A stretch of DNA of 34,889 nucleotides from Clostridia bacterium (GTDB lineage Bacteria; Bacillota; Clostridia; Oscillospirales; Acutalibacteraceae), in assembly GCA_017449935.1 (NCBI GenBank), contig JAFSYP010000076.1, positions 1 to 34,889 on the forward strand, in the 5' to 3' direction. Below, one piece after another: positions 1 through 34,889 of this stretch. The stretch's first letter is position 1. The number at the start of each line of letters is the position of its first letter. The notes beneath the pieces were generated by a model, which saw nothing but the letters and a program-made list of their open reading frames with translations, had not been told where the DNA came from and ran no database searches. Made by a program: the position numbers and the translations under genes.

Positions 1-22
1 ATATATCAACAATTTCCGGCAT

Positions 23-65
23 AAAAAAGAAGAAGAACTACATTGTATCAAAATAGTTCTTCTTC
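23..65 (-). terminator. Rho-independent terminator of tRNA-Gly
   Basis: A perfect 12-bp inverted repeat (29-40 with 54-65) has a 13-nt loop and is followed, reading leftwards, by six T (plus-strand A at 23-28). It starts three bases after the tRNA CCA end, so it ends the tRNA transcript. Confidence 0.9.
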
Positions 66-67
66 CG

Positions 68-141
68 TGGAGCAGGCGACGGGAATCGAACCCGCGTAAT
101 CAGCTTGGGAAGCTGAGATTCTGCCATTAAACTACGCCTGC
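68..141 (-). tRNA. tRNA-Gly (anticodon CCC)
   Basis: The reverse strand folds as a 74-nt tRNA with encoded CCA at 68-70. The anticodon stem TCAGC/GCTGA encloses the 7-nt loop TTCCCAA, giving anticodon CCC, which reads GGG glycine codons. The T-arm has the usual GGTTCGAATCC form and the acceptor stem GCAGGCG pairs with CGCCTGC. It has its own promoter just upstream and a strong terminator just downstream, so it is a single-gene unit. Confidence 0.95.
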
Positions 142-157
142 GTATTCAGTTTGACTT

Positions 158-186
158 ATTATACACAATTCGGCGGACGATTGCAA
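158..186 (-). promoter_or_regulatory. Promoter of tRNA-Gly
   Basis: On the minus strand, TTGCAA (186-181) and TATAAT (163-158) are 17 nt apart. The expected start near 151 is about 10 nt before the mature tRNA 5' end. Confidence 0.8.
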
Positions 187-238
187 CCCTTTTTTTGATC
201 GTTCGGAAAGTTTTTCGGTTTTTCTGCGGCGGCGCGGG

Positions 239-271
239 AAAACGACCGCGGGCGTCCGGCGGACGCCCGCG
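239..271 (-). terminator. Candidate terminator after the GH16 pair
   Basis: An 11-bp GC-rich perfect inverted repeat (247-257 with 261-271, loop GGC) is followed leftwards by a short T-run (complement of 239-242). It lies about 100 bases past the stop of the first GH16 gene. The T-run is short, so termination is only probable. Nothing else is evident between 187 and 373. Confidence 0.5.
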
Positions 272-373
272 CCGAAAGGGAAGCTGTTTCTGCTTCCGGT
301 TTTGGATATATGGTTTTTGCGCCACAGTATACGGCGGCTCGCCGCGGAACGCTCGACATGCAGCACCGTGCGG

Positions 374-1309
374 TCAAGCGGCTTCTGTCGGCGCCAGATC
401 CTTATACTGGTACACGCGCACGTAATCCACGCGGAATTCCACCGGCCAGTTCCGCTTCGGCGTGTGCGTGATCTTGCCCGTACCGTGGCGGTCTGCGTCC
501 GCGACGCCGTCTTTGCCGGCGATCTCCACGCTGAGGATCAGATGCTCCGGGTTGTCCGAAACGCCGCCGGTCGATATGCGGTCGCACTCGACGTCGTTGA
601 TATAGAAGATATACTCGTCCTTGTTCCATTCAAGACCGTAGGTATTGTATTGCGTATAGGGGTCGTTCTGCAGGAAGAATTTGCCGATGGAGTCGCCCTT
701 GGAATCTGCGGCGTAGCCATCGTAATGGATGCCGCCGATCACGGCGTCCATGCCGCGCCAGTGATCCTTGTAGTACATCGACTCGAACACATCGACCTCC
801 GTGCCGTCGTCGCCGAAGCCGTCGACGTTGAACACGCCTTCGTTCATCATCCAGAAGGACGACCACAGGCCTGTCCCGGCCGGCAGGATGCAGCGCACCT
901 CAAAGTAGCCGTAGCACTGCTCGAACTTTCCGCGCGTATTGATCTCGCCCGTGTAGTAGCCGGGGAGGTACGGATCGAAGTTGATGTTGTCGTGCCACTT
1001 CTCGTAGTAGCGGTTCTCGAGCGGCGTGTCCAGGTATTCCGCGCGGATGACGAGATCGCCGTCCTCGACCGACACCATGTCCTCGTGCCAGTAGCCGCCT
1101 TTACGCATCGTTTCCCACCAGCTGTTGCCCCACTTGGACTTGTCCAGCGTGTCGCCGTCAAACTCGTCGCGCCACGTCAAGGTAAACTTGCTTCTGTCGA
1201 GCGTCTGCCCCTGCGGCGTGCGCGGCATATTCAGCCGCAGGCAAAGGTTCGGCGCAGCCGCCGTGACGAATGCCAGAAAGACGTACAGGATCTTTTTCAA
1301 GTGTTTCAT
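374..1309 (-). CDS. Exported glycoside hydrolase family 16 protein (beta-glucanase type)
   Basis: A 311-aa protein of the GH16 fold, a family of retaining endo-beta-glycanases acting on laminarin, lichenan, carrageenan and similar glycans. The catalytic signature ExDxxE is present as EVDVFE at residues 171-176 (nucleophile E171, acid/base E176). Residues around 45-60 (WRDEFDGDTLDKSKW) match the start of the GH16 beta-sandwich. A basic, hydrophobic N-terminus (residues 1-25) looks like a signal peptide or anchor without a clear lipobox, so it should act outside the membrane. The ATG follows a GGGAGGAG ribosome site inside the end of the upstream GH16 gene, three bases apart, so the two are translated from one message. 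The substrate cannot be read from sequence. Confidence 0.88.
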   Translation of the reverse strand: MKHLKKILYVFLAFVTAAAPNLCLRLNMPRTPQGQTLDRSKFTLTWRDEFDGDTLDKSKWGNSWWETMRKGGYWHEDMVSVEDGDLVIRAEYLDTPLENRYYEKWHDNINFDPYLPGYYTGEINTRGKFEQCYGYFEVRCILPAGTGLWSSFWMMNEGVFNVDGFGDDGTEVDVFESMYYKDHWRGMDAVIGGIHYDGYAADSKGDSIGKFFLQNDPYTQYNTYGLEWNKDEYIFYINDVECDRISTGGVSDNPEHLILSVEIAGKDGVADADRHGTGKITHTPKRNWPVEFRVDYVRVYQYKDLAPTEAA

Positions 1310-1312
1310 TTT

Positions 1313-2113
1313 TTATTGCTCCTCCCATATCTTGACCCAGTCTACCGCAAATTCCGCTGAGGCGCCGGGCTGCTGCTTGATTTTTTCGGGGATCTCCAGC
1401 GATACGATCACTTCTTCCGGGATCTGCGAAACGCCTTTGCCGAAGCTCGTGCGTCCCGACTCGACGCCGTCGATGTAGAAGATGTATTCGCTCTGCGTCC
1501 ATTTCAGACCGAACGTGTGGAACGAACCGTACAGATCGTCCACGTAGTATTTGCCGACACGGCAGCGGTCGATCCTGTCCTCCAGAACGTCCGTCCCGTT
1601 GCAGTAGACCGTGGACTTGACGGCGCTCGCCAGCCTGCCGGGGAAATACTTCGCCTCCATCGCCTCGAAAATGTCGATCTCCGCACCGCCGACGCCGCCG
1701 GCAGAGACCGCATGATCGTAGGACGTGCCGCACTGCAGCCAGAACGCGCTCCAGAAATCCTTGTCGCGGCAGCAGCGGCAGCAGATCTCAAAATAGCCGT
1801 TTTGGTATTTCTGCCGCAGAGCGACCATGCCGGCATACCAACCCGCGCCGTATGCGCCGTCCTCGAGATATTCGGCGCGCAGGATCAGCTTGCCGTCTTC
1901 GAGACGCACCTGGCTTTCCGCGTTGTAGCCCGCGCGGCGTTCGCCGAGGGCGCGGTGATACCACACGGACGTGTCCAGCGTATCGGCGTCGAATTCATCC
2001 TCGAACACGAGCGTATAGCCGTCGAGAGAGAGCTTTTCTCCCTTCGGCGCGACAGGGAAAAGCGCGTGCATCGCGCCGAGGATCACCATGATCCATGCGA
2101 TGATTTTTTGCAT
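1313..2113 (-). CDS. Second exported GH16 glycoside hydrolase
   Basis: A 266-aa GH16 protein and a tandem paralogue of the gene that follows it. The catalytic ExDxxE motif is EIDIFE at residues 145-150. The N-terminus (about residues 3-20) is hydrophobic and likely a signal anchor. I chose the ATG at 2113 because GGAGG lies 7 nt upstream; the frame stays open to 2158 but that start has no such site. It is clearly diverged from its neighbour. An odd feature is the cysteine group CCRCC at residues 111-115, unusual in an exported beta-sandwich enzyme and not seen in the paralogue. Function is inferred as beta-glycan cleavage with an unknown target. Confidence 0.86.
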   Translation of the reverse strand: MQKIIAWIMVILGAMHALFPVAPKGEKLSLDGYTLVFEDEFDADTLDTSVWYHRALGERRAGYNAESQVRLEDGKLILRAEYLEDGAYGAGWYAGMVALRQKYQNGYFEICCRCCRDKDFWSAFWLQCGTSYDHAVSAGGVGGAEIDIFEAMEAKYFPGRLASAVKSTVYCNGTDVLEDRIDRCRVGKYYVDDLYGSFHTFGLKWTQSEYIFYIDGVESGRTSFGKGVSQIPEEVIVSLEIPEKIKQQPGASAEFAVDWVKIWEEQ

Positions 2114-2171
2114 AGTACCGCCTCCGTTGTTTGATGATTGCATACCGGCGTTCAACATGAACAGCGCGCCG

Positions 2172-2741
2172 TTACGGCAGGATTTGCCGCGGGTCGCCGC
2201 GTCGAACCAGAAACGCGGTCCGGCCGAGCTTCAGGATCGGCGTATCGTGGCGTAGAGAATCGGAGAACACGCGATCGAACGTGCAGTCCGGAAACGATTC
2301 CCCGAGACGGCGCACCTTTTCCGTGTTTTTGCAGACGCGGCCGCGTACGACGCCGGTTTTCGGATCGACGTCCGTGGCGATCAGGTGCGTGACGCCGAGC
2401 TTTTCGCAGATCGGGCGCAGCAGGAACTCCGGCGAAGCCGAGCACACGACGACGTCGCGCGCGCGGTCGCGCCGCAGGAAATAGGAAAATGTTTTGTGCA
2501 CACGCTTTTCGGCAAACCTTTGCGCCAGACGCGGCGCGTTCAGCGCGCGCATATAGCAGTGGATGCTGCAATTCCGTGCGAGAAAATCGCAGATCCCCAA
2601 AAGATAGCACAGCCCGCCGATCAGCTGGAACGGCAGGAACAGCACGATATACGGCCGCCGTACCAGGCAGAACAGCCAGAACGCCGACCCGGTGTCGCCG
2701 GGGCAGATCGTTCCGTCGTAATCATACAGATCCGCGATCAT
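2172..2741 (-). CDS. HAD-superfamily subfamily IB phosphatase (phosphoserine phosphatase-like)
   Basis: A 189-aa HAD hydrolase. Motif I is DYDGT (residues 7-11, nucleophile D7, acid/base D9), motif II is the serine in CSAS (S101), motif III is probably K142, and motif IV is SDSLRHD (D161, D166). The cap insertion (about residues 15-90) carries hydrophobic stretches typical of the IB subfamily that includes phosphoserine phosphatase and SerB-like lipid or sugar phosphatases. The actual phosphomonoester is unknown. The start is the ATG at 2741; a TTG four codons upstream is possible and both have weak ribosome sites. It lies between the GH16 pair and the fucosidase on the same strand, but link to glycan use is only positional. 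Confidence 0.8.
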   Translation of the reverse strand: MIADLYDYDGTICPGDTGSAFWLFCLVRRPYIVLFLPFQLIGGLCYLLGICDFLARNCSIHCYMRALNAPRLAQRFAEKRVHKTFSYFLRRDRARDVVVCSASPEFLLRPICEKLGVTHLIATDVDPKTGVVRGRVCKNTEKVRRLGESFPDCTFDRVFSDSLRHDTPILKLGRTAFLVRRGDPRQILP

Positions 2742-2792
2742 CCTATCACCCAAAAGCGCCGAAGACGACGCGTGTTCGCCTCCGGCGTAAAT

Positions 2793-4088
2793 TCACAGTA
2801 TTTTCGTATCGGCAGGACGTCCCTCATGCAGCGGCGGCAGATAGGACGCAAAGCGATACTGCGGCGTTTCGTCGAATTCGATCTTGACGATCGGCACGTT
2901 CAGGATCGGGTCCGGGTTTTCCTGCGGAACATTTTTCAGCAGGATGCGCGCGCCCTTGTGCTCGAATTCCAGCGGCGTGCCGTCCATGAGCGACACGGCG
3001 CGCGGCGCGGTAGCGAAGCCGCCCAGCGCCATTTGTCCTTTGTACGGAGACCAGATCTTGTTCCACATGTAGACGGTGTTCCCCTTCGTGGAGGAACGCG
3101 AAACGCCGTTCGCCTGATTCCGGTTGCCCTCTGTCTTCTCGAGCTTACCGTATACGGCCTCGCCGTTGACGGCGAGCCACCGGCCGACCTTCGTCAGCGG
3201 TTCGACGACCTCCTGCGGGACGGAACCGTCCGGCATGGGGCCGAAGTTCAGCAGCAGGTTGCCGCCGCGCTCGCAGCACGTTTGCAGCATCCCCAGAATG
3301 CGCTGCGGCGTGTAGCTGTACGGCGCCGCCTGCGCAGAGTCGATATAGCCCCAACTGATGCCGTTGAAGGTCATGCAGGCCTCCCAATCTCGGTCGGCGG
3401 GCGTCAAATGCTCCTCCGGCGTGCCGAAATCCTCCGGGATACGGCTGCGGTCGTTGATGATGATATGCGGCTGGAGCGAGCGCAGATACTGATTGCGCTC
3501 GAGCGAATCCCAACCCTCCCAGTGCTGCATCGGGAGCGCGACGTCGTACCAGAGGACGTCGATCTTACCGTACTGCGTGAGCAGCTCTTCGTTCAGATCG
3601 CGGATGTACTTGGTGAAGCGCAGGCGCGCCTCGTCGCCATACGCGCACCGTCCGCCGTCGGGGTGGTGCCAGTCCATGAGAGAGGAGTAGAAGCCGATCT
3701 TCAGATCGTATTCCCGGCAGGCTTCCACGAATTCCTTCACGATGTCGCGGTGCGGGCCGTAGTTGACGGAATTGAACGGGTTCGCTTTGGAATCCCAAAG
3801 GCTGAAGCCCTCGTGATGCCGCGTCGTCAGCACCATATATTTCGCGCCGGCCTTCTTCGCCAGCGCCGCCCATTCGCGGCAGCAGCCTTCCTTCGGCGCG
3901 AAGGAGTCCGCCAGCTTCTCGTACTCGTCGACGGGGATATTTTCGCAGGCCTGCACCCATTCGTTGCGGCCGACCTGCGCATACAGTCCGTAGTGGACGA
4001 AAATACCGAAGCGCGCTTCGCGCCACCAGCGCATCCGTTCATCGCGCGTGGCGGCGATCTGTTCGAGGTATTCGGGCATCGAGAGCAT
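2793..4088 (-). CDS. Alpha-L-fucosidase, GH29, cytoplasmic
   Basis: A 431-aa GH29 alpha-L-fucosidase, which releases terminal L-fucose with retention. The N-terminal (beta/alpha)8 barrel is recognisable from the family pattern RFGIFVHYGLY (26-36), TTRHHEGFSLWDS (88-100, active-site His pair) and IDVLWYD (176-182, with D182 the expected nucleophile). No signal peptide is present, so it probably acts on imported fucosylated oligosaccharides. The start at 4088 has GGAGG upstream; the frame extends to 4178 but without a site. It is transcribed from its own promoter at 4123-4151. Together with the exported GH16 pair it suggests scavenging of host or plant glycans, though no transporter is in view. 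Confidence 0.9.
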   Translation of the reverse strand: MLSMPEYLEQIAATRDERMRWWREARFGIFVHYGLYAQVGRNEWVQACENIPVDEYEKLADSFAPKEGCCREWAALAKKAGAKYMVLTTRHHEGFSLWDSKANPFNSVNYGPHRDIVKEFVEACREYDLKIGFYSSLMDWHHPDGGRCAYGDEARLRFTKYIRDLNEELLTQYGKIDVLWYDVALPMQHWEGWDSLERNQYLRSLQPHIIINDRSRIPEDFGTPEEHLTPADRDWEACMTFNGISWGYIDSAQAAPYSYTPQRILGMLQTCCERGGNLLLNFGPMPDGSVPQEVVEPLTKVGRWLAVNGEAVYGKLEKTEGNRNQANGVSRSSTKGNTVYMWNKIWSPYKGQMALGGFATAPRAVSLMDGTPLEFEHKGARILLKNVPQENPDPILNVPIVKIEFDETPQYRFASYLPPLHEGRPADTKIL

Positions 4089-4122
4089 AAAGAAGCCTCC
4101 CTTTCTGCGTTGCGATACGTTC

Positions 4123-4151
4123 ATTGTAGCGGCTTTTCGGCAGAAAGTCAA
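4123..4151 (-). promoter_or_regulatory. Promoter of the fucosidase gene
   Basis: On the minus strand TTGACT (4151-4146) and TACAAT (4128-4123) are 17 nt apart. The start would fall near 4116, about 28 nt before the ATG. It lies downstream of the terminator at 4205-4257, so fucosidase expression does not depend on the upstream RNA unit. Confidence 0.75.
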
Positions 4152-4204
4152 TAGGACGCCCATATACAGGACGTCCATAATATATCATAATATATAAGGT
4201 ATAC

Positions 4205-4458
4205 AAAAAAGCAGTACTGTCAGACGCCGGGACGATGGTATCGGACAGAACTGCTTTCGATCATTCACTTTTGACGCGAAACCCTCCTTTCGGACAGTGT
4301 CGGTTGTATTCACTTCGCCGAAGCGAAGGGGGGATGCATCTGCCGCGGACGGAGGGGTAACCGCCCGCGGCTTAAAAATACTCCGGCGCAGAGAAAGGGA
4401 CTGTGTTTTGTGGAGAAAAACAGATCCGCCGGAGGTGAAGCGCCGCAGCGCTTTCAAC
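4205..4458 (-). ncRNA. Candidate structured non-coding RNA, about 254 nt, own promoter and terminator
   Basis: Reading leftwards from an expected start at 4458 there are successive hairpins: 4438-4453 (6 bp, tetraloop); 4381-4388 with 4427-4434 (8 bp); 4342-4352 with 4361-4371 (11 bp including one wobble); 4313-4318 with 4323-4328 (6 bp closing a UUCG tetraloop); a 5-bp CGAAA/TTTCG stem around 4280-4295 with loop GGAGGG; and the terminator 4208-4221 with 4244-4257 followed by T6. The third stem has a G-U pair only on this strand (A-C on the other), and the stable C(UUCG)G loop also exists only on this strand, so the transcribed strand is well supported. No frame in it looks like a protein. 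It does not match the motifs I know for RNase P RNA, SRP RNA, 6S RNA or tmRNA. Confidence 0.65.
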
Positions 4459-4464
4459 AATTTA

Positions 4465-4493
4465 AGTATAGCGGAATAGTTTTTAAGATACAA
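4465..4493 (-). promoter_or_regulatory. Promoter of the structured RNA
   Basis: On the minus strand TTGTAT (4493-4488) and TATACT (4470-4465) are separated by 17 nt, with the first G after the -10 box at 4458. It is back to back with the dnaA promoter about 75 bases away. Confidence 0.65.
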
Positions 4494-4568
4494 GAGATAA
4501 CTCTTTAAGATTTGTTTAAGAATTCAACCGATAGATATTTTAGGAATGGCACCCACTATATAAAGAAG

Positions 4569-4597
4569 TTGAAAACAAGCGTTCGGTGTGGTATAAT
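4569..4597 (+). promoter_or_regulatory. Promoter of the dnaA operon
   Basis: TTGAAA (4569-4574) and the consensus TATAAT (4592-4597) are 17 nt apart. The start near 4604 leaves a leader of about 65 nt before the dnaA ATG. Confidence 0.85.
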
Positions 4598-4668
4598 GAA
4601 TGACGTTATTATGGGTATTTGTCTGTGCCTTTCATGCGCACATTCGGTTGTGTAAAGGGGAAAAGGAA

Positions 4669-5979
4669 ATGAATTCGTTAACAGAATTATGGGAGGCCGT
4701 TTCACGGGTACTTCAAAGCGAAGTAAACGACATTATTTACAAGGTTTGGCTTCAGGATCTGGAATTGACGGAATTCGACGGCAGCACCGTGACGCTTTCG
4801 ACTGTGGAGTTCAAGCGCCCGACTGTGGAAAAGAAGTTCGGCGGCGTGCTGCACGACGCTTTTGAGAAGGCGATCGGGTTTTCGGTCGAGGTCCGTCTGG
4901 TGAGCGCGCAGGCGCAAATGGAAACGCGCTCGATCGAAGAAGTGGAAAAGAGCTTCCACGAGGACAATACGTTCCAGACGTTCGTCGTCGGCTCGTCCAA
5001 TAAGTTCGCCCACGCGGCGGCGCAGGCCGTGGCTGCCAATCCCGGCGGCGCGTACAATCCGCTGTTCATCTACGGGCGCTCAGGTCTGGGCAAGACGCAT
5101 CTGCTCAACGCCATCGCACATGACATCCGGCAGAACAGACCGAATGCGAACGTCCTGTTCACACAGGGGGAGACGTTCACCAATGAGATTGTCCGCGGCA
5201 TCGGGATCGGCCAGAGCGCGATGACCGCTCTGCATGAGAAATACCGCACGGCGGATGTGCTGCTGGTGGACGATATCCAGTTCATCGCGGGCAAGGCTGC
5301 GACGGAAGAGGAGTTTTTCCATACCTTCAATTCCATCACGCAGGCGGGCAATCAGATCGTGCTCACGTCCGACCGCCCGCCCAAGGAGATCGAGACGCTG
5401 GAGGATCGGCTGCGCACCCGCTTTGAGATGGGCCTGATCGCGGACATCCAGCCGCCGGATATCGAAACGCGCATGGCGATCGTCAAGCGCAAGGCGCAGG
5501 CGCTCGATCTGACGCTGTCCGACGACGTCGTACAGTTTATTGCGGACAAGATCAAAAACAACGTGCGTCAGCTGGAAGGCGCCGTCAAGAAGATCAAGGC
5601 AGTCGTGACGATCCACGGGACCACGCCCAATATGACGACCGTGCAGGCGGCCATCAAGGATATCCTTAACGAGGACCGTCCGGAAACGGTGACAGTCGAG
5701 CGGATCATCGACGAAACGGCGCGCACCTTCAACGCCAACGCCGCCGACCTGCGCTCCAAGAAGCGCGACGCGCAGACGTCGCGGATGCGCATGATCGCCA
5801 TGTATGTCATCAGCGATCTGACCGGCATGTCCACAAAGGCGATCGGACAGGCGTTCGGCGGGCGCGATCATTCCACTGTGGTCCACGCGCTGCGCGAGAT
5901 CAAGCGGCAGATGGAAAAGGATTCTTCTCTGCGTGCGACGGTGGCAAACATTTCCAAGAACGTACAGGAATCTGACTGA
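4669..5979 (+). CDS. dnaA: Chromosomal replication initiator protein DnaA
   Basis: A 436-aa DnaA, the AAA+ ATPase that binds DnaA boxes and opens oriC. Domain I spans about residues 1-75, a short linker 76-100, the AAA+ core about 100-320 with Walker A GRSGLGKTH (136-144) and Walker B VDDIQF (D201, D202), and the C-terminal domain IV with the signature GGRDHSTVVHALREI. The start is the ATG at 4669 with AAGGGGAAAAGG upstream; an upstream ATG at 4600 lacks a ribosome site. Unusually, the gene is not followed by dnaN/recF/gyrB but by ftsY 18 nt later. Length and motifs are normal. Confidence 0.97.
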   Translation: MNSLTELWEAVSRVLQSEVNDIIYKVWLQDLELTEFDGSTVTLSTVEFKRPTVEKKFGGVLHDAFEKAIGFSVEVRLVSAQAQMETRSIEEVEKSFHEDNTFQTFVVGSSNKFAHAAAQAVAANPGGAYNPLFIYGRSGLGKTHLLNAIAHDIRQNRPNANVLFTQGETFTNEIVRGIGIGQSAMTALHEKYRTADVLLVDDIQFIAGKAATEEEFFHTFNSITQAGNQIVLTSDRPPKEIETLEDRLRTRFEMGLIADIQPPDIETRMAIVKRKAQALDLTLSDDVVQFIADKIKNNVRQLEGAVKKIKAVVTIHGTTPNMTTVQAAIKDILNEDRPETVTVERIIDETARTFNANAADLRSKKRDAQTSRMRMIAMYVISDLTGMSTKAIGQAFGGRDHSTVVHALREIKRQMEKDSSLRATVANISKNVQESD

Positions 5980-5997
5980 TAATCAAGGAGAAAAGTC

Positions 5998-6969
5998 ATG
6001 GGGCTTTTTCAAAAAATCAACAGCGGACTGAAAAAAACACGCGAGAATATGTCCGCAGCCATCGATACCATGCTTTACGGCAAGGTGGAGATCGACGATA
6101 CCTTCTTCGACGACCTGGAAGAAGTGCTGGTCATGGGCGACGTGGGCATCTACACGGCCGAGGAGATCGTGACGCAGCTGCGTGAACGCGCGCAGAAAGA
6201 GAATCTGCGCACGGCCGAAAAGGTCAAGCGCGCGATCCAGGAGATCGTGGCGGCCATGCTGTCCGGCGGAGAAGAGATGAGTCTCATCACGATGCCGTCG
6301 ATCATCCTTGTCATCGGCGTCAACGGCGTGGGCAAGACGACCAGCATCGGCAAGCTCGCCGCATATTACAAATCGGAAGGAAAAAAGGTGATCCTTGCCG
6401 CGGCAGATACCTTCCGCGCGGCCGCGATCGAGCAGCTTCAGGAGTGGGCGGACCGTGCCGGCGTCGATATGATCAAGCATAAAGAGGGCGCCGATCCGGC
6501 GGCTGTGGTGTTCGACAGCATCGCGGCGGGCAAGGCGCGTAATGCGGACATCATCATCGTGGATACCGCAGGCCGCCTCCACAACAAGAAACACCTGATG
6601 GAAGAGCTTGCCAAGATCTACCGCGTGATCGACCGCGAGCTGCCGTATGCCGACCGCGAGGTGCTGCTGGTGCTGGACGCTACGACGGGACAGAACGCCG
6701 TCAATCAGGCGCGCGAGTTCATGGGCGTTGCGGAGATCACCGGTATTATCCTTACAAAACTCGACGGCACGGCGCGCGGCGGTGTGGTGCTGAATATCAA
6801 GAACGATCTCAAGGTCCCGGTGAAGTTCATCGGTGTGGGCGAAAAGCTCGACGACCTGCAGCCCTTCAGCCCGCAGGCGTTCGCGCAGAGCTTGTTCGAC
6901 GTGGATATGCTCGACCCGAGCCAGGAGAACAGACCGGCGCCTCTGGAAGAGGTTGACGAAATCGTATGA
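5998..6969 (+). CDS. ftsY: Signal recognition particle receptor FtsY
   Basis: A 323-aa SRP GTPase that docks SRP-ribosome complexes at the membrane for co-translational insertion. The NG domain fills nearly the whole protein: N domain about 1-100, G1 loop GVNGVGKTT (107-115), then AADTFRAAAIEQL, the DTAGR loop, TKLDGTARGG and the closing GVGEKLDDLQPF. The long acidic A domain of the E. coli protein is absent, as usual in Firmicutes. GGAGAA lies 8 nt before the ATG. Its last codons overlap the next gene by 4 nt (ATGA). Confidence 0.97.
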   Translation: MGLFQKINSGLKKTRENMSAAIDTMLYGKVEIDDTFFDDLEEVLVMGDVGIYTAEEIVTQLRERAQKENLRTAEKVKRAIQEIVAAMLSGGEEMSLITMPSIILVIGVNGVGKTTSIGKLAAYYKSEGKKVILAAADTFRAAAIEQLQEWADRAGVDMIKHKEGADPAAVVFDSIAAGKARNADIIIVDTAGRLHNKKHLMEELAKIYRVIDRELPYADREVLLVLDATTGQNAVNQAREFMGVAEITGIILTKLDGTARGGVVLNIKNDLKVPVKFIGVGEKLDDLQPFSPQAFAQSLFDVDMLDPSQENRPAPLEEVDEIV

Positions 6970-7574
6970 ATTTCATTTTAGCGACCCATAATCTGAAAAA
7001 GCGCGAAGAGCTTGCGCGGATCCTTGCGCCGCTGGGCGTCCGTGTTCTCACGGCCGAGGAGGCCGGCGTGACGCTCACGGACGTGGAGGAGACCGGCACG
7101 ACCTTTGAGGAAAACGCCGTACTCAAAGCCGAGAGCGGCTGCCGCGAGAGCGGGATGCCGTGCGTCGCGGACGACTCCGGACTGGAGGTCGACGCGCTGG
7201 GCGGCGCGCCGGGCGTTTACTCCGCACGCTATGCCGGCGCGCACGGAAACGACGGAAAGAACATCGACAAGCTCCTGGATGCGCTGCGGGACGTGCCGCG
7301 GGAGGCGCGGGGCGCGCGGTTCGTTTGTACGGTGTGCTGCGCATTTCCGGACGGCACGCGGATCGTGACGCGCGGTGTGTGCGGCGGTTCGATCGCCTTT
7401 GCGCGCAGCGGTGACGGCGGCTTCGGGTACGATCCGGTGTTCCTGCCGGACGACGCGCTGGGACAGTCGATGGCGTCGCTGTCCGACGCGCAGAAGGATG
7501 CGATCAGCCATCGCAGACGCGCGCTGGAAAAGCTCGCACAGAAACTTCGGGAGAAAGGGATCGGAAACGCATGA
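6966..7574 (+). CDS. rdgB: XTP/dITP diphosphatase (RdgB/HAM1 family)
   Basis: A 202-aa enzyme that hydrolyses non-canonical purine triphosphates (dITP, XTP) to the monophosphate and pyrophosphate, keeping them out of DNA and RNA. The family start ILATHNLKK (residues 4-12) gives the T-x-N-x-x-K nucleotide site, FEENAVLKA lies at 47-55, and VADDSGLEVDALGG at 67-80 contains the general base D70. The C-terminal SHRRRALEKL segment is also characteristic. Start and stop overlap both neighbours by 4 nt, so it is translationally coupled inside the dnaA operon. Confidence 0.95.
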   Translation: MNFILATHNLKKREELARILAPLGVRVLTAEEAGVTLTDVEETGTTFEENAVLKAESGCRESGMPCVADDSGLEVDALGGAPGVYSARYAGAHGNDGKNIDKLLDALRDVPREARGARFVCTVCCAFPDGTRIVTRGVCGGSIAFARSGDGGFGYDPVFLPDDALGQSMASLSDAQKDAISHRRRALEKLAQKLREKGIGNA

Positions 7575-7969
7575 CTGGAAAAGAACGCGCAAAATACCGC
7601 GCTGAGGCGAACGGACTGGAGCCGGTCTTTCAGATCGGCAAGGGCGGCGTGACCGAAGCGGTGCTCTCACAGGTGGAAGACGCCCTCGACGCGCGGGAAC
7701 TGATCAAGGTGAAGGCGCTGCTGGAGACGATCCCGGAAAGTCCCAAGGAAATGGCGCAGAAGATCGCCGCGCGCACGAAGGCCGACGTGATCCAGGTCAT
7801 CGGCGGCGCGATCGTGCTGTATCGGGAAAACCCGGAGCTGCGGCAGGCCGAAAAGGAAAAAGAAAAGCGCAAAAAAGAAATTGCAAAAAAACAGAGAGAA
7901 AAGGAAAGAATGCAGGCAAATGCGGGAAAACGCGCGCCGAGAGCTTACGACGTGCGCGGAAAGAAATAA
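7571..7969 (+). CDS. yhbY: YhbY/CRM-domain RNA-binding protein (ribosome assembly factor)
   Basis: A 132-aa protein. Residues 1-95 form the CRM (YhbY) domain with the conserved QIGKGGVTEAV (21-31, GxxG-type RNA-binding loop) and VIQVIGGAIVLYRENPEL near 74-91. YhbY binds pre-50S particles in E. coli. The remaining ~37 residues are an almost wholly charged Lys/Glu/Arg tail, longer than in the bare-domain homologues I know, which may add RNA affinity. The ATG overlaps the rdgB stop by 4 nt. No clear terminator follows before the smpB promoter. Confidence 0.88.
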   Translation: MTGKERAKYRAEANGLEPVFQIGKGGVTEAVLSQVEDALDARELIKVKALLETIPESPKEMAQKIAARTKADVIQVIGGAIVLYRENPELRQAEKEKEKRKKEIAKKQREKERMQANAGKRAPRAYDVRGKK

Positions 7970-7977
7970 TTTTTTGC

Positions 7978-8005
7978 TTGACAAACCTGCCCTTTGTGTT
8001 ATAAT
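7978..8005 (+). promoter_or_regulatory. Promoter of smpB
   Basis: TTGACA (7978-7983) and TATAAT (8000-8005) are 16 nt apart. The start near 8012 leaves a short leader containing GGGAGG. Confidence 0.85.
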
Positions 8006-8038
8006 ATCAAATCGTAAGAGTGGGAGGCGCAGCAACAA

Positions 8039-8500
8039 GTGCAGAAAACATCGGAGCAAGCGGTCGCAACCAACCGTAAAGCCTTCCACGATTATTATAT
8101 TCTCGAAGAGATGGAAGCCGGGATCGTCCTGTGCGGCACGGAGGTCAAGTCCGTCCGGCAGGGCAAGGTCAACCTCAAGGATTCCTGGTGCAGCATCCGA
8201 AATGGGGAAATATTCGTCAACGGGATGCATATCAGTCCCTACGAGCAGGGCAATATCTTCAACCGCGATCCATTGCGTGTGCGCAAGCTGTTGATGCACC
8301 GCAGAGAGATTATGCGGTTGTTCGGCATTACCCGCCAGCAGGGCCTGACGCTCGTTCCGTTGTCGGTTTATTTCAATAAAGGTAAAGCAAAAGTCAAGGT
8401 CGGTCTGTGCAAGGGCAAGAAGCTGTATGACAAGCGTGACGTTCAGGCCGACAGAGACGCAAAGCGTACCATCGAGCGCGCCATGAAGGAGCGGCACTGA
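8039..8500 (+). CDS. smpB: SsrA-binding protein SmpB
   Basis: A 153-aa SmpB, the protein partner that carries tmRNA into stalled ribosomes for trans-translation. The family pattern is clear: [38 protein letters not shown], then ISPYEQGN and the C-terminal basic tail [10 protein letters not shown]...AKRTIERAM that enters the mRNA channel. The start is a GTG at 8039, because no ATG is available in frame near the GGGAGG site, which lies a little far (about 12 nt). It stands 50 nt before the tmRNA gene, so both components are supplied together. Confidence 0.96.
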
Positions 8501-8550
8501 CCGCCCTTGGGACGCATGGCGCAGCGCAGAACTTGTGTTGAGTCCTTCAT

Positions 8551-8905
8551 GGGGATGAAAGGATTTCGACGGGGGTTTGGAGGCGCGATCAGCGAGCAGC
8601 GGTGCGGAACCGCTTTAAAAGCCGCAGTTTATTTAAAAATAAACGACAACAACACTGTTCTTAAAGCTGCTTAAGTTTTAAGCGGCCGTCTTTACCGGGA
8701 GGACCGCGGCCCGGATAAAGGCGTCGATCAGCGGTGAACGTGCACGGAGAAGCGCGCCGTACTCCGTCATGCACAACGGCGCTACCGACCGGGAAAGCGT
8801 GTCCTTGCGCGTTCCCGCGGGGGAATCCCAAATCATGGACTACGCTCGTAGAACGTCGCGAGGATGAGCTTTCGGACGCGGTTTCGATTACCGCCATCTC
8901 CACCA
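8551..8905 (+). ncRNA. ssrA: Transfer-messenger RNA (tmRNA)
   Basis: A 355-nt one-piece tmRNA. The 5' end GGGGATG pairs with CATCTCC (8895-8901) to give the acceptor stem, followed by discriminator A and encoded CCA (8903-8905). The T-arm (GGTTTCGATTACC) and the 5' GGATTTCGACGGGG block are typical. The tag frame ends NDNNTVLKAA with TAA at 8672-8674 and probably resumes at GCA 8624, giving a 16-residue tag AVYLKINDNNTVLKAA. The stop lies in a hairpin (GCTGCTTAA with TTAAGCGGC), as is usual for helix 5. No convincing separate promoter is seen in the 50 nt after smpB, so co-transcription and processing are likely. Confidence 0.95.
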
Positions 8906-8952
8906 CTTTTGCCACCTGATTTTCTATCTTCTATAAGAAAGGATTGTGAAAC

Positions 8953-10146
8953 ATGACCAAAACTGCCAGAAACGGGATCATCGCCGCTGCGGTCGTAGCT
9001 GTTGTGGCTGTCGCAGCCGCACCCCTTGCGCTCAAGGGGCTCCAGAAAAAGCCCGCAAACACGGCGGATGTTTCCGTGTCCGCAACAGATCCGGCGCTGA
9101 ACTTCAGTTATCCGGATTCGGCAGAGGATACCACCGCAGACATCCTGTCGGAGATCCTGGATAACATGGATAACCAGCAGGCCACACAGGCAGGCGTCAC
9201 GAACGGTCAGGTAAATCCGCAGCCGACGACCTCGCCGCAGTATACGCAGGCGTACGCGCCGACGTACACACAGAATTCGCAGGTTCCCAGCACGACTGCG
9301 CCCGCCCAGCAGCAGACAACGCAGGCGGCGACGCAGTCCACAACGCGCGCGGGCCTGTTCAACCGCACGACAACAAGCGCGCCGGCGACCACGACCAAGA
9401 AAGCCGCAGCAACCACCAAGAAGGCCGAAACAACTACCCAAAAGGTCGACACGAGCAAGGGCAACATGACGGCGATCAGCGGTCAGGAAGCCATGTCCGC
9501 AGGCGGCGTTGTCTCCTACCTGTGGGATCCGAACGAGGATTTCTTCTATGTCGACGACAATCCGTGGCAGAGAAACTTCGGCTTCAACGTATTCTATGAC
9601 TGGGCTGCCGCGACGATGGTCATGTACTATGATACGTGGCGTGCATGCTTCGACTACGACGGCCTTGAATGGATGATCCAGGGCTGGAAGGGCCAGTACG
9701 GCTTCATGTTCATCGGCGGTGAGATCGGCGTTTACACCCGTGTCCCGGGCGAATCGGTCGTGACCAGCACGCACTATAACTGCGCGGACGACAACCACCT
9801 GGTCAACATGGAAATGTCAATCTACTATGATGCACACGACGGCAACGGCTACCAGAAGCTGTTCACACGCGCATATTATCCGCATTGGTGGGTCACCGGA
9901 TTTGTGGACGGTCATCTGGCCGATTACAAATTCAACGACCGCTCCTGCCTGATCATGGAAGCGCGACTGACGATGTACGATCAGGAAATGCTCGACGCGT
10001 TCACCACGGCGCTGGCCGGCTGCGGATTCCGCCGTGTCGATTCCAGATCTCAGGTGTCGATCTCGAACCCCGATACGTTCACGACGTCCGGCAACGACGT
10101 TTACTTCTCTTGGAAGACGATCGACCAGGGCTACAAGACACGCTGA
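8953..10146 (+). CDS. Exported DUF4474 domain protein
   Basis: A 397-aa protein with an N-terminal hydrophobic segment (about residues 8-28, signal or anchor, no lipobox), a low-complexity Thr/Gln/Ala/Pro linker (about 75-165, with repeats such as ATTTKKAAATTKKAETTT) and a C-terminal globular domain (about 185-390) rich in Trp and Tyr. The domain sequence (NPWQRNFGFNVFYDWAA, then DGLEWMIQGWKGQYG and GEIGVYT) matches what I recall of DUF4474, a family of unknown function in Clostridia. A Thr-rich stalk suggests a domain held off the cell surface. The ATG has AAAGGA upstream. Only a weak stem-loop (10148-10184) follows it, and the rest of the gap to 10266 shows nothing else. Confidence 0.75.
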   Translation: MTKTARNGIIAAAVVAVVAVAAAPLALKGLQKKPANTADVSVSATDPALNFSYPDSAEDTTADILSEILDNMDNQQATQAGVTNGQVNPQPTTSPQYTQAYAPTYTQNSQVPSTTAPAQQQTTQAATQSTTRAGLFNRTTTSAPATTTKKAAATTKKAETTTQKVDTSKGNMTAISGQEAMSAGGVVSYLWDPNEDFFYVDDNPWQRNFGFNVFYDWAAATMVMYYDTWRACFDYDGLEWMIQGWKGQYGFMFIGGEIGVYTRVPGESVVTSTHYNCADDNHLVNMEMSIYYDAHDGNGYQKLFTRAYYPHWWVTGFVDGHLADYKFNDRSCLIMEARLTMYDQEMLDAFTTALAGCGFRRVDSRSQVSISNPDTFTTSGNDVYFSWKTIDQGYKTR

Positions 10147-10266
10147 CGTTTGCAGGACACTGTTTCGGCAAACTGCACAGTTTTGATAAAAAACATTCAA
10201 AAATGCGTTTAAAACTGAAGCATTTGCCCAAAGAATGCGTCAAACAAAAAAAATTATAAAAAACCA

Positions 10267-10296
10267 TTGACAAAGACCCCCCGCATGTGGTATTAT
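10267..10296 (+). promoter_or_regulatory. Promoter of the IPQTG surface protein gene
   Basis: TTGACA (10267-10272) and TATTAT (10291-10296) are 18 nt apart. The expected start near 10303 leaves a leader of about 57 nt with GGAAAGGA before the ATG. Confidence 0.75.
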
Positions 10297-10359
10297 TCTC
10301 AATGTAGCAAAGGCGTACTGACGTACCCGAATTTCATGAATGGAAAGGAATGTTCGAAA

Positions 10360-10953
10360 ATGAAAAAGTTTTTAAGCATCCTTCTTGCAGCGATCATGGT
10401 TTGCTCCATGGGCATCTTCGCTTTCGCAGCGGAAGAAGAAGCTCTTGAGGAGACCACGGTGGCCGAGGCCGCCGCAGCTGCCGAGGAGGAAGCAGCACCT
10501 GCTGAAGAAGAAGCGACTGTCGCAGCCGCTGGCGATCTGAGCTCTCTTGAGAAGAAGATCGAAGCTAAGGGTCTGGATAGCACCGACATGGTTTCCCTTC
10601 TGTCCTCTGCCATCTCCTCGATCGGCAAGAACATTAAGGAAATCTCCGTCAATGATATCCTCAACCTCCCCGCCAACATCATGGATGATGTTGTTACCTA
10701 CATCTTTGCTGGCCTGAAGGCTCTCGGCGTTGATGTCGACGCTCTGTATGAGAAGCTTTCCTCCAACAAGATCATCAACTGGTTCGTGAACACGTTCTAC
10801 AAGGGCAAGGCTCTTACGACGACGACCGTCGAGGCTCCCGCTGATGAACCCGTGATTCCGCAGACCGGTTCTGCAGCTTCCATCGCTGTTTTCGCTACTC
10901 TGTCTCTGGCAGCAGCCGCAGCGTTTGTTAGCTTCAAGAAAAAGGAAGCGTAA
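10360..10953 (+). CDS. Exported acidic protein with sortase-type C-terminus (IPQTG)
   Basis: A 197-aa protein of unknown function. It has a signal peptide (MKKFLSILLAAIMVCSMGIFAFA, cut near residue 23), an Ala/Glu-rich acidic stretch (about 24-58), a helical region (about 60-150, ISSIGKNIKEISVNDIL and similar) and a wall-sorting tail: IPQTG near residues 166-170, a hydrophobic span of about 19 residues, and the basic end FKKKEA. IPQTG differs from LPXTG at the first position, as in many clostridial sortase substrates. The ATG at 10360 is chosen over an in-frame upstream start because it gives the signal peptide and has GGAAAGGA upstream. It has its own promoter and a strong terminator, so it is a single-gene unit and probably abundant at the surface. 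Confidence 0.85.
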   Translation: MKKFLSILLAAIMVCSMGIFAFAAEEEALEETTVAEAAAAAEEEAAPAEEEATVAAAGDLSSLEKKIEAKGLDSTDMVSLLSSAISSIGKNIKEISVNDILNLPANIMDDVVTYIFAGLKALGVDVDALYEKLSSNKIINWFVNTFYKGKALTTTTVEAPADEPVIPQTGSAASIAVFATLSLAAAAAFVSFKKKEA

Positions 10954-10980
10954 GTACAGTTCAGACTTTGCTATAACGAG

Positions 10981-11015
10981 AAGACCGTCCGGATTCGGGC
11001 GGTCTTTGTCATTTT
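10981..11015 (+). terminator. Terminator of the IPQTG surface protein gene
   Basis: A 10-bp stem (AAGACCGTCC with GGGCGGTCTT, one wobble) encloses a 6-nt loop and runs into TTTGTCATTTT. It lies 28 nt after the stop. Confidence 0.85.
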
Positions 11016-11059
11016 AGACGTCGGACGTCATATGTACGATATGCCGCTTCTTTTCAGAG

Positions 11060-11270
11060 ATGAACCGCAATTTCAGGCAAAAGGGAAAGGACGATCTGAC
11101 AGAAGACTATTTCGGACAATCCGCTGGGGGAGCGTGCAAATATCGGCTGCTATGCCGGTGCAGGCGTGCGGTTCGACCGCAAGCCGCGGATCACTACGCC
11201 GCTCGATCTGCTGCAATATGTTCTCGGCGTGCTGCGCGGCGTATTTGCGCACTGGCGCAGCAAACTGTAA
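11060..11270 (+). pseudogene. Short frameshifted coding remnant, about 69 residues if repaired
   Basis: One frame from the ATG at 11060 reads MNRNFRQKGKDDLTEDYF and then turns into Cys/Arg/Ala-rich sequence typical of a wrong frame. The +1 frame from the same point continues as a protein-like DNPLGERANIGCYAGAG, then VRFDRKPRITTPLDLLQYV and LGVLRGVFAHWRSKL with TAA at 11268-11270. Removing one base near 11115-11121 would join them into a single 69-aa product. The ATG has only a weak ribosome site and no promoter is apparent. I do not recognise the family. It may be a dead gene, a sequencing error, or a chance reading. Confidence 0.4.
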
Positions 11271-11303
11271 CCATGAAAATCGCATACTTATGAATAAAAA
11301 AGG

Positions 11304-11332
11304 TTGAAAAACTAATATTCGCGTGATATAAT
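11304..11332 (+). promoter_or_regulatory. Promoter of the carAB operon
   Basis: TTGAAA (11304-11309) and TATAAT (11327-11332) are 17 nt apart, with a start near 11339 and a leader of about 50 nt. There is no room for a PyrR-type attenuator between the promoter and the ATG. Confidence 0.85.
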
Positions 11333-11388
11333 ACTGCGTGAATGTATATTCATACAATCCAAAACACGTATCCGGGAGGGAAAGCAGT

Positions 11389-12486
11389 ATGCTGTCCGGT
11401 ACAAACAGAAAACTGATTCTCGAAGACGGCAGCGTTTACGAGGGATATGCCTTCGGCGCGTCGGGCGAAAAAATCGTGGAGATCGTATTCAATACGTCCT
11501 TGGTGGGGTACCAGGAGATCCTGTCCGATCCGTCCTATACGGATCAGGGCGTGGTGATGACGTATCCGCTGATCGGCAACTACGGTATGGCCGACGACGA
11601 TTATGAGACCGAAACGCCGACCATCGGCGCGCTGATCGTCCGCGAATACTGCGGCGAACCGTCCAACTTCCGCAGCACGCGCACGCTGGGCGACGTGATG
11701 ACGCAGTACGGGATCGTCGGGCTCGGCGGCGTGGATACGCGCAGTCTTACGCGTCACATCCGTAACTTCGGCTCCTGCAAGGGCTGGATCACAGATCTTG
11801 ACACGCCGACCGACGCGACGCTTCTGCGGCTGCGTGCGGCGGAGCTTCCGCGGGATTCGGTCAGCCGCGTCAGCCGCAGACAGACCGTGCGCTATGCCGG
11901 TGAGAACGCCGCCTATCATGTTGTTGCGGTAGACTGCGGCATGAAGCAGAACATCGTCCGTTCCATGCAGCGCAAGGGCTGCGATGTGACGGTCGTGCCG
12001 TGGAACACGGACGCCGCGGCAATTGCGGCTCTGCATCCGGACGGCGTATTTCTGTCGAACGGCCCCGGCGATCCGACGGACGTGCCGGAGCTGATCGAAA
12101 CGGTGCGGCAGCTCATCGGTCGGTTTCCCTTCTTCGGGATCTGTCTCGGCCACCAGATCCTTTCGCTTGCATACGGTGCGAAAACCTATAAGCTCAAGTT
12201 CGGACACCGCGGCGGGAACCATCCGGTCAAGGATCTCGATACCGACAAGCTGGAGATCACCTCGCAGAACCATTCCTATGCGGTGGATATGGACAGCCTC
12301 TCCGCCACGCCGCTGCGCGTGACGCATATCAATCTGTTGGACAATACTGTGGAAGGCGTCGCCTGTGCGCGGGACAAGGCGTTCGGCGTGCAGTACCATC
12401 CGGAAAGCGCGCCCGGTCCGCAGGACAGCGCGTACCTGTTCGACCGCTTTATCGCGCTGATGAAGGAGGCGAGAAACGATGCCTAA
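11389..12486 (+). CDS. carA: Carbamoyl-phosphate synthase small (glutaminase) subunit
   Basis: A 365-aa CarA, which hydrolyses glutamine and passes ammonia to CarB for carbamoyl phosphate (pyrimidine and arginine synthesis). The N-terminal CPSase domain covers about residues 1-150. The C-terminal class I amidotransferase has SNGPGDP (223-229), [10 protein letters not shown] with catalytic C252, and [14 protein letters not shown] with H337 and E339. The start at 11389 has GGGAGG 9 nt upstream. The 3' end overlaps carB by 8 nt, so the subunits are translationally coupled. Confidence 0.97.
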
Positions 12487-15400
12487 ACGTACAGATATTC
12501 ACAAGATCTTAGTGATCGGCTCCGGCCCCATCGTGATCGGTCAGGCCGCGGAATTCGACTATGCGGGCACGCAGGCTTGTCTCGCGCTCAAAGAGGAGGG
12601 GTATGAGGTCATCCTCTGCAACTCCAATCCGGCCACCATCATGACAGATCCGCTGATCGCGGACAAGGTCTATATGGAGCCGCTGACGCTTGAATACATT
12701 TCCAAGATTGTGCGCAAGGAGCGTCCGGACGCGATCCTGCCCGGGATCGGCGGCCAGACGGGCCTCAATCTCGCCATGCAGCTCGAAAGGAAAGGCGTGC
12801 TGCGCGAATGCGGCGTGGAGCTGCTGGGCACAAAGAGCGCGAGCATCGAGCGCGCCGAAGACAGAGAACTGTTCAAAGAGCTGTGCGAGCAGCTCGGCGA
12901 GCCGGTCCTGCCCTCGCAGATCGCCAACTCCATGGAGGAGGGCGTCGAGGCGGCGCGGGCGATCGGATACCCCGTGGTGCTGCGTCCCGCGTTTACGCTC
13001 GGCGGCACCGGCGGCGGCTTTGCCGACAATGAGGAGGAGTTTCTGGAGATCCTCAAAAACGCGCTCGTGCTGTCGCCCGTGCATCAGGTGCTGATCGAAA
13101 AGAGCATCAAGGGCTTCAAAGAGATCGAATACGAGGTCATGCGCGACGCCAACGACACCGCCATCACCGTTTGCAATATGGAGAACGTCGACCCGGTGGG
13201 TATCCATACGGGCGACTCCGTCGTCGTCTGTCCGTCGCAGACGCTGACGAACAAGGAATATCATATGCTTCGCGACATCGCGCTGAAGATCATCCGCGCG
13301 CTGGAGATCGAGGGCGGCTGCAACGTGCAGTTCGCGCTCGACCCCGCGTCTTTCCAGTATTATCTGATCGAGGTCAACCCTCGCGTGTCGCGTTCCTCGG
13401 CGCTCGCGTCCAAAGCCAGCGGCTATCCGATCGCCCGCGTTTCGGCGAAGATCAGCGTCGGACTGCGGCTGGACGAGATCAAGCTTGCCAATACGCTCGC
13501 GTCGTTTGAACCGGCGCTCGACTACGTTGTGACCAAAATGCCGCGTTTCCCGTTCGACAAATTCACGGACGCCGAAAACAAGCTCGGCACGCAGATGAAG
13601 GCGACGGGCGAAGTGATGAGCGTGGGCAGGACGTTTGAGGAAAGCCTGCTGAAAGCGATCCGTTCGCTGGAGGTCGGGATCTATCATCTGTATATGCCGA
13701 AATTCGACGACATGGAGACAGACGCGCTGCTCGATTACGTCCGCAGCGGCACGGACGACCGCATTTACGCCATGGCGGAGCTGCTGTGGCGCGGCGTCGA
13801 CGTGGAGGTGCTGTGGAGCATCACGCAGATCGACCGCTGGTTTTTACGCAGGATCAAAGTTATCACCGACGCGGAGATCGCGCTCAAGGCCGGCGCGCAC
13901 GACGCAGACGCGCTGCGTTACGCCAAGCGGCTCGGATTTTCCGATCACTATATCGGCGTGCTGTGGGGCATGAAAGCGATCGACGTGTTCCGTCTGCGAC
14001 AGAAGTGGAACGTATTTCCGGTCTATAAAATGATCGATACCTGCGCCTCGGAATTCAAAAGCTACGTTCCCTATTTTTACTCGACCTACGAAGAGGAAAA
14101 CGAATCCGTCGTGTCCGACCGCAAAAAGATCATCGTGCTCGGCTCCGGACCGATCCGCATCGGTCAGGGCGTGGAATTCGATTATTCCACCGTGCACGCC
14201 GTGCAGACGATCAAGGAGGCCGGATACGAGGCCATCATCATCAACAACAATCCCGAAACCGTTTCCACGGACTATACGACGTCCGACAAGCTCTATTTTG
14301 AGCCGCTGTGCGTCGAGGACGTCATGAATATCGTGACGCTCGAAAAGCCGGAAGGCGTGATCACGTCGCTCGGCGGACAGACGGCGATCAATCTTGCCGC
14401 GCCGCTGATGGAATACGGCGCAAAGCTGATCGGCACCGACTGCGCCGCGATCGAAAAAGCGGAGAACCGCGACGCGTTTGAGAAGCTGCTTCTGGAACAG
14501 GGCATTCCGCAGCCGAAGGGCTGCGCCGTGACGAATATCGAAGACGGCATCCGCGCCGCCGCCGAGATCGGCTATCCCGTGCTGGTGCGGCCGAGCTTCG
14601 TGCTGGGCGGGCGGGCGATGCAGATCGTCGCCAAGGAAAAGGATCTGCGGCACTATCTCAAAACTGCCGTCGAGATCGACGAGGACAAACCCGTTCTGGT
14701 CGACAAATACATCCGCGGCAAGGAACTGGAGGTCGACGCGGTCTGCGACGGGCAGGACGTGTTCGTGCCGGGCATCATGGAGCTGGTGGAACGCACGGGC
14801 GTACACTCCGGCGATTCGATCAGCGTGTATCCGACGTTCAGCGTGTCCGACAAAGTCAAGGGCGTCATTCTGCAATACGCCAAAAAGCTGGGACCGAGCA
14901 TCGGCATCGTCGGCCTGTACAACATTCAGTTTATCGTGGACGAGAACGAAAACGTCTACATCATCGAGGTCAACCCCCGTTCCTCGCGTACGGTGCCGTT
15001 TCTGTCGAAATCGACGGGATACAGTCTTGCGGACATCGCAACGCGCGTCATCCTCGGCCAGAGCCTGAAGGAGCAGGGTATCTTCCGCTTGTACCCGGAG
15101 GAAAAAGACCGCTGGTACGTCAAAGCGCCCGCGTTCTCCTTTTCCAAGCTGCGCGGTATGGACGCCTATCTTTCGCCGGAGATGAAATCCACGGGCGAGG
15201 CCATCGGCTACGACGACAAGCGTCACCGCGCGATCTACAAGGCGCTGATTGCTTCGGGGCTCAAGCTCCCGAACTACGGCACCGTGCTCGTGACGCTGGC
15301 GGACGAGGACAAGGATGAGGCGCTGCCGCTGGTGCGCCGGTTCTATGAGATGGGCTTCAACATCGTGGCGACGACCGTGACGGCGGAGCATCTGCGCGAG

Positions 15401-15661
15401 CACGGCGTGCGCACGCGGATGCTGCACAAGCTCAGCGAGGGCAGCACGGAGATGCTCGAAGCCATCCGCGCCGGCTACGTCAGCTACGTGATCAACACGC
15501 GCGCCATTCTCTCCGGCGTGCATTATGAGGACGGCGCCGCTATCCGCCGCTGCGCGGTGGAAAACGGCATCACCATGTTCACGTCTCTCGACACCGTGCG
15601 GGAGCTGCTGGACGTTTTGGAAGAACTGACGATCACGGTATCTACGATCGACGAAAAATAA
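12479..15661 (+). CDS. carB: Carbamoyl-phosphate synthase large subunit
   Basis: A 1060-aa CarB of normal length. It has two homologous ATP-grasp halves: the first (about 1-400) begins [20 protein letters not shown] and the second (about 550-935) begins [20 protein letters not shown]. An oligomerisation domain lies between them (about 400-545), and a C-terminal MGS-like allosteric domain follows (about 935-1060). The protein phosphorylates bicarbonate, adds ammonia from CarA and phosphorylates carbamate. The ATG lies inside the end of carA. A gap of only 14 nt leads to the dehydrogenase gene, so the operon continues. Confidence 0.98.
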
Positions 15662-15675
15662 AGGAGGCATATACT

Positions 15676-16653
15676 ATGAAAATCGCAATTTACGGATACG
15701 GCAATCTGGGCAGGGGCGTGGAGTGCGCCGTGCGGCAGAATCCCGACACGGAGCTGACGGGCGTGTTTACCCGCCGCGCGCCGGAAACGGTCAAAACGCG
15801 CACCGGCGTTCCCGTCTATGCCGCGGCGGACATCACCGCGCATAAGGACGAGATCGACGTGCTGATCATCTGCGGCGGCAGCGCGACAGACCTGCCGAAG
15901 ATGACGCCCGTGCTGGCAAAGGATTTCAACGTCGTGGACAGCTTCGACACGCACGCCAATATCCCCGCGCACTTCGACGCGGTGAACGCCGCCGCCTCGC
16001 AAAACGGTCATATCGCGCTGATCTCCGCGGGCTGGGACCCCGGAATGTTCTCGCTCAGCCGTCTGTACGCGTCCGCGATCCTGCCCGACGGCAAGGACTA
16101 CACCTTCTGGGGCAGAGGCGTCAGCCAGGGACATTCCGACGCCATCCGCCGTATCCCCGGCGTCGCCGATGCCAGACAGTATACCGTGCCGATCCCCGCG
16201 GCGCTCGACGCGGTGCGTTCGGGCAGTATGCCGGAGCTGTCGACGCGTGAGAAGCATCTGCGCGAATGCTACGTCGTCGCCGAGGACGGCGCGGACAAGG
16301 CCGCGATCGAAACGGCGATCAAGACCATGCCGAACTATTTTGCCGACTACGATACGACCGTGACCTTCATCACGGCAGAAGAGATGCAGCGCGATCATGC
16401 CGCACTGCCGCACGGCGGCTTTGTGATCCGCACGGGCAAGACCGGTCTTGCCGGCGAGCACACGCACACGATCGAGTACAGTCTCAAGCTCGACTCCAAT
16501 CCAGAGTTCACGTCCAGCGCACTGATCGCCTTCTCGAGAGCTGTCAACCGTATGTACAGCCGCGGCGTGACCGGCTGCAAGACGGTGTTCGATATCGCGC
16601 CGGCGGACCTTTCGATCCTGTCGGGCGAAGAACTGCGCGCGCATATGCTTTGA
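15676..16653 (+). CDS. ddh: Meso-diaminopimelate dehydrogenase
   Basis: A 325-aa NADPH-dependent enzyme that makes meso-2,6-diaminopimelate in one step from tetrahydrodipicolinate, feeding peptidoglycan and lysine. The Rossmann start is IAIYGYGNLGRGVECAV (residues 3-19). ICGGSATDLP (70-79) and the SAGWDPGMFSLSRLYA block are characteristic, as is the C-terminal half with the substrate-binding GKTGLAGEHTHTIEY. AAAGGAGG precedes the ATG. This short route exists in only some Firmicutes and lets the cell bypass acylated intermediates. Its place after carAB probably reflects shared growth control rather than a shared pathway. Confidence 0.93.
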   Translation: MKIAIYGYGNLGRGVECAVRQNPDTELTGVFTRRAPETVKTRTGVPVYAAADITAHKDEIDVLIICGGSATDLPKMTPVLAKDFNVVDSFDTHANIPAHFDAVNAAASQNGHIALISAGWDPGMFSLSRLYASAILPDGKDYTFWGRGVSQGHSDAIRRIPGVADARQYTVPIPAALDAVRSGSMPELSTREKHLRECYVVAEDGADKAAIETAIKTMPNYFADYDTTVTFITAEEMQRDHAALPHGGFVIRTGKTGLAGEHTHTIEYSLKLDSNPEFTSSALIAFSRAVNRMYSRGVTGCKTVFDIAPADLSILSGEELRAHML

Positions 16654-16677
16654 TCAAAGGATTCCGGGAGGCAGCGT

Positions 16678-17196
16678 ATGGGCAGAGCGTCGATCAAGGA
16701 GAATAAAACGATCTACCAGAAGCGCCGTGAGGCGCAGGGGCTGACGCGCGCCGAAGCGAGCGAAGCGATGGAGTGGGTCACGGACAGCCGCATCGAAAAG
16801 ATCGAGAACGAGAAAACGACGGCGACGCCGGATGAAGTGCTGGCGATGGCCGAGGCATACAAAAGTCCTGAGCTGTGCAATTACTTCTGTACCCACGAGT
16901 GCGCGATCGGGCGAGAGCATGTGCATGAAGTCCGGGAAAAGCCGATCGAAGCGATCGTGCTGGAAATGCTCGACACGCTCAACCGTCTGGAAAAGAGCCG
17001 CGAGCGCCTGATCGAGATCACGTCCGACGGCGTGATCCATGACGACCAGATCGAGGATTTCGTGCGCATTCGCGACGAGCTGTCGCGGATGGGCGCGGTC
17101 GTCGATTCGCTCGAGCTTTGGTTCGACAGCGCCGTCATGCAGGGTAAGATCGACACGCATATTTTAGAGACTGTTCTGCGACGGAAAAAAGCATAA
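16678..17196 (+). CDS. HTH (XRE-type) protein with Cys-x3-Cys-x3-Cys cluster
   Basis: A 172-aa protein of unknown target. Residues about 10-62 form an XRE-like helix-turn-helix (YQKRREAQGLTRAEASEAM, then SRIEKIENEKTTATPDEVLAMAEAY). Directly after comes CNYFCTHEC (C67, C71, C75, with H73), a spacing that could hold zinc or an iron-sulfur cluster. The rest (about 85-165) is a charged helical region, probably a coiled coil for dimerisation. Its gene ends the carAB-ddh unit and sits before the aconitase promoter. GGGAGG precedes the ATG. Similar HTH proteins with this Cys pattern occur in related Clostridia as I recall them. A regulatory role is inferred, and the ligand is unknown. Confidence 0.8.
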   Translation: MGRASIKENKTIYQKRREAQGLTRAEASEAMEWVTDSRIEKIENEKTTATPDEVLAMAEAYKSPELCNYFCTHECAIGREHVHEVREKPIEAIVLEMLDTLNRLEKSRERLIEITSDGVIHDDQIEDFVRIRDELSRMGAVVDSLELWFDSAVMQGKIDTHILETVLRRKKA

Positions 17197-17203
17197 AAAA
17201 TAT

Positions 17204-17237
17204 CAGATGCGGCGCAAAAAACCGCATCTGTTTTCTT
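17204..17237 (+). terminator. Terminator of the carAB-ddh-HTH operon
   Basis: A perfect 9-bp stem (17204-17212 with 17222-17230) is followed by TTTTCTT. The tail touches the -35 box of the next promoter, so the two units are packed edge to edge. Confidence 0.92.
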
Positions 17238-17264
17238 GACATTGACTGTGCATGGCGGTAAAAT
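17236..17264 (+). promoter_or_regulatory. Promoter of the acn-icd operon
   Basis: TTGACA (17236-17241) and TAAAAT (17259-17264) are 17 nt apart, with a start near 17271 and a leader of about 29 nt. Confidence 0.8.
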
Positions 17265-17299
17265 ATATAAGTAATCCTATCGTATCGGAGGAATGGAAT

Positions 17300-19237
17300 A
17301 TGGGCTATACTCTCGGCCAGAAGCTGATCAAAAGCCATCTTGTCAGCGGCGACATGACCGTGGGCAGCGAGGTCGCGCTGCGTATCGATCAGACGCTCAC
17401 ACAGGATGCGACCGGCACAATGGCATATCTTGAATTTGAAGCGATGGGCGTACCGCGCGTCAAGACGGAGCTGTCCGTGGCCTACATCGACCACAACACG
17501 CTGCAGACCGGCTTTGAGAATGCGGACGACCATCGTTTTATTGCGTCGTGTGCAAAAAAGCATGGGCTTCGCTTTTCCCGCCCCGGCAACGGTATCTGCC
17601 ATCAGGTGCATCTGGAGCGTTTCGGAAAGCCCGGCAAAACGCTGATCGGGTCCGACAGCCACACGCCGACCGGCGGCGGCATCGGTATGCTCGCGATGGG
17701 CGCCGGCGGACTGGATGTGGCCGTGGCGATGGGCGGCGGCGCGTACTACATCACCATGCCGGAGATCGTGCTTGTGAATCTGACCGGCAAGCTGCGTCCC
17801 TATGTCGCGGCGAAGGACGTGATTTTGGAGGTGCTGCGCATCCTGTCCGTCAAGGGCGGCGTAGGCAAGATCATTGAATACGGCGGCGAGGGCGTCAAGA
17901 CGCTTTCCGTGCCGGAACGCGCGACGATCACCAACATGGGCGCGGAGCTGGGCGCGACGACGTCCATCTTCCCCTCCGACGAGGTGACGCGTGATTTCCT
18001 GCGCGCGCAGGGCAGGGAGGACGACTGGATCGAACTCATGCCGGACGCGGACGCCGAATACAGCCGCGTGGTGGAGATCGACCTTTCCGCGCTTGAACCG
18101 CTGGCCGCGATGCCGCATATGCCCGACAACGTCAAAAAAGTGTCCGAGATCGGCCAGATCCCGATCGACCAGGTCTGTATCGGTTCGTGCACCAATTCTT
18201 CGCTGTTCGATATGCTCAAGGTCGCGAAGATCCTCAAGGGCAAAACCGTCGCGCCGAACGTCAGTCTCGCGATCGCGCCCGGCTCGATGCAGGTGCTGAA
18301 CATGCTTGCGCGAAACGGCGCGCTGGCCGACATGATCGCGGCCGGAGCGCGGATACTGGAATCCGCCTGCGGCCCGTGCATCGGCATGGGACAGTCGCCG
18401 AATTCCAAGGGCATTTCCCTGCGCACGTTCAACCGCAATTTCGAGGGCAGAAGCGGTACGGCCGACGCGGGCATTTATCTCGTCAGTCCCGAAACCGCGG
18501 CGGTCTCCGCCGTCACGGGCGTGCTGACCGATCCCACGACCTGCACGACCGATCTGTCCGTGCAGATGCCCGACAGCTTCCTTATCAACGACAACATGAT
18601 CGAGCTGCCCGCGCCCGTCGAGGAGATGGACAGCGTCGAGATCCAATACGGTCCGAATATCAAGCCCTTCCCGGCGACGGCGCCTCTTTTGGATACCATC
18701 GAGGCGAAGGCCGTGCTGAAGGTGGGCGACAACATCACGACCGACCATATCATGCCTGCGGGCGCCAAGATATTGCCGTACCGCTCGAACATCCCGTATC
18801 TCTCGCAGTTCTGTTTCAAACAGTGCGATCCGGACTTTGCCGAGAATTGCAAGACGGCCGGCAAGGCCATCGTCGTCGGCGGCGCGAATTACGGACAGGG
18901 CAGCTCGCGCGAGCATGCCGCGCTGGTCCCGCTGTATCTGGGCGTCAAGGCGGTCATCACCAAGTCCTTTGCCCGCATCCATCAGGCGAACCTCGTCAAC
19001 GCCGGCATCCTGCCGGTGACGTTCGACGATCCGGCGGATTACGACAGGATCTCGCAGGGCGACATGCTGTGTCTGCCCGACGTGCGCGCAAAGCTGATCG
19101 CGGGCGAGAGCGTGACGCTTGTCAACGAAACGACCGGCGAAAGCTATCCCGTGACATGCAGCGTTTCCGACCGGCAGCGCGACATCCTGCTGGCGGGCGG
19201 TCTGCTCGGATATACGAAGGCAAACGCCGAATCATAA
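17300..19237 (+). CDS. acn: Aconitate hydratase
   Basis: A 645-aa aconitase, the [4Fe-4S] enzyme that interconverts citrate and isocitrate. Cluster ligands are C297 in CIGSCTNSS and C357/C360 in ESACGPCIGMG. The active-site block GSDSHTPTGGGIGMLAMGAGG is at 117-137. The swivel domain follows (about 500-640) with GDNITTDHIMPAGAK and NYGQGSSREHAAL. The length fits the compact anaerobe type in which all four domains are in one chain. The ATG at 17300 is preferred over one at 17252 because GGAGG lies 8 nt before it and the promoter -10 box overlaps the upstream option. Isocitrate dehydrogenase follows 18 nt later, which supports aconitase over homologous isomerases. Confidence 0.93.
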   Translation: MGYTLGQKLIKSHLVSGDMTVGSEVALRIDQTLTQDATGTMAYLEFEAMGVPRVKTELSVAYIDHNTLQTGFENADDHRFIASCAKKHGLRFSRPGNGICHQVHLERFGKPGKTLIGSDSHTPTGGGIGMLAMGAGGLDVAVAMGGGAYYITMPEIVLVNLTGKLRPYVAAKDVILEVLRILSVKGGVGKIIEYGGEGVKTLSVPERATITNMGAELGATTSIFPSDEVTRDFLRAQGREDDWIELMPDADAEYSRVVEIDLSALEPLAAMPHMPDNVKKVSEIGQIPIDQVCIGSCTNSSLFDMLKVAKILKGKTVAPNVSLAIAPGSMQVLNMLARNGALADMIAAGARILESACGPCIGMGQSPNSKGISLRTFNRNFEGRSGTADAGIYLVSPETAAVSAVTGVLTDPTTCTTDLSVQMPDSFLINDNMIELPAPVEEMDSVEIQYGPNIKPFPATAPLLDTIEAKAVLKVGDNITTDHIMPAGAKILPYRSNIPYLSQFCFKQCDPDFAENCKTAGKAIVVGGANYGQGSSREHAALVPLYLGVKAVITKSFARIHQANLVNAGILPVTFDDPADYDRISQGDMLCLPDVRAKLIAGESVTLVNETTGESYPVTCSVSDRQRDILLAGGLLGYTKANAES

Positions 19238-19255
19238 AAAGGGGGAGGAACCATC

Positions 19256-20440
19256 ATGACAGAAGCACAACTGAAAGCAGCCGTTGAAAAATTTGAAGCG
19301 CTGGCGCGTGAGCAGAGCGAACGCTCAGACCGCATCAAGGAGCAGGGCGATTTTCTCGATTTCAACACGCTCAATCCGATCGTGATCGGCGTGTGCGGCG
19401 GCGACGGCATCGGTCCCATCATTACCAAAGAATCCGCGCGCGTGCTGAAATACATGCTTGCGGACGAGGTCAGGGCAGGCAAGATCGTCTTTAAGGTGAT
19501 CGACGGCCTGACGATCGAAAACCGCGTCGCGGTGAACAAGGCGATCCCGGACGACGTGCTCGAAGAGCTCAAGAGCTGCCATGTGATCCTCAAGGGCCCG
19601 ACGACCACGCCGCAGGCGGGCGACCCGTGGCCGAATATCGAAAGCGCCAATGTCGCCATGCGCAAAGCACTCGATCTGTTCTGCAACCTGCGTCCCGTGA
19701 AGGTGCCGGATCAGGGCATCGACTGGACGTTCTTCCGCGAGAATACCGAGGGCGCGTACGCGGTCGGCTCCAAGGGCGTGAACGTGACGGACGACCTCGC
19801 GATGGATTTTGTCGTCACGACGACCGAGGGCACGAAGCGCATCGCCAAGCTCGCCTATGACTATGCCCGCCGCAACGGAAAGGGCAGGGTATCTATCGTC
19901 ACGAAGGCGAACGTCATCAAAACGACCGACGGCAAGTTCCTGCGCCTTTGCAAGGAGGTCGGCGCGGACTATCCGGAGATCACGACTGACGAGTGGTATA
20001 TCGACATCATGACCGCCAAGCTCATCGACCAGAAGCGCAGACGCGATTTCAAGGTGATCGTTCTGCCGAATCTGTACGGCGACATCATCACCGACGAAGC
20101 GGCTGAATTCCAGGGCGGCGTCGGCACGGCCGGCAGCGCGAACATCGGCAAGAGATACGCCATGTTTGAGGCGATCCACGGCTCCGCGCCGCGCATGGTG
20201 CGCGAGGGACGCGGGCAGTATGCAGATCCTTGCTCGATGCTGCGCGCGACGGTGATGCTCCTGTCCCATATCGGCCGCCAGGACAAGGCCGACCTGCTGG
20301 AGCGCGCGCTGGATATTTGTATGTACGAGGAAAAGAAAATGCAGATCACAGGCCGCGACACAGGCTGTACCTGTGCCGAATTCGGCGAGTATGTGATGCA
20401 GACCGTTCAAAAGCTGTGTGAAAGAGGAGAAAAAGAATGA
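19256..20440 (+). CDS. icd: Isocitrate dehydrogenase
   Basis: A 394-aa member of the isocitrate/isopropylmalate dehydrogenase family. It oxidises isocitrate to 2-oxoglutarate and CO2. Visible family features are GGDGIGP (residues 43-49) and, later, FRENTEGAYAVGSKGVN, LPNLYGDIITDEAAEFQGG and the adenine-binding AIHGSAPRM region. Linkage to acn supports isocitrate over isopropylmalate as substrate. The nucleotide (NAD or NADP) cannot be settled by eye. GGGGGAGG precedes the ATG. The stop overlaps the peptidase gene by 4 nt. No citrate synthase lies in the window, so the unit gives the oxidative branch only, probably for glutamate synthesis. Confidence 0.9.
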   Translation: MTEAQLKAAVEKFEALAREQSERSDRIKEQGDFLDFNTLNPIVIGVCGGDGIGPIITKESARVLKYMLADEVRAGKIVFKVIDGLTIENRVAVNKAIPDDVLEELKSCHVILKGPTTTPQAGDPWPNIESANVAMRKALDLFCNLRPVKVPDQGIDWTFFRENTEGAYAVGSKGVNVTDDLAMDFVVTTTEGTKRIAKLAYDYARRNGKGRVSIVTKANVIKTTDGKFLRLCKEVGADYPEITTDEWYIDIMTAKLIDQKRRRDFKVIVLPNLYGDIITDEAAEFQGGVGTAGSANIGKRYAMFEAIHGSAPRMVREGRGQYADPCSMLRATVMLLSHIGRQDKADLLERALDICMYEEKKMQITGRDTGCTCAEFGEYVMQTVQKLCERGEKE

Positions 20441-21690
20441 GCGTTAAAACAAATACGGATCTCAAGCCGATCATCGACAAAAAAGAGTGGGCCGCAAAAT
20501 ACATGGTCTCGGAGATCACGCACATCATCAAGAGCTTCGGCAAACGCGCTCCCGGTTCCGAGGGCGAAAAGGACGCCTGTGAATACATGGCAAAGGTGCT
20601 GCGCGATGAGTGCGGCTGCGAGGACGTCAAGGTCGAATCGTTCTCCGAGCATCCCGGCGCATTTTACGGCTGGCGCTTTTTGACGATCACGTTTGCGCTT
20701 GTGGGGATCGTGCTGCTGTTCTTCAGCCCGCTCGTCTCGCTCATCCTGTACGTGTTAGGCTTTGCGATCATGTTCCTGGAATTCGGCTTCTACAAACAGG
20801 CAGTGGACTTTCTTTTCCGCAAGCGCACGAGCCATAACGTGACCGCGGTCAAAAAATGCACGGGCGCCGTCGAGCGCCGGATCTTCTTCAACGGACATCC
20901 CGACGCGGCGTGGGAATGGCCGGTCAATTACAAGTTCGGCGGCGCGGCGTTTGAAGCGCATGCCATCGTCAGTTGTGTCGGTGCGCTGTATTATCTTGTT
21001 CTGTCCGCCGTGCAGGTCTGCACGCACGGCCTTGCGGGCGCGGCGACGTCGTCCGTGATCGGCAAGATGGGCCTTATAGGTCTGATCTTCGTACCGTTCC
21101 TCGCGACGCTCTACATGATGAACAACGAGTTTCGCGTTGTGGACGGCGCGAACGACAACCTGACGGCCTGCTATATGGGTATCGCGATCCTCAAAGCGAT
21201 GCGCGACGCGGGCGTGGAGCTGGAGCACACCGAGGTCGGCGTGCTGCTGACCGGTTCGGAGGAAGCCGGTCTGCGCGGCGCGAAGGCGTGGAGCAAAGCG
21301 CACGAAGACGAGTACAAGGACGTCCCGACGTTCTTCTATTCGTACGACACGATCCATGATCCGAAGTACCTGATGGTCAACTACCGCGATCTGAACGCCA
21401 CGGTCAAGTCGGATGCGGAGCTGGGCGATTTGTTCATGGATGCCGCCGCCGCGTTGGACGTTCCGTGCAGCAAGGGCATCGTGCCGCCGCTGGGCGGCTC
21501 TACGGACGCCGCGGCGTTCGCACAGGCAGGACGCAGAGCCATCGGCGTCACGGGACTGAATCACAATCTCGAAAACTACTACCACACGCGCCGCGACACA
21601 TACGACAATATGAACGAAGAGGGTTTGGAAAACTGCTATGCCGTCTCGGTCAAGGTGCTCGAAATGTTCGACGCGGGCGCAAAACAGTAA
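20437..21690 (+). CDS. Membrane-embedded M28-family zinc peptidase
   Basis: A 417-aa M28 (aminopeptidase Y/Q-like) metalloenzyme. Probable zinc ligands are H154 (FNGHPDAAWEW), D240 (DGANDNLTA), E276 of the SEEAG motif (catalytic E275), D304 (YSYDT) and H383 (NYYHTRRDT). The odd feature is four hydrophobic spans inside the catalytic domain: about 81-98 and 100-118 before the His ligand, then about 173-195 and 208-228 between the His and Asp ligands. The fold must therefore be assembled from parts on one side of the membrane. No signal peptide is present. It is translationally coupled to icd. The substrate is unknown and a peptidase role is inferred from the family. Confidence 0.82.
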   Translation: MSVKTNTDLKPIIDKKEWAAKYMVSEITHIIKSFGKRAPGSEGEKDACEYMAKVLRDECGCEDVKVESFSEHPGAFYGWRFLTITFALVGIVLLFFSPLVSLILYVLGFAIMFLEFGFYKQAVDFLFRKRTSHNVTAVKKCTGAVERRIFFNGHPDAAWEWPVNYKFGGAAFEAHAIVSCVGALYYLVLSAVQVCTHGLAGAATSSVIGKMGLIGLIFVPFLATLYMMNNEFRVVDGANDNLTACYMGIAILKAMRDAGVELEHTEVGVLLTGSEEAGLRGAKAWSKAHEDEYKDVPTFFYSYDTIHDPKYLMVNYRDLNATVKSDAELGDLFMDAAAALDVPCSKGIVPPLGGSTDAAAFAQAGRRAIGVTGLNHNLENYYHTRRDTYDNMNEEGLENCYAVSVKVLEMFDAGAKQ

Positions 21691-21700
21691 AACGAATACG

Positions 21701-21743
21701 AAAAACGGAGGTACGGTTCAACACCCGTATCTCCGCTTTCTTT
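21701..21743. terminator. Bidirectional terminator between convergent genes
   Basis: An 11-bp stem (21706-21716 with 21725-21735, one wobble) has T-rich tails on both sides: TTTCTTTATTTT to the right and five T on the minus strand (21705-21701). It serves the acn-icd-M28 unit and the leftward deacetylase gene. Confidence 0.88.
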
Positions 21744-22725
21744 ATTTTCCGAGGTCTGTCAGTGCGCGGAAGGTATATCCCATGGCGCGCGCCGTGTCGA
21801 TGATGTCCTCCATAGCGGCGGCGTTGTCCGGCGAAACGGCGTGCAGCAGTATGACCGCGCCGGGGTGCAGGCGGGAGGTCACGGTCTGCAGCGCAAAGTC
21901 GGCGCCCTTCGGGTTCTCCGTGTCCCAGTCGGCGTAAGCGCTGGACCAGAACACCGGCGTATATCCCAGCGATTCCACGAGATCGAGCGCGTTCTCGCTG
22001 TATGCGCCTTCGGGGAACCGGAAGTAGCGGCTCGTGTAGCCGAAATCGGTTCGCAGCGCGTTTTCCACCGCTTCCAGCTCGCGCGCCATTTGGCTGCGGC
22101 TGATGGACGAGAAGTCCGGATGCGAATCGGAATGATTTCCGACGATGTGACCTTCCGCGATCATGCGCGCGATCAGCTGCGGCTGCTGCCGGATATGATA
22201 GAGCGTGCAGAAAAACGCGGCGGGCACGGATCGCTTTTGCAGCACATCGAGGATCTGCGCGGTGTTGCCGTTTTCAAACCCGCAGTCAAACGTCAGGTAC
22301 AGCGCCTTCTCCCGCGTCCGATCATCATAGACGACCGCCTTGCTGCCGGCTCGGCGCAGCTCGGCCTGACGTGTGACGGAGATCTCGTGCGGCTGTTCGT
22401 TTTTGGCGACGCCGAAGCTGTGGTCGATGCGCAAAGTTGACAGGCCGCGTGTGTTGTCCGGATCGGATACGGTGAAGTGTACCTGCGGCAGGGGAAAGCG
22501 GTCGGTGAACGTGCCGCGCGCGCCGGTGGTGAATTCTGTACCGGCGGCCGTCTGCGCGGCGGCAGCCTTCGCCGCCTGTGTCGCCGGGACGGAAACTGTT
22601 TCAGTTTCCGATACGGCGGCTTGCGCGTCCTCCGGGTCCTGTTCGGGATCGTTCCATCTGCCGGCCGACGCGACGGCGGCAAGCAGCAAGACGGCGCAAA
22701 GCAGCGCCGGAAGCGTTTTTTTCAT
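21742..22725 (-). CDS. Exported polysaccharide deacetylase, PdaA-like
   Basis: A 327-aa protein with a signal peptide (residues 1-21), an Ala/Thr/Glu-rich linker (about 25-70) and a NodB-type deacetylase domain (about 140-325). Motif 1 is TFDCG (145-149) followed by FENGNTAQIL, motif 2 is the metal pair H198/H202 in NHSDSH, and FRFPEGAYS and LHAVSPDNA follow. The replacement of the second Asp of TFDDG and the FENGNT sequence point to the PdaA/PdaC branch, which removes acetyl groups from peptidoglycan sugars (muramic delta-lactam in spores for PdaA). The ATG at 22725 with AAAGGA fits the signal peptide. A TATACT box lies upstream without a good -35. The exact wall substrate is unknown. Confidence 0.87.
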   Translation of the reverse strand: MKKTLPALLCAVLLLAAVASAGRWNDPEQDPEDAQAAVSETETVSVPATQAAKAAAAQTAAGTEFTTGARGTFTDRFPLPQVHFTVSDPDNTRGLSTLRIDHSFGVAKNEQPHEISVTRQAELRRAGSKAVVYDDRTREKALYLTFDCGFENGNTAQILDVLQKRSVPAAFFCTLYHIRQQPQLIARMIAEGHIVGNHSDSHPDFSSISRSQMARELEAVENALRTDFGYTSRYFRFPEGAYSENALDLVESLGYTPVFWSSAYADWDTENPKGADFALQTVTSRLHPGAVILLHAVSPDNAAAMEDIIDTARAMGYTFRALTDLGK

Positions 22726-22771
22726 CGCAAAACATCCTTTCGTTTTGCGAATAGTATATGCAGGATCGCGC

Positions 22772-22805
22772 AAAAAAACAGAGCACCGCAACTGCGATAC
22801 TCTGT
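22772..22805 (-). terminator. Terminator of the small exported protein operon
   Basis: Arms ACAGAG (22778-22783) and CTCTGT (22800-22805) enclose an inner CGCA/TGCG stem, and seven T follow on the minus strand (complement of 22772-22778). It lies 16 nt after the stop of the 111-aa gene. Confidence 0.75.
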
Positions 22806-22820
22806 GAAAGCCAAGGATTA

Positions 22821-23156
22821 TTATTTACGGATGTCCTTGAACATCTGGCCGATCGTCTTGAAAAGGTCGCCGACAGAAACCAGCTGAAGGACCTTTTTGA
22901 GCGCCGGAAGGAACTCCTGCCAGACTTCGGAACCGACGATTGTCTTGAACAGGCCGCCCCACAGCTCGATGAACTGCTTGATCAGCGTGATCGGATCGGC
23001 GAGAGAGTTGTCAACCTGGCCGGTGTCGCCGGTTCCGGAATCATCCGCAGCGACAACAACTTCCTGCGCGGGCAGCGTGGCTGCCGAAGCGAAGAACGAC
23101 GGGATCATGACGATCGTCATGACCATGCAGAGAAATACAGCAATTACTTTTTTCAT
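22821..23156 (-). CDS. Small exported protein, 111 aa, function unknown
   Basis: Not recognised. It has a clear signal peptide (residues 1-25, MKKVIAVFLCMV... ending FASA), a short acidic linker (about 26-52, DDSGTGDTG) and a C-terminal amphipathic, hydrophobic helical region (about 53-108) with segments LIKQFIELWGGLFKTIV and DLFKTIGQMFKDI. It ends the three-gene unit that begins at 23585. AAGGAG lies 8 nt before the ATG, overlapping the stop of the preceding gene. The helix pattern could insert into or lie on membranes. A bacteriocin-like or surface role is possible but not shown. Confidence 0.75.
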   Translation of the reverse strand: MKKVIAVFLCMVMTIVMIPSFFASAATLPAQEVVVAADDSGTGDTGQVDNSLADPITLIKQFIELWGGLFKTIVGSEVWQEFLPALKKVLQLVSVGDLFKTIGQMFKDIRK

Positions 23157-23171
23157 GAGAATACTCCTTTC

Positions 23172-23384
23172 TTATGCGCCTTGACCGATCATGCGCAAAA
23201 ACGTCTGGATCGTTGCAACAAAGATCTGCAGGATCGCGCCCCAGTCTGCGTGCTCCAGCAGATAGCTGAACATACCCCAAATGGTCTCCTCGCCCGTGGC
23301 GTCGCCGTCAGCGGCAAAAGAGATCACAGTCAGGAATGTGAACATCAGAGCGACGCACAGAAGAACAGAAATGATCTTTTTCAC
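23172..23384 (-). CDS. Small exported protein, 70 aa, function unknown
   Basis: Not recognised. A signal peptide covers residues 1-24 (cut likely after VISFA), leaving a mature peptide of about 46 residues: an acidic start (DGDATGEE) and a Trp/Phe-rich hydrophobic helix (TIWGMFSYLLEHADWGAI, then FVATIQTFLRMIGQ). The start is GTG at 23384 because GGAGG is properly spaced and no ATG is near. It is the middle gene of three. Size and layout resemble leader-less class II bacteriocins or membrane-active peptides, but no immunity or transport gene is adjacent. Confidence 0.72.
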   Translation of the reverse strand: MKKIISVLLCVALMFTFLTVISFAADGDATGEETIWGMFSYLLEHADWGAILQIFVATIQTFLRMIGQGA

Positions 23385-23396
23385 GATGATTACCTC

Positions 23397-23585
23397 CTAT
23401 AAATTTTTTTGAATGTAGGAAATGACTTTTCCTACCTCACTGTCCGGCGGGATGATCGCAACCTTGGAGATAAAGCCGTTGTCGGACAGCGCGGCATAAA
23501 TCCCCCATCCCACGGTTGCGAGCACAACCGACACACACGCGACACGGAAACACTTCTCATAGAAAACGGATTTTTTCAAAGCCAT
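23397..23585 (-). CDS. Small membrane protein, 62 aa, function unknown
   Basis: Not recognised. It is the first gene of the leftward trio. A short basic N-terminus is followed by one hydrophobic span (about residues 13-33) and a soluble tail (about 34-62, DNGFISKVAIIPPDSEVG and YIQKNL), so a single-pass membrane protein or an uncleaved signal anchor is likely. It differs from the two downstream genes in lacking an acidic linker and a cleavage site. A GGAGG lies about 10 nt from the ATG, and a second one directly abuts it. Confidence 0.65.
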   Translation of the reverse strand: MALKKSVFYEKCFRVACVSVVLATVGWGIYAALSDNGFISKVAIIPPDSEVGKVISYIQKNL

Positions 23586-23624
23586 CCTCCAAAAACCTCC
23601 GTATCGTGTGAATTATCGTTCCAT

Positions 23625-23653
23625 ATTATAATACAATCCGCCGGAATTGTCAA
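23625..23653 (-). promoter_or_regulatory. Strong promoter of the small exported protein operon
   Basis: On the minus strand consensus TTGACA (23653-23648) and consensus TATAAT (23630-23625) are 17 nt apart. It is one of the best promoters in the window, with a start near 23618. Confidence 0.9.
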
Positions 23654-23666
23654 CCGGAAAAGGCAG

Positions 23667-23696
23667 ACAGTATTATACTGTAACCCTTGTTACAGT
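23667..23696. repeat. Two overlapping palindromes upstream of the small-protein promoter
   Basis: ACAGTAT-T-ATACTGT (23667-23681) is a perfect 7-bp palindrome. It overlaps ACTGTAAC-CCTT-GTTACAGT (23677-23696), a perfect 8-bp inverted repeat. They share an ACTGT half-site. They lie 13 bases upstream of the -35 box and cover the last codons of the DUF2238-like gene. There is no T-run, so a protein-binding site is more likely than a terminator. Confidence 0.5.
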
Positions 23697-24512
23697 TTCG
23701 ACATCTTCGGACGCGGCGCCGCAGTCGGTCTGCGCGCGCGCGGCCGCTTCGTCGAGCTCGATCCGGCGGTTGACGTCGCCGTCGCCTCTGTGGCGGTACG
23801 GCCAGATGCGCAGGATCACATACATGATGATGCCGCCGACGAAATTCATCACGATGTCGCACATCGTATCCATCAGCGCGAACCGCATTTTGAACACTTC
23901 ATAGTCCCGGATCGGGAACATCTGGAAGATGTTTTTCCAGTCGCCGCCGGCCGTCTCCAGCGCGGTCAGGTAATTCCAGTGCTGCGCGTCGCCGCCGAAA
24001 AACTGGTCGTAGGTGAACTCAAACAGCTCCCAGCCGCTTGCGAGGATGAAGCCGAAGCCCATCGCGCACAGCACGGCGATCTGCGGCGGGCAGGTCTTGC
24101 GCAGCTTGAGCTGCGTGGCGCAGACGTATTCATAGCCGATATACACGCCCTCGGCCGTACCGGTCGCGTGGAGGATCTTGTCATACATCGGCAGAATGTA
24201 ATACAGATTCAGATATGCGCCGCCGAAGGAACCGAGCAGGAATCCGAGCGCCGTAATGTTCTGAAAATGCGGCGAGAAAAAGCGCAGGCGGCTTTTTTTC
24301 GGGAACAGCTGAATGATCTCGTAGGCGAACATCCCGACGAGATTGGCGGCGATCTGGACCGGCGGATTGCTGCCGTTGTAATCGCGCCCGCGTACGAGCG
24401 TGTCGATCAGCGCGAAGATCATCAGTCCGCGCATGATCCACCAATAGATCAGCTCCCATTTTTTTACGTTATGTAGAATCGTGTCAAAATAGGCACGAAT
24501 ACGGTTTTTCAT
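23673..24512 (-). CDS. Multi-pass membrane protein, DUF2238 (YjdF)-like
   Basis: A 279-aa integral membrane protein with about six hydrophobic spans (for example about 22-40, 55-70, 88-108, 144-162 and 215-235) and a soluble, acidic C-terminal tail of about 40 residues. Conserved-looking polar residues within the spans follow the DUF2238 pattern as I recall it: YDKILH (D111, H115), WELFEF (W161, E162) and MDTMCDIVMNF. That pattern suggests a channel, metal or enzyme site in the membrane, but the family has no established function. GAGGAGG precedes the ATG, and the gene has its own promoter. The family call is moderate. Confidence 0.65.
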   Translation of the reverse strand: MKNRIRAYFDTILHNVKKWELIYWWIMRGLMIFALIDTLVRGRDYNGSNPPVQIAANLVGMFAYEIIQLFPKKSRLRFFSPHFQNITALGFLLGSFGGAYLNLYYILPMYDKILHATGTAEGVYIGYEYVCATQLKLRKTCPPQIAVLCAMGFGFILASGWELFEFTYDQFFGGDAQHWNYLTALETAGGDWKNIFQMFPIRDYEVFKMRFALMDTMCDIVMNFVGGIIMYVILRIWPYRHRGDGDVNRRIELDEAAARAQTDCGAASEDVETVTRVTV

Positions 24513-24552
24513 ACGAAGTCCTCCTCAAACCGAGCGGTGTCGTTACGGCCTC

Positions 24553-24581
24553 ATTATAACAAACTCTTCGACAGAAATCAA
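24553..24581 (-). promoter_or_regulatory. Promoter of the DUF2238-like gene
   Basis: On the minus strand TTGATT (24581-24576) and TATAAT (24558-24553) are 17 nt apart. It diverges from the envelope-operon promoter, whose -35 box starts 31 bases away. Confidence 0.82.
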
Positions 24582-24611
24582 CCGAAAAAAACTGCCGGAT
24601 ACGGTTTTCTC

Positions 24612-24640
24612 TTTACACGGTGCGGAGAATGGTGTATAAT
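24612..24640 (+). promoter_or_regulatory. Promoter of the rodA-PBP-kinase operon
   Basis: TTTACA (24612-24617) and TATAAT (24635-24640) are 17 nt apart, with a start near 24647 and a leader of about 46 nt containing AAAGGAG. Confidence 0.82.
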
Positions 24641-24692
24641 GATACTGGTATTTTGTTTATATCCTATTCCGCAGACCGCGAAAGGAGACTAT

Positions 24693-26003
24693 ATGGCAGG
24701 CATGGATCGGCCGATCTCGCGCGAGACAAACGCGAGCGGGACGGCTCCGAAAACAGAAAAGTCGCCGCAGGCGCCGTTCCGCTGGGGAAGGATGCTGCTG
24801 CTGGTCACGCTGTTTCAGTTGTTGTCGTTCTTTCCGGCGGCATTCGTCGACGGTGAACTGAACGAAACGCTGGGACTGGTTTTCATCATCTATATAGTCG
24901 CGGAATGGTTTTATCTGATCCTGGCGCATCTGATCACGCAGCGCAGCGATTTTCCGCTGGAGATCGTCGCCTTCTTTCTCTCCGGGATCGGACTGACCAT
25001 CTGCGCGACTATCCACGAAAGCTACGCCGTCAAGCAGCTGATCGCCATCGGAATGGGACTGGCGAGCTTTGCTGTCCTGACGTTCATTCTGCGCAGTACG
25101 GAACGGTCGATGTTCCTGCGTATGCCGCTGGCGGTGGCGGCGGTGGGACTGCTGATCCTGAACCTGCTGCTGGCCAAGACGACGAACGGCGCGCTGAACT
25201 GGATCTCGGTCGGTTCGTTTTCCTTCCAGCCGTCGGAGCTGGTGAAGGTCGCGTTTATTTTCGTCGGCGCGGCGACGCTCGAAAAGCTGCAGGCGACGCG
25301 ATCGTTGACCAAATATGTGATCTTTTCCATCGGATGCATCGGCGCGCTGTTTCTGATGCGCGACTTCGGCGCGGCGCTGATCTTTTTCTTCACGTTCATC
25401 ATCATCGCGTTCATGCGTTCCGGCGACTTCCGCACGCTGATCCTCATCAGCGCCGGCGCGCTGCTGGGCGCGATCCTGGTCATTTATTTCAAACCCTATG
25501 TGGCTAACCGCTTTGCGACCTATCGCCATATCTGGGACTACATCAACGACAAGGGCTTCCAGCAGACGCGCGTGCTGATCTATTCCGCGAGCGGCGGCCT
25601 GCTGGGGCTGGGGATCGGAAACGGCAAGCTGCGCAACGTTTTCGCGGCGTCGACGGATCTGGTGTTCGGCATGGTCTGCGAGGAAATGGGCCTGCTGCTG
25701 GGGATCCTGATCCTGTTCGTGTTCGCGTTCGTGGCGTTTTATGCCGTGCGCGGCGCCCGCAAGAGCTCCTCGACGTTTTATTCCATCGCGGCGGTCTCGG
25801 CGGCGGGAATGCTGCTGTTCCAGCTGGCGCTGAACGTGTTCGGCGTCACCGATCTGCTGCCCATGACGGGCGTGACGCTGCCCTTCATCAGCCGCGGCGG
25901 CACGAGTGTGATCTGCGCGTGGTCGCTGTTCGCATTCGTCAAGAGCGTGAGCTTCAACATCGGCGACGTCAAGCCTTATCGCGGCAGAAAGGGAAGGGGG
26001 TAA
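24693..26003 (+). CDS. RodA/FtsW/SpoVE-family peptidoglycan glycosyltransferase
   Basis: A 436-aa SEDS protein, the membrane enzyme that polymerises lipid II into glycan strands together with a class B penicillin-binding protein. About ten transmembrane spans follow a 30-residue cytoplasmic N-terminus. Family motifs include SVGSFSFQPSELVKVAF, then the STDLVFGMVCEEMGLL block and the C-terminal LPFISRGGTSV. The ATG at 24693 has GGAG 8 nt upstream; an earlier in-frame start lies before the promoter. Its partner penicillin-binding protein starts 4 nt after the stop. Whether it serves elongation, division or sporulation cannot be told from this sequence. Confidence 0.92.
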   Translation: MAGMDRPISRETNASGTAPKTEKSPQAPFRWGRMLLLVTLFQLLSFFPAAFVDGELNETLGLVFIIYIVAEWFYLILAHLITQRSDFPLEIVAFFLSGIGLTICATIHESYAVKQLIAIGMGLASFAVLTFILRSTERSMFLRMPLAVAAVGLLILNLLLAKTTNGALNWISVGSFSFQPSELVKVAFIFVGAATLEKLQATRSLTKYVIFSIGCIGALFLMRDFGAALIFFFTFIIIAFMRSGDFRTLILISAGALLGAILVIYFKPYVANRFATYRHIWDYINDKGFQQTRVLIYSASGGLLGLGIGNGKLRNVFAASTDLVFGMVCEEMGLLLGILILFVFAFVAFYAVRGARKSSSTFYSIAAVSAAGMLLFQLALNVFGVTDLLPMTGVTLPFISRGGTSVICAWSLFAFVKSVSFNIGDVKPYRGRKGRG

Positions 26004-26007
26004 GCGC

Positions 26008-27378
26008 ATGAATAAGACGACACGGCGCGGATTTGCGCTCATCCCGGTGACCGCCGCGTTTCTGGCGGGGACGGTCCTGCTGGTCTACATGTTCGCCGTG
26101 CACGGCGCGGCATGGTCGTCGAACCGCGCCAATGCGCATCTGTTCACCTACGGCAGTTTGTCGACGGCCGGCTCGATCTACGACACGAGCGGGAGGATGC
26201 TTGCGCAGACGCGGGACGGCAGGCGCGTTTTCAGCGACAGCCGCACGGTACGCAAGTCGACGCTGCACATCGTGGGCGATCCGCTGGGCATGATCTCGAC
26301 CGGCGTCCACTCCGCGTTCAAAAGCAAGCTGTCCGGTTACAGCTTCATCAACGGCATCTACTCCATTGAACAATACGGCCGCGGAAACGATCTGACGCTT
26401 GCCGTTTCCGCAGACGCGTGCGCCGCGGCGTGGGAAGCCATGGGCATTTACGACGGCGCGGTCGGCGTGTACAACTACAAAACGGGCGCGCTGGTGTGCT
26501 GCGTGTCGTCGCCATCCTACGACGTGACCGATCCGCCTTCCGACCTGAACGCGATCGACGGCGTGTTTCTCAACCGGCTGTTTTCGGGCGTCTATACGCC
26601 CGGCTCGACCATGAAGATCGTCACGGCGCTCTGCGCGCTGGAGAATATCCCCGACATCGAAAACCGCACGTTCACCTGCAACGGCCGCGTGCAGATCGGT
26701 GGGGGAGAAGTCGTCTGTATGGGCACGCACGGCGAGATCGGGTTCCGCGAGGCGCTGAACCGCTCCTGCAACTGCGCTTTTGCCCAGATCGCGCAGCTGC
26801 TCGGAAAGGAGCGGCTGACGGCAACGGCGCAGGAACTGGGCTTCAACGTGCCGCTCAAGGCGGACGGGATACAGCTTGCCATCAGCAGCTTCAACGTCGC
26901 GCACGCGTCCGCGTCGGAGCTTTCCTGGGCGGGCGTCGGGCAGTACGAAACGCTCGTGAATCCCTGCCACATGATGATGATCGTCGGCGCAATCGCCAAC
27001 GACGGACAGGGCGTGACGCCTTATGTGATCCGTTCGATGCAGAATCCATCCGGCGTTACGGTATACAGAGCGATGACGCGCAAGTCGTCCATCGTGATCT
27101 CCGCGTCTCATGCGCAGACGCTGCGTCGGCTGCTTCGCTCCGACGTGACGGATCAGTACGGCGACGACCGGTTCCCGAACCTTCAGATGTGTGGAAAGAC
27201 CGGTACGGCGGAGCTGGACGGCAAGGCGTCCCATTCCTGGTTCGTCGGCTTTTCTCTGCGGGACGATCTGCCGCTGGCGGTCGTCGTCGTGGCGGAAAAC
27301 GCCGGTTCCGGATCGGGCGTGGCGATGAATACGGCCAACGCCGTGCTGCAGTCGCTGCTGCGCAATCATATTCAGTAA
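26008..27378 (+). CDS. Class B penicillin-binding protein (transpeptidase)
   Basis: A 456-aa PBP2/PbpA-like protein that crosslinks peptidoglycan outside the membrane. A single N-terminal span (about 9-30) anchors it. The dimerisation region is short (about 50-140), and the transpeptidase domain (about 145-450) has the three catalytic motifs S200-TMK, S253-CN and K397-TG. It is shorter than the usual 550-700 aa of PBP2 and resembles the actinobacterial PbpA size class. GAAGGGGG precedes the ATG. It is cotranscribed with the SEDS polymerase before it and the kinase 12 nt after it. Confidence 0.93.
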   Translation: MNKTTRRGFALIPVTAAFLAGTVLLVYMFAVHGAAWSSNRANAHLFTYGSLSTAGSIYDTSGRMLAQTRDGRRVFSDSRTVRKSTLHIVGDPLGMISTGVHSAFKSKLSGYSFINGIYSIEQYGRGNDLTLAVSADACAAAWEAMGIYDGAVGVYNYKTGALVCCVSSPSYDVTDPPSDLNAIDGVFLNRLFSGVYTPGSTMKIVTALCALENIPDIENRTFTCNGRVQIGGGEVVCMGTHGEIGFREALNRSCNCAFAQIAQLLGKERLTATAQELGFNVPLKADGIQLAISSFNVAHASASELSWAGVGQYETLVNPCHMMMIVGAIANDGQGVTPYVIRSMQNPSGVTVYRAMTRKSSIVISASHAQTLRRLLRSDVTDQYGDDRFPNLQMCGKTGTAELDGKASHSWFVGFSLRDDLPLAVVVVAENAGSGSGVAMNTANAVLQSLLRNHIQ

Positions 27379-27390
27379 GGGAGAGCGACC

Positions 27391-30348
27391 ATGTTTCAAA
27401 GATGCTTCGGATGTATGCGGGAGCTTCCCGTGCCGGACGAGCCGTGTCCGTACTGCGGATACGACCGTCGGGCAGCTACGTTCAACCGCAACCATCTTCC
27501 GCCCGGTACCGTGCTGCACCGGCGCTATGTGATCGGGCAGGCGCTCGGCTTGGGCAGCTTCGGAATCACCTATATCGGCTGGGACTTGCAGCGCGAAGAA
27601 CGCGTTACGATCAAAGAATTTCTGCCGAGCGCCTTCGCGCATCACCGCGCGGGGGATACGGCGGTGCAGTTTTATTCGGACGGGGCGCGCACGCTTTTTG
27701 AAAAAGGCCTGCGCAAGTTCGGCGACGAAACGGTGATCCTGCACCGCTTAACGGACGCCGAGTGCGTCAGCCGCATCCGCGATTATGTGCGGGAAAACGG
27801 GACCGGGTACGTTGTAATGGAGTATTTGAGCGGACAGACGCTCAAGGCGCAGCTTGCGCAGTGCCGCACGATGTCGTTTCCGCAGGCGATGGAGATTCTC
27901 TCGCCCGTGCTGCGCACGCTCGACGAGGTGCACAGGCGCGGCCTGCTGCACCGCGATATTTCGCCCGACAATATCTTTTTGTGTGACGACGGACGCGTCA
28001 AGCTCCTGGATTTCGGCTCCGCGCAGTTTGAACTTCTGCAAAACAGCGAAGGTCTGTCTTTAGCGCTCAAGCACGGCTATGCGCCGCCGGAGCAGTATGT
28101 GACGCATATGGTGGCCGGGCCGTGGACGGACGTTTTCGGCGCGGCGGCGACGCTGTACAAGATGCTCACGGGCGTCGTGCCGCCGGATGCGCTTCAGCGG
28201 CGCAAGGAGGAGTCGATTGTTCCGCCGAGCGAGCTGAATTGTGAGATCCCGTCCGAGTCGCAGGCGGCGCTGATGCGCGCGCTGTCGCTGCGGCCGGAGG
28301 ACCGTTACGCGACGGCCGAGGCGTTTTTGTCCGCGCTCGAGCCGCAGGAGGAAGAAAAGGAGAAAGGCAGACCGACTGCGGTGATCGCGGCGGTCATTGC
28401 CGCCGTACTGATCGTCGGGATCGCGCTGACGGCATGGATGATACACAGCCGTTCTCCGAAGGAACCGGAGGAAACGACTGTGCAGGCGCCGCAGACGACC
28501 GCGGTCGAGCCCGAACCGATCGAGGTACGGGAAACGTATTACGATTCCTTTGTGCCGCAGCGCATGGGACAGGTGTTGACAGCGTCCGGCTTGCCGGCGT
28601 CCTTGCCGTATTTTGTGTTCTGGAAGGACGGCAAGCAGGGATTGGTCGGCACGAGCGGGAACGTCGTTCTGGAAGCGGCGTATTCGTCGATCGTCTGGGA
28701 CGCAAAGCAGCAGCTTTTCCTGCTGGACGGATCGACGTGCTGGGACGTCATGAGCGGACGCGTCGAACCGTCCGCGGTCGTCCCTACCGTGCAGGACGCG
28801 CCGGATCTGACGGACAGCACCTATCAATACTCCGACGCGCTTTACCGCGTGACGGCGGACGGAAAGAAATATTTGCAGAAAGATTCCGAGGGCGCGTTCC
28901 TTGTCGGCGGGCCTCCGTACGGCGTCGCCGTACGCGGTTCTCTGCTGGTGCCGCAGTCCTACGACAAGGCGACGCCGCTGTCCTGCGGTGTGAGCGCTTT
29001 CGCGGAGAACGGTCAGTGGACGTACCGCAGCGCATACGGCGTGGATATTTTTGGCCGCAGCTTTGACGGCGCGTTGTACCCGAACGGCACGCCGTATTCG
29101 TTCAGCGAGGGCGTCGTGCCGGTGCAGGACGACGAGAGCGGACTGTGGGGATTCGCGAACACGGCGGGCGTGTATGTGGTGCAGCCGCAGTATCTTTTCG
29201 CGCTGCCGCCCATGCAGGGTACGGCGTGGGTGCAGACCGATCGCGGCTTCGGAACGCTGCGTTTTACCGAAGATGAAAAAGAGATCGGCGGCAAGTGCGG
29301 CGAAAACGCGCAGTACGTGTATTCGCCCGCGACCGGGCTTTTGGTCATCAGCGGCTACGGAAACCTTTGGGACTGCACGCCGGAAACGGTGCCGTGGCTT
29401 TCCTACCATCGCCAGATCCGCACCGTGCAGATCGAATCCGGTATCGCGTATCTGGGCGCGAATCTGTTTGCGGACTGCACGGCGCTTTCGAGCGTGACGC
29501 TGCCGGCGGATATGACGGCGATCGGTCCGTTTGCGTTCCGCGGGTGCGGGATGCTGCGTATGCTCAACCTTCCGCCTTCGCTCACGTACATCGGGGACGA
29601 GGCTTTTGCCGGGTGCGACGATCTGATCGAGCTAACGCTGCCGGATGCGCTGCAGAGCATGGGCGTGTCGGCCTTCCGCGGCTGTACAGCGCTAAAAAGC
29701 CTGACGGTCGGCGGGAAGCTCGCGCTTTCGGATTACGCGTTTTACGGCTGCACGGCGCTGCTGAGCGCCGACCTGACGTCCGCCGCGCGTGTCGGAGAGC
29801 ATACGTTCGAGGGCTGCGCCGCGCTGCAGACGGTACAGTTCCCGCAGAAGAATATCGCCGTCGGCAAATATGCGTTCCGGAACTGTACGGCGCTGGACAG
29901 CATACGTATCCCGCCTGGCGTCACGACGCTTGAGACGGGGGCGTTCCGCGGCTGCACGTCGCTGCGGACGGTCATCCTTCCGGACGGCCTGCGCACGATC
30001 GAGCAGGAAGCCTTTGCGGACTGTACGTCGCTTAGCGGACTGTCGCTTCCGCCGACGCTTACGCATATCTGTGCGCGCGCTTTCTATAATTGCCGCGGGA
30101 TGCAGAACGCCGCCATCCCGGATTCCGTGTCGCGGATCGACGATTACGCATTTGCGCTCTGTACGGGGATCGGGACGTTCGATCTCAAGGATACGGTGCA
30201 AACGCTCGGATCGCATGTGTTCGACGGCTGGACGGCGAATCAAAGCATCCGCCTCAAAAACCCGTTCCTCAAGCGCTGGCTCGGCACGCCCGCGGGATGG
30301 AGCGACGACTGGAACGCCGGCTGCAGCGCATCGATCACCTCCGGATAA
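27391..30348 (+). CDS. Transmembrane Ser/Thr protein kinase with extracellular BspA-type leucine-rich repeats
   Basis: A 985-aa receptor-like kinase. Residues 1-25 hold a CxxC...CxxC zinc ribbon (C5, C8, C19, C22). The kinase domain (about 42-318) has the glycine loop LGLGSFGITY (52-61), K75, catalytic HRD (187-189) with N194, DFG (207-209) and GYAPPEQY. One transmembrane span (about 331-350) follows an acidic linker. Outside are a Thr/Pro linker, a region of WG-like strands (about 400-620, with GLWGFANTAGVY), and about twelve LRR_5/BspA repeats (about 660-960, pattern IxxxAFxGCxxLxxLxLPxxL). All key catalytic residues are present. By operon it probably senses an external ligand and tunes the SEDS/PBP pair. 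A weak stem-loop (30363-30398) follows the stop. Confidence 0.9.
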   Translation: MFQRCFGCMRELPVPDEPCPYCGYDRRAATFNRNHLPPGTVLHRRYVIGQALGLGSFGITYIGWDLQREERVTIKEFLPSAFAHHRAGDTAVQFYSDGARTLFEKGLRKFGDETVILHRLTDAECVSRIRDYVRENGTGYVVMEYLSGQTLKAQLAQCRTMSFPQAMEILSPVLRTLDEVHRRGLLHRDISPDNIFLCDDGRVKLLDFGSAQFELLQNSEGLSLALKHGYAPPEQYVTHMVAGPWTDVFGAAATLYKMLTGVVPPDALQRRKEESIVPPSELNCEIPSESQAALMRALSLRPEDRYATAEAFLSALEPQEEEKEKGRPTAVIAAVIAAVLIVGIALTAWMIHSRSPKEPEETTVQAPQTTAVEPEPIEVRETYYDSFVPQRMGQVLTASGLPASLPYFVFWKDGKQGLVGTSGNVVLEAAYSSIVWDAKQQLFLLDGSTCWDVMSGRVEPSAVVPTVQDAPDLTDSTYQYSDALYRVTADGKKYLQKDSEGAFLVGGPPYGVAVRGSLLVPQSYDKATPLSCGVSAFAENGQWTYRSAYGVDIFGRSFDGALYPNGTPYSFSEGVVPVQDDESGLWGFANTAGVYVVQPQYLFALPPMQGTAWVQTDRGFGTLRFTEDEKEIGGKCGENAQYVYSPATGLLVISGYGNLWDCTPETVPWLSYHRQIRTVQIESGIAYLGANLFADCTALSSVTLPADMTAIGPFAFRGCGMLRMLNLPPSLTYIGDEAFAGCDDLIELTLPDALQSMGVSAFRGCTALKSLTVGGKLALSDYAFYGCTALLSADLTSAARVGEHTFEGCAALQTVQFPQKNIAVGKYAFRNCTALDSIRIPPGVTTLETGAFRGCTSLRTVILPDGLRTIEQEAFADCTSLSGLSLPPTLTHICARAFYNCRGMQNAAIPDSVSRIDDYAFALCTGIGTFDLKDTVQTLGSHVFDGWTANQSIRLKNPFLKRWLGTPAGWSDDWNAGCSASITSG

Positions 30349-30409
30349 AGTCGATCACATTTTTTGAATGATCATGATTCAAACGTCAAAAGTTTTTTGC
30401 CGTCAACGG

Positions 30410-30439
30410 TAGACAAGACGTCATGCCGTATGGTATAAT
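30410..30439 (+). promoter_or_regulatory. Promoter of the secreted LRR protein gene
   Basis: TAGACA (30410-30415) and TATAAT (30434-30439) are 18 nt apart, with a start near 30446 and a leader of about 38 nt. A weak hairpin with arms TTTGAAT/ATTCAAA (30363-30383) lies just upstream and may end the kinase transcript. Confidence 0.7.
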
Positions 30440-30483
30440 ATCAATAATAGGCGAAAACCGACGAAGGATTGGGAGGACTATAC

Positions 30484-31686
30484 ATGAAAACGATCAAAAG
30501 AATCTTGGCGTTTGCGCTTTGCCTGACGCTTTTGGGTTCTCTACTTGCCGTGACGGGTACGGCGCAGGACGATGCGGCTGCGTGGGACGCGCCGTTCATG
30601 CCTGCTTTCGCGCAGAAGGTTCACGACGCGTTTGCCGATCTGTCCGGGCAGGACGGCGAGCCGACGGTCAACGCGCAGGCGGACGTACAGTTCCGTTATG
30701 TTGTGATCGGCGTCCAGGCGACGATCATCGGCGCGACGGATATTCCGGCTTCGCTGCGCATCCCCGAAACGATCGACGGGTATACGGTCGCGGCGATCGG
30801 CGATCAGGCGTTTTACAGGGCGAACATCCGCGAGGTGTATCTGCCGAAGTCGCTGCGCACGATCGGCTATGCCGCGTTTGCAGGCTGCAGCAACTTAAAG
30901 CGCGTGGTCCTGCCGGACGGCCTGTTGGAGATCGGCAAAGAGGCGTTCTACAACTGCGGCAATCTGGAGACCGTCGCCACGGGGATCTATCGGGACAACG
31001 ACGTGACGGACGTGAGCGTTTATATGCCGCGTGACCTCGAAACACTGGGGGATCGCGCGTTCAGCGGATGCAGATCGCTGAACGGCATGGTTTTCCGTCA
31101 GGGGCTGACAGAGATCTCCGACTATGCCTTTTCGGGCTGCAAGAATATGGACGTGTTCGTGACCTATGCCGACACGATCGGCAAGCAGGCGTTCTACAAG
31201 ACCTCGACGAATATGCTGATGCTGCTCAGCCTTCTGCGCCGTGTGAATCATTCGGCGTTTGAAGAGGCGCAGGCGATCACTGTGATCTACTGCGGCTCCA
31301 CCAAACAGTTTACCAGATTCGTGGATTCAAAGGGGCTGGATATCCGCGGCAGCCTGTATGCGCTCGGTGCCGAGCTGCGGTACAAGTCCACGGGCAGGAT
31401 CGCGGACGCGCTCGATCCGACGGTCGTCAGCCTGATCGAAAAGCAGAGCTATATTGACGCTTTCTTCAGCGCCGATCCGGAGATCCTGGAGATCCAATCG
31501 GATCGCCAGTCGTATAAGGCGGTCGGCGTCGGCACGGTGCAGCTTCGCCATCCGTTCTATGAAATGATCAACGAATACTGCGATCCCGAGGCGAAGTATC
31601 CGGAAGCGCCCGCTTATGTCACCGTCTCTTATGCCTGGTGGCAGCAGCTCATCCGTATCCTTCTGTTCGGCTGGATCTGGTATTGA
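30484..31686 (+). CDS. Secreted BspA-like leucine-rich repeat protein with aromatic C-terminal tail
   Basis: A 400-aa exported protein. The signal peptide spans about residues 1-28. A linker (about 30-70) leads to about six LRR_5/BspA repeats (about 75-290, with IGDQAFYRANIREVYLP, IGYAAFAGCSNLKRVVLP and ISDYAFSGCKNMD). A C-terminal domain (about 300-375) follows, and the protein ends flush on the hydrophobic aromatic tail AWWQQLIRILLFGWIWY with no basic residues after it. The ATG at 30484 has GGGAGG upstream. Repeats are of the same class as in the kinase's outer part, and it follows the kinase gene, so the two might interact. That is inference. Confidence 0.85.
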   Translation: MKTIKRILAFALCLTLLGSLLAVTGTAQDDAAAWDAPFMPAFAQKVHDAFADLSGQDGEPTVNAQADVQFRYVVIGVQATIIGATDIPASLRIPETIDGYTVAAIGDQAFYRANIREVYLPKSLRTIGYAAFAGCSNLKRVVLPDGLLEIGKEAFYNCGNLETVATGIYRDNDVTDVSVYMPRDLETLGDRAFSGCRSLNGMVFRQGLTEISDYAFSGCKNMDVFVTYADTIGKQAFYKTSTNMLMLLSLLRRVNHSAFEEAQAITVIYCGSTKQFTRFVDSKGLDIRGSLYALGAELRYKSTGRIADALDPTVVSLIEKQSYIDAFFSADPEILEIQSDRQSYKAVGVGTVQLRHPFYEMINEYCDPEAKYPEAPAYVTVSYAWWQQLIRILLFGWIWY

Positions 31687-31750
31687 TCGGCGTGCGCCGC
31701 GCGAAGTGACGCGGCAGCCGTTTTCCGCGCGCTGAAAACAGGATAAAACA

Positions 31751-31796
31751 GAGCCTCTCTTCCGTCACGCATGGTGCTCCGGAGAGAGGCTCGTTT
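31751..31796. terminator. Stem-loop after the secreted LRR gene
   Basis: A perfect 10-bp inverted repeat (31751-31760 with 31783-31792) encloses a 22-nt loop. The T-tail is short on the plus strand (GTTTC) and better on the minus strand. It probably ends the LRR transcript. A second GCCGCG/CGCGGC stem at about 31696-31715 lies before it. Confidence 0.5.
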
Positions 31797-31845
31797 CAAG
31801 CTTCGACGTTTCGGCACGTCTTGCCTGCGATTATGAGATTACCTG

Positions 31846-31874
31846 TTGCAACGCGAAACGATTTATGATACAAT
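31846..31874 (+). promoter_or_regulatory. Promoter of glyA
   Basis: TTGCAA (31846-31851) and TACAAT (31869-31874) are 17 nt apart. The start near 31881 leaves about 30 nt of leader, so there is no room for a glycine riboswitch. Confidence 0.75.
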
Positions 31875-31910
31875 CAAATCCGTTAGTTTGAAAAAGGGGA
31901 GTGACCGTCC

Positions 31911-33110
31911 ATGTCCAAGGTCTTTGACATCATCGAAAAAGAGCAGAACCGGCAGAACAAGACGATCGAACTGATCGCCAGTGAGAATTTCGTCAGCGAA
32001 GACGTTCGCCGTGCGCTGGCTTCGTGCCTGACCAACAAATATTCCGAAGGGTACCCGACCGACCGCTATTCCGGTCATAAGGGGCGCTATTACGGCGGCT
32101 GCCAGTTCGTGGACGAGCTGGAGGAATACTGCTGCGATCTGTGGCGCAAGGTGTTCGATACGGATTACCACGTCAACGTACAGCCGCACAGCGGTTCTTC
32201 CGCCAATCTGGCGGCGTATATGGCTGTGCTGAAGCCCGGCGATACGATCCTGTCCATGCGCCTGAGCGACGGCGGGCATCTGACACACGGCAGTCCGGTG
32301 AACATCGTCGGCAAGATCTTTCATGTGGTGAATTACGATCTGACGGCGGACGGCTTCATCGACTATGCGGACATTGAGCGGAAGATCCGCGACTGCAAAC
32401 CGGCGCTGGTGCTGGCCGGCGCGAGCGCGTATTCCCGGATCATCGATTTCGCGGCGATCCGCGCTTCGATCGAAAAGGTCTGCGCCGAGCTCGGCGACGA
32501 GGCGTACCGGCCGTATTTCATGGTGGATATGGCGCACATCGCCGGACTGGTCGCGGGACAGGCGCATCCGTCGCCGTTCGGGATCGCGGACATCGTGACG
32601 ACCACCACGCATAAGACGCTGCGCGGCGCGCGCGGCGGCCTGATCTTCTGCCGCAAAGAGCTGGCGGGCAAGATCGACAGCGGCGTTTTCCCCTGCTGCC
32701 AGGGCGGCGCGCTGCAGCACGCCGTTGCGGGTAAGGCTGTCACGGCGGAGGAGGCGTGCACGCCGGAATACCGGGAGTACATCCGCCGCGTCGTGCGCAA
32801 CAGCAAGGCCATGTGCGACGAGTTTATCCGCTTGGGCTACCGCATCGTGACCGGCGGTACGGACAATCACCTGTTCGTGATCGACCTGAGCGAAACGCAT
32901 CCGCATCTGACCGGTAAACGCGTGCAGGATACGCTGGACAAGCACGATATTACGGTCAATAAAAACTGCGTTCCGTTTGATAAAAGAAGCCCCGTGGAAA
33001 CGAGCGGAATCCGCATCGGTACCGCCGCCATGACGACAAAGGGCTACAAGGAAGCGGATTTTGAAGCCGTTGCCCGGCGGATCGACGCGATCATCCGCAC
33101 GATGAATTGA
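31911..33110 (+). CDS. glyA: Serine hydroxymethyltransferase
   Basis: A 399-aa PLP enzyme that converts serine and tetrahydrofolate to glycine and methylene-tetrahydrofolate, the main one-carbon source. Family features are ELIASENFVS (20-29), NKYSEGYPTDRYSG (42-55), the VDMAHIAGLV block (205-214) and the PLP lysine K235 in TTTTHKTLRG. C-terminal IRIGTAAMTTKGYKE is also typical. It is slightly shorter than the usual ~410-420 aa. GGGGAG precedes the ATG. The sequence type is the diverged clostridial one with an altered mid-region (GASAYSRIIDF). Confidence 0.95.
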   Translation: MSKVFDIIEKEQNRQNKTIELIASENFVSEDVRRALASCLTNKYSEGYPTDRYSGHKGRYYGGCQFVDELEEYCCDLWRKVFDTDYHVNVQPHSGSSANLAAYMAVLKPGDTILSMRLSDGGHLTHGSPVNIVGKIFHVVNYDLTADGFIDYADIERKIRDCKPALVLAGASAYSRIIDFAAIRASIEKVCAELGDEAYRPYFMVDMAHIAGLVAGQAHPSPFGIADIVTTTTHKTLRGARGGLIFCRKELAGKIDSGVFPCCQGGALQHAVAGKAVTAEEACTPEYREYIRRVVRNSKAMCDEFIRLGYRIVTGGTDNHLFVIDLSETHPHLTGKRVQDTLDKHDITVNKNCVPFDKRSPVETSGIRIGTAAMTTKGYKEADFEAVARRIDAIIRTMN

Positions 33111-33146
33111 TCCGTTTGCGCCGCTACATAGATAATACATGTAAAA

Positions 33147-33171
33147 CGCCGCACGTACCGATTGTGCGGCG
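33147..33171. terminator. Intercistronic hairpin after glyA
   Basis: A perfect 8-bp stem (CGCCGCAC with GTGCGGCG, 9-nt loop) lies 36 nt after the glyA stop. It has no T-run on the plus strand, so it more likely protects or partly attenuates the message before the DUF6440 gene. Confidence 0.45.
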
Positions 33172-33194
33172 CAACAATAAAGGAGGCAAATACG

Positions 33195-33392
33195 ATGGCA
33201 AAGGCCGACAGATTTGAAAAGGTGTATTCGCAGGGAACGATGACAACCACGGAGATCTGGATCGACAAGGAGTCCGGCGTGCAGTATCTGTTTCACGCGA
33301 GCGGTTATGCCGGCGGCATGACGCCGCTGCTGGACAGAGAAGGTAAGCCCGTCATTTCTCCGGTCCTGAATGGGGATTCGGGACGGAGATGA
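33195..33392 (+). CDS. DUF6440 family small protein
   Basis: A 65-aa protein matching what I recall of DUF6440: a beta-rich fold with RFEKVYSQG, then TEIWIDKESGVQYLFHASGYAGGMTPLLD and a closing GKPVI. Function is unknown. It has no signal peptide and is probably cytoplasmic. The ATG at 33195 has AAAGGAGG 7 nt upstream; an earlier in-frame ATG at 33162 falls in the hairpin and lacks a site. It stands between glyA and the exported phosphoesterase, 31 nt before the latter. Confidence 0.8.
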   Translation: MAKADRFEKVYSQGTMTTTEIWIDKESGVQYLFHASGYAGGMTPLLDREGKPVISPVLNGDSGRR

Positions 33393-33423
33393 CGCATCCC
33401 GGTTTCCGGAAAGGAACGAAAAA

Positions 33424-34632
33424 ATGAAAAAAACATTCAAGGCTTTTTTGTCCCTGCTGCTCTGCGTGACGATTGCCGCGCTTGCCGCACTGACTGCCGC
33501 CGCTGTCGCGGACGACGGTCTGACCGCTGCGCCGATGCATTTCGGCAGCGACGGCCGGTTTAAGATCCTGCACATCACGGACACGCATCTGCACGACAAC
33601 AACGTCCGGCAGTCCACGCGTCTGATCGCGATGGCGTGCGACGCCGAACAGCCCGATCTTGTGATGCTGACCGGCGACCTGGCGCCGGAGAAAACGTATG
33701 AACGCACCGAAAAGCGCGTCGATTCGCTGATGCAGGTGTTTGAAAGTCGCAAGATTCCCGTAGCGGTGACGTTCGGCAATCACGATTCGGAAAACGGCGC
33801 GTACACGCGCGAGCAGGTCATGGCGCTGTATAACGCGTACGCCTGTTCCATTTCCATCGACGACGGCGAACAGCTGACGGGCTGCGGCACATATCTTATC
33901 CCGATCTGCGCGTCGGGAAGCGACGAATGCCGGTTCAACCTCTGGGTCTTCGATTCGGGCGACTATGACGGCGAGGATCATTACGCCAACGTGGCGGAGG
34001 ATCAGGTGGCGTGGTATCGGGAACGCTCCGCTGCGATCGAATCCGAAAATGGAAAGAAGATCTATTCTCTCGCGTTCCAGCACATCATCGTCCCGCAGAT
34101 CTACGAGGCGCTGGAAAAGGTCGATCACCGGACGCTCTTCTCCTACCCGCGCATCGACGCCACGGGCGAATACTACCGCTTTTCAAAGGCGTATCAAAAC
34201 TACGGTATGCTCCATGAAAAGCCGTGCTGCGGATATTACGACCACGGTCAGTTTGCCGCCATGACGGAGCGCGCAGACGTGCTGGCGATCTTCACTGGAC
34301 ACGACCACTCCAACGCGTTCGGCGTGCGATACAAGGGCATCGACATCGTCAATTCCCTGTCCACGAGATACAGCGGCGACGCATATACCACGCAGTTCGG
34401 GTATCGCGTCATCGAGCTGGACGAGCAGACGCCGGACAAATACGAAACGCGCGTGGTGCGCTGGTACGACTTTGCGAAAATGAAAGAGGTCAAGGCGCTG
34501 GCGGACGGACGGGAGGATAAGGCGCTCCTGTCACAGATCCGCTTCTTGGGCTTCTTCCAAAAGACGGCGACGGATATTGCCGTGCGCTTTGCCGAGACGT
34601 TCACGGGCAGAACGGTCCGTTATCCGGACTGA
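33424..34632 (+). CDS. Exported calcineurin-like metallophosphoesterase
   Basis: A 402-aa phosphoesterase with a signal peptide (residues 1-29). The two-metal site is complete: DTHLH (D53, H55), GDLAP (G84, D85), GNHDS (N119, H120, D121), FQH in LAFQHIIVP, and GHDH in FTGHDHSNAF. The domain order and the GNHD region resemble Dcr2/purple-acid-phosphatase-like proteins of Clostridia. The substrate (phosphomonoester, nucleotide or wall phosphate) cannot be read. The ATG at 33424 gives the signal peptide and has GGAAAGGA upstream. It ends with a very strong terminator. Confidence 0.9.
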   Translation: MKKTFKAFLSLLLCVTIAALAALTAAAVADDGLTAAPMHFGSDGRFKILHITDTHLHDNNVRQSTRLIAMACDAEQPDLVMLTGDLAPEKTYERTEKRVDSLMQVFESRKIPVAVTFGNHDSENGAYTREQVMALYNAYACSISIDDGEQLTGCGTYLIPICASGSDECRFNLWVFDSGDYDGEDHYANVAEDQVAWYRERSAAIESENGKKIYSLAFQHIIVPQIYEALEKVDHRTLFSYPRIDATGEYYRFSKAYQNYGMLHEKPCCGYYDHGQFAAMTERADVLAIFTGHDHSNAFGVRYKGIDIVNSLSTRYSGDAYTTQFGYRVIELDEQTPDKYETRVVRWYDFAKMKEVKALADGREDKALLSQIRFLGFFQKTATDIAVRFAETFTGRTVRYPD

Positions 34633-34658
34633 GGACCAATACAAGATAATCGACGATC

Positions 34659-34712
34659 AACCGGCGCGATGGGATGCGGAATGCACGCTCCCGGCGCCGG
34701 TTTGTTTTTTTG
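34659..34712 (+). terminator. Terminator of the glyA-DUF6440-phosphoesterase unit
   Basis: A perfect 9-bp stem (AACCGGCGC 34659-34667 with GCGCCGGTT 34694-34702) is followed by TGTTTTTTT. It starts 27 nt after the phosphoesterase stop. Confidence 0.9.
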
Positions 34713-34889
34713 CTGTTCACGGAAAGTTGGGGGATATAGCACATCTTCCTTGATTGTCATTGTTATGAAAACTCCACGCGGGATGGGATAACAGAAAGGG
34801 AATAAATAACCAAGCCGGTAAGAACCAGCCATAAAGTATCAGGTATATATAATTAAGCAGGCAAAGGCATCTGCCAACCTAACTCGCCA
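34713..34889. other. AT-richer window end without a supported gene
   Basis: This stretch is clearly lower in GC than the genes to its left. On the minus strand an open frame enters from the right edge and stops at 34853 (reads GELGWQMPLPA then TAA), too short to judge. A small hairpin lies near 34815-34830. Nothing else is evident. Confidence 0.4.

Follow-up and report, generated by a model that had tools for sequence, protein, structure and literature searches.

The region between dnaA and the α-L-fucosidase gene that diverges from it raises the question of whether it holds an RNA gene of its own and, if so, what this RNA might do. The window, that is, the whole stretch of 34,889 nt analysed in this work, is contig C35 of the 2.95-Mb genome of an uncultured gut bacterium (G000). 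The original prediction proposed an independent structured RNA gene on its minus strand, and the structural elements that it described are present as claimed, namely five hairpins, a terminator stem of 14 bp (9+5) with six U behind it, the tetraloop C(UUCG)G and a G-U pair (Table 1). With the 5' end placed by us 12 nt past the first base of the -10 element and the 3' end taken as the U run at 4205, the 254-nt RNA has a minimum free energy (MFE) of -103.2 kcal/mol as compared to -74.5 (sd 4.35) in 200 shuffled sequences, none of which was as low; in this fold the first hairpin (H1) is reduced to five inner pairs. The plus strand of the locus gave a z-score of -3.8, likewise with 0/200 shuffles as low.

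Table 1. Features of the RNA locus and of its two neighbouring genes in the window.
Feature	Position	Strand	Evidence
Alpha-L-fucosidase gene, outside the RNA unit	2793..4088	-	Pfam PF01120
Promoter-like site of the fucosidase gene, TTGACT-N17-TACAAT	4123..4151	-	Consensus scan
Structured RNA, 254 nt	4205..4458	-	Fold z -6.6; 7/11 genus genomes; covariation
Intrinsic terminator hairpin, loop AUCGUCCCG, U6 tail	4205..4257	-	UCGUCCCG in 7/7; two-sided change in 8/17 pairs
Linker ACAACCGACA ... GAAAGGAGG, Shine-Dalgarno-like end	4283..4307	-	AGGAGG in 7/7, ACCGACA in 5/7
Hairpin H4, CUUCGC-UUCG-GCGAAG	4313..4328	-	Two-sided change in 3/9 model pairs
Linker GCAUCCCCCC	4328..4337	-	GCAUCCC in 7/7
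Hairpin H3, GC-rich stem, C-rich loop UUACCCCU	4342..4371	-	ACCCCU in 6/7
Hairpin H2, CUCCGGCG/CGCCGGAG, big pyrimidine-rich loop with UUUUUCUCCA	4381..4434	-	Two-sided change in 5/8 pairs
Hairpin H1, UGAA-A-GCGC/GCGCUUCA	4436..4456	-	Outer UGAA/UUCA outside the MFE fold
RNA promoter TTGTAT-N17-TATACT, third CTTAA half-site just 3' of the -35	4465..4493	-	Sequence; third site in 7/7
Direct repeat CTTAAA-N5-CTTAAA (plus strand: TTTAAG-N5-TTTAAG), putative response-regulator box	4504..4520	-	Spacing kept in homologues
dnaA, divergent neighbour in seven homologues	4669..5979	+	Pfam PF00308, PF08299

Homologues of the RNA were found in few genomes. A blastn search of 148 relatives matched eight genomes, with long matches in the own genome, G002, G003, G004 and G005 and short ones in G009 (28 nt), G047 (22 nt) and G072 (25 nt), that of G009 sitting elsewhere in the genome; reading the regions upstream of dnaA revealed one diverged copy in G009 and another in G007. 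A covariance model built from five sequences (R1) recovered these two copies, which were not used in it and had already been noticed by eye before the search, at 55.1 and 35.6 bits (E 2.5e-15 and 3.4e-9) among 69 loci. The model built from all seven homologues (R2) gave 117-228 bits in 7 of the 11 genomes of the genus, which are the seven that it was built from, and at most 21.7 bits for other sense-strand matches in the 11 genomes. No copy was found by the two models in G001, G006, G008 and G010; the weak R2 matches in G001 (21.7 bits) and G006 (19.2 bits) were read and dismissed by eye. The own genome carries a single copy according to R1, the next matches reaching no more than 9.9 bits (R1) and 15.7 bits (R2), besides the reverse strand of the RNA's own terminator (26 bits). 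When 398 genomes of the family were searched with R2 under stricter filters (E up to 0.1), 16 matched, G000, G002 and G007 with at least 117 bits and the other 13 with 25 bits or less; no further carriers were listed. Among these 13 weak matches, six were read and four inspected in alignment; judged by eye, they resemble chance. Searches of phages and plasmids returned no match to the RNA. The RNA is thus narrow in range, and its presence roughly tracks dnaA similarity, with 67-87% identity to the dnaA of the window in the six other carriers and 63-67% in the four non-carriers.

The comparison of homologues also bears on the stems themselves. In the R2 alignment, 90.3% of the 269 cells pair, and 18 of the 42 pairs changed on both sides, a count that none of 500 shuffles reached (7.1±1.8) and that lies above those of structures slid along the alignment (0-9). 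Fitting of this alignment to the structure tends to favour the count, and misregistered rows (some of those of G005, G009 and G007, within H3, H4 or the terminator) reduce it. We rely on this count instead of a separate test of the helices, in which the arms were hand-picked to pair and the value of 1.00 for own arms arises by construction. A hairpin of differing sequence, again with hand-picked arms, can be drawn at the position of H1 in all seven homologues, and H1 was left out of R2. The stems thus change across the aligned homologues while the C-rich motifs predicted to be exposed stay. GCAUCCC in the linker and UCGUCCCG in the terminator loop are kept in every homologue, so that UCCC occurs at both places in all seven, and it occurs in the H2 loop in four (G000, G004, G007 and G009); ACCCCU in the H3 loop is absent only in G007. 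An AT-rich block, GTATACCTTATATA..., lies directly 3' of the RNA terminator (4180-4204) and is similar in G002, G003, G004 and G005.

The realigned homologues hold 28 G-U as compared to 11 A-C cells, an excess that supports the minus strand as the RNA. The G-U pair had been proposed as a strand marker together with the C(UUCG)G tetraloop; the tetraloop is not common to the relatives, loop 4 differing in all six. By raw MFE, six of the seven homologues fold to a lower energy on the opposite strand, and therefore energy alone cannot settle the strand.

A search of the whole window with Rfam 15 at gathering thresholds found only tmRNA and tRNA, leaving the RNA locus without a match. These genes are a tmRNA at 8551-8905, with the tag DNNTVLKAA, and a tRNA-Gly(CCC) on the minus strand at 68-141. 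At E up to 10, three matches appeared within 4100-4600, all far under the family cut-offs, and loci L011-L016, which include the six homologues (25,000 bases), gave none. By its gathering thresholds, the RNA belongs to none of the families in Rfam 15, whether RNase P, SRP, 6S, tmRNA, riboswitches or the rest. Nor does it look like a coding gene: when the seven RNAs are extended by 30 nt at either end, each frame is interrupted by one stop or more, with open stretches of 98-122 codons in G000, G003, G004 and G009 and only 65-80 in G002, G005 and G007, so that none of the homologues has a frame open over its whole length. The 102-aa frame at 4185-4493 was rejected, as it begins upstream of the predicted 5' end of the RNA.

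Of the checks proposed with the original prediction, the search for a confident Rfam match yielded none at gathering thresholds and the comparison of regions upstream of dnaA yielded stems that covary. With these stems, a -10 element and terminator of its own, a downstream neighbour that changes and no Rfam family, the minus strand of 4205-4458 is confirmed as an independent structured RNA.

The changing neighbour also answers whether the RNA is the 5' leader or attenuator of the fucosidase gene, as might be thought of an element that lies upstream of that gene, on its strand, and ends in a terminator. The downstream gene is a fucosidase in five of the seven homologues (tblastn) and different in G005, where we take it to be phosphoribosyltransferase-like, and in G003, whose contig stops 158 nt past the RNA and holds only the start of the gene. 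Since these two genomes keep the RNA ahead of other genes, it belongs with the dnaA upstream region, a neighbourhood kept in the seven homologues, and not with the gene downstream, and it is not a leader. A promoter-like site also stands between the RNA and the fucosidase gene, and Rfam returned no riboswitch; we therefore regard the leader explanation as highly improbable. Upstream of the -35 of this site, at 4154-4176, the inverted repeat GGACGTCC...GGGCGTCC, listed by the scan as terminator-like, may be an operator. Two adjacent GH16-family genes lie near the fucosidase gene on the minus strand (374-2158) and perhaps form with it a small carbohydrate-degradation cluster. On the other side, dnaA is followed (4669-7969) by genes with SRP54 (FtsY-like), Ham1 and CRS1_YhbY domains, and not by the usual dnaN-recF.

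The locus could also be a DNA-level element of the replication origin, formed by inverted repeats or DnaA boxes, and not an RNA. Besides the vicinity of dnaA, the GC skew switches sign near 3-4 kb, and TTCTCCACA at 4409-4417, inside the conserved H2 loop, is one mismatch from TTATCCACA. However, DnaA boxes are not in excess in the window (5 against 3.3 expected, with as many in 24 of 100 shuffles), G-U cells outnumber A-C cells as described above, and in each of the seven homologues the structure has a -10 element on one side and a U-tailed terminator on the other. An origin element thus appears hardly credible as an explanation.

How the RNA is transcribed may be read from its promoter region. 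The predicted promoter is there in sequence, but its -35 agrees with TTGACA at only three of six positions (counted by eye) and it is absent from the consensus scan, which lists neither the promoter nor the terminator of the RNA. A poor -35 fits a promoter that depends on an activator. In six of the seven homologues the first bases of the half-sites stand 50, 39 and 17 nt upstream of the -10; in G007 the distances are 50, 40 and 17 nt, the first of these sites reads TTTAA and two further half-sites lie upstream. The RNA starts were set from the -10, whose place is therefore given by construction, and the distances from the boxes to the -10 are independent of this choice. By comparison of the seven sequences, this is shown to be a conserved RNA with covarying helices, its own terminator and a promoter whose three half-sites keep a nearly fixed spacing.

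The same arrangement occurs elsewhere in the genome. Taken by itself, the exact two-box pattern shows no enrichment (six places against four for the reversed pattern), and five of its six places share, by eye, the layout ahead of a -10. The composite pattern TTAA-N7-TTAA-N16/20-TTAA-N10/14-TANNNT, with half-sites spaced by 11 and about 22 bp ahead of a -10, gave 12 matches at 10 places in G000 (contigs C4, C35, C52, C53, C79, C88, C111 and C119) against none for the reversed pattern, and was written after seven of these ten places had been seen. Across the 11 genomes of the genus there were 59 matches against 7 (47 against 7 without G000), of which the seven carriers account for 48 against 3 and the four non-carriers for 11 against 4; in these counts some places are counted twice, and five matches correspond to the promoter of the RNA in relatives. 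In G000, composite sites precede a response regulator (receiver and Trans_reg_C domains) with a histidine kinase on contig C88, a short frame lying between the box and the regulator; a PEP-synthase-like gene, whose 774 bits fall short of the NCBIfam cut-off of 850; a desulfoferrodoxin (78.5 bits with PF01880, the best NCBIfam model being below its cut-off), again with a short frame between; a gene whose product combines PPC and repeat domains; and genes of putative lipoproteins or membrane proteins, whose signal and membrane character was judged by eye. The ten composite sites likely make up a two-component regulon that includes the desulfoferrodoxin, the PEP-synthase-like protein and secreted-looking proteins. 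A phosphate regulon was considered and rejected, since by eye no pst or pho gene could be made out among the box-bearing genes read.

In G000, G002 and G003, a box precedes the response-regulator gene by 136-277 nt. The orthologues of the C88 regulator in G003 (82% identity) and G002 (74%) thus have it, and none is listed for that of G005 (73%); the closest matches reach 65, 59 and 48% identity in the carriers G007, G004 and G009 and 64% in the non-carriers G006 and G010. In the latter two genomes boxes precede other response regulators (40-51% identity), and the box may therefore serve more than one regulator. Such a promoter code makes a regulon and a candidate sensor predictable from sequence.

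Since the promoter is common to a likely two-component regulon, it points to an sRNA acting in trans rather than to a role at dnaA. Control of dnaA or of replication had been offered as speculation in the original prediction; in its favour are the position beside dnaA, in 7/7 homologues, and a complementarity that is weak and was noted post hoc. In this explanation, the RNA would regulate dnaA in trans, its linker ACAACCG and C-rich motifs pairing with the dnaA leader (CGGUUGUGUAAAGGGG) to block translation and so couple stress to replication. Against 381 gene leaders, taken with a simple custom gene finder from 434,181 bases of the genome, the own dnaA leader ranked 16 for the ACCG linker, but only 66 for H2, 156 for H3, 169 for the GCAUCCC linker, 190 for the terminator loop and 287 for the GGAGG linker. 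Across the seven genomes, which are not independent and for all of which the G000 leaders served as background, the ACCG linker placed the own dnaA leader at 14 (G000), 3 (G003), 14 (G002), 34 (G004), 89 (G005), 20 (G009) and 144 (G007) of 382, a complementarity that is suggestive and post hoc, as this linker was picked after the match had been seen and five segments were tested; by reading, the pairing is shorter in G002 and G004, without compensation. For the H3 loop, the ranks were 7 (G005) and 10 (G009) of 382, as against 140-179 in the remaining four genomes with H3. In the duplex energy of the whole RNA with the dnaA leader, shuffled leaders were as low in 40 (G000), 155 (G003), 44 (G002), 15 (G004), 132 (G009), 197 (G005) and 73 (G007) of 200 cases. 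There is thus little sign in these comparisons that the RNA controls dnaA, a weakly supported role that we consider improbable. Even more doubtful is the extended scheme in which the response regulator would bind between the divergent promoters (box at 4504-4520, dnaA -35 at 4569) and raise the RNA, which through the ACCG linker and the C-rich motifs would lower DnaA and slow initiation under stress. If shown, a link to dnaA would represent a new way of controlling replication.

No mRNA target was found among the 381 leaders of G000. The best match of the H3 loop there, a complement of 13 nt (L162), lies in the leader of the gene at 11331-11996, presumably scpB; it was set aside as a target because the pairing is shorter or mismatched in the other five genomes with H3.

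The conserved motifs might instead serve a protein, with GAAAGGAGG and the C-rich loops holding it, or the RNA might be a decoy for the 16S anti-Shine-Dalgarno. AGGAGG is kept in all seven homologues and, by reading, no common start codon follows it, but no tool result indicates a protein, and C-rich loops are typical of base-pairing sRNAs (PMC4132741). Protein binding is in our judgement unlikely.

Known systems offer parallels for a base-pairing sRNA. The work on LhrC, which is controlled by the two-component system LisRK, reports proof of a C-rich base-pairing logic and an effect on lapB for which Hfq was not required (PMC4132741). LhrC1-5 of Listeria are five copies, whereas the RNA beside dnaA is one copy with five hairpins, in place of several similar copies per genome, and its control and pairing are predicted. 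In the CiaR-dependent csRNAs of streptococci, a response regulator with TTTAAG-N5-TTTAAG repeats is combined with anti-Shine-Dalgarno stretches (PMC3091779, PMC8186281). The repeat is shared with our locus, and the C-rich motifs kept in its predicted loops and linkers would be candidates for unpaired anti-Shine-Dalgarno stretches. However, the definition of csRNAs places NTTAAG-N5-TTTAAG 10 nt upstream of the -10 and in the orientation of the promoter (PMC3091779), whereas at our locus the repeat runs on the other strand, its half-sites start 50 and 39 nt upstream of the -10 and a third one stands at 17; csRNA lengths in the table of PMC8186281 are 50-218 nt as compared to 254 nt. ArrA of Bacillus subtilis is likewise a small RNA from the dnaA upstream region transcribed away from dnaA, and is an antisense RNA overlapping the dnaA 5' UTR (PMC12112137). 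The RNA studied here differs in starting upstream of the dnaA promoter: its 5' end is at about 4458 and the predicted dnaA -10 ends at 4597, so the two transcripts diverge without overlap. Hfq gave no match in the own genome (87% complete), the identical search finding it in 5 of 14 control genomes. In the literature covered (titles and the beginnings of abstracts, mostly outside subscription journals), no report of this RNA was found.

We consider it reasonably probable that the locus encodes a separately transcribed small RNA, activated by a two-component regulator and pairing in trans with mRNAs. In this model, a response regulator of the OmpR type would activate the RNA, the best candidate being the two-component system of contig C88, named solely from the same box ahead of its own gene. 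The C-rich motifs exposed in the loops of H2 and H3, in the GCAUCCC linker and in the terminator loop (UCGUCCCG) would pair with the G-rich ribosome-binding sites of several mRNAs, and this pairing would block their translation. Against this reading, C-rich segments match many leaders by chance. The C-rich motifs and the promoter nonetheless suggest, by analogy, a base-pairing sRNA under two-component control, like LhrC and the csRNAs without being either. It represents a new sRNA family, narrow in distribution and of a kind already known. As an impression and not a count, few regulatory RNAs have been described in this group of uncultured gut Clostridia, to which the work contributes a family absent from Rfam, with covariation support and a promoter code.
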